Shown here piece by piece: positions 1 to 64,000 of a stretch of 64,000 nucleotides of DNA (the stretch's first letter is position 1; each line of letters opens with the position of its first letter). A program made the translations under genes and the position numbers. The stretch is from the NCBI GenBank assembly GCA_021372375.1, contig JAJFUN010000062.1, positions 62,001 through 126,000 of the forward strand, in the 5' to 3' direction. The notes beneath the pieces are model-generated. The model worked only from the letters and a program-made list of their open reading frames with translations, had not been told where the DNA came from and ran no database searches. This stretch comes from Pelosinus sp. GTDB lineage: Bacteria; Bacillota; Negativicutes; Propionisporales; Propionisporaceae.

Positions 1-642
1 CACCGATGCAGTTTGTTCAATACCTGCAATAATATGCTGCATAGAAAACTCGATATTTCCCAAAATGTCATTGATCTTCTTAGTGGCCTTGGCACTATCC
101 TCTGATAATTTACGCACTTCTGCAGCAACAACTGCAAAACCCTTACCCTGCTCACCCGCCCGTGCTGCTTCAATGGCGGCATTTAAACCCAGTAGATTGG
201 TCTGCTGTGATACTTTATCAATAAAACCGATTACTTCATGCGTAGTATTAATGTGCGTTTTGGCCTCGTCTACCAAGCCAGATAATTTTTTCATTTCATC
301 ATTTAATTCCGCACTCATTAAGGCATGGGCTTTAATTAAATGGTATAACATACTCACAACAAAATCCTCTATAACCGTTACATCATCTGCCTTATGCTGT
401 TCAATCAAACGGGATACTTCTTTGTTTCCGGTCATATTTAAAACGACATTGATATTTGATACCTTTAGTGCATCCCGCACATCAGAAAATGTGCGAAGCC
501 CCATTTTCTTGGCCATTTGTATCGCAGCCGCATCAGTCTTCACATCCACAACCCCGACAACTTTCACTTCGCTTAGCTTGCCAATCATCTCAAGTATCCC
601 AACGCCACCTGTACCGCCGCCTACCAACAACATATGAATCAA
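1..642 (-). CDS. Soluble methyl-accepting chemotaxis-type protein with N-terminal Rossmann-like domain (partial)
   Basis: The gene runs off the left edge, leaving 214 residues. The N-terminus reads [20 protein letters not shown], a glycine-rich dinucleotide-binding loop after a first beta strand. A second strand follows, ending in acidic VVDVKTD, as in NAD-binding Rossmann folds. A helical linker leads to the chemoreceptor signalling hairpin with [20 protein letters not shown] near residue 150. No membrane segment or periplasmic domain is visible, so the protein should be cytoplasmic. The chosen start is a TTG at 642 preceded by GGGGTGAT; an in-frame ATG at 633 is too far from that site. By family knowledge the C-terminal module signals to CheA. 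That the N-terminus senses NAD(P)(H) or a metabolite is inference. Confidence 0.85.
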
Positions 643-829
643 AGAATCACCCCGCTATTTCATAAATACTACTACGTTGACTTAATAAATTATACTATAA
701 ATCCGTAATTTTTAACAATTAAATGCAACTGTAATAGTTTCCACATCTGCTATATATTTAACTATAGTTTGTTTTTCGCGATATATAGTAATAATCCTTC
801 CAAATGTGAGTAATTTTTACGTCCAAAAT

Positions 830-868
830 GTTAAGGGGACGGAGTGATTAACACTCCGTCCCCTTAAC
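830..868. terminator. Perfect 17-bp hairpin after the tolC-family gene
   Basis: The arms (830-846 and 852-868) are perfectly complementary around a 5-base loop and contain GGGGACGG. The hairpin lies just beyond the stop of the outer-membrane channel gene. On the minus strand it is followed only by CATTTT, so it is a weak terminator at best. It resembles the GGGGACAG hairpins at 7.9 and 14.1 kb. Confidence 0.6.
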
Positions 869-889
869 AGGTTATCTCCTTGTATAACA

Positions 890-2242
890 TTAATACAGTA
901 TCCCCATGGCCTTATTGAGCTGCGCCCGGCTGTTGCTGTAATCATAGACTGCCAGAACATAATTGGTTTTAGCTTGGGTCATAGCCACTTCAGCATCCAT
1001 GACATCTAAGTTGGTACCAATGCCGGCAGCATAACGTTCCTGCGCCATTGCGTAATCACGCTGGGATTGATTTACAGCAACCTGATTATTTTTGATGCGT
1101 TCGATTGCTTCGGTAACGTTTAAATAGGCATTGCTGACTTCTAAGGTAATGGCATCCTCAAGCTGACGCTCTTGCTGCGTAGCAACGATGAGCTCTGACT
1201 TAGCTTGTTCCTGCTTACTCTTGGTGATTTGATTATCAAAAACATTAAAGGATACATTTACGCCAACTGTCCAGTCGTTGTTATGCTTGCTGGTAGAAGG
1301 CGCAGTATCGCTGATTTTTTCAACAGCCACGCCGCTTACGGTCGGCAAAGAATCGCTATGAGCGATTTTGATTTTGTCTTTCGCCATCGCTATCTTTAAT
1401 TTGGCTTGTTGTATTTCCGCACGATTTTTAAAGGCTTCAGCCAAACTATCCTCTAAGGTGAGGGTATAAGACGCTGGCGTAGCACTATCCTCTAATTCCG
1501 TTTCATCTGTCAAATTTAGTTCAATAACTTTATTTAGCTTATACCGCGCCATCTTCACAGCATTCTCGGTCTTGATCAAGTTATTACGAGCATTCGCCAG
1601 ACGCACCTCGGTTTGCAGCACATCAGACAGAGCTACATTACCAACGTCATATTGCTGCTGTACATTCGTCAGATGACCGCTAAAATCATCAACAGCCTGC
1701 TTAGCAACATTGCGCAAGCTGGTTGCCTGTAGAACATTATAATAAGAGTTTGTAACCTCCAGCGCCAATCGCTGTTTTGTGACAGTTTGATCCAAAACAA
1801 TAGCCGCTTGGCCGTGACTAGCCATATCAGCTATACTCTCTAATTTTTTCCCAGTATAAAGCGGTACTAACAGCTTTAGCTGATGCTCATAAAAGGTATA
1901 GTTGTTGGACCAGGCCGGATAATCAATCATTTTACCTGTTAGCGGATTGAAAGAAACAGGATATTGTGAAGTCGTATTATTATACCAAGAAGGCGGCTGA
2001 TTACTTCTTCCGTATAATAGGTTATAGTTAAGCGTAACACCATTATAGGCTTTGGCTTCTTTTAAATCCCACTGAGACCTTTCTATATTTGCCTGGGAAA
2101 TTTGCATTACCGGATTGTTTTTCATTGCTAAAGAAATACACTCGGGCAAGGTCAAGAGCGACTCGGCCTCGGCGCTTTGTCCGGCTGCCAAAAGACAGGC
2201 TGATAACCAAAAACTTATATAGACTCTACGGTACTGTTTCAC
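890..2242 (-). CDS. TolC family outer membrane efflux channel
   Basis: This is the outer-membrane component of a tripartite efflux system. It carries a signal peptide (VKQYRRVYISFWLSACLLAA, cleavage near AEA) and the two-fold repeated coiled-coil/barrel pattern of the OEP family, with alternating NxxLIKTENAVKMARYKL and VTEAIERIKNNQVAV-like helices. The length of about 450 residues is normal for TolC proteins. The start is set at GTG 2242 because GGGAGG lies 7 bases upstream; a TTG further upstream would overlap that site. It is last in a four-gene operon after tetR, the adaptor and the RND pump. Its presence is direct evidence for a diderm envelope. The substrate is unknown. Confidence 0.93.
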   Translation of the reverse strand: MKQYRRVYISFWLSACLLAAGQSAEAESLLTLPECISLAMKNNPVMQISQANIERSQWDLKEAKAYNGVTLNYNLLYGRSNQPPSWYNNTTSQYPVSFNPLTGKMIDYPAWSNNYTFYEHQLKLLVPLYTGKKLESIADMASHGQAAIVLDQTVTKQRLALEVTNSYYNVLQATSLRNVAKQAVDDFSGHLTNVQQQYDVGNVALSDVLQTEVRLANARNNLIKTENAVKMARYKLNKVIELNLTDETELEDSATPASYTLTLEDSLAEAFKNRAEIQQAKLKIAMAKDKIKIAHSDSLPTVSGVAVEKISDTAPSTSKHNNDWTVGVNVSFNVFDNQITKSKQEQAKSELIVATQQERQLEDAITLEVSNAYLNVTEAIERIKNNQVAVNQSQRDYAMAQERYAAGIGTNLDVMDAEVAMTQAKTNYVLAVYDYSNSRAQLNKAMGILY

Positions 2243-2306
2243 AAAAAAACCTCCCAAAATCTAGATTGTTGAATAAAAACTATGCTAAGACGCTAAACCT
2301 TGTGTT

Positions 2307-5300
2307 TTATAACGAAGAGAGATCAGTTGCCGGAGCGTTCTTACTGGGATTTACGTTTGATCGGTTAATCTTATACCAAGCAGCATACATAACCGGTAAA
2401 ACCAGAAGCGTAAGTACGGTAGCGCCTAATAAGCCGGCAGCGATAGTTACCGCAAGTGGTCCCCAAAAGACACTAGGCAGAAGGGGAACCATGCCGAGAA
2501 TTGCCGCCGCGGCTGTCAGCAAAATAGGCCTTAAACGAATAACGGTTGCTTCAATTACGGCATTCCAGGGGGATACCCCGGCCGCGATCTGTTGATCAAT
2601 TTGGTCAATAAGAATGACGGAGTTACGCATAATGATGCCTGACAAAGCTAAAATGCCAAGCTGCACCACAAACCCTTGCGGTTTGCCGGAGATAAAGAGA
2701 CCCACAGCCACGCCAATGATGCCAAGCGGTGCTGTCAATAAAGTCAGAATCATTTTCGGTATGCTCTGAAGCTGGGCCATCAAGATGATCATAATGATAA
2801 TGCACATGGCCGGTACCGGCTCGAGCAGGAATTTTAAGGCCTTTTCACTGTCTGCATTTGAACCTTCGTACTCTATGCTATAGCCGAACGGCAAACTCTC
2901 ACGCAGTGCTTTAAGCTGCTGATATACTTGGGTGGTCACATCTTCACCTGTAACTTTATCGGATTTAAGTTCGGCTTGCACGACAATCATGGGTTTTAAA
3001 TCACGGCGGTAAATAAGCCCTTCTTCGGCATCATAGCTGATTTTAGCAATTTGGTCTAACGGTACATAACGACCGCTGGGCGTATGAATGTTGATATCCT
3101 TGACAGATTCTGGATTATTGCGATTTTTGGGTTCAAAGCGAAAGAACATATCCACTGTTTTATCCTGTTCGCGGAATTGTGATATCGGGAGACCTGAAAG
3201 CTGAGTCTGCAGCGAAAGGGCTAATTGCTGGGATGTAACGCCAAGGCTTCTGGCTTTATCCTGATCAACGGCCACATGCATAACCTTGCTCTTCTCATTC
3301 CATTTCATGTTTACATTTTGCACATTAGGATTGGCGGCCATTACTTTTTTTACCTGTTCACCAATTTCACGAACCTTGTCCACATCATACCCTTTTACAC
3401 GCAGCATGACTGGATAATCAGCAGCCGGGCCGATACTAATAACTTTGGTATGATATTGTACAGTAGGAAAATCATCATTTAATATTTTAGCGTATTTAGC
3501 TCGCAGCTGGTCGCGCACCTTATCATCTTTGGCGACAATAATAAATTCAGCCAAATTACTTTTGGGCAGTTCCGGCTCAAGGGTCAAGACAAAGCGCGGC
3601 GCGCCCTCACCAACATGGTAAGTATAGTATTCAATGCCAGGATCATCACTAATCTTTTGTGCAAATTCCTTGGCTACCTTTTCCGTATTCTCGATAGAAG
3701 CCCCTTCCTGAAGTCTTAGCTGCACAGTAAGTTCCGGACGAATAGATGACGGAAAAAATTGCTGCGTAATTTGGCCAAGTAACAGGATGCCTAAAATAAA
3801 AGCGGTGACAGTTCCTCCCAGCATTATGGCGCGATGGCTCAAACACCAGGACAGAATACTCCTAAATTTATGATAAAGCTGCGTGTCATAAACATCCTTA
3901 TTTCCTTCTCCGGTATGAGGCTTGACTTTAATAAATAAGTAGCCAAATAGCGGCGTAGCAGTACCGGCTACCAGCCAGGATATCAGGAGAGCCATTGCAA
4001 TAACGTAAAACAGGCTGACACAGTATTCTGAAGCATTGCCAGCTGAAAATCCTACGGGAATAAAACCGGCGCAGGTGACCAACTCACCTGTCAGCCGCGG
4101 ATAGGCGGTAGAAGAATAGGCAAATTTAGCAGCACTTAAACGATCCCAGCCTTCTTCCAGCTTTACGACCATGGTCTCTATGGTAATAATGGCATCGTCC
4201 ACTAATAACCCTAGCGCTATAATGAGCGCCCCCAGCGAAGTACGATGCAGATCAATTCCAGTTATTTTCATGACCGTAAACACCGCCGCAATAACCAGTG
4301 GTATACAAAGGGCCACAATCATGCCTGAACGAGTGCCTAAACTGAGAAAACTTACAACTAATACAATAAGCACGGCTTCCACCAACGCTTCGATAAAATC
4401 ATCGATAGAATTTTCCACAACTTTAGGCTGATTCACTGTTTGGTGAAGTTCTAGGCCAGCCGGAAGTTCTTTTTTGATATGCTCTACGGTAGTTTCCATA
4501 TCTTTCCCGAGATTTAAAACATTGCCGCCAGCATCCATCGCTACCGCGATACCTATCGCTGGCTGACCGTTATAATAAAACTGGGGATCAGCAGGGTCAG
4601 CATAACTACGAGTCACTTTCGCAATATCGCCTAAACGGAAATTGCGGCCATTAATTCCGATGGGAAGATTTTGAATATCCTCAAGGTTCTCAAACATACC
4701 AGTAATCCGCATATACACATTATCACTGGAAGTTTGCAGCATGCCAGAAGGCACCATGGCGTTTTGCGTATGGAGGGCGGATAGAATGGCCTCCGGCGGG
4801 ATTGCCAGCTGTGCCAATTTGCTATTTTCAATCTCAATGTAAATTTTTTCGGTCTGAACGCCTAATAGCTTAACCTTTCTTACGCTGGGAACCCCCAGAA
4901 AGACGCGGCGGATTTTTTCAGCCTTTTCCCTCATTTGCTCAAACGAATAGCCGTCGCCGGTAAGTCCGTACACAATACCATACACTTCATCAAAACGGTC
5001 ATTAAAGATAGGATCCATGGTTCCTGTCGGAAAGGTGCTCTTTATATCATTAACCATATTTCTGGCTTCCACCCAATGGGTTCTTATTTCCGCTTTGGGT
5101 ACATTATCTTTTAAAGTAACATAAATAATAGTAAGCCCTGGTGTAGAATAGCTTTTTAAGTAGTCAAGCCCTGGTAAATCCTGCAATTTTTTTTCGACCT
5201 TATCGGTAACTTGCTCTTCCATTTGCCTGGCAGTAGCCCCCGGCCAAGGCACCGCGATTACCATTTGCTTAATTACAAAATCGGGATCTTCCGCCCGTCC

Positions 5301-5405
5301 CATATTTTTATAGGAGAATATACCAGCGGTAAAAAAGAGGATGACAAAAAAGTAAATAAACTGCTTATGTTTTAGTGCCCACTCGGTCAGATTGAATTGG
5401 TTCAT
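2307..5405 (-). CDS. RND family multidrug efflux permease (AcrB-like)
   Basis: This is the proton-driven inner-membrane pump of the tripartite system, 1032 residues as usual for HAE-type RND proteins. The N-terminal segment with WALKHKQFIYFFVILFF is TM1. The proton-relay motif GLLVDDAIITIE in TM4 carries the two aspartates equivalent to AcrB D407/D408. TM11 keeps RLRPILLTAAAAILG. At the position of AcrB K940 the sequence reads IMRNSVILID, so arginine replaces lysine. Two large periplasmic loops and an internal duplication (TM4/TM10 regions) are present. It overlaps the adaptor gene by 4 bases (ATGA), indicating translational coupling. The substrate cannot be inferred from sequence. Confidence 0.95.
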   Translation of the reverse strand: MNQFNLTEWALKHKQFIYFFVILFFTAGIFSYKNMGRAEDPDFVIKQMVIAVPWPGATARQMEEQVTDKVEKKLQDLPGLDYLKSYSTPGLTIIYVTLKDNVPKAEIRTHWVEARNMVNDIKSTFPTGTMDPIFNDRFDEVYGIVYGLTGDGYSFEQMREKAEKIRRVFLGVPSVRKVKLLGVQTEKIYIEIENSKLAQLAIPPEAILSALHTQNAMVPSGMLQTSSDNVYMRITGMFENLEDIQNLPIGINGRNFRLGDIAKVTRSYADPADPQFYYNGQPAIGIAVAMDAGGNVLNLGKDMETTVEHIKKELPAGLELHQTVNQPKVVENSIDDFIEALVEAVLIVLVVSFLSLGTRSGMIVALCIPLVIAAVFTVMKITGIDLHRTSLGALIIALGLLVDDAIITIETMVVKLEEGWDRLSAAKFAYSSTAYPRLTGELVTCAGFIPVGFSAGNASEYCVSLFYVIAMALLISWLVAGTATPLFGYLFIKVKPHTGEGNKDVYDTQLYHKFRSILSWCLSHRAIMLGGTVTAFILGILLLGQITQQFFPSSIRPELTVQLRLQEGASIENTEKVAKEFAQKISDDPGIEYYTYHVGEGAPRFVLTLEPELPKSNLAEFIIVAKDDKVRDQLRAKYAKILNDDFPTVQYHTKVISIGPAADYPVMLRVKGYDVDKVREIGEQVKKVMAANPNVQNVNMKWNEKSKVMHVAVDQDKARSLGVTSQQLALSLQTQLSGLPISQFREQDKTVDMFFRFEPKNRNNPESVKDINIHTPSGRYVPLDQIAKISYDAEEGLIYRRDLKPMIVVQAELKSDKVTGEDVTTQVYQQLKALRESLPFGYSIEYEGSNADSEKALKFLLEPVPAMCIIIMIILMAQLQSIPKMILTLLTAPLGIIGVAVGLFISGKPQGFVVQLGILALSGIIMRNSVILIDQIDQQIAAGVSPWNAVIEATVIRLRPILLTAAAAILGMVPLLPSVFWGPLAVTIAAGLLGATVLTLLVLPVMYAAWYKINRSNVNPSKNAPATDLSSL

Positions 5406-6523
5406 AACGAGTCACCGCCCAGTTTTACTTTTTGCCCCTCTCTAAGTTTATGTACGCCTGCTGTCACAATCCGTTCCCCTTGCTGCAGCCCTCCGACAAT
5501 TTGAATAGTGCCATTGCCAAAATTACCCGTTTTAACCGGACGCAAGGCCACAGTATCATCGGTTACCACCCACACGCAAGGTATATCGCCGTTTTGATAA
5601 ATAGCAGATAGCGGAATAGTAGCCGCTATCTGCACTTCACTGCCTGCCAGCGTGACCGATGCCGTCATGCCTAATTTGATTTCCGGCGACGGATTAACTA
5701 AGCTGATGCGCACCTTATAGGTACGGGTAAGTGGATCGGCCATAGGCGCGATTTCCCGGATTGCACCACCCGTGGTAACATTAGGGAGCGCCCAAAAAGA
5801 CACGTTAACTTGCGGTAATTTACGCAGTTCTTCGATCCGGTTTTCCGGCACACTGATTTCTACTTCCCGCTCTCCATCCTGCACAATAGTCAAAACCGGC
5901 TGACCGGCGCCCACTACTTGTCCGGCTTCGACGTTAATACTCGAGATTACACCGGAATGATCTGCATATAATGAACTGTAATTAAGTTGGTTTTCCCCTG
6001 CGGACAATTGCGCAGAAGCTTGGCGAGTCTGACCAAGAGCTACATCATAAGCTGTTTGGTATTGATCAAGTACCGCCCGGCTGACCACCCCGTGATCATA
6101 TAATTTTTGAAAACGCGCTAAATTGGTTTCCGCCAATTTTAGATTAGCCTCTACCGAATACACCTGAGCGGAATTGCTGTTAACCAATTGCTGCAAATCC
6201 TTGGAGTCAATTTGCATCAATACATCGCCGGCGTGAACCGTACTGCCAAGTTCAACATTTCGTTTAATTACTTTGCCGCTGACTTGAAACGCCAGCTGGC
6301 TTTCATAGCGTCCACGAACAGCGCCCGAATACGTATATTCTTGTTTAGGTAATGAGCTACCGATAACTGCAGTTTGCACTGCGGTAATCTCTTCTGTAAC
6401 TACCTTGGGCTGAGGCTTATTATATAAGACTATACCAACAATACCTACTCCAATTACTAGCAGGCTTAAGCCATAATATAATTTTTGTTTTGGCGTTTTG
6501 GGCAGCCATTTCAACAGTTGCAT
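5402..6523 (-). CDS. RND efflux periplasmic adaptor (membrane fusion protein)
   Basis: The protein has 373 residues. An N-terminal membrane anchor (residues about 14-34, LYYGLSLLVIGVGIVGIVLY) is followed by a split biotinyl-lipoyl-like domain (KVIKRNVELGSTVHAGDVLM and ADHSGVISSINVEAGQVVGA), with a helical hairpin between the halves and a beta-barrel and membrane-proximal region behind. This is the HlyD/AcrA adaptor architecture that bridges the RND pump and the TolC-like channel. GAGGAATGA precedes the ATG. It sits 23 bases after the tetR stop and overlaps the pump gene, so it is part of the same operon. No lipobox cysteine is present, so anchoring is by the N-terminal helix. Confidence 0.94.
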   Translation of the reverse strand: MQLLKWLPKTPKQKLYYGLSLLVIGVGIVGIVLYNKPQPKVVTEEITAVQTAVIGSSLPKQEYTYSGAVRGRYESQLAFQVSGKVIKRNVELGSTVHAGDVLMQIDSKDLQQLVNSNSAQVYSVEANLKLAETNLARFQKLYDHGVVSRAVLDQYQTAYDVALGQTRQASAQLSAGENQLNYSSLYADHSGVISSINVEAGQVVGAGQPVLTIVQDGEREVEISVPENRIEELRKLPQVNVSFWALPNVTTGGAIREIAPMADPLTRTYKVRISLVNPSPEIKLGMTASVTLAGSEVQIAATIPLSAIYQNGDIPCVWVVTDDTVALRPVKTGNFGNGTIQIVGGLQQGERIVTAGVHKLREGQKVKLGGDSL

Positions 6524-6546
6524 AATTCATTCCTCGCTTTTTTATT

Positions 6547-7128
6547 TTAGTGTGCTGCATTTTGTTGATTTTGGGGTAAAAGACCCCCAACAATAATATC
6601 TGACATAAAAGCTAGCGCATCAGCCAGTGTTAGATTATTTTCCTCAAGAAAACGGCAATTAAAAAGATTATCAGTGGTACTTGTAACAATTTGCTTGAGT
6701 ACAGACAGATTGACGCAGCGAAGACTATTAGCCTCTATGTTCTGCTTGATAAAATCCGCCATTTGACTAAATTGCTTCTCGTAAAACGCACTCACTAACT
6801 GCCATTCATCCGGATAATAGTGCCGCAAATCATCATATAAACTTTGATTATTGATAGCGCCAAACACTTTTGGTACTACGCTGAGCAAAGCCTGGATTTT
6901 TTCCGCCGGGGACAATTCAACATTCTGATAGATTTTTGTTTCCTGCTCCTCTATGTTTTGCAGCGCAGTTATTAAGATATTATGTATAATTTCATTTTTG
7001 GAACTAAAGTGCTCATATATAGAAGTCTTGCTAATACTAAGACGTTTAGCCAAATCACTCATCGTGAATTTTACGCCGCGAGACTTCATCTCATCAGCTG
7101 CCCCTATAAGAATTCGATTTTTCAGAAT
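6547..7128 (-). CDS. TetR family regulator of the efflux operon, probable non-ATG start
   Basis: The helix-turn-helix reads FTMSDLAKRLSISKTSIYEHF, and the C-terminal ligand-binding part has no recognisable subfamily signature. The first in-frame ATG (7089) would delete half of helix 1 and has no ribosome-binding site. Codons upstream encode KNRILIGAADEM, which fits the normal first helix of TetR proteins. GAGGTG at 7134-7139 lies 5 bases before an ATT (7128) and 8 bases before a CTG (7125), and an in-frame TGA lies just above. Initiation at ATT or CTG is therefore likely. The gene leads the tetR-mfp-rnd-tolC operon, with palindromes 115-140 bases upstream, suggesting autorepression. Confidence 0.85.
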   Translation of the reverse strand: MLKNRILIGAADEMKSRGVKFTMSDLAKRLSISKTSIYEHFSSKNEIIHNILITALQNIEEQETKIYQNVELSPAEKIQALLSVVPKVFGAINNQSLYDDLRHYYPDEWQLVSAFYEKQFSQMADFIKQNIEANSLRCVNLSVLKQIVTSTTDNLFNCRFLEENNLTLADALAFMSDIIVGGLLPQNQQNAAH

Positions 7129-7241
7129 AAATTCACCTCATTTTCTTTGTACCTATGGTGCCAAACCGGTACTTATATTCCAGATGTAAATAAATATACC
7201 TTATTATCTCAAATATCCCTCCAGTACACTTTTACTTAAAT

Positions 7242-7270
7242 AAATATACTTGATTCAGTCAAGTATATTT
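7242..7270. promoter_or_regulatory. Perfect palindromic operator upstream of the tetR-efflux operon
   Basis: Twelve-base arms (AAATATACTTGA and its complement) flank a 5-base centre. The core TGATTCAGTCAAG (7251-7263) recurs at 7316-7328. On the minus strand a TATAAT (7274-7279) lies immediately upstream, so a bound repressor would cover the likely transcription start. This is probably the binding site of the adjacent TetR protein, by position and symmetry; the neighbouring MarR protein is a less likely owner. Confidence 0.7.
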
Positions 7271-7315
7271 CATATTATAATCTGTCTAATTAAGCCAAGT
7301 ATACTATATAGTAAT

Positions 7316-7328
7316 TGATTCAGTCAAG
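7316..7328. promoter_or_regulatory. Second copy of the TGATTCAGTCAAG operator core
   Basis: This exact 13-base copy of the core of the palindrome at 7242-7270 lies 65 bases away, about six helical turns. The flanks (CCAAGTATACTATA) also resemble the first site, but the dyad is less complete. It may be an auxiliary operator. Confidence 0.5.
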
Positions 7329-7387
7329 CATGTTGTTTGTTAAATTCATTCTCATTTTTTATAACAGTATTAAAAATTTTACATCTG

Positions 7388-7837
7388 CTATATCTCTTTT
7401 AATAATTTAGAAAAATCTGCCCTTCCGGCTTGTTGAGTTAAACTTTTAAAGCTTTCCACAATAGTTGCTTCATCAATTCCTAAAGTAACATATTCTACCC
7501 ATCTTTTTACGGCTGATAAAATAAACAGCTTATAGCTTTTCCCTTTTTCCGTTAAATAAAGTCTTTTCACTCGTTTATCACTCTCGTCAGGCCTTCTTGC
7601 TATCAAGCCTTTTTCTTCAAGGGTCTTTACTGATCTGGCTGTAGCCGCTCTATCAACCAAAAGAAAGTTTGATAAATCCTCTTGATTAATTCCTTCATGG
7701 GCATACAAATTAGATAAAAAAAACCATTCCGAGAAGGTAAGATCTATACTCGCCGCCGCTTTTGTAAAATACTCTTGCGATTGTCGATTAACTATTCCAA
7801 AAGAGATAGCAATTTCTAATGTTTCAATTATATCCAT
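7388..7837 (-). CDS. MarR family transcriptional regulator
   Basis: The protein has 149 residues with the MarR winged helix: INQEDLSNFLLVDRAATARSVKTLEEKGLI is the recognition region and RRPDESDKRVKRLYLTEKG is the wing, including the conserved D-x-R. Helical dimerisation segments lie at both ends. It stands alone in front of the efflux operon on the same strand, separated by about 260 bases that hold the TetR-type operators, so it may also act on that promoter. The ligand is unknown. Confidence 0.93.
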   Translation of the reverse strand: MDIIETLEIAISFGIVNRQSQEYFTKAAASIDLTFSEWFFLSNLYAHEGINQEDLSNFLLVDRAATARSVKTLEEKGLIARRPDESDKRVKRLYLTEKGKSYKLFILSAVKRWVEYVTLGIDEATIVESFKSLTQQAGRADFSKLLKEI

Positions 7838-7934
7838 CTGTCTTCCTTATTTCTATAATGAGATTTTTATTACCCACCCCGCCTATATCACATTCTATCA
7901 AAAATTCAGCAGTAAGAAAAGTAAAACGGAAAAC

Positions 7935-7991
7935 AAGGGGACAGACGAATTGTTTCTAATAAATCATGTGAAACAAAATGTCTGTCCCCTT
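7935..7991. repeat. GGGGACAGA inverted repeat
   Basis: Imperfect 22-base arms (AAGGGGACAGA...ATTGTTTC and GAAACAAA...TCTGTCCCCTT) surround a 13-base centre. It sits between two divergent genes and is followed on the plus strand by TTTTTC. It belongs with the similar hairpins at 830 and 14121 and a half copy near 12740. Confidence 0.75.
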
Positions 7992-8085
7992 TTTCTTTGA
8001 AAAAGTATGAATTGCGAAAAGGAATTATCATCCAATATGTCGAATTTTAGAGGCATATAGTTTTTAAAAAAGGGGACGATATAAA

Positions 8086-8940
8086 ATGGACAAGAGTGTT
8101 GCTGATAAAATTGTAGATTTTATATTTGATGAAACAGAGTTATATACAATAGTATGTGACAGCACAGGAAAGATTATTAGTGCAAAAGTAGCCTCCCGAG
8201 TAGGCGCCTATCATCAAGGATCCCAAAATATGCTTAAGCAAAAAACAAAAGAATGGATTGTGACAGCGGAAGACGAAAAGCGTTCAAATGGCGCCATGAA
8301 AATGGGAACCAACTTACCTCTTATCTATAACAATGAGTGGATTGGCAGCTTTGGCATAGCGGGAGATCCTGATGTTACCAAACCAATCGCTAAAATAGCA
8401 GCAGGTCTTTTCCGCAAGGAGCTTCAAGAAGCCGAACACTCCGCCATGCTTAGAGAACAAGCACAAAAAGTCAATGATTCTATTGAAAACATCGCTACAA
8501 CTGTCGAAGAATTGAATGCTTCCCAAGAAGATCTGACAGCTACGATGCAGGAAGTAGCTAAATTATCTGATCAAGCGTCAACCGATGTAAATAACACAAA
8601 TGGTATTATCGCTGTAATTCAGCAGATTGCTAATCAGACCAACTTGCTTGGCCTTAATGCGGCTATCGAGGCTGCTAGAGCAGGCGATCAAGGTAAGGGT
8701 TTTTCCGTAGTAGCCGAAGAGGTTCGCAAACTCTCAGGCGAGAGCAGCAAATCGGCCAAAGATATAAAGACTACCCTCGAGTGTTTACGATTGTCCATGG
8801 AAAGTGTAATTGGTCATACACGAAAGACGGCGGGGATTACTGAGGAACAAGCTAATGCAACGCAGTCTATTACAGAAAGGGTCTTATCATTAAAAGACGT
8901 TGGCCAAAAACTGCTCGTAATGGCCAGGAGCGAAAAGTAG
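8086..8940 (+). CDS. Soluble chemoreceptor with CdaR-like sugar-diacid recognition domain
   Basis: The protein has 284 residues and no membrane segments. Residues 1-115 ([29 protein letters not shown] ... [14 protein letters not shown]) look like the putative sugar-diacid recognition domain found in CdaR regulators. Residues 120-284 are a chemoreceptor signalling region with [20 protein letters not shown]. The C-terminal half of the methyl-accepting bundle is short, and no CheR-docking pentapeptide is seen. GGGGACGATATAAA precedes the ATG. A stem-loop terminator follows at 9010. By family it should couple an intracellular small molecule to CheA; the ligand is not identifiable. Confidence 0.85.
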
Positions 8941-9009
8941 CTTTTACTTCAGTGTCAGGCATGCATTATTTAATTAAGCATTATGTCTCTAAATGTCATT
9001 AAAATAAAA

Positions 9010-9040
9010 GCAGAGGGTACGGATTGTCCGTACCCTCTGC
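9010..9040 (+). terminator. Terminator of the soluble chemoreceptor gene
   Basis: Fourteen-base perfect arms (GCAGAGGGTACGGA and its complement) enclose a TTG loop, followed by CTGTTTTATTT. It is 70 bases after the stop codon. Confidence 0.85.
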
Positions 9041-9165
9041 CTGTTTTATTTGTCCGTTATCTTTCTGAATACATCGTACCGAAACGTGATATGAATACTG
9101 GAGGAACAAAGACAGGTAATTTGTTTCTTACTATTTCCAAGAAACAATTCACCCGTTGCCGCGTT

Positions 9166-9450
9166 TTACTCCGGGTTTTTATTCTTACCAGCATCATTAT
9201 TTACCCCGCCGTCTTCCACACTAAACAGCGTATCCCCTGACTGCGGATTGAAACTGCTAGATAAAAATAATTTTACCACATTATTGGCATAGGTATAGGC
9301 ATTATGGATTGCTGACTGAAATCTTTCTGAGGCAGTCAGAGATGGTGTCAAATCCGGTGTTGGTGATGGCGTTATACTGCCGCCACTATCTGTGCTTCCT
9401 CCGTTACCCCCATCAGTTGATGGGCCGTCAAATTTAAATTTATTATAAAT
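9166..9450 (-). pseudogene. Orphan 3' reading frame, Thr/Ser/Pro/Gly-rich, no start codon
   Basis: The frame is open from just after a TAA at 9451-9453 to a TAA at 9166, with no plausible start or ribosome-binding site. It encodes a Gly/Ser/Pro/Thr linker (TDGGNGGSTDSGG, TPSPTPDLTP) followed by a helical-looking segment (SERFQSAIHNAYTYANNVVK) and a polar tail. This looks like the C-terminal end of a secreted or surface protein whose front is lost. I do not recognise the family. A hairpin just beyond (ACCCG...CGGGT, near 9151-9176) could be its old terminator. It could also be chance. Confidence 0.3.
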
Positions 9451-9475
9451 TTAAGCAAAAACTTCGTGGCTCCCA

Positions 9476-9817
9476 TCACACTTTAAAGGCGCGAATAGCA
9501 GCTTGCAAAGTTTCGGCCATGTTAGCCAAGTCACGGCTAGCACTAGCGATTTCTTCAACTGAAGCCGACTGTTCTTCCATCACCCCCGAAATATTTTGCG
9601 ACTGCACTGCGGTATTTTTACTTTCCTGGTCAATTGCCGCTACTGCATTCACTACAGTTTGCGTACCGCCTGTCACTTCTCGAATTGCAGGCAGGATTTC
9701 ACGAAATTGCTTGGTCATGTCATTCACCATGGTTAAGATTTTGCCAAAATTCTGACCAGCCGCCCTAACTACTTGTGCCCCAGTATCAACTTCTTTTTTC
9801 CCTTCATTTATATTCGA
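9476..9817 (-). pseudogene. Chemoreceptor 3' fragment (degenerate)
   Basis: In one frame from just below a TAG (9818-9820) to the stop at 9476 the sequence reads as the C-terminal helix of a methyl-accepting chemotaxis protein: EVDTGAQVVRAAGQNF, then TVVNAVAAIDQESKNTAVQS, SGVMEEQSASVEEIASASRD and a tail ending FKV. No start codon, sensor domain or signalling tip precedes it; the tip motif is missing entirely. It is therefore the remnant of a larger receptor gene. An internal ATG (9730) could express a short peptide, but this is unlikely to be functional. Confidence 0.75.
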
Positions 9818-10238
9818 CTACATTTACCTCACTTTTTCTTACAATCTTTAAAATATAAAAAACAAGGCTCGGAATAAAGCCTTGTTGCTTATATTTAGCA
9901 GGAATGACTAGAAAGGCTTAGGCATCGCAAGACATAATTTACTTGGCTAAGCACTTAAGCCACATTATAAATTCTTAGCTACTGGCAAACCTCAAATTAA
10001 CTTTTTGAATTTGTTGGGATGGGATTAACCCCGTATACCTGCGCAAACACTCATAGCGTTGATAATTCGAAAATATATTAACTTCTTAAAGGACAATGCT
10101 ATTTCACGTAGTATAAAATAATTGATAATTAGTTTGTATATTACCTTGATATATATAAAGCGTGAAGTGCAAAATGAGAAATTTAGCGGACTGGTAATGC
10201 GTTGAAATAATGACAAAACCCTAAGGAGGTGGATAGAG
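9818..10238. other. Gene-free AT-rich stretch between receptor fragment and TetR-type gene
   Basis: The stretch contains one hairpin (9861-9886) and no convincing reading frame. A GGCAAACC string near 9990 recalls the c-di-GMP-I riboswitch core, but the rest of that motif is absent. A good ribosome-binding site (AAGGAGGTGG) ends the region. Confidence 0.6.
9861..9886. terminator. Stem-loop terminator AACAAGGCT...AGCCTTGTT
   Basis: Nine-base perfect arms enclose an 8-base loop; on the minus strand TTTTTTATATTTT follows. It faces away from any intact gene and probably belonged to a gene now lost. Confidence 0.65.
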
Positions 10239-10802
10239 ATGAAATTCTCAGAACGAACCCGCTATGCATTGGCGAATTCCATTAAAGAACTTATGAGAAA
10301 TATTCCGCTAGATAAGATTAGTGTTCGGGAAATAGTCGAGAATTGTGGTACTACCCGCCAAACGTTTTACCGGAACTTTAAAGATAAGTACGATTTGGTC
10401 AATTGGTATTTTGACAAAATTGTTCAAAATACCATCAAACAGATGGGACTAAGTCTGTCTTTAGAAGAAGGGTTAACTAAAAAATTTGAGTTTATGCAAG
10501 AAGATAAATATTTTATTATATCAGCGTTTTCTTCCTCGGATCTTAATAACTTATTTCATTATGATTACTGCTGCATTTACGAATTTTATAAAGAGATTGC
10601 CCTAGCAAAGGGGCCCTTGACGGAAGATATTATTTTTTTGCTGGAGTTTTATTGCCGGAGCTCGATGGATATAACGGCTGATTGGGCCAGAAAAGGCATG
10701 AAAACTCCCCCGGCAACCCTGGCGCGGCTTCTGGTGGATGCTATGCCGCCGCGTCTGCACGATTACTTAATTGATTTATCGAACTATAAAGTTATGATGT
10801 GA
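10239..10802 (+). CDS. TetR/AcrR family regulator, DhaS-like
   Basis: The protein has 187 residues. The N-terminal HTH is KISVREIVENCGTTRQTFYRNFKDKYDLVNWYF, the spacing and wording typical of DhaS-type TetR proteins that carry the TetR_C_8-like C-terminal domain. AAGGAGGTGG lies 7 bases before the ATG and a terminator follows. The next gene, 230 bases downstream on the same strand, is aldA with its own promoter, so this regulator may control aldehyde metabolism. That link rests on position only. Confidence 0.88.
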   Translation: MKFSERTRYALANSIKELMRNIPLDKISVREIVENCGTTRQTFYRNFKDKYDLVNWYFDKIVQNTIKQMGLSLSLEEGLTKKFEFMQEDKYFIISAFSSSDLNNLFHYDYCCIYEFYKEIALAKGPLTEDIIFLLEFYCRSSMDITADWARKGMKTPPATLARLLVDAMPPRLHDYLIDLSNYKVMM

Positions 10803-10838
10803 AGCTAGTATTTCTTTCAAAACTTAATTAACATGTAC

Positions 10839-10870
10839 GCTGAGTTCCGTATCACAGGGCTCAGCCTTTT
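10839..10870 (+). terminator. Terminator after the DhaS-like regulator
   Basis: The stem is GCTGAG (10839-10844) paired with CTCAGC (10860-10865), followed by CTTTTTATTTC. Confidence 0.75.
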
Positions 10871-10954
10871 TATTTCTCCAAGGATTAGGTTGTATAATGA
10901 GTGACAAAACAATAAAAATGTAAAGATACGTGACAGGTTGATAATGAGTGAAAC

Positions 10955-10983
10955 TTGTTCAAAATACATAATATTTTTATAAT
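10955..10983 (+). promoter_or_regulatory. Sigma-A type promoter of aldA
   Basis: TTGTTC, a 17-base spacer and a perfect TATAAT lie about 50 bases before the aldA start codon. Confidence 0.65.
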
Positions 10984-11031
10984 TACAAATAGAGGGAATT
11001 TTACAAAAGATAAGGACAGGGGGCTTATATT

Positions 11032-12486
11032 ATGAAACAGTACCAATTGTTTATCAATGGAGAATTTATTGAAAATGGGTCTCGTGAAATGATTGAGGTT
11101 GTCAATCCGGCAACAGAAGAGGTCATTTCTAAAGTACCGAAAGCTACCACTGAAGATGTAAATGCAGCCGTAGACGCTGCTTACGAGGCACAAAAGAGCT
11201 GGGCTAAGATTCCGCCTATTGAAAGAGCGGCATACTTGCTGGAACTGGCTGAGCTGGTAAAAGAAAACCAGGATTTACTTGCTAAAGTCACTGCGGAAGA
11301 AGTAGGTAAGGACATAACGCTGTCTGAAAAAGAAGCCAGCTGGCTTCCACAATATATAGAATATTTTGCCGGCATGGCTCGCCATCTGAAGGGTGAAATC
11401 ATTTCGAGTGACCGTCCCAATGAAAATATTTTTCTGTACAAAATGCCAATCGGTGTTGTTGCCGGAATCATGCCTTGGAACTTTCCTCTGTTCCTTATTG
11501 GGCGCAAGATTGCACCAGCGCTCATCGCTGGTGATACGGTTGTCCTGAAACCTTCCAGTGATTCGCCGAACGGCTGCTATGAATTTGCCAAGCTGGTAGC
11601 CAAGAGTTCGCTGCCAAAAGGTGTTATCAATGTAATTACAGGCCGTGGATCTGTTGTCGGTCAGGCAATGTCCGCCAATCCCAAAGTCAGCCTGGTCAGC
11701 ATGACCGGCAGCGTGGAAGCAGGCACTAGGATCATGAAGGCAGCTGCACAGAATATCACTAAGGTTTCCTTGGAACTGGGCGGCAAGGCGCCGGTCATCG
11801 TCATGGATGACTGCAATATTGATAAGACCGTTGAATGGGTTTGGGCTTCCCGCATAGTTAACGGCGGTCAGGCATGCAATTGTGCTGAACGTGTATATGT
11901 GCAGGAAGGTATTGCCGAAGAATTCACGAAAAAAATTATTGCCCGCATGGCCGCTACCAAGTGGGGTAATCCAGCTGATGATGCCAAGAAAGAGTTCGAT
12001 ATGGGGCCAATGATCAACAAGCAGCAGGTTGATCATATCGACGAACTGGTCAAAAGTGCTGTGACTGAAGGCGGCAAGATTGCCTGCGGCGGCAAGGCAG
12101 CTAAAATCAACGGCAAAGGCTTCTACTATGAACCTACGGTCATTACAGACTGCAAGCATTCCTTCCGGATTTTTCACGAAGAAATTTTCGGACCTGTCCT
12201 GCCTATCACGACCTTTAGGACATTGAATGAAGCCATTGAATATGCTAACGATTGTGAATTTGGGCTGACCTCTTCCATCTATACGACTAATACAGACACG
12301 ATGATGAAGGCTTTAAACCAGATTAATTTTGGCGAAACCTATGTAAACCGGGAACACTTTGAAGCTTTCCAGGGCTTCCATCAGGGTGTGCGTAAATCCG
12401 GCATTGGCGGCGATGATGGGGAACACTGCCTGGATGAATTCCAGGCAACCCATGTTTGCTACGTAGACTACGATTTGGATAAATAA
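11032..12486 (+). CDS. aldA: NAD-dependent lactaldehyde/glycolaldehyde dehydrogenase (AldA-type)
   Basis: This is an aldehyde dehydrogenase superfamily member of 484 residues. Visible motifs are MPWNFPLFLIGRKIAPAL, VSMTGSVEAGTRIM, the catalytic glutamate in SLELGGKAPVIVMDD and the catalytic cysteine segment NGGQACNCAERVYV. Wording such as FGETYVNREHFEAFQGFH and RKSGIGGDDGEHCLDE matches E. coli AldA closely, which supports oxidation of L-lactaldehyde or glycolaldehyde to lactate or glycolate. AldA also accepts other small aldehydes, so the physiological substrate is open. A promoter lies upstream and a terminator downstream. Confidence 0.9.
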   Translation: MKQYQLFINGEFIENGSREMIEVVNPATEEVISKVPKATTEDVNAAVDAAYEAQKSWAKIPPIERAAYLLELAELVKENQDLLAKVTAEEVGKDITLSEKEASWLPQYIEYFAGMARHLKGEIISSDRPNENIFLYKMPIGVVAGIMPWNFPLFLIGRKIAPALIAGDTVVLKPSSDSPNGCYEFAKLVAKSSLPKGVINVITGRGSVVGQAMSANPKVSLVSMTGSVEAGTRIMKAAAQNITKVSLELGGKAPVIVMDDCNIDKTVEWVWASRIVNGGQACNCAERVYVQEGIAEEFTKKIIARMAATKWGNPADDAKKEFDMGPMINKQQVDHIDELVKSAVTEGGKIACGGKAAKINGKGFYYEPTVITDCKHSFRIFHEEIFGPVLPITTFRTLNEAIEYANDCEFGLTSSIYTTNTDTMMKALNQINFGETYVNREHFEAFQGFHQGVRKSGIGGDDGEHCLDEFQATHVCYVDYDLDK

Positions 12487-12505
12487 TACTTGGCAGTAGA
12501 AAAAT

Positions 12506-12560
12506 ACTTCCCTCTGTTCGCTGGTTCATAATTTGACTAGCTGGCAGGGGGAAGTGTTTT
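12506..12560 (+). terminator. Probable aldA terminator
   Basis: ACTTCCCTCTG (12506-12516) pairs with CAGGGGGAAGT (12545-12555) with one G-T pair, followed by GTTTTAAT. The loop is long (28 bases). Confidence 0.55.
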
Positions 12561-12656
12561 AATAGCCCGTTCAAAATGGCGAATGGAAAGAACTTCCTTT
12601 TCTCTTAGCAGACTAAGCAATACCGCTCTTTCAGCTTTAGTAATAGGTGGGGACAT
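12537..12656 (-). CDS. Short hypothetical reading frame (39 aa)
   Basis: The ATG at 12656 opens a frame encoding ITKAERAVLLSLLREKEVLS and a basic/amphipathic end. It ends inside the aldA terminator hairpin. No ribosome-binding site stands out (GAATGTCC context). The content looks more like a helical coding remnant than random sequence, but I recognise no family. It lies in a decayed interval together with the MATE fragment. Confidence 0.2.
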   Translation of the reverse strand: MSPPITKAERAVLLSLLREKEVLSIRHFERAIKTLPPAS

Positions 12657-12749
12657 TCTTATTTTGTCACAAAAAATTAATAAAATAAGCCGACAAAAAA
12701 ACACAGAAAAGACAGCGAGATTGAAAATAACAATTCACCTGTCCCCTCG

Positions 12750-13125
12750 TTTCTTCTTTTTGCACGCCAATCTATTGCCGGTCTTTTCCTGCGCCAGCAC
12801 GATTTACTGCTGCTTACAACAGAATTTCTTTCTCTCATGGCGGTATCAAACCCGATTTTTGGTCTGAGCAATCTTGTAACAACCTTTTATCAAGCACTTG
12901 GCAAACCAGGCCCATCCTTATTAATTACTCTTTTGCGGAATATGATTCTTTATCTTCCCGCTCTGATTTTATTCAACCACTTTTTTTGGTATCGAAGGTG
13001 TCATCCTTTCTCAGCCCCTGGTAGATATCCTTATAAGCATTTTTGCATTACTGCTTTATCAAAAAGACATAAAAGTATTGTCCTATAAATTTTGGAAAAA
13101 CAACAGGCTGGCTAGAATTAGCTAG
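12750..13125 (+). pseudogene. MATE family efflux transporter, 3' fragment with frameshift
   Basis: The sequence reads LFARQSIAGLFLRQHDLLLL, then MAVSNPIFGLSNLVTTFYQALGKPG, then a membrane segment LLRNMILYLPALILFNHFF. It then shifts frame at a run of seven T (about 12980-12990) and continues as GIEGVILSQPLVDILISIFALLLYQK to a stop at 13123-13125. This is the C-terminal four-helix portion of a NorM/MepA-type multidrug and toxin extrusion protein. The N-terminal two thirds are absent; the fragment begins just after a half GGGGACAG repeat (CCTGTCCCC). It is dead both by truncation and by frameshift. Confidence 0.8.
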
Positions 13126-13133
13126 TCAGCCTG
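13104..13133. terminator. CAGGCTGACTAG-family hairpin, copy 1
   Basis: CAGGCTGGCTAG pairs with CTAGTCAGCCTG (one G-T) around a 6-base loop. It lies between the MATE remnant and the nitroreductase 3' end and is nearly identical to the hairpins at 14041 and 16164. Confidence 0.75.
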
Positions 13134-13191
13134 CTTCTCTTTCTTCATTTCTGCACTTGCGCCAAAAGCAAATTATATCCGCATTCTGGTA

Positions 13192-13698
13192 TTAATATTT
13201 CTCGTAATGAACTCTGCTTCTATCAAATCGATCTACGAACTTATTATCAGAAGAATATCCGATTGCTAACATAGCAAATGGCTTTACTCCTTGGGGCAGG
13301 TGAAATAGCTCTGTAATATAAGCCATTCTATCTTGCTCCGGGGCAATCCCCATCCACACAGCACCTAATCCAAGCTCGACTGCTTCAAGTAAAATATTTT
13401 CTGTTGCCGCCGCTAAATCCTGTTGCCAGTATTGCGGAAACAACATGCTTTCTTCCCTGCCAAGTACAATAATGCTAACTGCAGCCTCTTTTGTCGGAGC
13501 GGCATACATATGTGTCTTTGCTAACTTTTCTAAGGTCTCACGTTTTTCCACAACGATAAATTCCCACGGTCGTTGGTTGGCAGCCGAAGGCGCCTGCATT
13601 GCCGCTCGTAACAGCCTTTCTATTGCTTCGGGTTTGATAGACTTCTTATCATACTTTCTAATGCTTCTTCTTATCTGTATTCCTTCATATAAATTCAT
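13192..13698 (-). CDS. Nitroreductase family protein
   Basis: The protein has 168 residues with the FMN-binding signature of the NfsA/FRP fold: RRSIRKYDKKSI near the N-terminus, APSAANQRPWEFIVV, and LGLGAVWMGIAP followed by GVKPFAMLAIGY. The short length and PEQDRMAYITELFHLPQGV are typical of Clostridia/Negativicutes nitroreductases that reduce quinones, flavins or nitro compounds with NAD(P)H. AAGGAGG precedes the ATG. It appears monocistronic. The physiological electron acceptor cannot be told from sequence. Confidence 0.92.
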   Translation of the reverse strand: MNLYEGIQIRRSIRKYDKKSIKPEAIERLLRAAMQAPSAANQRPWEFIVVEKRETLEKLAKTHMYAAPTKEAAVSIIVLGREESMLFPQYWQQDLAAATENILLEAVELGLGAVWMGIAPEQDRMAYITELFHLPQGVKPFAMLAIGYSSDNKFVDRFDRSRVHYEKY

Positions 13699-14138
13699 GA
13701 AACAACCTCCTTGAAATCATTAATTTATGACGTACGGGAACGAGCTTTGGTCCCCAGATGCTGGCCAGATATATAATGCCTATAAAAGGTCTCTTTTTTA
13801 ATATTAATTTTCGTTATAAATACATATTATTCCTTTTAAATAGTTGTGCAACCAACTTCTTTTAACTTTTTTTCTACAACTACTTTTTTAGCTTTTCGTT
13901 ATAACAATACCCATTGTTTTATTCTTGTCAGTTACAACAAGTTTAGGATGCTACAATGTTAGTAAGAAAGTACTAATAAAAATAGACAAATCATCTTAGA
14001 TATTTGCCCTATAGTAACTAGGCTAGAAAACTTATAAAAAGCAGGCTGACTAGATCAACTAGTCAGCCTGCTTTATGATGCCAGTTACACAAATGCTCAT
14101 TTAACACAGGCATTATCACTAAACGGAGGGGTAATGTT
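13699..14138. other. Gene-free interval between nitroreductase and LysR gene
   Basis: This AT-rich stretch has no coding potential. It holds the hairpin at 14041-14071 and the left half of the repeat at 14121. A promoter for the nitroreductase is expected here but no strong consensus was seen. Confidence 0.6.
14041..14071 (-). terminator. CAGGCTGACTAG-family hairpin, copy 2
   Basis: Thirteen-base perfect arms (GCAGGCTGACTAG) enclose a 5-base loop; TTTTTATAAG follows on the minus strand. It is suitable as terminator of the LysR gene. Confidence 0.8.
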
Positions 14139-14169
14139 TTAATGAAATAAACTCCCTGTCCCCACGTTT
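14121..14169. repeat. GGGGACAG-type repeat overlapping the LysR 3' end
   Basis: AAACG-GAGGGG at the left and CCCTGTCCCC-ACGTTT at the right form an imperfect hairpin of the same type as those at 830 and 7935. Its right two thirds are translated as the last residues of the LysR protein. Confidence 0.65.
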
Positions 14170-15023
14170 TTTACAATATGAGTAAACATTTTTTTTACGG
14201 CTGGCGCCATAAACTTTTGATTTAGAACAGTTATGCCGATAATTCTATATTCCCGCGGTTCTATTGGATATACATCCACATTGTTGTGTTGTTTACGCAT
14301 AACCAATTCCGGCATAATACAAATGCCAAAACCGCTTTCAACCATGGCAATTGTAGATTGGTCATCGACAACATAACAGGCGGACCGGGCATTTAAGTTA
14401 TATTTATGAAAAAAATTGTTAATATCTGCATCGCATCCTGCTCTTTGATACACAAAGCGTTGCCCTCTTATATCAGTAATTGTCATATAGTCTTTCACTT
14501 TAGGACAAAAGTGTTTAGGAACTACACATACCAGGGGATCTTTATATAAAGGAGTAATATCTAGCTGTGCGGCACTGGATGTTGATAAAAATCCAATATC
14601 TACGAAGCCATTTTTTATCCAGGTAGCAACATCATTATAGTTCCCTTGATATAATTCGATTGAGATATGGGGATACAATTTTTGAAATGAACTAACGATA
14701 GCTGGTATCCAGTTTGTACACACGCTATTAAAGGCGCCAAGTTTTACTGTTCCTTTTTCCAGACCGTTGAATAGGGCAATCTCCTGCTGGAGATGTTCCT
14801 CGCTATTAAGGATGGCTTGGATATAAGGCAATAGAGTTTCTCCATAACTGGTTAATTGAATGCCTGTTTTATTTCTAATAAATAGCGGAAATCCTAGTTT
14901 GTTTTCTAGATTTGTCATAGAGTGGCTTATAGCTGAGGGGGTTAAGTGTAAAAGTTCTGCAGCGCCCTGAAAACTACTTTGCTCTACCACGGTTTTAAAG
15001 ATTTGATAGGCTGATAATGACAT
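14139..15023 (-). CDS. LysR family regulator, divergent from ketopantoate reductase gene
   Basis: The N-terminal HTH is AYQIFKTVVEQSSFQGAAELLHLTPSAISHSMTNLENKLGFPLF, followed by the periplasmic-binding-protein-like effector domain. Length is about 294 residues, normal for LTTRs. The start is set at ATG 15023, which has AAAGGA at suitable distance; a TTG two codons upstream is too close to it. The last residues (VGTGSLFH) come from a GGGGACAG repeat, so the natural C-terminus seems to have been replaced. It is divergent from the panE-like gene with a 130-base shared upstream region, the usual arrangement for an LTTR and its target. Confidence 0.92.
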   Translation of the reverse strand: MSLSAYQIFKTVVEQSSFQGAAELLHLTPSAISHSMTNLENKLGFPLFIRNKTGIQLTSYGETLLPYIQAILNSEEHLQQEIALFNGLEKGTVKLGAFNSVCTNWIPAIVSSFQKLYPHISIELYQGNYNDVATWIKNGFVDIGFLSTSSAAQLDITPLYKDPLVCVVPKHFCPKVKDYMTITDIRGQRFVYQRAGCDADINNFFHKYNLNARSACYVVDDQSTIAMVESGFGICIMPELVMRKQHNNVDVYPIEPREYRIIGITVLNQKFMAPAVKKMFTHIVKNVGTGSLFH

Positions 15024-15152
15024 AATCAAAATCCTTTCTGTTTATAAGTGAAAATTTCTCAACTTAAATATGAAAATAATGAATTTTACTTATGTAAGTA
15101 ATGATATTAAAATAATCCATAACAGTCAATTCATTTTGGGGAGGAGAAAACG

Positions 15153-16082
15153 ATGAAAATTGCAGTTCTTGGTGCAGGAGCTATGGGGAGTGTGTATGGG
15201 GCCTATTTATCAAAGGGCAATGAAGTATATATGATAGATGTAAGCAGCAAAGTAGTAGACGCCATTAATCAAAAAGGGTTAACTATATATGAAAGAAAGC
15301 AGGATAAAGACGTTGTCTTTCCTTTGCCGGCGGTTACTGATGCAAAAAAATTAGGAATAATGGACCTGATAATTGTTTTTGTAAAAAATCTCTATACTAT
15401 TTCCGCCATGGAACAGAACCGCAGCCTTATTGGAGAAAACACACTGGTTTTAACCTTACAAAACGGTGCGGGGAATGACCGGGATTTGGCGCGGTTCGTC
15501 AAAAAGCAAAATATCTTACTAGGGACAACCGAGCATAATTGCGCCAATTTGGAACCTGGACGCATTTCACATAATATCAGCGGCATAACTAATCTTGGCA
15601 TGGTACAGTATAATCACGCCATATTGCAGCAAGTGGCCGAAACTTTTGCAAACGCTGGGCTTCCTACAAAAATTTATGAAAACATTCAAGAAATCATTTG
15701 GAGTAAATTGTTTATTAATTTGTCGCTTAATTCGGTTACTGCTATTTTGCAATGTAAAGTCGGTTATTTACACGAAAACAAAGATGCCGGTCAACTTGTC
15801 CGCGAAATTCTTTCTGAAGCTGTCGATGTAGCCATTGCCGACGGTACTTATTTTAACAAGGACGAAGTGATACAAAAAATAGAAAAACATATTCAGGATG
15901 ATTTTTACGAGGTTATAACTTCAATGAGCCAGGATGTTTTAAATAAGAGGATTACGGAGATTGACCATATCAACGGCGCTGTAGTGCAAGCAGCTAGGGA
16001 GTACGGCATTCAAACGCCGTACAATGAATTTATTGTTCATTTGCTGCATGCCATTGAAGGAAAGTATGCTAAAACAATTTAA
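15153..16082 (+). CDS. 2-dehydropantoate 2-reductase family protein
   Basis: The protein has 309 residues. The N-terminal NADP-binding loop is MKIAVLGAGAMGSVYGAYLS. The mid segment LTLQNGAGNDRDLARF and the C-terminal helical domain with IWSKLFINLSLNSVTAIL contain the family's conserved K and NxxxNxxxA-type residues. The reaction expected from the family is NADPH reduction of ketopantoate to pantoate (PanE/ApbA). It sits alone beside a LysR gene, not in a pantothenate operon, and many such paralogues act on other 2-keto acids, so I give no gene symbol. GGGGAGGAG precedes the ATG. Confidence 0.88.
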   Translation: MKIAVLGAGAMGSVYGAYLSKGNEVYMIDVSSKVVDAINQKGLTIYERKQDKDVVFPLPAVTDAKKLGIMDLIIVFVKNLYTISAMEQNRSLIGENTLVLTLQNGAGNDRDLARFVKKQNILLGTTEHNCANLEPGRISHNISGITNLGMVQYNHAILQQVAETFANAGLPTKIYENIQEIIWSKLFINLSLNSVTAILQCKVGYLHENKDAGQLVREILSEAVDVAIADGTYFNKDEVIQKIEKHIQDDFYEVITSMSQDVLNKRITEIDHINGAVVQAAREYGIQTPYNEFIVHLLHAIEGKYAKTI

Positions 16083-16163
16083 AAATTCGGAAAACATGGT
16101 GTTCAGGCTTGAGTTGTTTAGAAAATTGAATTATTCCCCCTATTAAATGCTTGATATAAAACA

Positions 16164-16190
16164 CAGGCTGACTATCAACTAGTCAGCCTG
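16164..16190. terminator. CAGGCTGACTAG-family hairpin, copy 3
   Basis: CAGGCTGACTA (16164-16174) pairs with TAGTCAGCCTG (16180-16190). CTCTACTTTT follows on plus and TTTTATATC on minus. It lies between the convergent panE-like and cotJC genes and can serve both. Confidence 0.8.
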
Positions 16191-16198
16191 CTCTACTT

Positions 16199-16792
16199 TT
16201 ACCCTTTCTTCATATCCTCCCCAGTCCACTTATGCTCGCACATAAAGCCCTGCACGTCATTCAGCATTTCGCCGAAGCGCTGGAAGTGGACAACCTCTCT
16301 TTCCCAGAGAAAACGGAGCGAATCTTTTACCAAAGGATCACAGGTTTGCTCGATAAGGTGTTCATAAGTCGTCCGAGCCTTTTGCTCGGCCGCCATATCT
16401 TCAGTAAGATCTGTAATCGGATCGCCTAAACAGGCAATGTATTTGGCCGTCCAGGGCACGCCGTTGGCGTCTGTCCAGAACATACCATGGTCATGCTGGG
16501 TATACTGTCCGCCCCAGCCTGCTTTTTGAAAATCACAAGGATCGGCGCCTTCAGTCAGTTTATAAACTAAAGTTGCGATCATTTCCATATGAGCTAATTC
16601 TTCGGTACCGATATCCGTTAAGAGCGCTTTGGCTTGCCCTGTCGGCATACTATAACGCTGGTTTAAATAACGCAAAGACGCACTAAGCTCTCCGTCCGGC
16701 CCGCCATACTGCGTGATAACAAGCTTGGCAAAAGCTACATCCGGGCGGCTGACCCGCATGGGACGTTCAAGTTTCTTTTCATATATCCACAT
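16199..16792 (-). CDS. cotJC: Spore coat protein CotJC (manganese catalase-like)
   Basis: The protein has 197 residues. The ferritin-like Mn-catalase fold shows as AKLVITQYGGPDGELSASLRYLNQR, TDIGTEELAHMEMIATLVYKL (metal ligands E and H) and a second half with DMAAEQKARTTYEHLI and LWEREVVHFQRFGEML. This is the CotJC class found in the coat or outer layers of Bacillus and Clostridium spores. The cotJA and cotJB genes are directly upstream, confirming the operon. Catalase activity is plausible but not certain. It implies that the organism forms endospores. Confidence 0.95.
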   Translation of the reverse strand: MWIYEKKLERPMRVSRPDVAFAKLVITQYGGPDGELSASLRYLNQRYSMPTGQAKALLTDIGTEELAHMEMIATLVYKLTEGADPCDFQKAGWGGQYTQHDHGMFWTDANGVPWTAKYIACLGDPITDLTEDMAAEQKARTTYEHLIEQTCDPLVKDSLRFLWEREVVHFQRFGEMLNDVQGFMCEHKWTGEDMKKG

Positions 16793-16816
16793 AGCATTTT
16801 ATCCTTTCTATTTAAA

Positions 16817-17074
16817 TTACATTTCCCAGGGCCAAGGTTCTTCTACCCATTGCCAGGGCTCTTTACTAAAACCGCCCATACCAAAATGCATAAGCGGGCC
16901 ATAGGCTTCTTCATATTCTTTTGTAAGCCTTTTGATCATTTTTACCGCGCAGTTATAATCATTAATCGCCTCTTCGTCACAAGGATGGGTATCTAAATAC
17001 AAATTAAGCTCTATTGCAACGAATTCCATTTCCTGCAAACGGCAAAGCATCTTCTTTTGCTCTTCACAGACCAT
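16817..17074 (-). CDS. cotJB: Spore coat protein CotJB
   Basis: The protein has 85 residues, typical CotJB length. The pattern KKMLCRLQEMEFVAIELNLYLDTHP, then DYN near residue 40 and KRLTKEYEEAYGPL, is diagnostic of the family. The C-terminus is Trp/Pro-rich (KEPWQWVEEPWPWEM). GGAGG lies before the ATG. It is the middle gene of cotJABC; gaps to its neighbours are 21 and 24 bases. The family has no known enzymatic role and is needed for assembly of CotJ proteins into the coat. Confidence 0.95.
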   Translation of the reverse strand: MVCEEQKKMLCRLQEMEFVAIELNLYLDTHPCDEEAINDYNCAVKMIKRLTKEYEEAYGPLMHFGMGGFSKEPWQWVEEPWPWEM

Positions 17075-17095
17075 GCTCTTACCTCCATTTATAAT

Positions 17096-17419
17096 TTACA
17101 CAGGCAGTTTATACACCCCAAATAATTCTGGAAATAAAGTTCCCTTATTCAATGCTTCACAGGGGCTAAACGCTTTCGTATAACATTGCCACGGCACATA
17201 AGCATGCGCTAAGCGCATATTCTTATGCATAGGCATATGCATCATGTGCTCATGCATCATGTGACCGTGCATTCCCATATGCTCTTTATGCATATGCATC
17301 ATATCCATTTCTTCCGGCTCTTCGCACATATCCTTGTGCATTTCCCCCATTTCTTCTTCCGCCAGGCACATATCTTCATCTTTGGTATCTTCACACCAAT
17401 AAGAATGCTTTTTCTTCAA
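17096..17419 (-). CDS. cotJA: Spore coat associated protein CotJA with Met/His-rich extension
   Basis: The CotJA core is at the C-terminus: LAHAYVPWQCYTKAF, then SPCEALNKGTLFPELFGVY. Before it lies an unusual acidic region (residues 9-40) and then a segment (41-68) in which 20 of 28 residues are His or Met. Standard CotJA proteins are about 80 residues with no such block. Translation starts at a TTG with GGAGG 10 bases upstream. It is first in cotJABC. The extension looks like a metal (Cu or Mn) binding or buffering tract, which would suit a partner of a Mn-catalase-like protein; this is inference. Confidence 0.92.
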   Translation of the reverse strand: MKKKHSYWCEDTKDEDMCLAEEEMGEMHKDMCEEPEEMDMMHMHKEHMGMHGHMMHEHMMHMPMHKNMRLAHAYVPWQCYTKAFSPCEALNKGTLFPELFGVYKLPV

Positions 17420-17520
17420 CTGTGACCAGCCTCCTCTCTGTAATGTTTACTATATCTTATGTATACCCTTGGAAAAATGCCACCCTGAAATCTTATACTT
17501 TCTTGTACTCAAAAGAGAAA

Positions 17521-17548
17521 GCACGTCCGAGTTTTACCCCGGACGTGC
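17521..17548 (-). terminator. Terminator of the galKETR operon
   Basis: Nine-base arms (GCACGTCCG/CGGACGTGC) enclose a 10-base loop; TTTCTCTTTTG follows on the minus strand, 26 bases after the galR stop. Confidence 0.85.
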
Positions 17549-17573
17549 TTAGACATACTTATAATATTAATAT

Positions 17574-18572
<999 letters not shown>

Positions 18573-20057
18573 TCAAAGTGTGGCAACAAACCGTTTAAAA
18601 GCAGCCTGTCCTTTATCATTACGCTTAAATACGCCCGCATCTTCTAGCACCCTGAGAAACTTGGTGGCTGTTTCCGCACGTACAATTTTTTCTGCATTAG
18701 CCGGAGCTATCTGCCCGGCGTACCGCTCAGCCAGCTCCTTAGCCCAGGGTCGATGGTACTCAGCTAAAGCATTCGGCTCCCGACAGATATATTTTTCTAC
18801 TTCCTTAAGTTCAGTCAAGAGGCGCTTAGGCAGCACCGCCAGCCCCATAACCTCAATTAAACCAATATTTTCTTTCTTGATATGCTGTACATCCTGATGC
18901 GGATGGAAAATGCCCAGCGGCTGCTCAGCTGTCGTCCGGTTATTTCTAAGCACCAAATCCATTTCAAATAGATTGCCGCGCTTTCTGGCAATTGGCGTAA
19001 TCGTATTATGCGGCGTTTCCCCGCTGTACGCTAAAATATCTACTGCCGGATCGCTATAGGCGCGCCATTTGCTTAAGATATGCTCAGATGCTGAAATTAA
19101 GCTTTCCTGATCACTGCTGCTAAGACGAATGACCGACATAGGCCACTTTACCAGCGCACATTCTACTAACGGAAACTTGGCTAGTGTAAAGAAAGATTCT
19201 TTTGGCGCCTTCGCCATAGCAAACTCATAGCGGCCGCCCTGATAATGATCATGCGATAAAATAGACCCGCCCACAATGGGTAAATCTGCATTCGAACCGG
19301 CAAAATAATGCGGCAGAAATTCTACAAACTTGAGCAGCCTGGCAAAGGACATGCGGTCAATTTTCATATCACGGTGCTTGCCGGAAAGTACTATACAATG
19401 CTCATTATAATAAACATAAGGTGAATACTGCAAATACCAGGCCTCGCCCAGAAGATCAAGACGCACCAGGCGGTGATTAGAACGAGCCGGATGCCCGATA
19501 CACCCAGCGTATCCTTCATTTTCAATGCAGAGCAGACACTTTGGGTACTCGGTGCTTTGCACCGTTTTAGCCTTGGCAATATCTTGCGGATTTTTTTCCG
19601 GTTTGGATAAATTAATGGTAATATCTAGTTCACCATACTCAGTTGCGGCTTTATAATTAATATTTTTAGCAATGCGCTCAGTTTGAATATAATTGCTGTT
19701 TTGGCTGAGTGCATAAAACCAAGCTGTCGCCTCTCTGGGATTTTCCTGATATTTTTCGTAAAATTTATGGTTGATCCCTGAAGGCTTTGGCATAAAAACA
19801 TCCATAATCTTGGCGGCTAAAATTTCTTTTTCATCAAAAATTTCTTCAATTATCTTTTCCCGGCAGGCATACAGTACTAGCTGATCTAACAGCTGAGGGA
19901 TGGTATCATGGCTACCGCCCGCCGGACCTCCCGCGAAATCACTAAGATTTAATAAATGCAGTATTTGATTGCGCACATATACTTCATCTTGGCCTTCAAT
20001 TAGCTCAAGTGAAATAGCTTGATTGATTAATTCTTGAATAACCTCATATATATTCAT
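18573..20057 (-). CDS. galT: UDP-glucose--hexose-1-phosphate uridylyltransferase (class II GalT)
   Basis: This is the Leloir enzyme exchanging UMP between UDP-glucose and galactose-1-phosphate. At about 494 residues, with IEVIQ-like helical N-terminus, NEHCIVLSGKHRDMKIDRMSF, SILSHDHYQGG (active-site histidines) and EVMGLAVLPKRLL, it is the Firmicutes-type class II GalT rather than the shorter E. coli form. The start is ATG 20057: AAGGGG lies 7 bases upstream, whereas an ATG at 20075 would put that site inside the coding sequence. The gap to galE is 30 bases. Confidence 0.95.
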   Translation of the reverse strand: MNIYEVIQELINQAISLELIEGQDEVYVRNQILHLLNLSDFAGGPAGGSHDTIPQLLDQLVLYACREKIIEEIFDEKEILAAKIMDVFMPKPSGINHKFYEKYQENPREATAWFYALSQNSNYIQTERIAKNINYKAATEYGELDITINLSKPEKNPQDIAKAKTVQSTEYPKCLLCIENEGYAGCIGHPARSNHRLVRLDLLGEAWYLQYSPYVYYNEHCIVLSGKHRDMKIDRMSFARLLKFVEFLPHYFAGSNADLPIVGGSILSHDHYQGGRYEFAMAKAPKESFFTLAKFPLVECALVKWPMSVIRLSSSDQESLISASEHILSKWRAYSDPAVDILAYSGETPHNTITPIARKRGNLFEMDLVLRNNRTTAEQPLGIFHPHQDVQHIKKENIGLIEVMGLAVLPKRLLTELKEVEKYICREPNALAEYHRPWAKELAERYAGQIAPANAEKIVRAETATKFLRVLEDAGVFKRNDKGQAAFKRFVATL

Positions 20058-20087
20058 ATTTATTCCCCTTTGCATATCAGCTTATTT

Positions 20088-21077
20088 TTACTCGCCAAAA
20101 CCATTGGGGTGTCCTTGATGCCAGTTCCAGGCATCAGCAATAATTTCTTTTATATCAGTGCGCTTTGGTTGCCAGCCCAAAATTCTCTTGGCCTTAGCAG
20201 ATGACGCAATCAGTTTACTGGGGTCTCCAGCCCGGCGCTGACCAATTTTCGCCGGTATTGCATGCTTGGTAACAGCGCGTGCTGCCTCTACTATTTCTTT
20301 CACTGAAAATCCCTGACTGCTGCCTAAATTAAAGACATTACTGGTATTTTGCTGTTTGAGATATTCCATCGCCAAAATATGCGCATTAATTAAATCTTCG
20401 ACATGGATATAATCCCGCACGCAGGTCCCATCCTCGGTATCATAATCTTCGCCGTAAATAGAAATGTATTCTCTTTTACCCAAAGCTACCTGCAAAACAA
20501 TCGGAATTAAATGAGTTTCCGGCGCGTGATCTTCACCGATTTCCCCGGTACTTCTGGCTCCGGCCACATTAAAGTAGCGCAGTGCTACATATTTCATACC
20601 ATAAGCGGCATCGCACCATTTCATGATTTTCTCCATCGTCAGCTTGGTCTCACCGTAGGTGTTGGTAGGCATTGTCGGCATTTCTTCGGTAATCGGCACA
20701 ACTTCTGGTTCGCCATAGGTGGCTGCAGTGGAAGAAAATACAATATTCTTAACACCGTTTTCCTGCATAACTTCCAGCAAAATTTGCATACCATATACAT
20801 TGTTATTAAAATATTTGAGCGGCTGCGTCATAGATTCACCGACAAGCGAATTGGCGGCAAAATGAATAACCGCATCAATGTTTTCCTTGACAAAAACGCC
20901 TTGCAAAAAGGCTTTGTCACGAATATCTCCCTCATAAAAAGCAGCCTTAGCATGCACCGCCGCTTTATGCCCTGTTTGCAAATTATCTACTATTACCACC
21001 GAAAAACCGCGATCAATTAACTGATATACAGCGTGTGAGCCAATATAGCCGGCTCCGCCTAACACTAAAACACTCAT
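20088..21077 (-). CDS. galE: UDP-glucose 4-epimerase
   Basis: The protein has 329 residues, an extended SDR. The NAD loop [15 protein letters not shown] begins the protein, with the catalytic S/T ([11 protein letters not shown]) and YxxxK ([11 protein letters not shown]). The substrate-side motif LRYFNVAGA and the terminal [21 protein letters not shown] are typical of GalE. It interconverts UDP-galactose and UDP-glucose in the Leloir pathway. Its ATG overlaps the galK stop by 4 bases, showing translational coupling. Confidence 0.97.
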
Positions 21078-22258
21078 AAATTAGCCTCCTTAGTAATTTC
21101 TCTGGCGCCCTCGCCAATACTAGCCAGATAAAAAGTTGCCTCATAGCCGATTTTTTCTTTATACGCCTTGCCTACCGCCAAAATAAAACTATCGGTTTGA
21201 TCCTTTTCTACAATAGCAATCGCGCAGCCGCCAAAACCAGCCCCTGTCATTCGGGCGCCAAGCACGCCGCTTTGCTGCCACGAGGCTTCCGCCAAGGTGT
21301 CAAGTTCAATACCGGTAACTTCATAATCATCCCTCAGCGAAATATGCGACTGGTTGATTAGCTCGCCAAACTCTTGTAGCTTGTCTTGCTGCAAAGCCTT
21401 TAACGCCTTCAGCGTCCTCGCATTTTCCGTTACTGCATGACGGGCTCGTTTAATTAATATGCTGTCGCCGATAAGCGCCTGATGCTGTAAAAAAGTCTGT
21501 TCATCAAGTTCGCCCAGCGATTTGATTTTAAGCATGGTCTGCAGTTTTTTGAGTGCTGCCTCACACTCGCTGCGGCGCTCATTATATTTAGAATCAGCCA
21601 GCTCGCGTCGCTTGTTGGTATTCATGATTACAATATTATAGTTATCAATGGTGATTGGCGCATACGAATATTTAAGCGTGTCGCAGTCCAGCAAAATACC
21701 ATGTCCTGCCTTCCCCATACCAATGGCAAACTGATCCATTATGCCGCTGTTTACACCAATAAAATTATTTTCCACCTGCTTGCCCAGCTTGACAAGTTCA
21801 AGCTGCTCAATAGGCAGCTTAAATATCCCTTTGAGAAGCACGCCTGTCACCAGCTCAATTGAAGCGGAGGAAGATAGGCCTGCCCCATTGGGAATTTCTC
21901 CATAATACAAAATATCCATACCACTGCTCACATCATAACCGGCAGCGCGTAAATAAGCAATCATGCCTTTCGGATAGTTAGCCCAGTCATGTTCTTTTTG
22001 GTATGTTAAGCTGTCTAACGAAAAAGTAATGCAGCCCGTATCCGGAAAGTTTAGCGAATAAAGCCGCACCTCACGCGTGCTTGTTTTTCTTGCTAGGGCG
22101 TATGTACCAAAGGTTAACGCACAGGGAAATACGTGACCGCCATTATAATCGGTATGCTCACCAATCAGATTTATACGGCCTGGTGCAAAAAATACATGCT
22201 CAGCCTTCTGGCCAAATTGCGCCAAAAAAGCTGCCTGACACTGCTCTAAACAATTCAT
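21074..22258 (-). CDS. galK: Galactokinase
   Basis: This GHMP kinase of 394 residues phosphorylates galactose at C1. The galactokinase signature is [20 protein letters not shown] near residue 25. The ATP loop is [15 protein letters not shown], and the C-terminal motif is [16 protein letters not shown]. The start is ATG 22258, 6 bases after AGGGGG; an in-frame ATG at 22282 would overlap that site. It is the first gene of galKETR, with a near-consensus promoter about 55 bases upstream. Confidence 0.97.
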
Positions 22259-22309
22259 AATACGCCCCCTACATGTAACCATTTAATACCCATTAGGTTC
22301 TATACTTAT

Positions 22310-22338
22310 AAAGTACATTTTTAGTTAAAGAATGTCAA
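22310..22338 (-). promoter_or_regulatory. Sigma-A promoter of the gal operon
   Basis: On the minus strand TTGACA (22338-22333), a 17-base spacer and TACTTT (22315-22310) lie about 55 bases before the galK start. An AAAACGTTGAC string overlapping the -35 could be a LacI-family half operator; the dyad is not clear. Confidence 0.65.
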
Positions 22339-22380
22339 CGTTTTTAGTAAATTTTTTATTGGCAAGCAGCCCCTTGCCTT

Positions 22381-22488
22381 AATTCCCCTCTAGAGAGGGG
22401 TGCCCGTTAGGGCGGGGTGTGTTGCTTTCGCTTTGCCGCTGAAGAACACACCCCGTCACTTCGCGCCACCCCTCTCTAGAGGGGAATT
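22381..22488. repeat. 108-bp inverted-repeat element with CCCCTCTAGAGAGGGG ends
   Basis: Perfect 22-base terminal inverted repeats (22381-22402 and 22467-22488) flank an inner stem containing GCGGGGTGTGTT / AACACACCCCGT. There is no reading frame inside. The terminal motif recurs at 58791-58810. The form is MITE- or REP-like. It sits between the gal promoter and the pspC terminator. Confidence 0.85.
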
Positions 22489-22511
22489 TTTAAATATCTT
22501 TTATGGACAAA

Positions 22512-22546
22512 AAACTGCTTGTTTGCCAAAAGCAATCAAGCAGTTT
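22512..22546 (-). terminator. Terminator downstream of the PspC-domain gene
   Basis: AAACTGCTTG pairs with CAAGCAGTTT around a 15-base loop, followed on the minus strand by TTTTTTGTCC. Confidence 0.85.
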
Positions 22547-22580
22547 AAATAAATTTTCCAACTTATATTTTTAGTAAAAA

Positions 22581-22877
22581 CTAACTTACCGGTAAAATCA
22601 AAAAGGCTAAAACGTATAAAGCAATACCAAATCCTTTATAACAGGCAGCAATCACAAAAATCAACCTTAGCAAACTAACGTCGATGCCTGTGTAATTACT
22701 CACCCCGGCACACACGCCCAAAATCATGCTGTGTACCTGATCAAGCGCCATATGACGCCCCATCGCAGTCATATCTGGTGCGCCGCCTTGCACAAATTGC
22801 CAAATCGTAAAACCACTGACAACATATGCTGCCATCCGAATAAGCCACACCACATTCTCCGCCCCCAACAATAACAT
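22581..22877 (-). CDS. PspC domain protein
   Basis: The protein has up to 98 residues. The second half is a PspC domain: ILGVCAGVSNYTGIDVSLLRLIF followed by a membrane helix ending YVLAFLILP. In this family it is a small inner-membrane protein linked to envelope stress. The first half holds another hydrophobic segment (WLIRMAAYVVSGFTIWQF). The start is uncertain: GGGGGCGGAG lies within the first codons, so a GTG at about 22850 may be the true start. It is near ftsW on the same strand. No other psp gene is visible. Confidence 0.8.
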   Translation of the reverse strand: MLLLGAENVVWLIRMAAYVVSGFTIWQFVQGGAPDMTAMGRHMALDQVHSMILGVCAGVSNYTGIDVSLLRLIFVIAACYKGFGIALYVLAFLILPVS

Positions 22878-22919
22878 TTGGTAACATTATTGCCGGAAAC
22901 ATGAAGTTTTAAACCTGCG

Positions 22920-24101
22920 TTAGACGTGCTGCTCGGAGCGCTTATTAATTAACTTTAGCTTTGCTGCTTTCTCAGCGATTGGCTCTCTTTCTTGCTGCGT
23001 CTCCACGGTATTTCCCCGTCTGCCAATACTAATCAATATACCGACAGCTGCCATATTCACAATCAGCGACGTACCGCCGAAACTGATAAACGGCAGCGGC
23101 ACGCCGATTACTGGCAGCATCCCGGTAACCATGCTGATGTTGATTACCCCTTGTCCCACAATCATTAAAGTAAGACCTATAGCCAGCATCTTACCAAATC
23201 CATCCGTAGCCATTCTGGCAATTTTTCCGCCATATAAGGCAAAAGCCCCAAATAGTACTAATACCAGTAATGCCCCAATAAAACCCATCTCCTGACAAAG
23301 TACCGCAAAAGCAAAATCGGTATGGGCCTCCGGCAAATAATAAAATTTACTGGCCCCCATCCCAAGACCTGTACCGGTAATACCGCCAGAACCAATGGCG
23401 AGGAGTGACTGGACGGTCTGATAGCCAATACCCTGTTGAAAGGCCCAGGGATTGAGCCAAGCTGCAATCCGCTCAGCCCGATAGGAGGCCGCGTAAGTGA
23501 AATACACCAGTCCCCCAACCACCAGCGCATACAAAGAAAGACGCTGCTGCTGCGGTACCCCGGCAATAACGTACATGATCAGGCACAAACCCACTACCAG
23601 CACCGCTGTTCCCATATCAGGCTGTTTCATAATAAGCCCGCCCATAATTCCCACAAAAATGAGGGGACTTGATAGCAAGGTAACCCGCCACTGCTTTTCT
23701 ACACGCGGCCCTAAATAGCTTGCCGCGATTATTACCGATGCCAGCTTGGCCACTTCAGATGGTTGAAACTGAAAGCCTATATTCACCCATCGTCTAGCGC
23801 CGTTTATCGTAATCCCCATAACAGAAACGGCAATCAGGAAACCAATTGTTGCCAAAATTAGTAGGAATATCAGCTGCTTTAATCGTCGATAATCCATAAT
23901 TGCGGTAAGCAAGAGACAAACAAAACCTATGCCAAACGCGGCAAAGTGCTTTTTTACAAAATAATAACTGTCATGAAACTCCTGCCCCGCACTAACAAAA
24001 CTGGCACTAAATACATTAACCGCGCCAATAATTAATAGAATAAAAGTAATATATAATATCGCTTCGGCCGGACTCCGCCAAAATTTGAACTTATTAGGCA
24101 T
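22920..24101 (-). CDS. SEDS family peptidoglycan polymerase (FtsW/SpoVE type)
   Basis: The protein has 393 residues with about ten membrane helices. SEDS signatures are visible: GARRWVNIGFQFQPSEVAKLASVI, the segment KQPDMGTAVLV, QEMGFIGALLVL, and GVPLPFISFGGTSLIVNMAAVG near the end. These proteins polymerise glycan strands with a partner class B PBP. The family includes FtsW (division), SpoVE (cortex) and RodA. The QPSEVAK and GVPLPFISFGGTSL wording fits FtsW/SpoVE better than RodA. The gene is outside a dcw cluster, so a sporulation role is possible. TGGAGG lies 7 bases before the ATG. Confidence 0.9.
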   Translation of the reverse strand: MPNKFKFWRSPAEAILYITFILLIIGAVNVFSASFVSAGQEFHDSYYFVKKHFAAFGIGFVCLLLTAIMDYRRLKQLIFLLILATIGFLIAVSVMGITINGARRWVNIGFQFQPSEVAKLASVIIAASYLGPRVEKQWRVTLLSSPLIFVGIMGGLIMKQPDMGTAVLVVGLCLIMYVIAGVPQQQRLSLYALVVGGLVYFTYAASYRAERIAAWLNPWAFQQGIGYQTVQSLLAIGSGGITGTGLGMGASKFYYLPEAHTDFAFAVLCQEMGFIGALLVLVLFGAFALYGGKIARMATDGFGKMLAIGLTLMIVGQGVINISMVTGMLPVIGVPLPFISFGGTSLIVNMAAVGILISIGRRGNTVETQQEREPIAEKAAKLKLINKRSEQHV

Positions 24102-24252
24102 TTGAAAGCCTCCATTGTTTATTAAACTCTTTTTATTATAACAAAAATTTTACGCTGCCCCAATAACCAAATTACAAGTTACTGAATATTATATCATACC
24201 GCATGGTATGAGTTCCCCAAAATTTAGATTATTGTAAAAAGAGGTGACTTGT

Positions 24253-25212
24253 ATGGAAGACCTTAAGTTTAGCCTTTTGGCAATTGACGCTTTACATAAA
24301 ACCATATTTTGCGCCGATGGTACCAAAGGTGAAATACTTTGGGAGGTTAATTATCCAGCTAATCATACCATTACTGAATTAACCGTAGATACTGCTGCCT
24401 GCAAGGCTTACTTACCGGCGGTAGACACAGCTGGCCGCGGCGCGCTGTTCACCATTGATTTAACTGCCAAGACCCTTACCGAACTGCCGCTTGTACTGCC
24501 TCACCCCCTGCAGTTTGCCCTGCTGCCGGAAAAACAGGCAGCGTACCTGGTCGATGCCCAAAACACCCTGCATGCCATTAATCTTGCCGACACATCAATA
24601 ACGGCCTGGGGACGGCCCGAGGGAGAAGACATCGCTTGTGTCGGATTGGAGGCCGACAGCCAGGGGCTCTACACAGCATGGGAACAAGGAGAAAACGGCA
24701 TGATAGCCGCCTTTGATCTAGCGGGTAATTTACAGTATCAGCATGAACTGACCGGAATTCCCACAAATATTATTTTGGCCGGCGATAGGCAAATTTTAGT
24801 TCCCTTTACTACTACTAACTATACTAAAGAAGGCATTATCATTATCAAACAAAATGAAAAAAATGATACGACTGCTGTCATTACTACCAAATGCTGCTTA
24901 TGTACCAATTCAGCCAGCCCCTATGCCATTTACCCTTCGCATGCTGCCATTTCCCCTGATGGGCATACCGCCTATATTGTCAATGAAGAAAGCGCTTCCC
25001 TTACAATTTTGGACCTAACTACCGCCAAAATTACCGGTCATATCCAGGTTGGACGTTCAATTTCCTACTTGCACATACTGCCTGGCGGCAAATTTGGCCT
25101 GGCATCAAGCCACATGTTTGCTGACTTATGCCTAATTGACCTGATTAATGGTAAATTATTATCAACTACCAATACCTCCCGGGAAATTCTTGGTTATATT
25201 GCCATACTGTAA
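24253..25212 (+). CDS. YncE/WD40-like beta-propeller protein of unknown function
   Basis: The protein has about 319 residues without signal peptide. Repeating blades end in patterns such as GRGALFTIDLTAKTLTELPL, NTLHAINLADTSITAW, TAYIVNEESASLTILDLTTAKITGHIQVGRSI and FADLCLIDLINGKLLSTT, that is, YVTN-type propeller repeats of about 40 residues. The start is ATG 24253 with GAGGTGA 5 bases upstream. It is cytoplasmic by absence of an export signal. It is isolated on the plus strand between ftsW-type and DUF2935 genes. No ligand or enzymatic residues can be assigned. Confidence 0.75.
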   Translation: MEDLKFSLLAIDALHKTIFCADGTKGEILWEVNYPANHTITELTVDTAACKAYLPAVDTAGRGALFTIDLTAKTLTELPLVLPHPLQFALLPEKQAAYLVDAQNTLHAINLADTSITAWGRPEGEDIACVGLEADSQGLYTAWEQGENGMIAAFDLAGNLQYQHELTGIPTNIILAGDRQILVPFTTTNYTKEGIIIIKQNEKNDTTAVITTKCCLCTNSASPYAIYPSHAAISPDGHTAYIVNEESASLTILDLTTAKITGHIQVGRSISYLHILPGGKFGLASSHMFADLCLIDLINGKLLSTTNTSREILGYIAIL

Positions 25213-25244
25213 TTAAAGCTGCCGCCTCAATATTCCTAAAAATA

Positions 25245-25283
25245 GGCTATTGCATAAACCGATGTAAAGCGGTCTGCAATAGC
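25245..25283. terminator. Bidirectional terminator between convergent genes
   Basis: GGCTATTGCA (25245-25254) pairs with TGCAATAGCC (25274-25283), with an inner ACCG/CGGT pairing; CATTTTTAC follows on plus. Confidence 0.8.
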
Positions 25284-25297
25284 CCATTTTTACATTA

Positions 25298-26419
25298 TTA
25301 TTTTTTTCCCAGTGGGCGCGGCCATTTGGTATCCCATTTACTTTTAGGCTTGCTTGCTGCTTTCTTGGTTGTTTCTGGCTGCAAGAAGCTTTTAGGTGCT
25401 GTCATAACTGGCGGTTCAGATTTAACAGCCGGCTTGACAAACTCACTCATCGTCTGGCTCTTGGCCTCTGAGGCCAAAGAAAACTCTTCATCCTCTACCA
25501 TACTCTGATCCCCAATGACAGAAAGCTCCTCCTCATTGCAAGCAGGCTCTTCTTCAAATACACTTTGCTCTTCTTCTTCCCTTTCATACTCCACATATTC
25601 CGGTATGGGCTCTGACATGTTCTTCATAATGCCTTTTTCCATCATAGCCAGAATCAGCAGAAAATGATCGGCTTCCCTAAGGACATGAGCCGCTAATTCC
25701 TCAGGAATTAGCCCAACCAGCTTGCACTCAGCTATCATTTCGCGTGAGGCTTTTTTAAAGTCCCTGAGGCGCATAACCGCAGACCGCATATCCTTAATAA
25801 AACGCTTAAATACAGGAAACTGCCCGCTGCACTGCAGCATACTGGCAAAATCATTACCTTGTAAATATAGTGTGTCAAATTCCTCTGAAAACTCATTGGC
25901 AGCGCCAATAAGATTGTATTCTGATGGATCCATGAGATGGGCCATAAATTTAGCGTGATCGGCCATAATGCGCAGCCAAAAGATAGCTTCCTGCGCCTTG
26001 GCGGCATCACTAATTGCCACCTTGCCATCGCGCATTTTATCTAAAAGCCTAAGTACATATTCTGCCTCGCGCGCCATATGATCGAGCAGCAGCGGAAAAT
26101 TACACCCATGCAGTTTACCGCAAAGCATGAGCTCTATAAGCTGCCGCTTGAACCGGCAAAAATCCTTCACGGTATTATAGGCATCAGCTACTAAAGCACT
26201 ATACTTCTTTTCGCCTGAACACTGTTCAGCCCGCTCACGCAACTGGCAAAATTCCTTATTAAAGGATTCTGCTTCATTCTTTAAATCAGTACGCTCACAG
26301 GGCAAGCCTTGTTTTATAAACATAGCATGTTCCTGCATAATCCCTAACCAGAACCGTATTTCCTCCATATTCAGCGGCTCTATCGGCTGGGGAACGCCAT
26401 AAACTATTTGACGCGGCAC
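25298..26419 (-). CDS. DUF2935 protein with acidic C-terminal tail
   Basis: Two DUF2935 repeats are visible, each beginning with a line like IRFWLGIMQEHAMFIKQGL / AIFWLRIMADHAKFMAHLM and ending LLDHMAREAEYVLRLLDKM / LAAHVLREADHFLLILAMM. The spaced His and Glu residues in four-helix bundles resemble hemerythrin or ferritin-like metal sites. Residues from about 290 on are acidic and disordered, ending in a basic WDTKWPRPLGKK. The family is common in spore formers, with no established function. The start is uncertain; GTG 26419 behind AGGGGAG fits best, and a longer frame exists upstream. Confidence 0.8.
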   Translation of the reverse strand: MPRQIVYGVPQPIEPLNMEEIRFWLGIMQEHAMFIKQGLPCERTDLKNEAESFNKEFCQLRERAEQCSGEKKYSALVADAYNTVKDFCRFKRQLIELMLCGKLHGCNFPLLLDHMAREAEYVLRLLDKMRDGKVAISDAAKAQEAIFWLRIMADHAKFMAHLMDPSEYNLIGAANEFSEEFDTLYLQGNDFASMLQCSGQFPVFKRFIKDMRSAVMRLRDFKKASREMIAECKLVGLIPEELAAHVLREADHFLLILAMMEKGIMKNMSEPIPEYVEYEREEEEQSVFEEEPACNEEELSVIGDQSMVEDEEFSLASEAKSQTMSEFVKPAVKSEPPVMTAPKSFLQPETTKKAASKPKSKWDTKWPRPLGKK

Positions 26420-26590
26420 TTTAACACTCTCCCCTCTACATACCACCTTTATCATTACAATATATGCGGAGTATATAGAGTGTGTGCCAGACAACCTTGC
26501 CTGCTGAACTTTTTTTGTTTTTTATTTTATAATAATCATGCAAGATATAAAAATTCATATTATACTATAATAAAAGGAGGAGTAAAATTA

Positions 26591-27013
26591 ATGAAAAATA
26601 TACTAAAAAAGTCTATCGTTTATGTAGTATTAGCCTGCTTTTTCCAGCTTGTCTTAGGCACTGCTATTGCATCAGCCTCACCAGGCGATGATCGACATTA
26701 TCGGCATGAGCAGCAACAAAGAGATCGTATGGAAAGAGAACGCCATGAGCAGCATGAGAGAGACCGCATTGAACAGGAACGGCATGAACAACGCGAACGA
26801 GAACGCATAGAAAGAGAGCGGCATGAACGGCGTGAGCATGAACGTCATGTGCGTGAAGAACGCGAAAATCGCCGGCACGAGGAAGAAATGAGGCGGCATG
26901 AACGTGAAAGTGAACGCGAATGGCATGAACGGCAAGAACGCGAAAGAGAACGCCATGAACGTGAAAACCGAAGAATTGCCCACGACATTCTAAATCTAAT
27001 TCTTGATAACTAA
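26591..27013 (+). CDS. Secreted Arg/Glu/His-rich low-complexity protein
   Basis: The protein has 140 residues. A signal peptide (MKNILKKSIVYVVLACFF ... ASA) is followed from residue 33 to 128 by almost nothing but Arg, Glu and His in a heptad-like rhythm (RERHEQ, ERDRIE, ERERHE), and it ends in a short hydrophobic tail (IAHDILNLILDN). AGGAGGAG precedes the ATG. The mix of i to i+4 Glu-Arg pairs predicts a long single alpha helix, and about one His in each repeat suggests metal or pH sensitivity. I recognise no family. It is convergent with trmB, with a shared terminator. Confidence 0.8.
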   Translation: MKNILKKSIVYVVLACFFQLVLGTAIASASPGDDRHYRHEQQQRDRMERERHEQHERDRIEQERHEQRERERIERERHERREHERHVREERENRRHEEEMRRHERESEREWHERQERERERHERENRRIAHDILNLILDN

Positions 27014-27037
27014 ATTATACCTTCTTATACTCTAAAA

Positions 27038-27085
27038 AATGGGGCTGTCGCATTAGTATTATTGCTAATGCGAACAGCCCCATTT
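27038..27085. terminator. Bidirectional terminator
   Basis: AAATGGGGCTGT-CGCATTAG pairs with CTAATGCG-AACAGCCCCATTT over about 20 bases; T-runs lie on both sides. It serves the Arg/Glu/His-rich gene and trmB. Confidence 0.85.
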
Positions 27086-27092
27086 TTATAAA

Positions 27093-27743
27093 TCACGGAA
27101 AAATAACTTCCGCTCGATTAATTGTTGTACCAAGCGCGCTAAATTTGGCTTCATACTCTGTCATGATATTGCCGTCATGACCGGGTGATGCCGGATCATG
27201 CAAGTCAAAAGTTATATTGCGCTGTAAGAGCTTAGCCTCAGTAAACTGTTCTAGCGAAAAATCAAATAACGGCCGATTGTCGGTCTTAAAGAATAACTCA
27301 CCGCCAGAGCCTAGTATGCTCCGATACTTTTCCAAAAAGCCAATATGCGTCAGACGCCGTTTCGCATGTCTGGCTTTAGGCCAGGGATCACAAAAATTAA
27401 TGTAAAATCTACTCACTTCTCCTGGAGCAAAAATACCCAGGATATTGTTAATATCAAATACTAAGAGACGTACATTGGTCAGCCCTTTTTCCGCCACCTT
27501 TTTTGCGGCAAAATACAATACATCCTGCTGCGCCTCAATACCAATAAAATTGGTTTCAGGCTGACGCTCAGCCAGCTCGCTGATAAAACGCCCCTTTCCT
27601 GTTCCAAGCTCTACATAAAGCGGAGCCGTACGGCCAAATACTTCCTGCCACTTGCCTCGCACCGCTTCGCCTGGATGCATCATTACAATACTGTCATATT
27701 CTTTAATAGCTTCGGTAATCCATGGTTTCTTTCTTAATCGCAC
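27093..27743 (-). CDS. trmB: tRNA (guanine-N7-)-methyltransferase
   Basis: This SAM-dependent enzyme of 216 residues makes m7G46 in tRNA. Motif I is PLYVELGTGKGRFISELA; NFIGIEAQQDVLYFAAKK follows; the family's conserved INFCDPWPKARHAKRRLTH and the C-terminal T-x-Y-E-x-K-F-type TEYEAKFSALG are present. It starts 17 bases after the stop of the AcoR-like regulator on the same strand, so the two are probably co-transcribed, though no functional link is evident. Confidence 0.96.
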   Translation of the reverse strand: MRLRKKPWITEAIKEYDSIVMMHPGEAVRGKWQEVFGRTAPLYVELGTGKGRFISELAERQPETNFIGIEAQQDVLYFAAKKVAEKGLTNVRLLVFDINNILGIFAPGEVSRFYINFCDPWPKARHAKRRLTHIGFLEKYRSILGSGGELFFKTDNRPLFDFSLEQFTEAKLLQRNITFDLHDPASPGHDGNIMTEYEAKFSALGTTINRAEVIFP

Positions 27744-27760
27744 ATTTTCCCCACCTTATT

Positions 27761-29683
27761 TTACTCCTTATCAAGGCCATATTTTTTTAAATACCGGTAC
27801 AAGGTTACTCTGCTGACATCCAGCATATTGGCAAGCCTGCTGATATTGCCGCCGGCTGAACGCCAAAGCTCAATAAATACTTCCCGATTTTCCTTCCAAG
27901 CGGTATTGCCTGGGCTGACTTCATTTATTAAACTAATATCATCAGGCGTAATTTCATCTGCTGCGGTATTAAAAAAGGCCTGCTCCACAACCCCCTGCAA
28001 TTGTTTGATACTGCCGCGCCAATCATAATTCATCAGGATTTCAGCCGTTTCCGGCAGTATTTTTTTAGTATGAATACGATGCTGAGCCGCTAGTTCCTCA
28101 ATCATATGCTCTGCTAACAAAGGAATGTCTTCTCGCCTGGCTCTCAGCGCCGGAATACGGATAACGGCTTTGGTAATATACTCATACAGCTTGCCATGAA
28201 AGGATCCTTTTTCGGTAAGACGTTTTAAATCACTGTCACATGCGGCAATTATCCGTACATCAAAGGAGCGCTCTACCATTTCGCCCAATCGATTCAAACG
28301 GCCCTTTTCAAGTGCCTCAGCCAGACGGGTCGCCACCTTAATTGGCAGTTTTTCCACTTCATCTAAAAATAATGTACCGTTATTGGCTAGTTCAAGTTTA
28401 CCTGGCCGGCTTTCATCCTGTGATTTGGTAACCCCAAATAACTCATTTTCCAAAAGTTCAGGCGGCACATCACCGCATTTAACAGAAATCAGCGGCCCCG
28501 CCGCTCGCGAGCTGGCCTGATGGATGGAGTGTGCCAACCGCTGTTTGCCTGAGCCAGGGTCTCCCTGCAGTAGTACATGATGTCCACTTTTAGCAACTCT
28601 AGCGGCTTTATCTTTCATCGCCGTAAAGGCCGACGATTTGCCGACAAGACTTGATAAACTGTACCGCGCTGTATAACCTACAGCATGCGCTACCATTGTT
28701 CTAAGGTCTTCTATGGGGAGTGAAACAGCGACTACACTACCCACATCCTTATCATCCTGCTGTTTATTTTCAAATAACGGCACAACAGTAGTAATATCTT
28801 CATAGGTTTTTCGCGCTGTAATCCACGTCACTTCTTTATTGTAGGATGGAATCCCTAAAAACCCTTTATATATAGGCGTATGCCGATAATTAAGCACCGC
28901 ATCACTAAGGCTCGGATAAAGCACTTCCGGTCCGGCAGCATCAATACCTTCAAGACGGCTCTGCCCCAGCTTGTTGGTATATACCACTTCTCCCCCTGGC
29001 ATAACATGATATACCGCAAACGGCACTGCATCCAAAATGACCTGTTTGGCACTAAGCTGCTGCATCGTCCTGAGGTGATTTTCCATAGAATACTTCATGC
29101 TGAGCAGCAAGGCCACAACCGAATCAAACGGCAGTGAATCCTGCTCAACAGCGATAAACGATACAATATACCGCATTTGTCCGTCAATCATAATCGGCGC
29201 CGAACAAGCATCGCCAAATTGATGCTCAGCAAGCCAAACCTCCGGCCCAAACAGCAAAAACGGGGTATGATGCGCCTGTGCGATGGAAATGCTTGATGTG
29301 CCGATATCTTGTTCAGCCAGCCGCGCCCCCACCAGTTCCCCAGCTGTTTTTTGATAAAAAGGCATATCATAGCATTTTAAAACATGACAATCAGCATCTA
29401 ATAATAACAGAGTGATATTATGGGTGTTAAAATATTCGCGTATTTCCTCATAATATCCGTCTAAATATCCGATTGCGCCTTTATGCTGCTCCCGTCGCCA
29501 GGCAATATCATCCTTACTGAGTTTGGGCAAAGTCCCCAGCCGCTCGCTTGCCACCCCAAAATCACGGCTGCGCTGCCATGATTCCGCTACCCATGGATGC
29601 ACATTGGGATCAATCACCCCTTGATTAATAAACTTGTGATAATAATTCTCGAGTTTCTCCTTATTGCGCCGCTCACGTATCAT
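27761..29683 (-). CDS. AcoR-like AAA+ regulator lacking the GAFTGA motif
   Basis: The protein has 640 residues: N-terminal SWQRSRDFGV and a GAF domain with EQDIGTSSISIAQAHHTPF (about 60-200), a PAS-like middle, an AAA+ domain (about 340-560) and a Fis-type HTH (NISRLANMLDVSRVTLYRYL) at the end. Walker A is GDPGSGKQ and Walker B is GTLFLDEVEKL. Between them ELFGVTKSQDESRPGKLEL replaces the usual ELFGYEKGAFTGA segment, so the sigma-54 contact loop is absent. It therefore probably does not open sigma-54 promoters, and may act as a repressor or with sigma-A. It is upstream of trmB. The effector is unknown. Confidence 0.88.
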   Translation of the reverse strand: MIRERRNKEKLENYYHKFINQGVIDPNVHPWVAESWQRSRDFGVASERLGTLPKLSKDDIAWRREQHKGAIGYLDGYYEEIREYFNTHNITLLLLDADCHVLKCYDMPFYQKTAGELVGARLAEQDIGTSSISIAQAHHTPFLLFGPEVWLAEHQFGDACSAPIMIDGQMRYIVSFIAVEQDSLPFDSVVALLLSMKYSMENHLRTMQQLSAKQVILDAVPFAVYHVMPGGEVVYTNKLGQSRLEGIDAAGPEVLYPSLSDAVLNYRHTPIYKGFLGIPSYNKEVTWITARKTYEDITTVVPLFENKQQDDKDVGSVVAVSLPIEDLRTMVAHAVGYTARYSLSSLVGKSSAFTAMKDKAARVAKSGHHVLLQGDPGSGKQRLAHSIHQASSRAAGPLISVKCGDVPPELLENELFGVTKSQDESRPGKLELANNGTLFLDEVEKLPIKVATRLAEALEKGRLNRLGEMVERSFDVRIIAACDSDLKRLTEKGSFHGKLYEYITKAVIRIPALRARREDIPLLAEHMIEELAAQHRIHTKKILPETAEILMNYDWRGSIKQLQGVVEQAFFNTAADEITPDDISLINEVSPGNTAWKENREVFIELWRSAGGNISRLANMLDVSRVTLYRYLKKYGLDKE

Positions 29684-29834
29684 CTAATTACCTCCTAAAA
29701 TCCGCCACACCTGTACAGAACACCTTCTCTGTTTAACATTGTATCAAGCCTGGACAAGTTACGCAACTTGGCAGCAACGCTATATTATCATGTGTCTAAT
29801 TAATTATTTCAAAATATAGATATTATATGTTTTC

Positions 29835-29863
29835 TTGTAATTTATTGGATGAAGATGTATAAT
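29835..29863 (+). promoter_or_regulatory. Sigma-A promoter of the outer-membrane barrel gene
   Basis: TTGTAA, a 17-base spacer and a perfect TATAAT lie about 50 bases before the start codon. Confidence 0.7.
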
Positions 29864-29911
29864 ACGTTAGAAAGTTAAATTTAGGTATTCAAAGACTTGG
29901 AGGAAATTCGC

Positions 29912-30616
29912 ATGAACAAAAAAACAATAATTGCTTTTACAGCTTCTGCAACCCTACTGACAGGCGTCGCAAGTGCTGCACCACTAACTGACTATTCGGC
30001 AGGCAAGACTAGTATTGATTTAACTTGGAGAAATACTGAAATATCCGGAAATTCAGGTACTGAAAGAACCTTTGATAAAAATGGCAATATGGATTGGGGA
30101 ATTACCACTGGTTTAGGTAATAATTTTGCCATTCAATATCGTCAATTCAATCCGGAATCAAAAGATACAACAAGTCATAGTAATCCTTCTGTAACGACTA
30201 CAATGAAAGGGAAAGTCGATACCCAAGAATTTAATGTATTATATAAAATAGATAAAAACGTAGCTGTATATACAGGTATAATGAAAACTAAGGCCTACTT
30301 TAACCGTAAAGACACTGTATATGGTTCTGACGAATATCTTTGGGGTGGTGCAAGTACCAGCAAAAACAGATGGCAAATCGGTGTAGTCGGCAGTGCTAAA
30401 CTAGCTGAAAAAACTACTGGTTATGCGTCGCTTGCTGCAGGCAAAGATTTAACAAGCTGGGAACTTGGCATTGCACAAGAAGTTGCACCTAATGTAGATT
30501 TCAATATCAGCTATCGTGAGATCAAAGCCAATAATAATAGTGGCGGCGATTTTGGTTCGACAAATATTGATGGTACAGCTAAAGGTCTTGGTTTTGGCAT
30601 AAGCTATAAATTCTAG
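29912..30616 (+). CDS. Small outer membrane beta-barrel protein
   Basis: A signal peptide (MNKKTIIAFTASATLLTGVASA) is followed by about 210 residues of alternating hydrophobic/polar strands, such as KTSIDLTWRN, NFAIQYRQFN, EFNVLYKI, VAVYTGIMKT, RWQIGVVGSA and GLGFGISYKF. The terminal aromatic residue fits the beta-signal recognised by BamA. The start is ATG 29912 with GGAGGAAA upstream; a TTG five codons earlier would overlap that site. It is monocistronic between a strong promoter and a strong terminator, suggesting high expression. It is an OmpA/OmpW-size barrel with no assigned function, and a clear diderm marker. Confidence 0.85.
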   Translation: MNKKTIIAFTASATLLTGVASAAPLTDYSAGKTSIDLTWRNTEISGNSGTERTFDKNGNMDWGITTGLGNNFAIQYRQFNPESKDTTSHSNPSVTTTMKGKVDTQEFNVLYKIDKNVAVYTGIMKTKAYFNRKDTVYGSDEYLWGGASTSKNRWQIGVVGSAKLAEKTTGYASLAAGKDLTSWELGIAQEVAPNVDFNISYREIKANNNSGGDFGSTNIDGTAKGLGFGISYKF

Positions 30617-30674
30617 TACACCTAAAAAAACGTATGCAGTGGCTCTTCACTGCATACGTTTTTTTAGGTGTACT
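30615..30674. terminator. 27-bp perfect hairpin terminator
   Basis: Arms 30615-30641 and 30648-30674 are fully complementary with a 6-base loop, including CGTATGCAGTG and a T7 run. It works in both directions, for the barrel gene and the metallo-hydrolase gene. Confidence 0.92.
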
Positions 30675-30712
30675 AATTAAATTCTCAGGCTTTTTCATTG
30701 CCTCTTCTGCTA

Positions 30713-31477
30713 TTATCTTTCTATCGCCGCAAAAACCAGTTGTTCTCCATCCTGCGGAATATATAACTGCTCACTAAAACTATTTTTTGTGGCAAAATTC
30801 CTTAATTCTCGGCGAGTAAGTAAGCAATGATTAAAAGCTTCCATATGCACGGCTACTACCTTCATGCCAAGATTACTGCTGCATACTTCTTTTACATCGT
30901 GTGCGGTCATCGTAATCGGCTCTCCTTGTAAAAACTGGGCAGCCCCGGCAAAAACGACACTGACCATAGGCTTATACTTCTCAAGTGCCTCTTTTACTTC
31001 CGCACACCAGATTGTATCTCCTATAATATATAGAGATGGTTCGCCAGGTGCCTGTAAAACATATCCGCTAACCTTCCCCATCATTTTACCAATCTCACCT
31101 GTGCCATGATGCCCGCCGGTGCGAAAAAAATGAATACCCTTCCATTCCAGTTTCTCATCAACTGGCCGAACATTCTCAAAACCATAATTACTAAGCTCTT
31201 CTTTATCTGTCGGCTGACAAAATACCGGCAGATTTTTCGGCAAAAGCCGAATGGCTTCATCATCTAAATGATCGCGATGGATATGTGTAAGGAGCATAGC
31301 ATCTATATTTGCCACTGTAAAATTCTCTGGTAACTCAACAAGAGGATTACACTCTGGCTGCGGCGAATTTGGTACAGCAGACATTGTGCCTTGTGCACTC
31401 AGCATTGGATCAATTAACAAATTATATCCATTAATATTAACCCTTATTGTAGCATGGCGAAGTAACTGGATTTTCAT
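30713..31477 (-). CDS. Metallo-beta-lactamase fold hydrolase (UlaG-like)
   Basis: The protein has 254 residues. It begins MKIQLLRHATIRVNINGYNLLIDPML. The metal-binding motif is LLTHIHRDHLDD, with later ligands in YIIGDTIW (Asp) and VVAVHMEAFNHC (His). This pattern is that of the beta-lactamase superfamily members annotated as UlaG-like or YtkL-like metal-dependent hydrolases. The substrate is unknown. It is divergent from an Lrp-type regulator with about 110 bases between them, so that regulator may control it. Confidence 0.88.
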   Translation of the reverse strand: MKIQLLRHATIRVNINGYNLLIDPMLSAQGTMSAVPNSPQPECNPLVELPENFTVANIDAMLLTHIHRDHLDDEAIRLLPKNLPVFCQPTDKEELSNYGFENVRPVDEKLEWKGIHFFRTGGHHGTGEIGKMMGKVSGYVLQAPGEPSLYIIGDTIWCAEVKEALEKYKPMVSVVFAGAAQFLQGEPITMTAHDVKEVCSSNLGMKVVAVHMEAFNHCLLTRRELRNFATKNSFSEQLYIPQDGEQLVFAAIER

Positions 31478-31590
31478 AGCTATCCCTCATCTTCTTTTTT
31501 TATAAGCATATCATTACTCCGTTATATCCGCCATTTGCCAGCCAAGTTTGCCTCTCTCTATACTTGTTTGCTGAAAGGAAGTAGCCCCAT

Positions 31591-32004
31591 ATGCTTGATT
31601 CATTAGATTTACAAATTATTGAATGCCTAAAAGAAAATGCACGGGCCCAGTGGAAGGAAGTCGGCAGCAAGGTACATCTTACCGGACAAGCAGTAGCTGA
31701 CCGTGTACACCGCTTGGAGGACTTAGGCTTTATTGCAGGCTATACGGTACAGCTCGATGAAACACGCCTTAAGACAGGACTTACGGTATTTATTACCGTA
31801 TTTATGAAAACCAATGAACATACCTCATTTCAAGCACTTATTCAAAATAAGCAGGAAATCAAAGAATGTCATCGCATCAGCGGCGAAGGCTGCTACTGGC
31901 TCAGGGCCCATCTACCTTGCCATGAAGCATTAAATGCCTTGTTAGATGAAATCTTGCCTTTTGGCAATTACCGGCTAAGCATGTCAATTAGCAAGCTAAA
32001 ATAA
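31591..32004 (+). CDS. Lrp/AsnC family regulator
   Basis: The protein has 137 residues. The HTH is LDLQIIECLKENARAQWKEVGSKVHLTGQAVADRVHRLEDLGFI, followed by a RAM-like beta-alpha-beta domain. The usual GD(YF)D motif of the effector pocket reads SGEGCYWLRAHL here, so ligand specificity probably differs from Lrp. The ATG lacks a strong Shine-Dalgarno; GAAAGGAAG lies about 14 bases upstream. It is divergent from the metallo-hydrolase gene. A strong terminator follows. Confidence 0.9.
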   Translation: MLDSLDLQIIECLKENARAQWKEVGSKVHLTGQAVADRVHRLEDLGFIAGYTVQLDETRLKTGLTVFITVFMKTNEHTSFQALIQNKQEIKECHRISGEGCYWLRAHLPCHEALNALLDEILPFGNYRLSMSISKLK

Positions 32005-32010
32005 TTATAA

Positions 32011-32047
32011 AAAACGGCTAAATGATAGTTGATCATTTAGCCGTTTT
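32011..32047. terminator. Bidirectional terminator after the Lrp-type gene
   Basis: AAAACGGCTAAATGA pairs perfectly with TCATTTAGCCGTTTT around a 7-base loop. Confidence 0.9.
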
Positions 32048-32094
32048 CTATTGACGCGCTCATCGCTGGTACATAGTCCGGGCAATAATATTGT

Positions 32095-33273
32095 TTACTC
32101 ATATTTACGCCTTACGGCCTCTGCTATTCTAGTTAGTCCCTCGTTTAACACGCTGTGCGGGCAACCAAAATTTATCCGCATAAAACCAGCCTGACCAAAG
32201 ACCAAACCATCACTTAACGCTACTTTGGCTTCTTTAATAAGAAAATCTAGTAATTCCTGATGGGATATGCCAATGGCTGTAAAATCCAGCCACATTAAAT
32301 ACGTTCCCTCTTGCACAGTAAGCTGAATACTGGGGATATTTTTTCTGATAAACTGCTGCATATACAAAACATTGCGTTCAAGATATAAGAGCAACTCATT
32401 TAACCAAGGCTCTCCGTGCTGATAAGCCGCAGTCGCAGCCGCGATGCCCATCATATTGACCTTATCAATTTCTAAAGCTGCCAGTACCGCCTGCAGCTCA
32501 CTGCGCAGGCTTTCCTCTGCTATAATGACAGCTGCAGTGTAAAAGCCAGCGATATTAAAGGTTTTACTCGGCGCAATAAAGGTAATAGTACGCCGCGCAA
32601 GCTCGGGCGAAATATCAGCCAACGGCATATGCTTATGTCCTGCAAACACTAAATCGCTGTGAATCTCATCTGATAAAATAAGCACTTTATAGCGCTCACA
32701 TAGCTTTCCAAGCTCATAAAGTTCATGCTTTGTCCATACCCTGCCCACTGGATTATGAGGACTGCAAAAAAGCAGCATTTTCGCGCCAGCCTGCAACAGT
32801 GCTTCTAAATTTTTAAAATCTATAACATAGCGTTCGTCTTGTACCAGCAATGGATTTTCTACAATTTGGCGGCCATTCCTTTTGATACAGTCAAAAAAAG
32901 CCGGATAGACCGGTGTCTGAATAATAATTTTATCATTAGTCTTGGTAAAAGCCAAAATAGACGCACTAACCGCAGGCATAACACCAGGAGAATGAAGTAT
33001 CCACTCTCGCTCAACTGCCCAGCCATGCCGCTTTTTGAGCCAGGCCATAATTGACAGATAAAACTCCTCTTTATATAAAGGATAACCATATACCCCATTT
33101 GCGGCACAATCAAGCACCGCCTGCATTACAGCAGGCGGTGCTTTAAAATCCATATCAGCAATCCACATTGGCAGCACATCAGCAGTACCAAAAAATTCAC
33201 AATTACCATCCCATTTGCGGCTGCCGGAATGGCGGCGTTCAACTACTTGATTAAAATCATATTCCTGTTTCAT
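32095..33273 (-). CDS. MalY/PatB-type PLP aminotransferase (cystathionine beta-lyase-like)
   Basis: The protein has 392 residues, fold type I. It has the family's N-terminal NQVVERRHSGSRKWDG and PMWIADMDFKAPPAV. The substrate-binding CSPHNPVGRVWTKHEL, DEIHSDLVF and the PLP lysine in APSKTFNIAGF follow, with FMRINFGCPHSVLNEGL near the end. MalY/PatB members cleave cystathionine or cysteine to thiol, ammonia and pyruvate. It lies 14 bases after a VOC-family gene and appears to be the last gene of a gyrA-side cluster (gyrA, cyclophilin, VOC, this). The physiological substrate is not proven. Confidence 0.93.
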   Translation of the reverse strand: MKQEYDFNQVVERRHSGSRKWDGNCEFFGTADVLPMWIADMDFKAPPAVMQAVLDCAANGVYGYPLYKEEFYLSIMAWLKKRHGWAVEREWILHSPGVMPAVSASILAFTKTNDKIIIQTPVYPAFFDCIKRNGRQIVENPLLVQDERYVIDFKNLEALLQAGAKMLLFCSPHNPVGRVWTKHELYELGKLCERYKVLILSDEIHSDLVFAGHKHMPLADISPELARRTITFIAPSKTFNIAGFYTAAVIIAEESLRSELQAVLAALEIDKVNMMGIAAATAAYQHGEPWLNELLLYLERNVLYMQQFIRKNIPSIQLTVQEGTYLMWLDFTAIGISHQELLDFLIKEAKVALSDGLVFGQAGFMRINFGCPHSVLNEGLTRIAEAVRRKYE

Positions 33274-33287
33274 GAAAATTCACCCGG

Positions 33288-33698
33288 CTACTTTTTAAAA
33301 GCTTGATATAATTTATCATATTCCGGGGTTGGCGGAATTAATTTATAGATATATACATGTATACCATTGGGGTCATCTACTACAAAACTACGTTCCCCCC
33401 ATGGTTTATCCTGAAGATCCTGACAAATCTCCAGTCCTTCAGCTTTTAAACGCTGATATTCTGCATCTGCATCTGCTACTTCAAAAGACAGGATAAGACC
33501 CCGTCCATTAAACATTTCGCCTTCTTCACGCTGAGCCAGTACGAAACTAATGCCAGCCGTTTCCATATCCTGCGGCAAGAGTTCTACATACCAATCACTT
33601 TCATAGACCAGGCGAAAACCAAAATGTTTCATATAAAATTCTTTGGATTCCTGCAGCTTATAGGTACTAATCGTTGAATCTACACGTTTTATAAGCAC
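33288..33698 (-). CDS. VOC (glyoxalase/bleomycin resistance) family protein
   Basis: The protein has 136 residues: paired beta-alpha-beta-beta-beta units, with STYKLQESKEFYMKHFGFRLVYE in the first and VADADAEYQRLKAEGLEICQDLQDKPWGERSFVVDDPNGIHVYIY in the second, the usual vicinal oxygen chelate layout. Candidate metal ligands are the Glu in EVADAD and the His in NGIHVYIY. The reaction is unknown. It is co-oriented with malY-like and cyclophilin genes, with gaps of 14 and 30 bases. Confidence 0.88.
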   Translation of the reverse strand: MLIKRVDSTISTYKLQESKEFYMKHFGFRLVYESDWYVELLPQDMETAGISFVLAQREEGEMFNGRGLILSFEVADADAEYQRLKAEGLEICQDLQDKPWGERSFVVDDPNGIHVYIYKLIPPTPEYDKLYQAFKK

Positions 33699-33728
33699 TT
33701 TAAGACCTCCTGAAACCTTGTGAATTCC

Positions 33729-34337
33729 CTATTTTCCTGCTTCAATAGTAACCTTATTCATTATCACAGGCTCTACCGGACGATCCTGCGCCCCTGTTTT
33801 TACTTTGCCAATAGCATTGACTACATCCATGCCTTCTACAACTTTGCCAAATACCGAATGATGGTTATCAAGCCAAGGCGTAGCGGCCAGTGTAATGAAG
33901 AATTGAGAACCGCCTGTATTAGGACCAGCATTGGCCATTGACAAAATGCCAGGGCCGCTGTGTTTTAAATCCGGACTGAATTCATCAGGAATTTCATAGC
34001 CGGGACCACCCATACCTGTACCTTTAGGATCACCGCCTTGAATCATAAAGCCATCAATAACGCGGTGAAAAATAAGATTATTATAAAAGCCCTTATTGGC
34101 TAAGTCAATAAAGTTTTTAGTCGTTTTAGGTGCCTTGTCTTCAAACAGTTCAATTTTAAAAGTACCCTTTGATGTTTCAAATACGGCGATACTATTTTTC
34201 TTGTCCATAGTTTGCTTAATCTCCTTTTGATTATCTGCCTTATTGCCTTGTTCGGCGGTACTGCCTGAACAGCCAACTATAAAGAGCAAATTTAGTGATA
34301 TTGCTAGCATTACACACAGTAATAGCTTTTTACGCAT
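33729..34337 (-). CDS. Lipoprotein cyclophilin-type peptidyl-prolyl isomerase
   Basis: A signal peptide ends in a lipobox ([12 protein letters not shown]), so the protein is a lipoprotein facing the periplasm. After a short linker the cyclophilin domain shows [40 protein letters not shown] and [32 protein letters not shown], including the catalytic Arg in FHRV. It catalyses cis-trans isomerisation of X-Pro bonds during folding of exported proteins. It starts 33 bases after the gyrA stop. Confidence 0.95.
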
Positions 34338-34370
34338 ATTTTATCCTCCCGGCTTAAAAACTCGGCTGGT

Positions 34371-36806
34371 TTATTCGTTATCTGACTTTTTTTCTGCCAC
34401 AGCCAGTGCTACTACCTTATCTTCATCACCTGTCCGCATGATTTTGACACCCTGCGCATTACGGCTAAACACGGAAATTTCATCAATATCTGTACGAATA
34501 ACAATACCTTCACTGGTAATAAGCATCAATTCTTGGTTGGGACGAACAATCTTAATGCCTACCACCTCACCGGTTTTTTCGGTGACTTTAAGGTTAATTA
34601 CCCCTTTACCGGCGCGGGACTGATTACGGTATTCCGTAATCGGCGTACGCTTGCCGTAACCTTCTGAAGTTACCGTCAGAATTTCACCATCCCTTTTTAG
34701 CGTGTCAATTCCGACAACTACATCGCCTTTATGTAGGGTAATGCCTTTAACACCACGCGCAGTACGCCCCATAGAACGTACATCAGTTTCCGGGAAGCAA
34801 ATGGCAAGACCGTCTTTGGTACCCATGACAACCTGATGATCACCAGTAGTCAGTTTAACTGCCATCAAATCATCATCATCATCAAGCGAAAGGGCAATTA
34901 GGCCGCCTTTACGGGTTGTATCAAATTCCATAAGCTCAGTCTTTTTAACGATACCTTTTTTGGTTCCCATAAATAGAAATTTGCGCTCAGAGAATTCGCG
35001 AATAGGAATGACCGCGGTAATCTTTTCGTTAGGCTCCAAAGGCAGCATATTGACAATTGCCGTGCCTTTCGCGGTACGGCTGGCTTCAGCAATTTCATAG
35101 CCTTTGACCCGATACACCCTGCCGCGGGTAGTGAAGAACATAATATTATTATGCGTAGTTGTAATAAATAAATGCTCAACAAAATCCTCTTCTTTAGTAC
35201 CCATGCCTGTTACGCCCTTGCCGCCGCGTCTTTGATTGCGATAAGTATCGACAGGCAGGCGCTTAATATACCCGCCATGGGTCAGTGTAATGACAATATC
35301 TTCTTCCGCAATCAGATCTTCCATATTCAGTTTGGAAACGTCACTGGTAATAACCGTACGGCGTCCATCCGCAAAACGTTTTTTTACATCTAACAGTTCA
35401 TCTTTAATAAGGCCCAGCACCTTCCGCTCATCGGCGAGTACGGACTCCAACCATTCAATGGTTTCTAAGATATCTTTATATTCTTGTTCAATTTTTTCGC
35501 GTTCCAGACCAGTCAAACGCTGTAATCTTAAATCAAGGATGGCCTGAGCTTGCTTTTCACTAAGGGCAAAACCCTCAATCAATGCTGCGCGGGCAATATC
35601 TACTGTTTTAGACTCACGAATAGTAGTAATAACCGCATCCAAATGGTCAAGCGCAATCTTGAGTCCTTCTAAAATATGCGCTCTAGCTTTAGCCTTTTCC
35701 AGCTCAAAGTTTGTCCGGCGAACAATTACATCTTTTTGATGCTCCAGATAATAATTGAGCACCTCATAGAGATTGAGTACACGGGGATGACCCTTAACCA
35801 ATGCCAGCATAATAATACCAAATGCATCCTGCAATTGTGTATGCTTATACAGCTGATTAAGAACAACATCCGGATTGACGTCACGCCTTAGTTCAATAAC
35901 AATGCGCATACCTTTACGGTCACTCTCATCTCTAAGATCAGTAATGCCGTCAACGGTTTTATCACGCACTAATTCAGCGATTTTCTCCACTAATCTGGCT
36001 TTATTGACCTGATAGGGAATTTCTGTTACCAAAATGCGGTTTTTGCCGTTAGACATTTTTTCAATACGCGCCTGCGCCCGCATTTTTACTACACCACGGC
36101 CTGTGGTATAGGCCAGCTTAATTCCTTCCTGCCCTAATATAAGGCCACCTGTTGGAAAGTCTGGTCCCTTGATAACCATCATAAGCTCTTGCAGAGTTGT
36201 ATCAGGCTTATCAATCATTAACACCAAGGCATCTACCACTTCGCCCAAATTATGCGGCGGAATATTAGTCGCCATCCCAACCGCAATCCCGGCAGAACCA
36301 TTTACCAATAAATTTGGTATTTTAGCCGGCAGTACTAACGGTTCCTTTAATGATTCATCATAGTTTGGCCCAAAGTCTACAGTATTTTTCTCAATATCCT
36401 CCAGCATAGACTCTGCAACCCGCGACATACGCACTTCTGTATAACGCATAGCCGCCGCCGAATCTCCATCCACTGAGCCAAAATTCCCATGACCATCCAC
36501 CAATAAATATCTGGTGGAAAAATTCTGCGCCATACGTACGGTTGCGTCATATACCGAACTATCACCATGCGGATGATACTTACCAAGTACTTCACCAACA
36601 ATACGCGCCGATTTTTTATAGGCCTTATTAGGCGTCATCCCTGCCTCATGCATGGCATATAAAATCCGGCGATGCACAGGCTTTAATCCGTCTCGCACAT
36701 CTGGAAGCGCCCGCATAACAATAACGCTCATGGCATAATCGATGTACGAATTTTTCATTTCATCTTCAATGCGTACAGGTAAAACCTTACCTAAACCAAA
36801 ATCCAC
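34371..36806 (-). CDS. gyrA: DNA gyrase subunit A
   Basis: The protein has 811 residues. It starts [29 protein letters not shown], with the active-site tyrosine in [13 protein letters not shown]. The quinolone region reads [17 protein letters not shown], keeping the Ser and Asp positions of sensitive E. coli GyrA. The GyrA box QRRGGKG ([14 protein letters not shown]) begins the C-terminal beta-pinwheel, distinguishing it from ParC. It forms the A2B2 enzyme with gyrB, which lies about 7.7 kb away on the same strand; the two genes are adjacent in Bacillus. Confidence 0.98.
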
Positions 36807-37144
36807 ACTCTCACCTCAATACCCTTTGTGGGAATATGCTATAAATTTATCTTCTAAAAGCTTATTATACCACATTAATGCCATTTGTATGTAGAAAAAT
36901 TCCTCATTGTTGACAATGAATTAATTTATACTTTTTAGCTAAACCTATTGTTTTTGGTATATTTCGACAAATATATGCAGGTATTTGGCAAATTATGTTG
37001 AAATATATAATTGCTAAGCGTTTTAAAATAATCTAGAAGTGAGGAACATTCTGGGCAAATAAAAAAATAGCTCTAATTATCAAGTGTGAAATGTTTACTT
37101 TCTTTTATTAAAATAGATAAACTATTAGTTAAGAGGTAGTTATT
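36807..37144. other. Gene-free interval between gyrA and the histidine kinase
   Basis: This 338-base AT-rich stretch must contain the divergent promoters of both genes. A TTGACA at about 36909 on the plus strand has no good -10 partner. No hairpin or repeat was recognised. Confidence 0.5.
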
Positions 37145-38218
37145 ATGAAGTCACATAGGCTTAAAAATAACTCTATTGAACCAACAGAAGAATATAAAGA
37201 CATTATTGAAAATGCACCTGATGTTATTTGCCGGGTTGATAAAATGCTTTGCCTAACATATATAAATCCTATTATCAAGGAACTCATTGGGATTGAACAA
37301 CATAATCTTATCGGTAAACCCATTGCCTCTCTTACCTTTGGCGGGGAAAACTATACTGCCATATGGCTGGAAAACCTACAAAAGGTATTTGCCGCCAAAC
37401 AAAAATTATTTTTTAAAGCACCTTGTATTTATAAAGGTAATACCTACTATTTTCAAGTTTATATGAGCCCTGCCCTGGATAGTAATGGCTTGGTCGAATC
37501 GGTTATTTGCGTGTCCCGCAATATTACTGAACAAAAGCAGTTTGATGCGGAATTAGCTAGGCTTGACCGCCTTAATCTTGTTGGAAAAATTGCGGCCAGC
37601 ATCGGCCATGAGGTACGTAATCCCCTAACAACAGTGCGCGGTTTTTTGCAAATGCTTGATAAACGCGAAAAAACTAACAAAAACCATGAATATTATCAAA
37701 TGATGATTGGTGAATTAGATAGGGCCAACGCATTACTTAGTGAGTTTTTAACTCTAGCCAAAGATAAACCGCTATTACTAAAGCCTGCTAATCTAAATTC
37801 TATTATTACTTCCATTTACCCGCTGCTTAAGGCAGACGCCCGAGCAAATAACAAAGACCTTACGCTTAAGCTGGATACTATCGATAATATCTTACTTGAT
37901 GAAAAAGAAATTCGCCAACTTATCTTTAATATAGTTCAAAATGGCATAGAAGCCTCTCCACCCAATAGTATTGTAACTATTCGGACCTTTATGAATAAAA
38001 AAAATGTAGTGTTGGCAATTGAAGATTTTGGTACAGGTATACCACAGCCTATACTAGAAAAACTTGGCACCCCTTTTCTTACTACTAAGGAAAATGGCAC
38101 AGGGCTAGGCCTGGCTGTCTGCTATAAAATAGCAAAAAATCACAATGCTGTGATCTCCCCCTCTACAGGCGCTAATGGAAGTACGTTTTATGTAAAATTC
38201 GAAAAATGTTCTCTGTAA
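37145..38218 (+). CDS. Soluble PAS-domain sensor histidine kinase
   Basis: The protein has 357 residues. A PAS domain (about 17-130) starts EYKDIIENAPDVICRVDKML. The dimerisation/phosphoacceptor segment is KIAASIGHEVRNPLTTVRGFLQML with His155. The ATPase domain shows NIVQNGIEASPPNSIV (N box), EDFGTGIP (G1) and NGTGLGLAVCYKIAKNH (G2). There are no membrane segments. No response regulator is adjacent, so it is an orphan kinase. The GHEVRNPLTTVRGFLQ wording resembles Bacillus-type sporulation kinases that feed Spo0F, and the genome is sporulating, but that role is inference. It is transcribed against replication. Confidence 0.92.
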   Translation: MKSHRLKNNSIEPTEEYKDIIENAPDVICRVDKMLCLTYINPIIKELIGIEQHNLIGKPIASLTFGGENYTAIWLENLQKVFAAKQKLFFKAPCIYKGNTYYFQVYMSPALDSNGLVESVICVSRNITEQKQFDAELARLDRLNLVGKIAASIGHEVRNPLTTVRGFLQMLDKREKTNKNHEYYQMMIGELDRANALLSEFLTLAKDKPLLLKPANLNSIITSIYPLLKADARANNKDLTLKLDTIDNILLDEKEIRQLIFNIVQNGIEASPPNSIVTIRTFMNKKNVVLAIEDFGTGIPQPILEKLGTPFLTTKENGTGLGLAVCYKIAKNHNAVISPSTGANGSTFYVKFEKCSL

Positions 38219-38325
38219 ATAAAACGCTATGCGTTTTTAAAACAATAAGAAAGTGAGTAACGTTTCGACTATTTACAGAAAAGCAAACTATAGATTAATC
38301 ACGCGAAATGTTATACTTTCTATAT
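38217..38325 (-). repeat. Structured dispersed repeat, copy 2
   Basis: Read on the minus strand this matches 53097-53206 along its whole length. It has a left arm AGAAAGTATAACATTTCG, a central TATAGTTTG, a right arm CGAAACGTTACTCACTTTCT that pairs with the left arm, then TTTTAAAAACGC-ATA-GCGTTTTATTTA. It starts at the kinase stop codon. Confidence 0.8.
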
Positions 38326-38328
38326 TGT

Positions 38329-38363
38329 AAAAAAGTGGGATGCCAAAGACATCCCACTTTTTT
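38329..38363. terminator. Bidirectional terminator
   Basis: AAAAAAGTGGGATG pairs with CATCCCACTTTTTT around a 7-base loop, between the kinase and the convergent TSUP gene. Confidence 0.88.
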
Positions 38364-38372
38364 ATTTTGCCT

Positions 38373-39146
38373 TTATTTCAGCACATCCCACAGCTGTTTA
38401 CCAATAAGCACTACTGACATGGTAATAAACATTGGCCGCACATAGGCCGCACCTTTGGTAATAGCCACACGTGAGCCGGCCATTGCGCCAAAAACCATCG
38501 ATATACCCATTGTTATGCCATAACTATAGTTAATCAATCCTAAATAACCAAAGCTAAGTACTGCCGCAATATTGCTGGCAAAATTGAGGGCTTTGGCATT
38601 ACCGGCAGCTACCACAAAATCAAAACCTATCAGCAAAAAGGAAAAAATCAAAAATGATCCGGTGCCTGGTCCAAAAAATCCGTCATAAAAGCCAAAGGCA
38701 AAGGCAGCTAAACCGCTAAGTATGGCAACTCTTTTGGTCATACCGCCATAAGTGGATTCTGAGCCCCAGTCTTTCTTAAAAAAAGTATAAATAGTTACAA
38801 GTACCAGCATTACAACTACCAGCGGCTTTAAAAAATTGGGGGGAATTAGCTGTACGGTATAAACGCCTAGTACTGAGCCAATAAAATCAATAGGAAACAA
38901 GTACTTTACCAAAGCAAAATTAATTTTACCTGAACACAAAAATGACAGCGTACTTGTCAGACTACCCATTACGGAAGCCATTTTATTAGTGCCTAACGCA
39001 AATTGCGGCGGCATGCCTGTCATCATTAGCGCAGGCAGGGAAATAAGCCCGCCCCCGCCAACAGCAGCATCAATAAACGCCGCAATAAAACCTGATGCTA
39101 ATAAAAACATCAGCGTATATATATCTACCGTTCCAAATAAATCCAT
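38373..39146 (-). CDS. TSUP family membrane transporter (TauE/SafE)
   Basis: The protein has 257 residues and eight predicted helices. The N-terminal LASGFIAAFIDAAVGGGGLISLPALM and the internal AAFAFGFYDGFFGPGTGSFLIF are the duplicated family signatures. Known members export sulfite, sulfoacetate or related organosulfur and organic anions. The substrate is not predictable. A LysR-type gene lies 25 bases upstream on the same strand and may control it. Confidence 0.92.
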   Translation of the reverse strand: MDLFGTVDIYTLMFLLASGFIAAFIDAAVGGGGLISLPALMMTGMPPQFALGTNKMASVMGSLTSTLSFLCSGKINFALVKYLFPIDFIGSVLGVYTVQLIPPNFLKPLVVVMLVLVTIYTFFKKDWGSESTYGGMTKRVAILSGLAAFAFGFYDGFFGPGTGSFLIFSFLLIGFDFVVAAGNAKALNFASNIAAVLSFGYLGLINYSYGITMGISMVFGAMAGSRVAITKGAAYVRPMFITMSVVLIGKQLWDVLK

Positions 39147-39171
39147 ATACTTTCTCCTTGTCTAACAATTA

Positions 39172-40059
39172 TTAAAGGCCATTATTAACAAAAGACTGAA
39201 TAATAAAATTTTTAAACTTCCGTACAGCTGGCGACATATACCGATCCTTAACCCACGCCACTTCGATAATACGGTGGCACTCTTGACCGGCAATAGGCAA
39301 AAAACAAATATTTGCATCATCCAGCCCCATAATATGAGGAATAAGCGCTACCCCAAGCTTTGCTTCCACAAAGCCGGCGAGCGTCAAAATTTCTTCCCCT
39401 TCAAAAGCAATATTAGGCGTAAAACCTGCCGCCCCGAAATATTGCTCGGCTAAAATTCTCAGGCCATAGTTTTTTTTCACCGTAATAATCGGCTCTGCGG
39501 CGATTTCTTCAAGCCGGATACTGCTCTGGCCGGCCAGTCTGTGCCCTTTATGCACAGCAATAAACAACTCTTCTTTAAACAAAGGCGCCCAGTCAATGCT
39601 TTCTTTATTGTTCCCCGGCGAACACAAACAAAGATCAATTTCTCCGGCCTCTAACTGCTCCAGCAAAAAATTACTGGCATTTTGTGATAACCTAAATTGA
39701 ATGCCCGGATATTTTTCACGAAACCTGCCGACAAGCTGGGGAATTATATTGCTGCCCATCGAATGAATAAAGGCAATCGAAACTGTACCAAAATCAGGAT
39801 CTAATAAATCATGAACTTCCTTTTTTCCTTTTTCTACTTCTTGCAAGGCTCGCTCCACATGTCGCAAAAAAATCACTCCATAGTGATTTAATATTACACT
39901 CTTACCTTGCCTTTTAAATAAGGGAAAACCCAGTTCTTCTTCTAAACGACATATTGAGCGGCTCAGTGCCGGCTGAGATATGGATAATTGCTCTGCGGCT
40001 TTGGTAATATGCTGCAGTTTAGCCACCATTCGAAAAGATTCTAGCTGATGCCATTCCAT
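39172..40059 (-). CDS. LysR family transcriptional regulator
   Basis: The protein has 295 residues. The HTH is ESFRMVAKLQHITKAAEQLSISQPALSRSICRLEEELGFPLFKRQ, followed by an effector domain starting GTVSIAFIHSMGSNIIPQLV. It resembles the YybE/GltC-like LTTR group in wording. It is divergent from an MFS gene (123-base shared region with TTTGCATTAA and ATATGCATTGG strings) and upstream of the TSUP gene, so either or both may be targets. Confidence 0.93.
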   Translation of the reverse strand: MEWHQLESFRMVAKLQHITKAAEQLSISQPALSRSICRLEEELGFPLFKRQGKSVILNHYGVIFLRHVERALQEVEKGKKEVHDLLDPDFGTVSIAFIHSMGSNIIPQLVGRFREKYPGIQFRLSQNASNFLLEQLEAGEIDLCLCSPGNNKESIDWAPLFKEELFIAVHKGHRLAGQSSIRLEEIAAEPIITVKKNYGLRILAEQYFGAAGFTPNIAFEGEEILTLAGFVEAKLGVALIPHIMGLDDANICFLPIAGQECHRIIEVAWVKDRYMSPAVRKFKNFIIQSFVNNGL

Positions 40060-40182
40060 AATACATCAACCTTTCTAAATTATACTATTTTATATAACTA
40101 ATTTGCATTAATTTTATATAAAATATGCATTGGAAACATATATAAATTTGCGTTATGATTTAAACAGAAAGAAGGATGATCT

Positions 40183-41415
40183 ATGAAAAAATATATTCAA
40201 AAAGATGACGTTCAGTATTGGCAGACAATTTTTTCGCTGTTTTTAGGCAGCTTTGTTACTTTTGCCATATTTTATTGCACACAGCCACTTATCCCCATCT
40301 TTTCTAAGGAATTTGACATTATGCCGGCGACAGCCAGCTTATCAGTATCTTTCCCCACAGCCTGCATGGCGCTCTTTATGTTAGTAATGGCCTGGCTGTC
40401 TGACGCCAAGGGCCGTAAAATGATTATGACAATCTCCTTAGTTGGTTCTACAACGCTGGCCGTTCTCAGTGCGTTTTGCACCAATTTTACCTTGCTGTTA
40501 TTTATTCGCGCCCTGCAGGGTATAATGCTTGCAGGTTTTCCCGGCATCGCTATGGCCTACATCAACGAGGAGTTTCATCCAAGCTGCGTAGCTCTGGTAA
40601 TGGGCATATATGTAAGCGGTACCTCAATCGGAGGCCTGCTAGGCCGTTTAATTGTCAGTACCTTATCCGATTTTTTTTCCTGGCATATTGCCCTTGCCGT
40701 ATTATCTGTCATTACTTTACTAAGCAGTCTGTATTTCTGGTTTCATTTACCTACTTCACAAAATTCTACGCCGCATAAAGATTCCTTGCCGCAGATTTTA
40801 GCCGGCCTTCAGGCAAAGCTGCGAGATTCCCATTTACTGCCCCTTTATTTTATGGGTTTTATTTTACTTGGCAGCTTTGTCGCCTTATATAATTATATTG
40901 GTTATCCCTTAATGGCCGCACCTTATAATCTCAGCCAAACAATCGTTGGCTTTATCTTTCTCGTTTATTTATGCGGCACATTTAGCTCTACGTTTATGGG
41001 AAAATTAGCCGGAAATATTGGCAATGCCAAAGTCCTGTGTCTTGGTATCATCATTATGTTTGCTGGTGTGCTAATCACCTTAGCCGCCAGTCTACTCGTT
41101 AAAATCACAGGAGTGGCTATTTTTACCTTTGGCTTTTTTGGCAGCCACGCAGTAGCCAGCGGCTGGGTAGGCCAGTGCGCCAAAAAAGGCAAAGCACAAG
41201 CATCCTGTCTTTATCTTATGTTTTTCTATCTTGGTTCAAGCATCCTCGGCGCAGCCGGCGGAAAATTTCTTACCTGGCTGGGCTGGCCTGGTGTAGTGCT
41301 CCTGATATCAGCTTTTCTTATGCTCGGACTGATAATTTCGGGTGCGCTGCTGTTACGTGAAACCGGATACCTAGTTCATGCCAAACAAAATAACCTGTCA
41401 CAGCATTCCCTATAA
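40183..41415 (+). CDS. Major facilitator superfamily transporter
   Basis: The protein has 410 residues and twelve predicted helices. The cytoplasmic loop 2-3 motif reads WLSDAKGRKMIM, and RALQGIMLAGFPGIAMAYINEEF lies in TM4. The wording (TQPLIPIFSKEFDIMPATASLSVSFPTACMA; SWHIALAVLSVITLLSSLYFW) is that of YybF/YnfM-like DHA1 members. It is divergent from the LysR gene and has its own terminator. The substrate is unknown; efflux of a small organic compound is most likely. Confidence 0.93.
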   Translation: MKKYIQKDDVQYWQTIFSLFLGSFVTFAIFYCTQPLIPIFSKEFDIMPATASLSVSFPTACMALFMLVMAWLSDAKGRKMIMTISLVGSTTLAVLSAFCTNFTLLLFIRALQGIMLAGFPGIAMAYINEEFHPSCVALVMGIYVSGTSIGGLLGRLIVSTLSDFFSWHIALAVLSVITLLSSLYFWFHLPTSQNSTPHKDSLPQILAGLQAKLRDSHLLPLYFMGFILLGSFVALYNYIGYPLMAAPYNLSQTIVGFIFLVYLCGTFSSTFMGKLAGNIGNAKVLCLGIIIMFAGVLITLAASLLVKITGVAIFTFGFFGSHAVASGWVGQCAKKGKAQASCLYLMFFYLGSSILGAAGGKFLTWLGWPGVVLLISAFLMLGLIISGALLLRETGYLVHAKQNNLSQHSL

Positions 41416-41424
41416 ATATATTTT

Positions 41425-41455
41425 TACCCCGCCTTTTATCGGCGGGGTATTTTTA
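41425..41455. terminator. Terminator after the MFS gene
   Basis: TACCCCGCC pairs with GGCGGGGTA around a 7-base loop, followed by TTTTTA. Confidence 0.88.
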
Positions 41456-41457
41456 TA

Positions 41458-42234
41458 TCAGCCTATAATATCAGCCAATAATCCTTTTCTTAGCATAATA
41501 TAGGAAATTGAACGATCATACTTAAAAACTGGAATGCGCCTAATCGCCAAAGTATCTGTAAACATAGCATTACCCTGCCTTACCGAAAAACCAGCCTTAT
41601 AGCCACACTTATGCACCAGCTGCAGCGTGCTGTGCTGATAGCTGCCGCAGGGGTAGGCAATAAAATCAACATTCTTGCCAAGCATTTGTTCAAGTACTGC
41701 CTTTGACTGTGAAAGTTCCCCCATTGCCTCCTCTGGTTGTAATTCTCCCAAAGAACGATGCGTAACAGTATGCGAGCCAATTCCCATACCGGCTGCATCC
41801 ATTTCCCTGATTTGGGCTGCTGTTACCCGATTTTTCTGACCTATGATCCCCGTAATGATATAAAAGCTTGCTTTAAGATTATATTTTTCTAAGATAGAAA
41901 ACGCATTAGTATAATTATCCAAATAGCCGTCATCAAACGTAATAAACACGGGCTTGTTTGGCATTGGAGCCAGTTCATTAGTTAGACGGCATCTTATATC
42001 GTCTAGTGAAAGGGTATGATAGCCATGCTGAGCCAAGTATTCCATATCCTTAGAAAATCGCTCAGTACTTACCGTCAAACTATCATTATCTTGGCCTACC
42101 TTGTGATAAAGCAAAATAGGCACACTGCGCACTAAATGCCTGATAACATCATAATTAGCAAATGCACCCGCACCAATTGCCGTAGCCGCTGATACACCAG
42201 CGCCCACCAAGAACTGCCGTCTGCTTATTATCAT
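41458..42234 (-). CDS. Polysaccharide deacetylase family protein with Tat-like signal
   Basis: The protein has about 258 residues. The N-terminus MIISRRQFLVGAGVSAATAI carries a twin-arginine motif and a hydrophobic segment, so export by Tat is possible. The NodB-type domain shows FITFDDGYLDNY (catalytic and metal Asp), HTVTHRSL (metal His pair) and AYPCGSY. It would remove acetyl groups from peptidoglycan or another surface glycan. ATG 42234 is chosen because GGGAGACGAG precedes it; an earlier frame adds a segment without export features. It lies 94 bases downstream of murI, also a wall gene. Confidence 0.88.
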   Translation of the reverse strand: MIISRRQFLVGAGVSAATAIGAGAFANYDVIRHLVRSVPILLYHKVGQDNDSLTVSTERFSKDMEYLAQHGYHTLSLDDIRCRLTNELAPMPNKPVFITFDDGYLDNYTNAFSILEKYNLKASFYIITGIIGQKNRVTAAQIREMDAAGMGIGSHTVTHRSLGELQPEEAMGELSQSKAVLEQMLGKNVDFIAYPCGSYQHSTLQLVHKCGYKAGFSVRQGNAMFTDTLAIRRIPVFKYDRSISYIMLRKGLLADIIG

Positions 42235-42327
42235 ACTGCTCGTCTCCCATATTCCAATAATTCGACATCTACTTTTTATTATACTAAAAAAATTGCTAAG
42301 TTCCATGGATAATATAGGAAATCTGTT

Positions 42328-43110
42328 TTAGACGCTAATACTATCTAACCTTTTAAACAATTTACTGTAATTAGCTAATTTTTCTTTATCATCAATTCTA
42401 ACGCCTGAATTATAGAAAATAACATTGCCCTTACCTTCATTGATGGTTTGCATTTTTTCTAAATATCTTTTTAAATTTTTTATAGTACCCATATTGCCGT
42501 CAATTATTGCCGTATGTACAGGCAGTAACTTTCTAAACATGTCCTTATAAAACGAAAAATGAGTACAGCCCAGCACAATAGTCTCATACTGCCTTAAATC
42601 AAACTGCGACAACTGCTCTTCTAGATAAGGCAAAACAACCTCATCTCTAAACTCAATTTTTTCCGCAAATTGGACCAAGCCGGGCAGCGGCAGCAAATCA
42701 ACAATATGTCTATTATCTAATTTTGTAATCAAATTTTTTAGTTTTTTTTCTTTTAGGGTTAATGCCGTAGCCGTTACCAGAACTCTTTTATTCACGTTCT
42801 TATTTTTTTCGACAGCTGGTTTTACCGCAGGTTCCATGCCAATAATAGGAATATCATATTTAACCCTTAAATCTTCGATTGCTACGCTTGTCGCGGTATT
42901 ACACGCAATAACCACCGCTTTAACCTGCTGCTTGACAATAAAATCTACCGCCGCAAAAATATATTTTTTCACTTGGTCTTTTGGCTTGGGCCCATACGGA
43001 ACATTTAATGTATCTGCGTAATATACATAATCCTCATTTGGTAATATTTTTAAAGCGTCATGCAGTACTGTAATACCGCCGACACCAGAATCAAAAAAAC
43101 CTATTTGCAT
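42328..43110 (-). CDS. murI: Glutamate racemase
   Basis: The protein has 260 residues. It makes D-glutamate for peptidoglycan. It starts MQIGFFDSGVGGITVL; the two catalytic cysteines are in VIACNTATSVA and VLGCTHFSFY. ADTLNVPYGPKPKDQV carries the substrate-binding stretch. These motifs and the length are standard. Adjacent to the deacetylase gene on the same strand. Confidence 0.95.
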   Translation of the reverse strand: MQIGFFDSGVGGITVLHDALKILPNEDYVYYADTLNVPYGPKPKDQVKKYIFAAVDFIVKQQVKAVVIACNTATSVAIEDLRVKYDIPIIGMEPAVKPAVEKNKNVNKRVLVTATALTLKEKKLKNLITKLDNRHIVDLLPLPGLVQFAEKIEFRDEVVLPYLEEQLSQFDLRQYETIVLGCTHFSFYKDMFRKLLPVHTAIIDGNMGTIKNLKRYLEKMQTINEGKGNVIFYNSGVRIDDKEKLANYSKLFKRLDSISV

Positions 43111-43371
43111 TTCGATTCCTCCAATAAAATTGCGGCGAACATTTCAATACGCCGATATGCTTACATACAAAATTGTACCAGCGATTGTGGCTCAAGTCAA
43201 AAACTGGACTCAAACTTTATATGGATGATTACGTACTTGTTAAAAAGTTGCATGTTGGTTATTATTATAGAAGATAGGACTTAAAAAAATAAAAGATATG
43301 GGGGAATTGTGGTGATTATGACAATTCAATAGACAAAATACGCTTTATCATAAGAAAAAGGAGGATATGTC

Positions 43372-44388
43372 ATGAATTATAAGGAATTAATGGAAAACGC
43401 ACGTAGTTGTATTGGAAGTTACTGCAAGGCCTGTCCGGTCTGCAATGGCCTTGCCTGCAAAAACACCATTCCCGGTCCTGGAGCAAAGGGCGTTGGCGAT
43501 ACAGCCATTCGCAACTATCAGAAATGGCAGGAAATTCGCGTCAACATGGATACAATATGTGAAAGCAGACTAGTAGACACAACTCTCAATTTATTTGGTC
43601 AGACCTTCAAATACCCCTTCTTTGCCGGACCTGTCGGCGCGGTAAATATGCACTACAGTGATAAACTTAACGATATGACTTATAATGATCTGCTGGTTTC
43701 AGCCTGCCAAGAAAATGGCATAGCCGCATTTACCGGTGACGGGGTAAATCCAAAAGTCATGGAAGGTGCTGCCGCGGCCATCGCTAAGGTCAATGGCTGT
43801 GGTGTTCCTACTATTAAGCCATGGAATATGGATATAATCAACGAAAAAATGCAGCTGGTACATAAAGCAGGCGTTTTCGCTGTTGCTATGGATATAGATG
43901 CAGCAGGCTTGCCGTTCTTAAAAAATATGACCCCGCCGGCTGGCGCCAAATCAATGGACGAGCTTCGCCGCATTGCCGAAATTGCCGGTGTGCCGTTTAT
44001 TATCAAAGGGATTATGAGCGCAAAAGGTGCATTAAAAGCCAAAGCAGCAGGCGCAAAAGCAATTGTTGTTTCCAATCATGGCGGCAGAGTACTTGATCAG
44101 TGTCCGTCAACCGCCGAAGTACTGCCAGAAATTGTCCAAGCGGTCGGACAGGATATGAAAATCCTCGTTGATGGCGGTATTCGTTCCGGTACAGATATTT
44201 TCAAGGCGCTGGCCCTTGGCGCCGACGGTGTTCTAATCTGCCGTCCGTTTGTAACAGCTGTGTATGGCGGTGAAAAGGAAGGCGTAAAGATCTATATTGA
44301 AAAACTGGCCGAAGAATTAAAAGATACCATGAATATGTGCGGCGCCTTTAGCCTAAGTGAAATTACAAAAGATATGGTACGCATATAA
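43372..44388 (+). CDS. FMN-dependent 2-hydroxy-acid oxidase/dehydrogenase family protein
   Basis: The protein has 338 residues, a TIM barrel. The FMN and catalytic motif is VVSNHGGRVLDQCPSTAEVLPEI (active-site His and Arg) with ILVDGGIRSGTDIFKALALGADGVLICRPF at the phosphate site. The sequence begins with a Cys-rich stretch (CIGSYCKACPVCNGLACKN) not usual in lactate or glycolate oxidases; this clade is common in anaerobic Firmicutes. It may oxidise lactate or related acids, or act like type 2 IPP isomerase relatives; motifs fit the former better. AAAGGAGGA precedes the ATG. It runs against replication and is flanked by a terminator. Confidence 0.87.
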   Translation: MNYKELMENARSCIGSYCKACPVCNGLACKNTIPGPGAKGVGDTAIRNYQKWQEIRVNMDTICESRLVDTTLNLFGQTFKYPFFAGPVGAVNMHYSDKLNDMTYNDLLVSACQENGIAAFTGDGVNPKVMEGAAAAIAKVNGCGVPTIKPWNMDIINEKMQLVHKAGVFAVAMDIDAAGLPFLKNMTPPAGAKSMDELRRIAEIAGVPFIIKGIMSAKGALKAKAAGAKAIVVSNHGGRVLDQCPSTAEVLPEIVQAVGQDMKILVDGGIRSGTDIFKALALGADGVLICRPFVTAVYGGEKEGVKIYIEKLAEELKDTMNMCGAFSLSEITKDMVRI

Positions 44389-44405
44389 ACCGCTAGTATA
44401 CAAAC

Positions 44406-44446
44406 AAACAGGAGCGAGAACGCATTTTGGCGTCTCGCTCCTGTTT
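44406..44446. terminator. Bidirectional terminator between FMN enzyme and gyrB
   Basis: AAACAGGAGCGAGA (44406-44419) pairs perfectly with TCTCGCTCCTGTTT (44433-44446) around a 13-base loop. Confidence 0.9.
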
Positions 44447-44471
44447 TATCTTGTATTCCACACAAAAAAAT

Positions 44472-46415
<1,944 letters not shown>

Positions 46416-46667
46416 TTACTCTATATTTTCAAAAACATTACCGGCCCTTTTTTTAAGTGTAAGTGATGAAATAGCTGACAAGTAAACTACTTCATCGGCA
46501 ATAACAATGCTTTTGGCATTATTATCAGATATATCAATTACTAATTTATTAGCCCGCATATTTTCCAAAAAATCATTATTTATGTTTGATTTTACCATTT
46601 TTAAATCAGCAATGGCAACTACATTTTTAAGCAGTACAACTGTGTCAGCGCCCAGATGTAAAAACAT
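46416..46667 (-). CDS. remB: Extracellular matrix regulator RemB
   Basis: The protein has 83 residues, a DUF370 family member. It begins MFLHLGADTVVLLKNVVAIADL and keeps SIVIADEVVYLSAISSLTLKKR. In Bacillus this gene (yaaB) also sits between recF and gyrB and affects biofilm matrix genes. Its start overlaps the end of the upstream dciA-like gene by 23 bases. Confidence 0.92.
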   Translation of the reverse strand: MFLHLGADTVVLLKNVVAIADLKMVKSNINNDFLENMRANKLVIDISDNNAKSIVIADEVVYLSAISSLTLKKRAGNVFENIE

Positions 46668-47496
46668 GCTTTTTCCTCCTAATTTTACTCAACGTAGCCT
46701 CTAGTATTTCTTCGGTAATTGCCTCAGGTTTCATACAGGTAATTAGCATGGATAAAGTAACAAGTGTCATTTTATCAGGCTTGTCTGCTGAATTTTTGAT
46801 AATAGGCAATAAACTTGCTACCACATGATTTTTCGCATCATCATATTCATAAGGCGTACACTTCAGATATTGATTTAGTTCATGATATTTAAGCCACGGC
46901 GCCTCCCTCAGCAAAGCCCTTATTTCAGCCAAAAGTTTACTCCGTCGTTTGCGATCACAAACCGTACAATATAGCTCACCTGGCGCACATAATGTAAGGC
47001 AATTGGTACATGTATGCCAATGTCCTATTTTTTTTATTTTTTTGAGGGACATATCTTTTTTTATAATGCGGGATAATTTTTCCCGTAGCTCTCCATTTTG
47101 TGAAACATTCACAATTTCTTCAACTGCGATAATTTCGGTATTATCTAGCTTGGCTAGACGAATATCCGGCAGAGCTTCTGTACTAGGCTCAGCTTCATTT
47201 CGGCAGTCCTTCAGGCTTCCAGCCTGAAAACGTATATCACTTATCAGCTTTTCACCAATAAAATCATTAATTTTAGTAATAATACCATGTTTCATCATGG
47301 ATAAATGATGACACCATGATGAATTTACCACAGTAACAACAATAATACCATATTCTATTTTAGTTGGACAAGAATGTTTACCAATTTCATCCCCAACTAT
47401 TTCTCCCCAATGGGTTATCGCCGACTGCTGATTATATTTATGTTTAACACCCCACTGCTTAAGTGCGGCAGATAAGATAGTTTTTACTGTATCCAT
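46645..47496 (-). CDS. DUF721/DciA-like protein with zinc-ribbon extension
   Basis: The protein has 283 residues. The N-terminal 90 (ILSAALKQWGVKHKYNQQSAITHWGEIVGDEIGKHSCPTKI ... VVTVVNSSWCHHLSMMKHGII) match DUF721/DciA, the family of the ancestral replicative helicase loader/operator in bacteria without DnaC. A distinct C-terminal half has a four-cysteine ribbon (CTNC, CTVC in CTNCLTLCAPGELYCTVCDRKRR) and a helical tail. Most DciA proteins lack this ribbon. It is located between recF and remB, 4 bases from recF, overlapping remB by 23 bases. Confidence 0.85.
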   Translation of the reverse strand: MDTVKTILSAALKQWGVKHKYNQQSAITHWGEIVGDEIGKHSCPTKIEYGIIVVTVVNSSWCHHLSMMKHGIITKINDFIGEKLISDIRFQAGSLKDCRNEAEPSTEALPDIRLAKLDNTEIIAVEEIVNVSQNGELREKLSRIIKKDMSLKKIKKIGHWHTCTNCLTLCAPGELYCTVCDRKRRSKLLAEIRALLREAPWLKYHELNQYLKCTPYEYDDAKNHVVASLLPIIKNSADKPDKMTLVTLSMLITCMKPEAITEEILEATLSKIRRKKHVFTSGR

Positions 47497-47500
47497 AGCA

Positions 47501-48619
47501 TCACTCCGCTACATGTCCATTATTTACATAATAATATTTTCCCTGTTTAATCTCAGGAAAGTATTTTTCATCGGTAGCAGTAATAAATGTTTGTATGCGA
47601 TCTTTAATAAAATATAACAGCTGCGTTCGCCGCTGTTCATCAAGCTCACTCATTACATCATCAAGTAATAAGACCGGATAATCCCCTGTTTCAGACTTGA
47701 TAAACTCAAGTTCAGCCAGTTTTAAGGCCAGTACCCCTGTACGCTGCTGCCCCTGCGAACCAAAATTACGTAAATTTATCCCGTTTACCGTAAAAACTAA
47801 GTCATCCCGATGCGGACCAAAACCAGTACTTCCTCGTAGTATATCATTATCTCGCGAGCTTAGCAATTTATGCAAAATAGCTTGCTGTAATTCTCCGCAA
47901 TCTTTTAAGATTTCCGCATCGTCTAAATTATGTACAGCATACTGTACCACCAAGTTTTCCTTACTGTCAGTGATTTTCCGATGCATCAAATTAGCCAGCA
48001 TTGTCAGTTTTTTTACCGCCGCCAGCCTTTTTATAATAATAACCGCTGCCAGCTGAGCTAGCTGTTCGTCCCAAGCTTCCAGCAAACTGCTGTTTTCACG
48101 GCGCTCGCGAATTTTCTTTAATAAATTATTACGCTGGGCCAGCACGCGATTATATTTTAATAGCTGCTGATAATAAGCGGGACTGGCCTGAGAAATTTCT
48201 AAATCCAAGAAATGCCGCCTGGCCGCCGGCATGCCTTTAATGAGCATCAGATCTTCCGGTGAAAATAGAACCACATTTAATGAGCCCATTAAATCACGCG
48301 GCTTGATTGGATGACCATTATAAACAATTTCTTTAATACATCTCGTATTAAGCGGTTTGAGCTGAAGGGAAAGCTCATTTTCTACCCCAATACGTGAAAA
48401 GCCAATATTTATCAGGCATGAAGCCTGCTGCCAGCTGACTAATTCATTATCTATGCTGGTGCGATGTGAACGTCCCATCGCGCTAAAATAAATGGCCTCT
48501 AAAATATTAGTTTTCCCCTGGGCATTACAGCCTAAAAAAATATTTATATTTTGAGTAAACACTAATTTTAAGTTTACATAATTACGAAAATTATGTAGTT
48601 TTAGCGCGTTCACTCGCAT
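47501..48619 (-). CDS. recF: DNA replication and repair protein RecF
   Basis: This SMC-like ATPase of 372 residues loads RecA at gaps. Walker A is FLGCNAQGKTNILEAIYFSAMGRSHR. The signature is GSQGQQRTGVLALKLAEL and Walker B is LLLDDVMSELDEQRR. It begins MRVNALKLHNFRNYVNLKL as in all RecF. It follows yaaA by 9 bases in the dnaN-yaaA-recF series. Confidence 0.97.
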   Translation of the reverse strand: MRVNALKLHNFRNYVNLKLVFTQNINIFLGCNAQGKTNILEAIYFSAMGRSHRTSIDNELVSWQQASCLINIGFSRIGVENELSLQLKPLNTRCIKEIVYNGHPIKPRDLMGSLNVVLFSPEDLMLIKGMPAARRHFLDLEISQASPAYYQQLLKYNRVLAQRNNLLKKIRERRENSSLLEAWDEQLAQLAAVIIIKRLAAVKKLTMLANLMHRKITDSKENLVVQYAVHNLDDAEILKDCGELQQAILHKLLSSRDNDILRGSTGFGPHRDDLVFTVNGINLRNFGSQGQQRTGVLALKLAELEFIKSETGDYPVLLLDDVMSELDEQRRTQLLYFIKDRIQTFITATDEKYFPEIKQGKYYYVNNGHVAE

Positions 48620-48628
48620 GATGCTGTC

Positions 48629-48844
48629 TTATTCATGAACAACCTTCCAGCTGCCCAGCCCCTCAATTGCAATAACATCACCCGCCTGAACCTTTTTGCG
48701 GCGCTCAGCCGCCACAACACCGTTTATCAGTATCAGACCATCTTCCATAAGCAGTTTAACCTGCCCGCCGGATTCTACAACACCTGCCCATTTTAAAAAC
48801 TGATCTAAGTGAATAGTTTCTGTAGTAATTGCAACTTCTTCCAA
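48629..48844 (-). CDS. yaaA: S4 domain RNA-binding protein YaaA
   Basis: The protein has 71 residues. The S4 fold reads IHLDQFLKWAGVVESGGQVKLLMEDGLILINGVVAAERRKKVQAGDVIAIEG. In Firmicutes this gene (also called rlbA) lies between dnaN and recF and relates to ribosome assembly. The start is set at TTG 48844, which follows AAGGAGTGA by 5 bases; a GTG three codons upstream overlaps that site. Confidence 0.9.
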   Translation of the reverse strand: MEEVAITTETIHLDQFLKWAGVVESGGQVKLLMEDGLILINGVVAAERRKKVQAGDVIAIEGLGSWKVVHE

Positions 48845-48862
48845 AAAAATCACTCCTTTTTC

Positions 48863-49990
48863 TTAGGCTGTACGCACCGGGGTAATAATATAAGTATAGC
48901 TTGAATCGTCAATAGGCTGTACACATGCCGGACTGAGCGGAGTATTCAATGAAAATAATAGCTGATTGCTGCTGATGTTTTTCAAGATATCTGTAATATA
49001 TTTAGCATTAAAAGCAATTTCTAATTCATTACCGGTAATAGAAGCTGCTACTGTTTCATAAGCTTTACCTATATCTGGGTTATTTGAAGTAATTACCACA
49101 TTGTCATTTTTAAAGAATATCTTTATAACATTGTAATCGCCATCACGGGCTAAGAGCGAAATTCTTTCCACCGCATCAAAAAAACTGCTGGTATCAATTT
49201 TGACTGTTGTAACAAAACTTGGCGGAATCACTTTATTATAATCAGGATATTGCCCCTCAATTAACCTCGATATTATGTAAACATTATCAAATTGAAAAGA
49301 AACCTGATTTTTATGCCAGGAAATAGTAACATCAACAGGTGTTTCTGATGTTAGTAAGCGAGCCAGTTCTGCTAGAATTTTAGCAGGAATAATCATGTGA
49401 ATATTCTCTTCAGTGGCTGCGTCTTGTCCAAAATTATCAAGTTGATCCACTTTTAGAGCTAATCGATGTGTATTGGTAGCGACCATACTGATTTTGAAAC
49501 CATCTGTTGTTAGATAGCAGCCTGTGAATATCGGCCGGGCTTCATCGGTCGCACAGGCAAATACCGTTCGTTTAATCAGTTCTTTTAAAACATTGTCTTT
49601 CAATACCAACTTATTGCTGCTTGGCAGTGGTTTTAATACAGGAAATTCTTCTACTGGTAGACTTAGTAAATTAAACTGAGCTGAGTTAGAATTAATCTGA
49701 ATGGTCTTGTCAACATTATCAGTGGATATTTCAACAGTATCCCCAGGAAGTTTACGGACAAGTTCCTGAAAATAGCGTCCTGATAAAATTACGGTGCCTG
49801 GTTCAGTAATTTCAGCATGAATAATACAGCTAATGCCAATTTCGTAGTCATTGGCCTGTAATTCTAATTTACCATTGCTTGCAGTTAAATAGATACCTGT
49901 CAAAATTGGCATTGTATTTTTACTGGCAATGGCTTTTTGTACTGTTTGTACAGCAATAGCCAACTGGTCTTTGGCGCAGGATATTTTCAT
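48863..49990 (-). CDS. dnaN: DNA polymerase III beta subunit (sliding clamp)
   Basis: The protein has 375 residues with three clamp domains. It starts MKISCAKDQLAIAVQTVQKAIASKNTMPILTGIYL. Conserved LSGRYFQELVRKLP, FACATDEARPIFTG and ISLLARDGDYNVIKI follow, and it ends with the pocket segment PLSPACVQPIDDSSYTYIITPVR. It is the processivity clamp for replication. GGAGGT precedes the ATG. It is separated from dnaA by a 270-base DnaA-box region. Confidence 0.98.
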   Translation of the reverse strand: MKISCAKDQLAIAVQTVQKAIASKNTMPILTGIYLTASNGKLELQANDYEIGISCIIHAEITEPGTVILSGRYFQELVRKLPGDTVEISTDNVDKTIQINSNSAQFNLLSLPVEEFPVLKPLPSSNKLVLKDNVLKELIKRTVFACATDEARPIFTGCYLTTDGFKISMVATNTHRLALKVDQLDNFGQDAATEENIHMIIPAKILAELARLLTSETPVDVTISWHKNQVSFQFDNVYIISRLIEGQYPDYNKVIPPSFVTTVKIDTSSFFDAVERISLLARDGDYNVIKIFFKNDNVVITSNNPDIGKAYETVAASITGNELEIAFNAKYITDILKNISSNQLLFSLNTPLSPACVQPIDDSSYTYIITPVRTA

Positions 49991-50125
49991 TTTTTACCTC
50001 CATCAGCATTTAGAATATATTATTACTATTTTATACATAGATATATAAATAATAGTAATAATAGTAGTAGGCGCTGTTAATATGTTGATAAATGTGTAGA
50101 ACATTTATACAATGTGCAATGTCAA

Positions 50126-50248
50126 TGTGTATAATGTGTTAATAAAGTATAGGGCACTTATCAACATATTAACAGATATTTTGTGTTGATAAGATACCCA
50201 CATTTCATCTACAGAGTAGTCAAGCCTTTACAAACAGAGTTATACACA
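50126..50248. promoter_or_regulatory. DnaA-box cluster between dnaA and dnaN
   Basis: Four DnaA-box-like 9-mers occur: 50126-50134 (minus, TTATACACA), 50158-50166 (plus, TTATCAACA), 50184-50192 (minus, TTATCAACA) and 50240-50248 (plus, TTATACACA). This matches the second half of a bipartite Bacillus-type origin. Confidence 0.75.
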
Positions 50249-50257
50249 GGAGTGTTA

Positions 50258-51739
50258 CTAAGCATTCTCAATGCGTTTAATCAGTTCTTTAATAGTATTG
50301 CACAATTTATTGTCTTCATTTCGTTCACGCGTAATTTTGTCATGCGCATGGATTACGGTGGTATGATCGCGTCCACCAAACATTTCTCCAATCCGTGGCA
50401 GCGAGGTATCCGTAAGCTCACGGCACAAATACATAGCAATTTGCCTTGGGTATGTGACATTTCGTGTGCGTTTTTTAGCTAACAAATCATCAATCTTTAT
50501 TTTGAAATAAGAAGAGACAACTTCTTGTATGAGTTCCATCGTAACTTGTTTGGGGCTGCCGTTAGGCAGGATATCTTTTAGGGCTTCTGTGGCCAGATTA
50601 ATGTCAATGGTTTGTGACGCCAGGGAGGCATAGGCCATAACTCTAATTAAAGCGCCTTCTAATTCACGGATATTATTATCAATACGGCTGGCAATATACA
50701 CCATGACGTCATTTGGTACACTGAAGTTTTCGAGCAGGGCTTTTTTGCGTAAAATTGCAATACGCGTTTCTAAATCAGGGGGCTGGATATCAGTAATTAA
50801 TCCCATCTGAAACCGGGAACGCAAACGATCTTCTAGGGTTTGTATTTCACGCGGCGGCCGGTCACTGGAGATAATAATTTGCTTATTGGCTTCATGCAAG
50901 GTATTAAATGTGTGGAAAAATTCTTCTTGCGTGTGCTCCTTTTTGGATAAAAATTGAATATCATCAACTAATAAGACATCAATATTGCGGTATTTTTGGC
51001 GAAAACTTTCTGGTTTGCCGTCACGTAGGGAATTAATCAGCTCATTAGTAAATTTTTCACTGGAAATGTAGACAACTTTTAGTTTGGGATGATTCTGCAG
51101 GATACGATGTCCGATGGCATGCATCAGATGGGTTTTGCCGAGACCTACACCGCCATAAAGAAACAGCGGATTATATACTTCAGCAGGGGATTCAGCCACT
51201 GCCTGGGAAACGGCATGCGCAAAGCGATTTGAATTACCTACCACAAAGGTTTCAAATACATATTTAGGATTAAGAATAACCTGGGAATCTTCGTTCGGTA
51301 ATATTTTAGCTGTATTTTGTTCGGTAATAGTATTTTGCTGTATAGGTGCAGGATTGTCTTGCGAGATAGGCTGCGTGTATTCAATAGGCAAGGCTGTAGG
51401 AGAATAGGGAGCTTGTAAAATAGTATCTTCAGGCGCTGACAAAAGGTTGGGGCCTGCAGCGTCTGGTACTTCCTCTTCTTCTTCTAAATTTAAGCTGGTA
51501 AATTTAATTTTTACCGGTTTTTGTACCACTTGTTCGACCGCGCTTAGGATTTGCGTCATATATTTAGTTTCCAGCCATTCTTTCATAATCGACCGCGGAG
51601 TGCCAATTTCCAGCTGATCATCTGTTAGTGATAGTGCCACTGTGCCTTCAAACCATGTATCAAACAGCGGTTTGATAATTTGTCCGGCAAGCTTGTTTAG
51701 TACTTGCTCCCATATTGCCGTGAGCTGCACGTTGTCCAT
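50258..51739 (-). CDS. dnaA: Chromosomal replication initiator protein DnaA
   Basis: The protein has 493 residues. Domain I is IWEQVLNKLAGQIIKPLFDTWFEGT. A variable linker is followed by the AAA+ core with GGVGLGKTHLMHAIG (Walker A), VLLVDDIQFLSKK (Walker B) and SRFQMGLITDIQPPDLETR. Domain IV is TSLPRIGEMFGGRDHTTVIHAHDKI, the DnaA-box-binding motif. It is flanked on both sides by clusters of DnaA boxes. GGAAGGAT precedes the ATG. Confidence 0.99.
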   Translation of the reverse strand: MDNVQLTAIWEQVLNKLAGQIIKPLFDTWFEGTVALSLTDDQLEIGTPRSIMKEWLETKYMTQILSAVEQVVQKPVKIKFTSLNLEEEEEVPDAAGPNLLSAPEDTILQAPYSPTALPIEYTQPISQDNPAPIQQNTITEQNTAKILPNEDSQVILNPKYVFETFVVGNSNRFAHAVSQAVAESPAEVYNPLFLYGGVGLGKTHLMHAIGHRILQNHPKLKVVYISSEKFTNELINSLRDGKPESFRQKYRNIDVLLVDDIQFLSKKEHTQEEFFHTFNTLHEANKQIIISSDRPPREIQTLEDRLRSRFQMGLITDIQPPDLETRIAILRKKALLENFSVPNDVMVYIASRIDNNIRELEGALIRVMAYASLASQTIDINLATEALKDILPNGSPKQVTMELIQEVVSSYFKIKIDDLLAKKRTRNVTYPRQIAMYLCRELTDTSLPRIGEMFGGRDHTTVIHAHDKITRERNEDNKLCNTIKELIKRIENA

Positions 51740-52311
51740 AGAGTAATCCTTCCTTTATTTAAAAAATGTATTAACAGTATCAACATTCAGAGACAAACCA
51801 CTTATCCACAAAGTTATTAACAGCTGTTGATAAGTGGATATATAATTATGGAAACAAACGAAAAAAAAATACAACAGCGGGATCTTTTGGCTAACCGCAA
51901 CCTTGTATTTATGAAGGATGGCAATACTTATTAACTATTGTGGATAAGATTGTGAATAAGTGAGTATTTTTGTTGATAAAACGCTAAAAAATGTTTATAT
52001 TATAAAAGATGTGTCTAAAATGTGGATAAGTATTATAATTTATATTAACAAAAAGATTGCAAGTTATCAACATTTTTTTCTGTTATTGTGTATAAAAATG
52101 TAAATAGGTGAATCAAAATGAACATGTTAGGCAACCGGCTTAATTATTTTTCTAAATTAGTGCAATAATGTAGTATTTATCTATATGAAGCTTTTATATT
52201 CTATAGGGTTTTTCTTGACACTGCAGGTTGTCTAGTCTATAATTTGTAATAGTTAAAATTGACTATTTTAACATGGGAGTTTCCGCGTATTAGGCAAGGA
52301 GGTGTCAATAG
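51740..52311. other. Replication origin oriC (dnaA-rpmH intergenic)
   Basis: Eight DnaA-box-like 9-mers lie here: 51802-51810 (plus, perfect TTATCCACA), 51825-51833 (minus), 51939-51947 (minus, perfect), 51951-51959 (minus), 51971-51979 (minus), 52021-52029 (minus, perfect), 52064-52072 (plus) and 52087-52095 (minus). AT-rich stretches around 52000-52060 are candidates for the unwinding element. The gene orientation switch from minus to plus falls here, as expected for a bidirectional origin. Confidence 0.9.
52215..52243 (+). promoter_or_regulatory. Full-consensus sigma-A promoter of rpmH-rnpA
   Basis: TTGACA (52215-52220), a 17-base spacer and TATAAT (52238-52243) match both consensus hexamers, about 70 bases before rpmH. 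Confidence 0.9.
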
Positions 52312-52446
52312 ATGAAACGTACGTATCAACCAAATACATTATGGAAAAAAAGAACTCATGGTTTTCGTGAACGTATGAAGACCAAAGGTGGCCGTTTAGT
52401 TTTGAAAAAAAGACGTGCTAGAGGCAGAAAAAAACTGTCTGCATAA
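52312..52446 (+). CDS. rpmH: 50S ribosomal protein L34
   Basis: The protein has 44 residues, [20 protein letters not shown] onward, ending [12 protein letters not shown]; this is the invariant L34 sequence. AAGGAGGTG lies upstream. It is the first gene right of oriC, with rnpA next, the universal arrangement. Confidence 0.98.
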
Positions 52447-52470
52447 TAGGCCGCCTCTGTGGCCTATTTT
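52447..52470 (+). terminator. Attenuator-type terminator between rpmH and rnpA
   Basis: TAGGCC (52447-52452) pairs with GGCCTA (52461-52466), followed by TTTTTCG, right after the rpmH stop. It probably lowers rnpA expression relative to rpmH. Confidence 0.75.
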
Positions 52471-52500
52471 TCGCAGTAAGATGGAGATTGTTTTTAAAGG

Positions 52501-52860
52501 ATGAATAAATATCCTAAATGTAAGTTATCAAAAAAAATAAAGCTAAAGAATAACACCAATTTCCAAGCTGTTTATAAAGCAGGCCGATCATTTGCCAATA
52601 AAATGGCAGTCCTATATGTCATGCCTGCCGAAGCCGGTAAAGGTCATATTGGCTTTGCTGCAGGCAAACGGCTGGGCTGTGCAGTTGTGCGCAACCGTGT
52701 TAAGAGATTGCTTCGTGAAGCATATCGTTTGAATCAACATCGTATTCGCTTAGATTATGATTTGATATTAGTTGGTAGGCAGCGGGCGGTAGGAGCTGAC
52801 TATGCTAGTGTGGCTAAGGCGTTTTTAGACTTATGCAGTCGGTCCCACATTTTAAAATAA
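52501..52860 (+). CDS. rnpA: Ribonuclease P protein component
   Basis: The protein has 119 residues. It binds RNase P RNA and assists 5' maturation of tRNA. It starts with basic LSKKIKLKNNTNFQAVYKAGRSF. The RNR motif is GCAVVRNRVKRLLREAYRLN. It follows rpmH after an attenuator hairpin and precedes yidD by 12 bases. AAAGG directly abuts the ATG; TGGAG lies further upstream. Confidence 0.97.
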   Translation: MNKYPKCKLSKKIKLKNNTNFQAVYKAGRSFANKMAVLYVMPAEAGKGHIGFAAGKRLGCAVVRNRVKRLLREAYRLNQHRIRLDYDLILVGRQRAVGADYASVAKAFLDLCSRSHILK

Positions 52861-52872
52861 AGAGGGCTTTTT

Positions 52873-53082
52873 ATGATAAAAAAAATACTTATTTTTATCA
52901 TTACACTGTATCGGGTTTATATTTCGCCGTTAAAACCTCCTACTTGTCGTTTCGTGCCTACTTGTTCTGAGTATGCTATAATGGCTATTGAAAAATATGG
53001 GGTACTGCGCGGCATGGTTAAGGCAATATGGCGAATTTTGCGCTGTAATCCGTTTTGCCGTGGAGGACATGATCCTGTTTAG
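52873..53082 (+). CDS. yidD: Membrane protein insertion efficiency factor YidD
   Basis: The protein has 69 residues. The family core is [32 protein letters not shown] with its cysteines and ends [16 protein letters not shown]. It associates with the membrane through an amphipathic N-terminus and helps YidC-dependent insertion. Genes for RnpA and YidC flank it. Confidence 0.97.
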
Positions 53083-53096
53083 ATATACTTTTTATC

Positions 53097-53206
53097 TTCT
53101 AAGAAAGTATAATATTTCGGGGATATACGTTTATAGTTTGTTTAGCTAAAATCACCGAAAAATTACTTACTTTCTTGTAGTTTTAAAAACGCAGAGCGTT
53201 TATTTA
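53097..53206 (+). repeat. Structured dispersed repeat, copy 1
   Basis: It lies between yidD and yidC. The left arm AGAAAGTATAATATTTCGG pairs imperfectly with CCGAAAAATTACTTACTTTCT. Between them is TTATAGTTTGTTTAG. After the right arm comes TTGTAGTTTTAAAAACGC-AGA-GCGTTTATTTATTT, a small terminator-like hairpin. It is homologous over about 105 bases to the minus strand of 38217-38325. Confidence 0.8.
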
Positions 53207-53225
53207 TTTGGTAAGGAGTGAGATT

Positions 53226-53861
53226 TTGTTCGATACATTTATAGTTTTTCCTTTGCAGACAATACTCAATCTGTTTTACAATGTAACAGTTTCTTTTGGT
53301 CTGGCTAATTATGGAATAGCTATTATTTTAATGACCTTAGTTATTAAGGCTTGTTTGGCACCGCTTACTTATAAATCAGTAAAGTCGATGAAGGCTATGC
53401 AGGATATACAGCCGAAAATGAAAGAGCTGCAAACAAAGTATAAGAGCGACCCGAAAAATATGAATATCGAATTGGCAAAGCTTTATAAAGAAGCAGGGGT
53501 GAACCCGTTAGCTGGATGTTTGCCAATGATTATACAAATGCCATTTTTGATTGGGATATTTTACGCTATTCGCGATTTCCAGTATGTCCAGGAACCCAGT
53601 TTTTTATGGATGCAAAACTTAGCAAACCCTGATCCTTATTATATTTTGCCGCTATTATCTGCAGCAACTACATTTCTTCAATCCAAGCAAACTACGAGTT
53701 CTGACAATCAGCAAGCTAAGATGATGTTATATATTATGCCGCTATTTATCGGCTACATAAGCATTAACTTTTCTGGTGGCTTAGTATTGTATTGGGTAGT
53801 GAGCAATATATTCCAGATCGGACAGCAATGGTTTATGTACCGCGATACGGCTCAGGTGTAG
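53226..53861 (+). CDS. yidC: YidC/Oxa1 family membrane protein insertase
   Basis: The protein has 211 residues, the short Gram-positive type without the large periplasmic domain. The five-helix core shows NYGIAIILMTLVIKACLAPLTYKSVKSM (with the hydrophilic groove Lys/Arg region), a coiled-coil KMKELQTKYKSDP, VNPLAGCLPMIIQMPFLIGIFYAI and GGLVLYWVVSNIFQIGQQWF. No lipobox is present, unlike B. subtilis SpoIIIJ. The start is a TTG (53226) preceded by AAGGAGTGAG. It inserts membrane proteins alone or with SecYEG. jag follows by 13 bases. Confidence 0.96.
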   Translation: MFDTFIVFPLQTILNLFYNVTVSFGLANYGIAIILMTLVIKACLAPLTYKSVKSMKAMQDIQPKMKELQTKYKSDPKNMNIELAKLYKEAGVNPLAGCLPMIIQMPFLIGIFYAIRDFQYVQEPSFLWMQNLANPDPYYILPLLSAATTFLQSKQTTSSDNQQAKMMLYIMPLFIGYISINFSGGLVLYWVVSNIFQIGQQWFMYRDTAQV

Positions 53862-53874
53862 AGGAGGCTTGTCT

Positions 53875-54495
53875 ATGATTTCTGTAGAGAAGAGTGGTAA
53901 GACTGTGGAAGAAGCGATTGAGTCAGCAGTCTTAGAGCTGGGTGTAGACCGTGAGAAAGTTGATGTACAGGTGCTTGAAACACCAAGTAAAGGCTTTTTG
54001 GGCTTTGGCGGTAAATTAGCAAAAGTTCTTGTTACCGTAAAAAAAGTCGATGCTTCGGCAGTAGCCAGAGAGTTCTTGCAAAAGGTATTTGATACTATGC
54101 AGCTTACTGTTACTGTGGAAAAAATAAATAAAGAAGATCACGTTATTTTTGATTTGCGTGGAAATGATTTGGGTGTGTTAATCGGTAAGCATGGACAAAC
54201 ATTAGATGCGCTGCAGTATTTGACGAATTTGGCTGCTAATCGTGATGCCGATGACCGCGTGCGGATTATTCTTGACGTAGAAGATTATCGTAAACGCCGG
54301 GAAGAGACCTTGGCAAATTTAGCGCTGCGGCTAGCGGATAAGGTAAAACGCCGTGGTGAAAGGGTGTCGTTAGAGCCAATGAGTCCACATGAGCGCAAAA
54401 TTATCCATATGGCACTGCAGGAAGATCACCGTATTGTTACATATAGCGAAGGTGATGAGCCATTCCGCAAAGTAGTTATTGCATTAAAAAGGTAA
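53875..54495 (+). CDS. jag: Jag/KhpB RNA-binding protein
   Basis: The protein has 206 residues. The Jag_N domain (VEKSGKTVEEAIESAVLELGVDREKVDV ... FLGFGGKLAKV), KH domain (IGKHGQTLDALQYLTNLAAN) and C-terminal R3H domain (PHERKIIHMALQEDHRIVTYSEGDEPFRKVVI) occur in order. ATG 53875 lies 7 bases after GAGGAGG. It follows yidC as in most Firmicutes. By family it binds RNA with KhpA and affects cell elongation and sporulation. Confidence 0.96.
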   Translation: MISVEKSGKTVEEAIESAVLELGVDREKVDVQVLETPSKGFLGFGGKLAKVLVTVKKVDASAVAREFLQKVFDTMQLTVTVEKINKEDHVIFDLRGNDLGVLIGKHGQTLDALQYLTNLAANRDADDRVRIILDVEDYRKRREETLANLALRLADKVKRRGERVSLEPMSPHERKIIHMALQEDHRIVTYSEGDEPFRKVVIALKR

Positions 54496-54510
54496 GGATT
54501 AGCTATAGTA

Positions 54511-54547
54511 AAACCCAGTGATAATAGGCATATTATTACTGGGTTTT
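54511..54547 (+). terminator. Terminator after jag
   Basis: AAACCCAGTGATAATA pairs with TATTATTACTGGGTTT (one bulge), followed by TTTTTAC. Confidence 0.85.
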
Positions 54548-54570
54548 TTTACAGATACGGGTAATTTGGT

Positions 54571-54660
54571 TACGGGTTATGAGCTATGAGTTATGGGCTA
54601 AAAGCCAAAAAAGGCATAGATTTTAACCCCTGACTCATAACCAAAAACTCATAGCCATTT
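54571..54660. repeat. ATGAGTTATGAG-type inverted repeat
   Basis: The left end GGGTTATGAGCTATGAG and right end CTCATAACC...CTCATAGCC are inverted copies; the middle holds AAAGCCAAAAAAGGC. It is a short non-coding element between the jag terminator and mnmE. Confidence 0.6.
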
Positions 54661-54677
54661 AGTAAGGAGTTGGAAAC

Positions 54678-56069
54678 ATGAATGAATTTGCTGAGGACAC
54701 CATTAGTGCAGTGGCAACCGCGCCGGGTGAAGGCGGTATTGGCATTGTGAGGCTAAGCGGGGCACAGTCAATTGCCATTGCAAGTAAAATATTTAAAGGT
54801 GTTACAGGAAAAACTGCTCATCAGGTAGCTTCTTATCACGCGGCGTATGGACAGGTTATTGAGCCTGGTACTAGTACAGCTGTTGATGAATGTTTGCTGC
54901 TTGTTATGCGGGCGCCTCATTCCTATACACGTGAAGATGTAGTAGAACTGCAGTGCCACGGTGGTGTAGTGCCCCTAAGAAGGGTTCTTGAATTGACCAT
55001 AGAAAGTGGTGCCAGACTTGCCGAGCCAGGTGAATTTACTCGACGGGCTTTTTTAAACGGCCGCCTTGATTTGGCCCAAGCTGAGGCTGTAATTGATGTA
55101 ATAAGGTCTCGAACCGATGCGTCGCTTCGTATGGCGGTTGGCCATTTAGCTGGGGCGCTCTCAGAAAAAATACGAGAAATCCGGCATGAACTGCTTAAAC
55201 TAATTGCTCAATTAGAAGCAGCGATTGATTTTCCTGAAGATGATATTGAGGAACTGACGTCAGCTGAGGTACGTGCCGGCAGCCTAAGCGTACTTGATAA
55301 ACTATCTGGCATGTTAGCTACCGCAAAGACCGGACAGATACTAAGAGACGGGCTTAAAACTGTGATTATTGGCCGGCCCAATGTCGGTAAATCCAGTTTA
55401 TTAAATGCACTCTTAAGAGAAAAACGGGCGATTGTTACTGATATACCGGGAACGACGCGTGATGTAATCGAAGAGTATGTTAATATTAAAGGAATACCAC
55501 TTAAAATTATTGATACAGCCGGTATTCGTGAGACTAATGACTTAGTGGAGAAAATTGGCGTAGAAAAGGCACGTGAACTAGTTAATAGCGCCGATTTAAT
55601 TTTGGTGTTATTAGATGCTTCAGCGGCGCTGACCTTGGAAGATCAGGAAATACTGTCTATGCTGTCAGAGCGGCCGGCGATGGTATTAATTAATAAGACT
55701 GATTTGCCACCGCAGCTTGATTTTGCTGAGGTTCAATCACTATGCGGTAATAAAAAGATTCTAAAAATATCTATTACCGAGGGAAGCGGACTCTTAGAAC
55801 TAGAAGAGGAAATTGCCGGCATGGTGTATTTAGGACAGGCTGTACAAGGCGAAGCAGGTTTTATTAATAATGTGCGTCATACTGAGGCTCTCAGCAAGGC
55901 CAGGGAGCATATTGAAGAAGCCATACTTACTATTGATAAAGCTATGCCCTCAGATTGTATTGTAATTGATTTGCGTTCTGCTTGGGAAAGACTTGGCGAA
56001 GTTACTGGGGATACAATGGAAGCAGATATTATTCAACAGATTTTTAGTCAATTTTGCATTGGGAAATAG
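54678..56069 (+). CDS. mnmE: tRNA modification GTPase MnmE
   Basis: The protein has 463 residues. The N-terminal tetrahydrofolate-binding domain starts DTISAVATAPGEGGIGIVRLSG. The G domain shows GRPNVGKSSLLNAL, TDIPGTTRD, IDTAGIRETND and INKTDL. The C-terminal FCIGK is the family's conserved CxGK. With MnmG it makes the carboxymethylaminomethyl group at U34 of tRNAs. TAAGGAG precedes the ATG. mnmG follows after a hairpin. Confidence 0.98.
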   Translation: MNEFAEDTISAVATAPGEGGIGIVRLSGAQSIAIASKIFKGVTGKTAHQVASYHAAYGQVIEPGTSTAVDECLLLVMRAPHSYTREDVVELQCHGGVVPLRRVLELTIESGARLAEPGEFTRRAFLNGRLDLAQAEAVIDVIRSRTDASLRMAVGHLAGALSEKIREIRHELLKLIAQLEAAIDFPEDDIEELTSAEVRAGSLSVLDKLSGMLATAKTGQILRDGLKTVIIGRPNVGKSSLLNALLREKRAIVTDIPGTTRDVIEEYVNIKGIPLKIIDTAGIRETNDLVEKIGVEKARELVNSADLILVLLDASAALTLEDQEILSMLSERPAMVLINKTDLPPQLDFAEVQSLCGNKKILKISITEGSGLLELEEEIAGMVYLGQAVQGEAGFINNVRHTEALSKAREHIEEAILTIDKAMPSDCIVIDLRSAWERLGEVTGDTMEADIIQQIFSQFCIGK

Positions 56070-56070
56070 T

Positions 56071-56112
56071 AGACTGTTACAAAATGCGCAGATGGGTATT
56101 TTGTAGCAGTCT
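56071..56112 (+). terminator. Hairpin between mnmE and mnmG
   Basis: AGACTGTTACAAAAT pairs with ATTTTGTAGCAGTCT (one mismatch), followed only by TTTAATTGG, so termination is likely partial or absent. Confidence 0.55.
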
Positions 56113-56131
56113 TTAATTGGAGATGGTAGAT

Positions 56132-58012
56132 GTGTTTATTGCAGGTACATATGATGTAATTGTTGTTGGCGCCGGGCATGCCGGGTGTGAAGCAGCCTTG
56201 GCCCCAGCTAGAATGGGAGCAAAGACATTACTGACTACCCTAAATATGGATAATATTGCGTTGATGCCTTGTAATCCGGCTGTCGGCGGTCCGGCTAAAG
56301 GTCATTTGGTGCGCGAAATTGACGCTTTAGGCGGAGAGATGGGAATTAATACCGATCAGACCTGTATTCAAATGCGGATGCTTAATACCGGCAAAGGTCC
56401 GGCTGTACATGCCCTTCGTGCGCAGGCTGATAAACATTTATATCAGACTGTTATGAAGGAAACGCTTGAGCATCAAGAAAATCTTGATGTCAAGCAGCTG
56501 CTGATTGAAAAGATACTAATTGAAAATGGACGTGTCGCCGGTGTGCAGATTGAAACAGGTGAAGTCTATCAATGCCAGTGTGTAATTTTGGCGACCGGTA
56601 CGTATCTGCGCGGCAAAATCATTATTGGCGAAGTGGTATATTCAGGCGGGCCCAATGGGCAGCGTGCGGCAATGAATTTGACTGCTTCATTAGTCGATCT
56701 TGGTATCAGGCTGATGCGTTTTAAAACCGGCACACCGGCAAGAGTAGACCGCCGTTCGTTAGATTTTAGCAAGATGATTATTCAGCCAGGTGATGAAACG
56801 GTTCACAATTTTTCTTTTATGAGCGACATCAAAACAAGAGTGCAAGAGCCGTGCTGGCTTACTTATACTAATGAAGAAACCCATAATATTATCAGGGCTA
56901 ATCTGCATCGTGCACCCATGTATACCGGTCTTATTGAAGGAACAGGTCCTAGATACTGTCCGTCTATTGAGACAAAAATTGTGAGGTTTGCTGAAAAACA
57001 GGCGCATCAGCTCTTTATTGAGCCAGAAGGATTGCATACTAATGAAATGTATGTCCAGGGAATGTCAACTAGCTTGCCGATTGATGTGCAGTATGAGTTT
57101 TTACGTACAATTGCCGGCATGGAAAATGTTAAAATTATGCGGCCCGGATATGCGATTGAGTATGATTGTGTTGATCCCACACAGCTAAGGCCAACCTTAG
57201 AATTTAAGGATATTCCCGGTCTTTTTTCGGCCGGTCAGGCTAATGGTACTTCCGGTTATGAGGAAGCAGCGGCGCAGGGGCTTGTTGCTGGCATCAATGC
57301 GGCGCTTTGTATACAGGGTAAGGAGCCACTTGTTTTATCCCGCTCTGATGCGTATATCGGCGTGCTCATTGATGATTTGGTAACAAAAGGTACCAATGAG
57401 CCTTATCGTATTATGACGTCACGGGCCGAATACCGCTTGATTTTGCGACAGGATAATGCTGACTTGCGCTTGACGGAAAAAGGACGGCAAATTGGTTTGG
57501 TACAAGATGAACGATATGCCCGGTTTAGTAAAAAGCGGGATGCTATAAAGGAGATACTAACTCTGCTTAAAGAAACGCCAATTACGCCTGTGCCGGAGAT
57601 CCAAGCTAGACTTATTAAAATGGGAACAACTGAACTTAGGACAGGCAGCAATTTATATGATTTACTTAGGCGAACGGAAGTAAACTATGATAGTCTTTGT
57701 GAGCATTTTCATGTGCCGGAGTTACCATCAGGCGTCAAGGAGCAAGTTGAAATTGCGGTTAAGTACCAAGGATATATTCAAAAGCAGTTTGAGCAGGTTG
57801 CCAAAGCGCTTAGGCTTGAAGCGAAGAAATTGCCTGATAAGCTTGATTATGAAATGCTTAGTGGTTTATCACAGGAGGCCCAGCAAAAATTAAATGAAAT
57901 TAAACCTTTATCTGTGGGACAGGCTTCCCGTATTTCCGGGGTCTCACCAGCTGATATTTCCATCTTGATGGTATACTTAGAACAACAACGGCGCAGAGGT
58001 GAACTAGAATAA
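56132..58012 (+). CDS. mnmG: tRNA uridine-5-carboxymethylaminomethyl modification enzyme MnmG
   Basis: This FAD protein has 626 residues. It starts with the dinucleotide loop [17 protein letters not shown], then [24 protein letters not shown] and [21 protein letters not shown]. Also present are [28 protein letters not shown] and the C-terminal MnmE-interacting helical region ([39 protein letters not shown]). The start chosen is GTG 56132, 9 bases after GGAG; upstream in-frame ATG 56123 is too close to it. The stop overlaps the rsmG start as TAATG. Confidence 0.97.
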
Positions 58013-58725
58013 TGTTTGCTGAATTTTTAAATAAGGCTGCTACAGAATACGGTATTAGTTTGTCTGATCAGCAGTCTGAGGCCTTTAAAGTCTATTATCA
58101 GTTATTAGTTGAATGGAATGAGCGCATAAATCTAACGGCAATTACCGCGCCGGAAGAAGTAGCTGTCAAGCATATGGTTGATTCGTTATCTTGTTATAAT
58201 GAAGAATTTTTTCCGCCTGGCAGTAGGGTTATTGATGTAGGCACAGGCGCTGGTTTTCCCGGTATTCCGTTAAAAATTTTTCGGACGGATATACAGCTAA
58301 CGCTCCTCGATTCTTTAAATAAGCGGCTAAATTTTTTAAAAGCTGTGACTGATTCGTTGGCGCTCGATCAAGTTGAGCTTATACATGCCAGGGCCGAAGA
58401 AGCAGGCCAGCGAAAAGGCTTACGTGAGCACTATCAGGTGGCTTTGTCACGGGCCGTGGCGCGGCTTAATGTTTTATGTGAATTATGTTTGCCGATGGTC
58501 GCAGTTGGCGGGCATTTTATTGCCTTAAAAGGGGCCCAGTTTGAACAGGAAATTGCGGAAGCTGAGCCAGCTCTTCAAATACTAGGGGGGAAAATTAGTA
58601 AGGTTATGCCTGTTAAACTGCCATTTATCGAAGATAGTCGGGCGGTTATTTATATAAAGAAGGTAAAACCTACGCCTCGTGCCTATCCGCGCCAGGCAGG
58701 TACGCCAGCAAAAAAACCACTTTAA
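58012..58725 (+). CDS. rsmG: 16S rRNA (guanine527-N7)-methyltransferase
   Basis: The protein has 237 residues. The SAM motif is VIDVGTGAGFPGIPLKI, followed by LLDSLNKRLNFLKAV and the family's YQVALSRAVARLNVLCELCLPMVAVGG. A basic, disordered tail (KPTPRAYPRQAGTPAKKPL) is normal for RsmG. It is translationally coupled to mnmG by a one-base overlap. It is followed by a repeat region before noc. Confidence 0.97.
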   Translation: MFAEFLNKAATEYGISLSDQQSEAFKVYYQLLVEWNERINLTAITAPEEVAVKHMVDSLSCYNEEFFPPGSRVIDVGTGAGFPGIPLKIFRTDIQLTLLDSLNKRLNFLKAVTDSLALDQVELIHARAEEAGQRKGLREHYQVALSRAVARLNVLCELCLPMVAVGGHFIALKGAQFEQEIAEAEPALQILGGKISKVMPVKLPFIEDSRAVIYIKKVKPTPRAYPRQAGTPAKKPL

Positions 58726-58790
58726 GGCTCTCCCTGCGAAGCTAGGTGTATCAATGGTTAGCGGGATTTAAAGAGTTATGTTTTTAAAAG

Positions 58791-58892
58791 TTCCCCTCTA
58801 GAGAGGGGTGCAAAGGCAAAATCCTGGTCTTAAGACCAAAGACTGCGCCAGCGGTTTTTCTTATAGTTTTAAAAACCTTAGGTTTTATTTAG
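58791..58892 (+). repeat. Composite repeat region before noc
   Basis: It starts with TTCCCCTCTAGAGAGGGG (58791-58810 shares its whole length with the terminal repeat at 22381), holds a perfect palindrome TGGTCTTAAGACCA (58825-58838), and ends with TTTCTTATAGTTTTAAAAACC-TTA-GGTTTTATTTA. The end part is the 3' third of the structured repeat seen at 53097 and 38217. Confidence 0.7.
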
Positions 58893-58950
58893 AGGAACTT
58901 GCTCATTTTTGACGAATACTACTAATAATATCCTGTAAGGCGGTGTGTTA

Positions 58951-59883
58951 ATGAAGAATTTGGCCAGATTTTTGGGGTTGGGATCGGATAAGCCAATAGA
59001 AGCAAATCAGGCTGAACAGACTCAAGATATGAAAGAAAATGCTCAGCCTAGCGTACCATTAAATATCGCAGAAGCGGACTTGACTAAAGCGCAGCAAGTC
59101 AGTTTTGTAAACATCGATAATATTGCTGCAAATCCCTTTCAGCCGCGCAAAAGCTTTCCTGATGAATCGCTTGCTGAGCTGTCCGCATCAATTAAGGAAT
59201 ATGGGGTAATTCAGCCACTTCTTGTCCGCCGGACTGTTTCAGATATTTTTGAACTGGTTGCTGGGGAACGGCGGCTGCGTGCTTCTAAATTGGCAGGGCT
59301 GCAAGAGGTTCCGGTTATTGTTAAGGAGTTCGGTGATAAAGAAATGGCCGAACTGGCGATGATTGAAAACTTACAGCGGGAGGATTTGCATTATCTAGAA
59401 GAAGCTGAAGGATTCCAGCATCTTATTGCAAATTTTGCGTTTACGCAAGAGGAATTGGCTCAGCGGATGGGGAAAAAACAATCCACCATTGCCAATAAGA
59501 TGCGTCTTCTCAGATTAGCGCCTGAAGTCAGAGCTGTGCTTAGAACAGAAAATTTGACAGAGCGTCATGCCAGATCGCTTTTAAAGCTCGAGGATACTGA
59601 AGTGCAGCTAAAGGCGCTTGATTGCGTACGAGAAAAGGGTCTTAATGTACGGGCTACGGAAGATTTAGTGGAAGAGATGCTAGATGAAATTTCTCGCGAA
59701 GGTTCAAAGAAAAAGGATGTACGGCAAAATTATGTCAAGGTAATAAAAGATGTACGGATATTTTTGAATACAATTAATCATGTTGTAGGCGAAATGAAAA
59801 AATCTGGCTTAAAGATTAAGGTGAAACAAGAGCAGGATGATGAGTTTATTGTCATCAATATGCGCATACCTAAACGAAAGTAG
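58951..59883 (+). CDS. noc: Nucleoid occlusion protein Noc (ParB family)
   Basis: The protein has 310 residues. The N-terminus MKNLARFLGLG is amphipathic and resembles the membrane-binding helix of Bacillus Noc. The ParB CTPase core shows NPFQPRKSF, ELVAGERRLRASKLAGL and MIENLQREDLHYLEEAEGF; the HTH is FTQEELAQRMGKKQSTIANKMRLLRL. Position after rsmG and before parA, where Firmicutes carry noc, supports this over ParB itself. TAAGGCGGTG precedes the ATG at 58951. No Noc or parS binding site was found in the window. Confidence 0.9.
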   Translation: MKNLARFLGLGSDKPIEANQAEQTQDMKENAQPSVPLNIAEADLTKAQQVSFVNIDNIAANPFQPRKSFPDESLAELSASIKEYGVIQPLLVRRTVSDIFELVAGERRLRASKLAGLQEVPVIVKEFGDKEMAELAMIENLQREDLHYLEEAEGFQHLIANFAFTQEELAQRMGKKQSTIANKMRLLRLAPEVRAVLRTENLTERHARSLLKLEDTEVQLKALDCVREKGLNVRATEDLVEEMLDEISREGSKKKDVRQNYVKVIKDVRIFLNTINHVVGEMKKSGLKIKVKQEQDDEFIVINMRIPKRK

Positions 59884-59979
59884 GGCGGTTGTGCCTAGAA
59901 AATAGAATAGTATATTGTGTTGAAATGATAGGGCGGTCGTAAATTTGTATTGTTATGTAATTTATTAGATTATTTTGTA

Positions 59980-60140
59980 GAATTGCGGCGCCTGAGGTAA
60001 GCTTTAATTTTGCTGATTATCAACGGCTTTTGGCTATTTTAAATCTGAAGGGGTGGGCGTCGGCTGTTATTCAGGAAGTAATGGTTAAGTCACAAGAAAT
60101 AACCTCAGCAGCAGCTATGCTGGTTAGTAGCCAGAAGTAA
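59980..60140 (+). pseudogene. Coding-like remnant without start codon
   Basis: Between noc and the shared terminator one frame stays open for about 55 codons and reads AAPEVSFNFADYQRLLAILN then WASAVIQEVMVKSQEITSA, ending SSQK and a stop. The helix-like composition resembles real protein, but there is no ATG or ribosome-binding site at its head (an internal ATG is at 60083). The rest of the 320-base gap (59884-59979) has two GGGCGGT strings and nothing else. Confidence 0.3.
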
Positions 60141-60163
60141 GCATTATACTTTAAATAATATAG

Positions 60164-60197
60164 AAAATGGGTGTCTCACACGAGACACCCATTTTTT
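60164..60197. terminator. Bidirectional terminator between noc side and metH
   Basis: AAAATGGGTGTCTC pairs with GAGACACCCATTTT around a 4-base loop; T-runs lie on both sides. Confidence 0.9.
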
Positions 60198-60205
60198 TAT
60201 CTCAT

Positions 60206-62584
60206 TTAAGCCTTTCCAAGCAGTTCCTTGGCTTTATTAACAGCTGCTACTCCATCAGGTGCATAGGCGTTTGCGCCGGCCTGCTTGGCGTATTCTTCTG
60301 TCAGTACGGCGCCGCCGACAATAATGGATGCTTTAGAGCCGGCAGCTTTAAGGGCGGCGATGGTATGGTCTATTTGCGGCAGGGTAGTAGTCATAAGTGC
60401 ACAAAGACCAACAATCGAGGCATTATGTGCAGCCGCTTCTTTGACAATTGTTGCTGCATCAACATCTTTACCTAAGTCAATAATTTCAAAGCCGTTATTT
60501 TCCATCAAGGCGGCTACAATATTTTTGCCCAAGTCATGTATGTCGCCTTTGACAGTTGCTAGGATTACTGTGCCTAACTTGTCAGATTTTTGATTAGGCA
60601 GTACTTCTTTTATGGTTTGGAAGGCTGCACGCATAGTTTCTGCTGCCAATAATACCTGTGGTAAAAAGACACGGCCTGTGCCAAAGTCCTTGCCAATTTC
60701 GTTCATGGCTGCAGTTAAGGCCTCTTCCGTTATTTCTACCGAGCTGTGTCCTTCAGCTAGTGCCTGCCTAATAAGCGGTACGACAGCTTCTTTTTCACCG
60801 TGCAGTACTGTTTGGCGAATTGCTGCAAAAATGTCAGCGGGTTTGCTTGAGGCAGTTCTTGTTACTGTTTCGGTATCATTTGCCGGTGCATACCGTATGC
60901 TGTAATTTTTTCCACTAGCATCATGCCCGTTAATTACTGCAGCAGCAGCTAAAATGTCTTGCATAGTTTTATCATAGGGGTTAAGTATCGGTGCATCAAG
61001 GCCGCTGGCAATTGACATGGCGCAAAAAGCGGAATTTAACAAATCGCGGCGGGGCAGGCCATAGGAAATATTACTAAGGCCCATTGTTGACGGATAGCCA
61101 AATTGCTCGCGATATAGCTTTAAGGTATGTAACGTTTCTTTAGCGGCAGCTGAGTTAGCAGCAACCGTCATAACAAGGGCGTCAAGCACAAAGTCTTGCG
61201 GTCGCATTCCTTGGGTGATGGCTTTGGCGGTAATTTCTTTGATAATGGCTACACGTTCTTCGGCAGTAGCCGGCACGCCGCCTGGGGCAATAGGCAGACA
61301 AAGGATTGCCGCTCCATACTTTTTAGCTAGTGGTAAAAAGCTTTCTAGACGCTCGGGTTCTGCACTTACCGAATTTATCAGGGCGCGGCCAGGATAGGCT
61401 TTAAGACCGGCTTCAAGGGCTGCAGGATCTGTTGTATCAATGGCCAGTGGTGCATCAACAAGCGTAGATAATTCCTCAATTGCTTTTTGCATGGCTGCTG
61501 TTTGATCTATACCTGGTACACCCATGTTTACGTCAAGGATACTGGCGCCTGCCTCCAGCTGGGCTATTGCTTCCTGTTTTACTTTGATAAAATGTCCTTC
61601 GCGAATATCCGCAGCCAGCGCCTTGCGGCCAGTAGGATTAATGCGTTCACCAATAATGGTGGTGGGAAAATCTTTACCCAGATAAATAGTTTTGCTGCGG
61701 CTGGTTATAGCAGTATGCAGTCTAATCATTTCTCGGGCAGCAGGTCTTTTATTTTCGCAGGCTTTTTTTATGTTGGCAATGTGTTTAGGCGTTGTACCGC
61801 AGCAGCCGCCAACATAGGTTGCCCCTGCTGCAATCAGTTTTTCGGCCCAGCTGCCCATTTCTGCCGGAGTCATGGGAAATAAAGTTTTCCCATCAATTAG
61901 TTCCGGCATACCGGCATTTGGCTGAATACTAATGGGTAGGGTTGTGGAACTTGCTAATTCTTTTACAATCGGCAGCATTTGCGCCGGCCCTAATGAGCAG
62001 TTTGCCCCAATAATGTTTGCTCCCATTGCTTCGAGGATAATGGCAGCCGTTTTGGGATCTGTACCTGTAAGTGTACGGCCGTCTGCACCGTAGGAAAGCT
62101 GGCAGATAATTGGTTTATTGGTAGCAGCTTTGGCAGCTAGCAGTGCGGCCCTCATTTCTTGTATATCAATCATTGTTTCAATAATAATAAAATCTACGCC
62201 GGCTTTGCTGAGAGCCGTAATTTGTTCAAGGTATACGTCATAGGCGGTATCAAAATCCAATTCGCCTAAAGGTTTAACTAATTTTCCTGTCGAACTTACT
62301 GAACCTGCTATTTTTGTTGTTGGGCCGCAAGCTTTTTTGGCAGCTTGTACAGCAGCGGTATTTAGCTCTGCTACTTTAGCTGATAAGCCATAATGGCTAA
62401 GTTTAATCCGGTTCGCGCCAAATGTATTTGTTTCAATAATATCTGCGCCGCTCAAAACGTATGCCCGGTGAACGGCTATTACCTTTTCCGGCTGTTCGAT
62501 ATTCCATTGTTCAGGGCAATAGCCAGCAGGCAAGCCGGCTGCCTGCAGCATTGTTCCCATTGCTCCGTCAAAAACATGAATCAT
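60206..62584 (-). CDS. metH: Cobalamin-dependent methionine synthase lacking the reactivation domain
   Basis: The protein has 792 residues. The homocysteine-binding domain (1-290) carries zinc cysteines in IIGANCSLGPAQM and GGCCGTTPKHI. A pterin-binding domain follows (about 310-560; GERINPTGRKALA, ASILDVNMGVPGID). Then come a B12 cap and the cobalamin domain with KGDIHDLGKNIVAALMENNGFEIIDLG (lower axial His). It transfers methyl from methyltetrahydrofolate to homocysteine. The C-terminal SAM-binding domain of E. coli MetH is absent here but is encoded by the gene 4 bases upstream, as in Thermotoga-type split enzymes. Confidence 0.94.
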   Translation of the reverse strand: MIHVFDGAMGTMLQAAGLPAGYCPEQWNIEQPEKVIAVHRAYVLSGADIIETNTFGANRIKLSHYGLSAKVAELNTAAVQAAKKACGPTTKIAGSVSSTGKLVKPLGELDFDTAYDVYLEQITALSKAGVDFIIIETMIDIQEMRAALLAAKAATNKPIICQLSYGADGRTLTGTDPKTAAIILEAMGANIIGANCSLGPAQMLPIVKELASSTTLPISIQPNAGMPELIDGKTLFPMTPAEMGSWAEKLIAAGATYVGGCCGTTPKHIANIKKACENKRPAAREMIRLHTAITSRSKTIYLGKDFPTTIIGERINPTGRKALAADIREGHFIKVKQEAIAQLEAGASILDVNMGVPGIDQTAAMQKAIEELSTLVDAPLAIDTTDPAALEAGLKAYPGRALINSVSAEPERLESFLPLAKKYGAAILCLPIAPGGVPATAEERVAIIKEITAKAITQGMRPQDFVLDALVMTVAANSAAAKETLHTLKLYREQFGYPSTMGLSNISYGLPRRDLLNSAFCAMSIASGLDAPILNPYDKTMQDILAAAAVINGHDASGKNYSIRYAPANDTETVTRTASSKPADIFAAIRQTVLHGEKEAVVPLIRQALAEGHSSVEITEEALTAAMNEIGKDFGTGRVFLPQVLLAAETMRAAFQTIKEVLPNQKSDKLGTVILATVKGDIHDLGKNIVAALMENNGFEIIDLGKDVDAATIVKEAAAHNASIVGLCALMTTTLPQIDHTIAALKAAGSKASIIVGGAVLTEEYAKQAGANAYAPDGVAAVNKAKELLGKA

Positions 62585-62588
62585 TAAA

Positions 62589-63275
62589 TTAAATCTCCTT
62601 TCGGGCTAAACAATTTATTTTATTGCAGCTATGACAGGTATTAGTCTGGCACACTTCTATAGTACCTGATGGTACAAAGCCAATTAAAGCGGTTATTGAT
62701 TTTCTCGGAAAAAGCATAGCCGAAGCTGTGGCCGAGACATTAATTTCCTTAGCATTTGCTAAGGCTAAAATGTCAGGCTGCACTGTTACTTTAAAGTCAT
62801 TATAACCGGGGCTAAAACGTTTGGTTATCTGACACCCAAGCTTAGCGGCTTCATGTTCAATTAGCTTAGCTGCTTGGTCGGCTGCAGCCTCTACAGCGGT
62901 AGTGCCGGCAGCGTCGAGCAGAAGACCTTTTGTATATTCCCCTTTGGTAAAATAATTAGTGGTCTCGTCTTCTAATATACTGCCGATTGTCACGGCAAGT
63001 ACAGCAGTATAAACCGATGCTGACAAATGTTTTCTAACCGATGCTCCTTGCAAGGTAAGCGCTGGTATAGCATTAATTGCCGCAGTTTTAGTAGTATAAG
63101 GGTATACTTGCCATATTGCCTTGGGTACTGCTAAAATGCGTGCCTGGCTGCAGGTTTTTTGGAGCATAGTATTTGAAAAACCAAAATTTTGATGAAGACC
63201 GGCATAACGTTTGATTTCAGATATATCTAAATTAGATAGTATGGGATTATAGGCAGGCGTAATTACCACCTCCAT
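62589..63275 (-). CDS. Methionine synthase reactivation-domain protein
   Basis: The protein has 228 residues and matches the Vitamin-B12-dependent methionine synthase activation domain. It has EIKRYAGLHQ, a mid region with DAAGTTAVEAAADQAAKLIEHEA and RFSPGYNDFKVTVQPDI (SAM contact region, like the RFSPGY/RxxxGY motif of MetH), and a terminal CHSCNKINCLARKE Cys motif. As a free protein it would re-methylate oxidised cobalamin on the neighbouring enzyme using SAM and an electron donor. It overlaps no gene and is co-transcribed with metH (4-base gap), head-on to replication. Confidence 0.9.
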   Translation of the reverse strand: MEVVITPAYNPILSNLDISEIKRYAGLHQNFGFSNTMLQKTCSQARILAVPKAIWQVYPYTTKTAAINAIPALTLQGASVRKHLSASVYTAVLAVTIGSILEDETTNYFTKGEYTKGLLLDAAGTTAVEAAADQAAKLIEHEAAKLGCQITKRFSPGYNDFKVTVQPDILALANAKEINVSATASAMLFPRKSITALIGFVPSGTIEVCQTNTCHSCNKINCLARKEI

Positions 63276-63391
63276 ATATTTTACCTAAAATACCATGTCT
63301 ATTGGCAAACTGTCAAGCAATCCTAATTTTTTGGCAAAATCCATACTTGATTGATTAGTATTACATTATAAGCAGGAGATTATCATGATAA

Positions 63392-63405
63392 TGTTGAATT
63401 CAACA
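63392..63405. promoter_or_regulatory. Palindrome TGTTGAATTCAACA upstream of parA
   Basis: This perfect 14-base dyad lies next to another (TATCATGATA, 63381-63390) in the divergent promoter region of the metH pair and parA. It is a candidate binding site of an unidentified regulator. Confidence 0.4.
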
Positions 63406-63503
63406 CAGATAAATTCATTGAACTGTTTTTATGAATGAAAGCGTTTTAAATAGCTGATTGGCGTCTTTCGATAGATAGTTCGGCTAGATATGGGGTGAAA
63501 CTT

Positions 63504-64000
63504 GTGGTAAAGGTGATTGCGATTGCCAATCAAAAAGGTGGAGTTGGTAAAACCACTACATCGGTTAATTTGAGTGCCTGTTTGGCAGAGCTCGGTAAAA
63601 AAGTCTTGTTGATAGATATTGATCCTCAAGGTAATTCTACCAGTGGGTTCGGAATTAGTAAAGCAGATATTAAACGGTCGACCTATGATGTGCTGGTTAA
63701 TGATGTGTCGGTCGAGGCTGCGGTAGTTGATACGATGGTTGACAATCTTAAATTGTTGCCGGCTACTATTCAGTTAGCCGGAGCTGAAATTGAATTAGTT
63801 TCAATTATGTCGCGGGAAACCAAACTAAAGCGGGCGATTGATAAAATAAAATATGCTTATGATTATGTTATGATTGATTGTCCGCCGTCGCTTGGCATGT
63901 TGACAATTAATTCTCTAACAGCAGCTAACTCAGTATTGGTGCCAATTCAGTGTGAGTTTTATGCACTTGAAGGGTTAACGCAGCTGATGAATACTGTTTC
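63504..64000 (+). CDS. parA: ParA/Soj chromosome partitioning ATPase (partial)
   Basis: The gene runs off the right edge, leaving 165 residues. The deviant Walker A is [37 protein letters not shown] and [20 protein letters not shown] give the Walker A' and B motifs, and [18 protein letters not shown] follows. The start is a GTG with GGGGTGA 5 bases upstream. In Firmicutes it lies between noc and parB; parB is expected just outside the window. Dimeric ATP-bound Soj also acts on DnaA in Bacillus. Confidence 0.96.

Follow-up and report, generated by a model that had tools for sequence, protein, structure and literature searches.

The 64,000-nucleotide stretch of DNA analyzed here (the window) carries an open reading frame for a small protein dominated by Arg, Glu, and His, which raises the question of what such a chain might do and whether it belongs to any family. 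The features of the gene and its surroundings are listed below, with the strand in parentheses.

26591-27013 (+): open reading frame of the R/E/H-rich protein, 140 amino acids plus stop, ATG start
26573-26582 (+): Shine-Dalgarno sequence AAAGGAGGAG, 8 nt 5' of the ATG, read from the DNA
26591-26677 (+): signal peptide, residues 1 to 29 (MKNILKKSIVYVVLACFFQLVLGTAIASA), from the family signal-peptide alignment, cleavage site by eye
26678-27010 (+): mature R/E/H-rich chain, residues 30 to 140, from translation and composition
26702-26826 (+): tandem repeat of 39 bp (13 residues), 3.2 copies, from Tandem Repeats Finder
26693-26899 (+): modeled helix 1, residues 35 to 103 (69 residues, approximately 10 nm), from AlphaFold2
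26843-26971 (+): conserved hairpin core, residues 85 to 127, from the family alignment
26900-26911 (+): turn, residues 104 to 107 (ERES), from the AlphaFold2 model and family columns
26969-27010 (+): amphipathic C-terminal tail RRIAHDILNLILDN, from translation, the same tail being present in the paralog of the own genome
27040-27089 (unstranded): terminator-like inverted repeat with a T run, read from the DNA, arms at 27040-27056 and 27065-27082 with one bulge

The inverted repeat lies between the gene and a convergent trmB-like gene and resembles a bidirectional terminator common to both; a scan for such elements gave no listing of it, and no RNA families were detected within the 64-kb window. 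Here and below, the labels small outer membrane (OM) barrel, rubrerythrin, desulfoferrodoxin, chemoreceptor, AbrB-like, and trmB were assigned by eye.

An earlier note on this DNA had described a secreted protein made almost only of Arg, Glu, and His, forming a single α-helix with regularly placed His. A secreted protein rich in these residues is indeed what is found. The signal peptide is of the Sec type, with the cut (TAIASA/SP) placed by eye, and shares K6, K7, Q19, and the residues A29, S30, and P31 with the family signal peptide (KKxxxYSMVGIMQxGxGASVxEASP), whereas its middle part has diverged. Of the 111 mature residues, 76 (68%) are Arg (32), Glu (31), or His (13), followed by Gln (7) and Asp (6); between residues 34 and 126, the R/E/H fraction reaches 78%. 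The words "almost only" hold for this bulk and pass over a conserved Trp, the turn, and the amphipathic tail. Opposite charges prevail at i,i+4 spacing (14 E-R and 18 R-E pairs versus 11 same-charge pairs), and the net charge of the mature chain is −5, compared to a family median of 0. The His residues, in contrast to the earlier description, are irregularly spaced (gaps of 3, 13, 3, 10, 13, 5, 3, 10, 7, 9, 10, and 9 residues), with a stripe strength of 0.28 at period 3.6. A regular stripe was rejected as well at the best period, 2.6, which is not helical and was equaled by 9 of 300 random placements.

The earlier note knew of no family for this protein, and a clear one has emerged. The window protein belongs to a multicopy family of the Negativicutes whose members are small, helical, and exported, and among them it is unusually long; we use the working name REH family. 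A paralog in the own genome (L002) is 62% identical (E = 7.7e-31), the family has matches in all four genomes of the taxonomic family of the source, the own genome included, and a profile search across 380 genomes of the class detected it in 78 at E ≤ 1e-6. A single genome accounts for as many as 12 matches, a count in which a split gene can fill two rows. Strong carriers, defined by a best E ≤ 1e-15, number 55 of 380; the weak matches of group f11, which often lie between 1e-7 and 1e-8 and may be compositional, were not counted among them. In a phylum sample of 398 genomes, the own genome was the sole match at E ≤ 1e-12. As the 21 genomes listed from this sample are dominated by members of the same class (14, own genome included), mostly from lineages lacking the family, this result mainly shows that other classes yielded no match. 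Named carriers, with 44 loci, are Pelosinus, Sporomusa, Propionispora, Anaerospora, Lucifera, and Propionispira. Since locus L005, from a genome of the source's taxonomic family, is identical to L048 from Propionispora sp. 2/2-37, the source of the window DNA is probably related to Propionispora.

The 93 member rows comprise 82 distinct members after removal of 11 duplicates (the loci L003, L016, and L027, without a start codon, do not enter the promoter counts), with a median size of 114 amino acids. For 32 members, Pfam-A and NCBIfam named no family above cut-off; the matches, including those of the window protein to Pfam, were weak, scattered, and below cut-off, and named families were thus rejected. 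Sequence searches for solved relatives gave one chance-level match each, and the comparison of gene neighborhoods across genera revealed nothing clear beyond Pelosinus-internal synteny and tandem copies. Tandem REH pairs with two tail types occur in Pelosinus (L054, L059, L060, L061, and L064) and Propionispira (L069 and L070), and their products could form hetero-oligomers. Two further loci, L020:1974-2255 (+) and L142:1576-1860 (+), combine an REH-family signal peptide with a Pro/Gln-rich low-complexity body and a Lys/Pro-rich body, respectively, the latter with a promoter box (box 2, see below) upstream; the body seems to vary behind a retained signal peptide and promoter. Upstream of the own-genome paralog are rubrerythrin-like and desulfoferrodoxin-like reading frames (L002:248-760 and 778-1158, both +), which hints at oxidative stress.

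The family is held together by a core of about 43 residues, ENxRHExEMRR-xHES-xxEWxxRQxxExxRHE. Six positions are invariant in a 32-row alignment (E92, R95, E106, R114, E118, and H122), all of which are present in the window protein, and seven are nearly so (R88, H96, E99, M100, R102, W111, and Q115); 79 of the 82 distinct members conform to a simple core pattern. The turn, ERES in the window protein, often reads P-H-E-S in relatives. Because composition can fake similarity, the body of the window protein was scored against a profile built from 41 relatives with the window protein excluded. It reached 43.5 bits, a value attained by none of 500 composition shuffles (best, −4.5) and none of 500 five-residue-block shuffles (best, 14.3); the similarity to the family is above chance. 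A 219-residue member, L041:1051-1707 (+), repeats the core about three times, which marks the approximately 45-residue core as a domain. The C termini are of several kinds (RRIAHDIL type, REIAALLIGIAIGS type, RTLGGLALL type, and short or polar), and 46 of the 82 members have a hydrophobic tail, i.e., an 11-residue stretch with a mean hydropathy of at least 1.5.

AlphaFold2, run on the window protein with 42 sequences, predicted a helix at residues 35 to 103, a turn at 104 to 107, and a second helix at 108 to 139 (mean pLDDT, 89.5; pTM, 0.54). The single α-helix of the earlier note is thus broken in the model, with the turn motif lying within the conserved part of the family, and the protein resembles a hairpin of unequal arms, one of them long, more than it does a lone helix. 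Its reading as exported, helical, and charged is supported by the model together with the signal peptide, export being predicted from sequence. The 13-residue repeat lengthens helix 1 relative to most members, whose alignment rows have gaps at this place, and an arm of about 10 nm is confined to the window protein and a few other members. In a second modeled member, from MAG CTSoil_075, the helices span residues 42 to 72 (31 residues) and 80 to 110 (mean pLDDT, 69). The conserved residues of the two arms recur with periods of 3.65 and 3.9, which would fit helix faces packing against one another, a suggestion drawn from the periods rather than from coordinates. A Foldseek search for the fold gave either no solved-structure match or E values above 5.

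The DNA upstream of family genes features two direct half-sites 11 bp apart, with a fixed gap and a −10 box. Box 1 (TGTNAY-N5-TGTNAY, TGTCAT-like) occurs in 19 of 82 upstream regions of 150 nt, compared to 0.02 in shuffled sequences, and box 2 (TCTAAA-N5-TCTAAA) occurs in 11 of 82, compared to 0.01. Genome-wide, four genomes contain 49 distinct box 1 sites versus 2 for the reversed pattern (overlapping loci list some sites twice; the 49 are distinct), 10 of which precede REH genes. For box 2, 26 sites in four genomes stand against 0 for the control; in the Sporomusa-group genome G309, 8 of 16 box 2 sites precede REH genes. A weight matrix built from the 39 non-family box 1 sites only scored at least 9 bits in 42 of the 82 family upstream regions (shuffles: mean 0.1, maximum 1), and in 35 of these 42 the box starts 62 to 69 nt upstream of the initiation codon. 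As a matrix derived from non-family sites finds the family boxes, this is independent evidence of a regulator common to both. Among the 40 upstream regions below 9 bits, 11 have box 2 instead, some belong to second genes of tandem pairs, and some have neither box; the scan covered 220 nt, and the misses include L026, whose box lies beyond the scan, and L061, with only 29 nt upstream. In the Pelosinus tandem pairs, the box stands in front of the first gene only, where upstream DNA is present. In genome G035, box 2 precedes a family frame with an in-frame TAG (G035:C1:4729799-4730119 and G035:C1:4730163-4730195), possibly a decayed copy.

For 31 of the 39 non-family box 1 sites a downstream open reading frame was assigned, five of which have no clear ribosome site and are possibly wrong (L086, L089, L107, L121, and L131), and for 8 none was. 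A signal-peptide- or membrane-like start is found in 23 of the 31 assigned targets compared to 88 of 316 flanking frames (binomial P = 1e-7). According to Pfam, the targets comprise OmpH (G000, G014, and G026), HlyD-type fusion proteins (G000, G003, and G026), an HtrA-type trypsin-PDZ protease and DUF535 (both G003), PMT_2 and a 7TM histidine kinase (both G014), and a RelA_SpoT-type synthetase (G000). AcrB-type RND genes lie downstream of the HlyD-type targets (profiled in G000 only, with BLAST matches in G003 and G026), and an Omp85/POTRA (BamA-type) protein is encoded by the second gene of one target operon in G003. An unnamed secreted family of 210 to 235 amino acids with 43 to 51% identity stands behind box 1 in all four genomes (L095:1578-2207, L100:1576-2247, L118:111-815, and L129:803-1492), and related small barrels likewise recur in all four genomes scanned. 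Box 2 targets in G309 include a barrel, a homologue of the secreted L112 protein, and an HtrA that shares 69% identity with the one behind box 1; orthologous HtrA, small barrels, and the secreted L112/L158 protein thus carry box 1 or box 2 depending on the genus. Taken together, the boxes suggest a response-regulator envelope-stress regulon common to the family and its co-targets.

No such box precedes the window gene. Scored with the box 1 matrix, its upstream DNA reaches −7.8 at best and the whole window 4.0, on the other strand, while the own-genome paralog has a strong box 1 (32.7) starting 172 nt upstream. The promoter of the window gene would have lost the box or never had it, so the copy may be either constitutive or under other control. 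At 29912-30616 (+), the window also encodes a small OM-barrel-like protein related (E of about 1e-11) to box-carrying barrels elsewhere, and for this gene, too, no well-scoring box was detected within the window.

The best explanation, to which we assign a probability of about one half, is that REH proteins are stress-induced periplasmic helical proteins working like Spy, CpxP, or Skp. An OmpR/PhoB-type response regulator, which we infer because the 11-bp direct repeats overlap the −35 position, would respond, probably to envelope damage, by activating genes for a protease, a Skp-type chaperone, OM assembly, and efflux along with those for REH proteins, in many cases more than one. Most family members would probably be made on demand. 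The charged, modeled hairpin with its hydrophobic or amphipathic tail may then serve as an abundant ATP-independent holdase or buffer in the putative periplasmic location, binding exposed parts of unfolded OM or periplasmic proteins, or the membrane surface, alongside the co-regulated HtrA, OmpH/Skp, BamA-type, and efflux genes. The family and the box it has in common with other targets are much firmer than the holdase step. Against this explanation stand the missing box of the window gene, the 40 family upstream regions below 9 bits, the RelA/SpoT-type synthetase among the targets, the 8 sites for which no reading frame was assigned, and the negative searches for a solved fold and for a sequence relation to Spy, CpxP, or Skp.

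A periplasmic metal or proton buffer, in which His would be the ligand for Ni, Zn, Cu, or protons and the charged helix would serve only to keep the protein in solution, is possible but less likely. The high His content (13 in the mature chain of 111 residues; the family median is 8 and the maximum 17), the co-regulated RND/MFP genes, which could be for metal efflux (Pfam PF16576 names CusB or HlyD), and the rubrerythrin- and desulfoferrodoxin-like frames adjoining the paralog are in its favor. However, a clear helical His stripe is lacking, H122 alone is invariant with H96 nearly so, some members have very few His (down to 1), 90 of 93 rows are free of Cys beyond the signal peptide, and the co-targets are mostly folding, protease, and OM genes rather than metal genes. 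The modeled 69-residue helix of about 10 nm, the alternating charge, and the hydrophobic tails of 46 members would also suit a single-α-helix spacer or tether keeping OM and cell wall at a set distance, the tail sitting in the membrane and the helix spanning the gap. We consider this unlikely, as conservation centers on a hairpin, the chains of most members fall short of this length (see the median and the 31-residue helix 1 above), Pfam-A named no peptidoglycan-binding domain in 32 members, and stress-type regulation is ill-suited to a constant spacer. Binding of an envelope polyanion (lipopolysaccharide, polyphosphate, or nucleic acid) via an Arg/His face is quite unlikely: the chain is Arg-rich, and the co-regulated genes for DUF535, which we take to be VirK-type, and the PMT_2 glycosyltransferase suggest surface modification, but a net charge of −5 in the window protein and around 0 in the family speaks against a general positive surface.

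The earlier note had placed the gene in a diderm spore former. Its own genome does encode SpoVAC/SpoVAE-type proteins, whereas a SpoIVA match is absent at 93% completeness. SpoIVA is present in 40 of 55 strong-carrier genomes compared to 11 of 325 others, an association that is not independent, as related lineages have common ancestry. The remaining 15 strong carriers, including the own genome and near-complete genomes from several families, have no SpoIVA. Of seven SpoIVA-less carriers other than the own genome that were checked, six also lack SpoVAC/SpoVAE. The family thus tracks sporulating lineages yet survives in several without SpoIVA; as, in addition, envelope genes stand behind the promoter box, a structural role in sporulation or the spore envelope is very unlikely. 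That the frame is a low-complexity sequence without function, as its extreme composition and weak sub-cut-off Pfam matches might imply, is hardly credible in view of the signal peptide, the ribosome site, the paralog, the class-wide family, the invariant core residues, the promoter box of relatives, and the shuffle test.

A wider picture, possible but held tentatively, is a Sporomusa/Pelosinus-type regulon whose half-site switched from TGTCAT to TCTAAA with the targets kept, in which the hairpin acts as a bulk hydrophilic shield. One response regulator would drive HtrA, OmpH, the BamA-type protein, RND efflux, and the small barrels, and the most copied effector would be a periplasmic protein of a new kind, a charge-alternating hairpin acting through no specific site. 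Such a shield would leave the REH body free to be stretched, as in the window protein, or replaced by filler rich in Pro/Gln or Lys/Pro with the signal peptide kept. Sporomusa/Pelosinus-type Negativicutes are diderms unrelated to Proteobacteria, and to our knowledge, how the OM is guarded in diderm Firmicutes is largely an open question. A search of literature listings and of passages of PMC10628300 revealed no description of the REH family or its regulon, nor of any envelope-stress regulon of Negativicutes. The family appears undescribed and looks like a new player in a known type of system, the envelope-stress response. The promoter box makes both the regulon and the new effector family directly testable, and a half-site change with targets kept would, if true, be a clean case of regulator-site co-evolution.

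Among known systems, Spy and CpxP of the E. coli Cpx and Bae regulons are induced by envelope stress together with an HtrA-type protease and efflux genes. REH proteins resemble them in being small, exported, all-helical, charged, and likely induced by envelope stress. Unlike Spy and CpxP, which form cradle dimers, they are multicopy and predicted to form a hairpin, and none of 32 members has a Pfam match above cut-off; nor did Pfam-A or NCBIfam relate any of them to Spy, CpxP, or Skp above cut-off, the single sub-cut-off match to the NCBIfam CpxP family (E = 3.2e-4) being probably compositional. With Skp/OmpH they have in common the helical exported character, and OmpH genes carry the REH-type box, but the families are separate (PF03938 matches in 0 of 32 members). 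The alternating Glu and Arg, the many opposite i,i+4 pairs, and the long modeled helix recall single α-helices (ER/K helices), from which REH proteins differ by a conserved turn, a second helix, and an amphipathic tail, and by standing alone as exported proteins instead of linking domains. Asr-type acid-shock and His-rich metal-binding periplasmic proteins likewise combine a signal peptide with low-complexity polar repeats, whereas REH proteins have near-neutral charge and a defined conserved core, with one weak NCBIfam Asr match among 32 members (E = 0.025). The promoter boxes, finally, resemble those of PhoB, CpxR, WalR, and CiaR in their direct half-sites spaced by about 11 bp and in the gap of about 10 bp that separates them from the −10 box. 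A Pho regulon is not favored: the half-sites of the family promoters resemble the Pho box, yet no pst gene stands behind the 49 box 1 sites. The targets are envelope genes instead, and the REH-type boxes are set apart further by two half-site sequences that differ by genus and have overlapping target sets.
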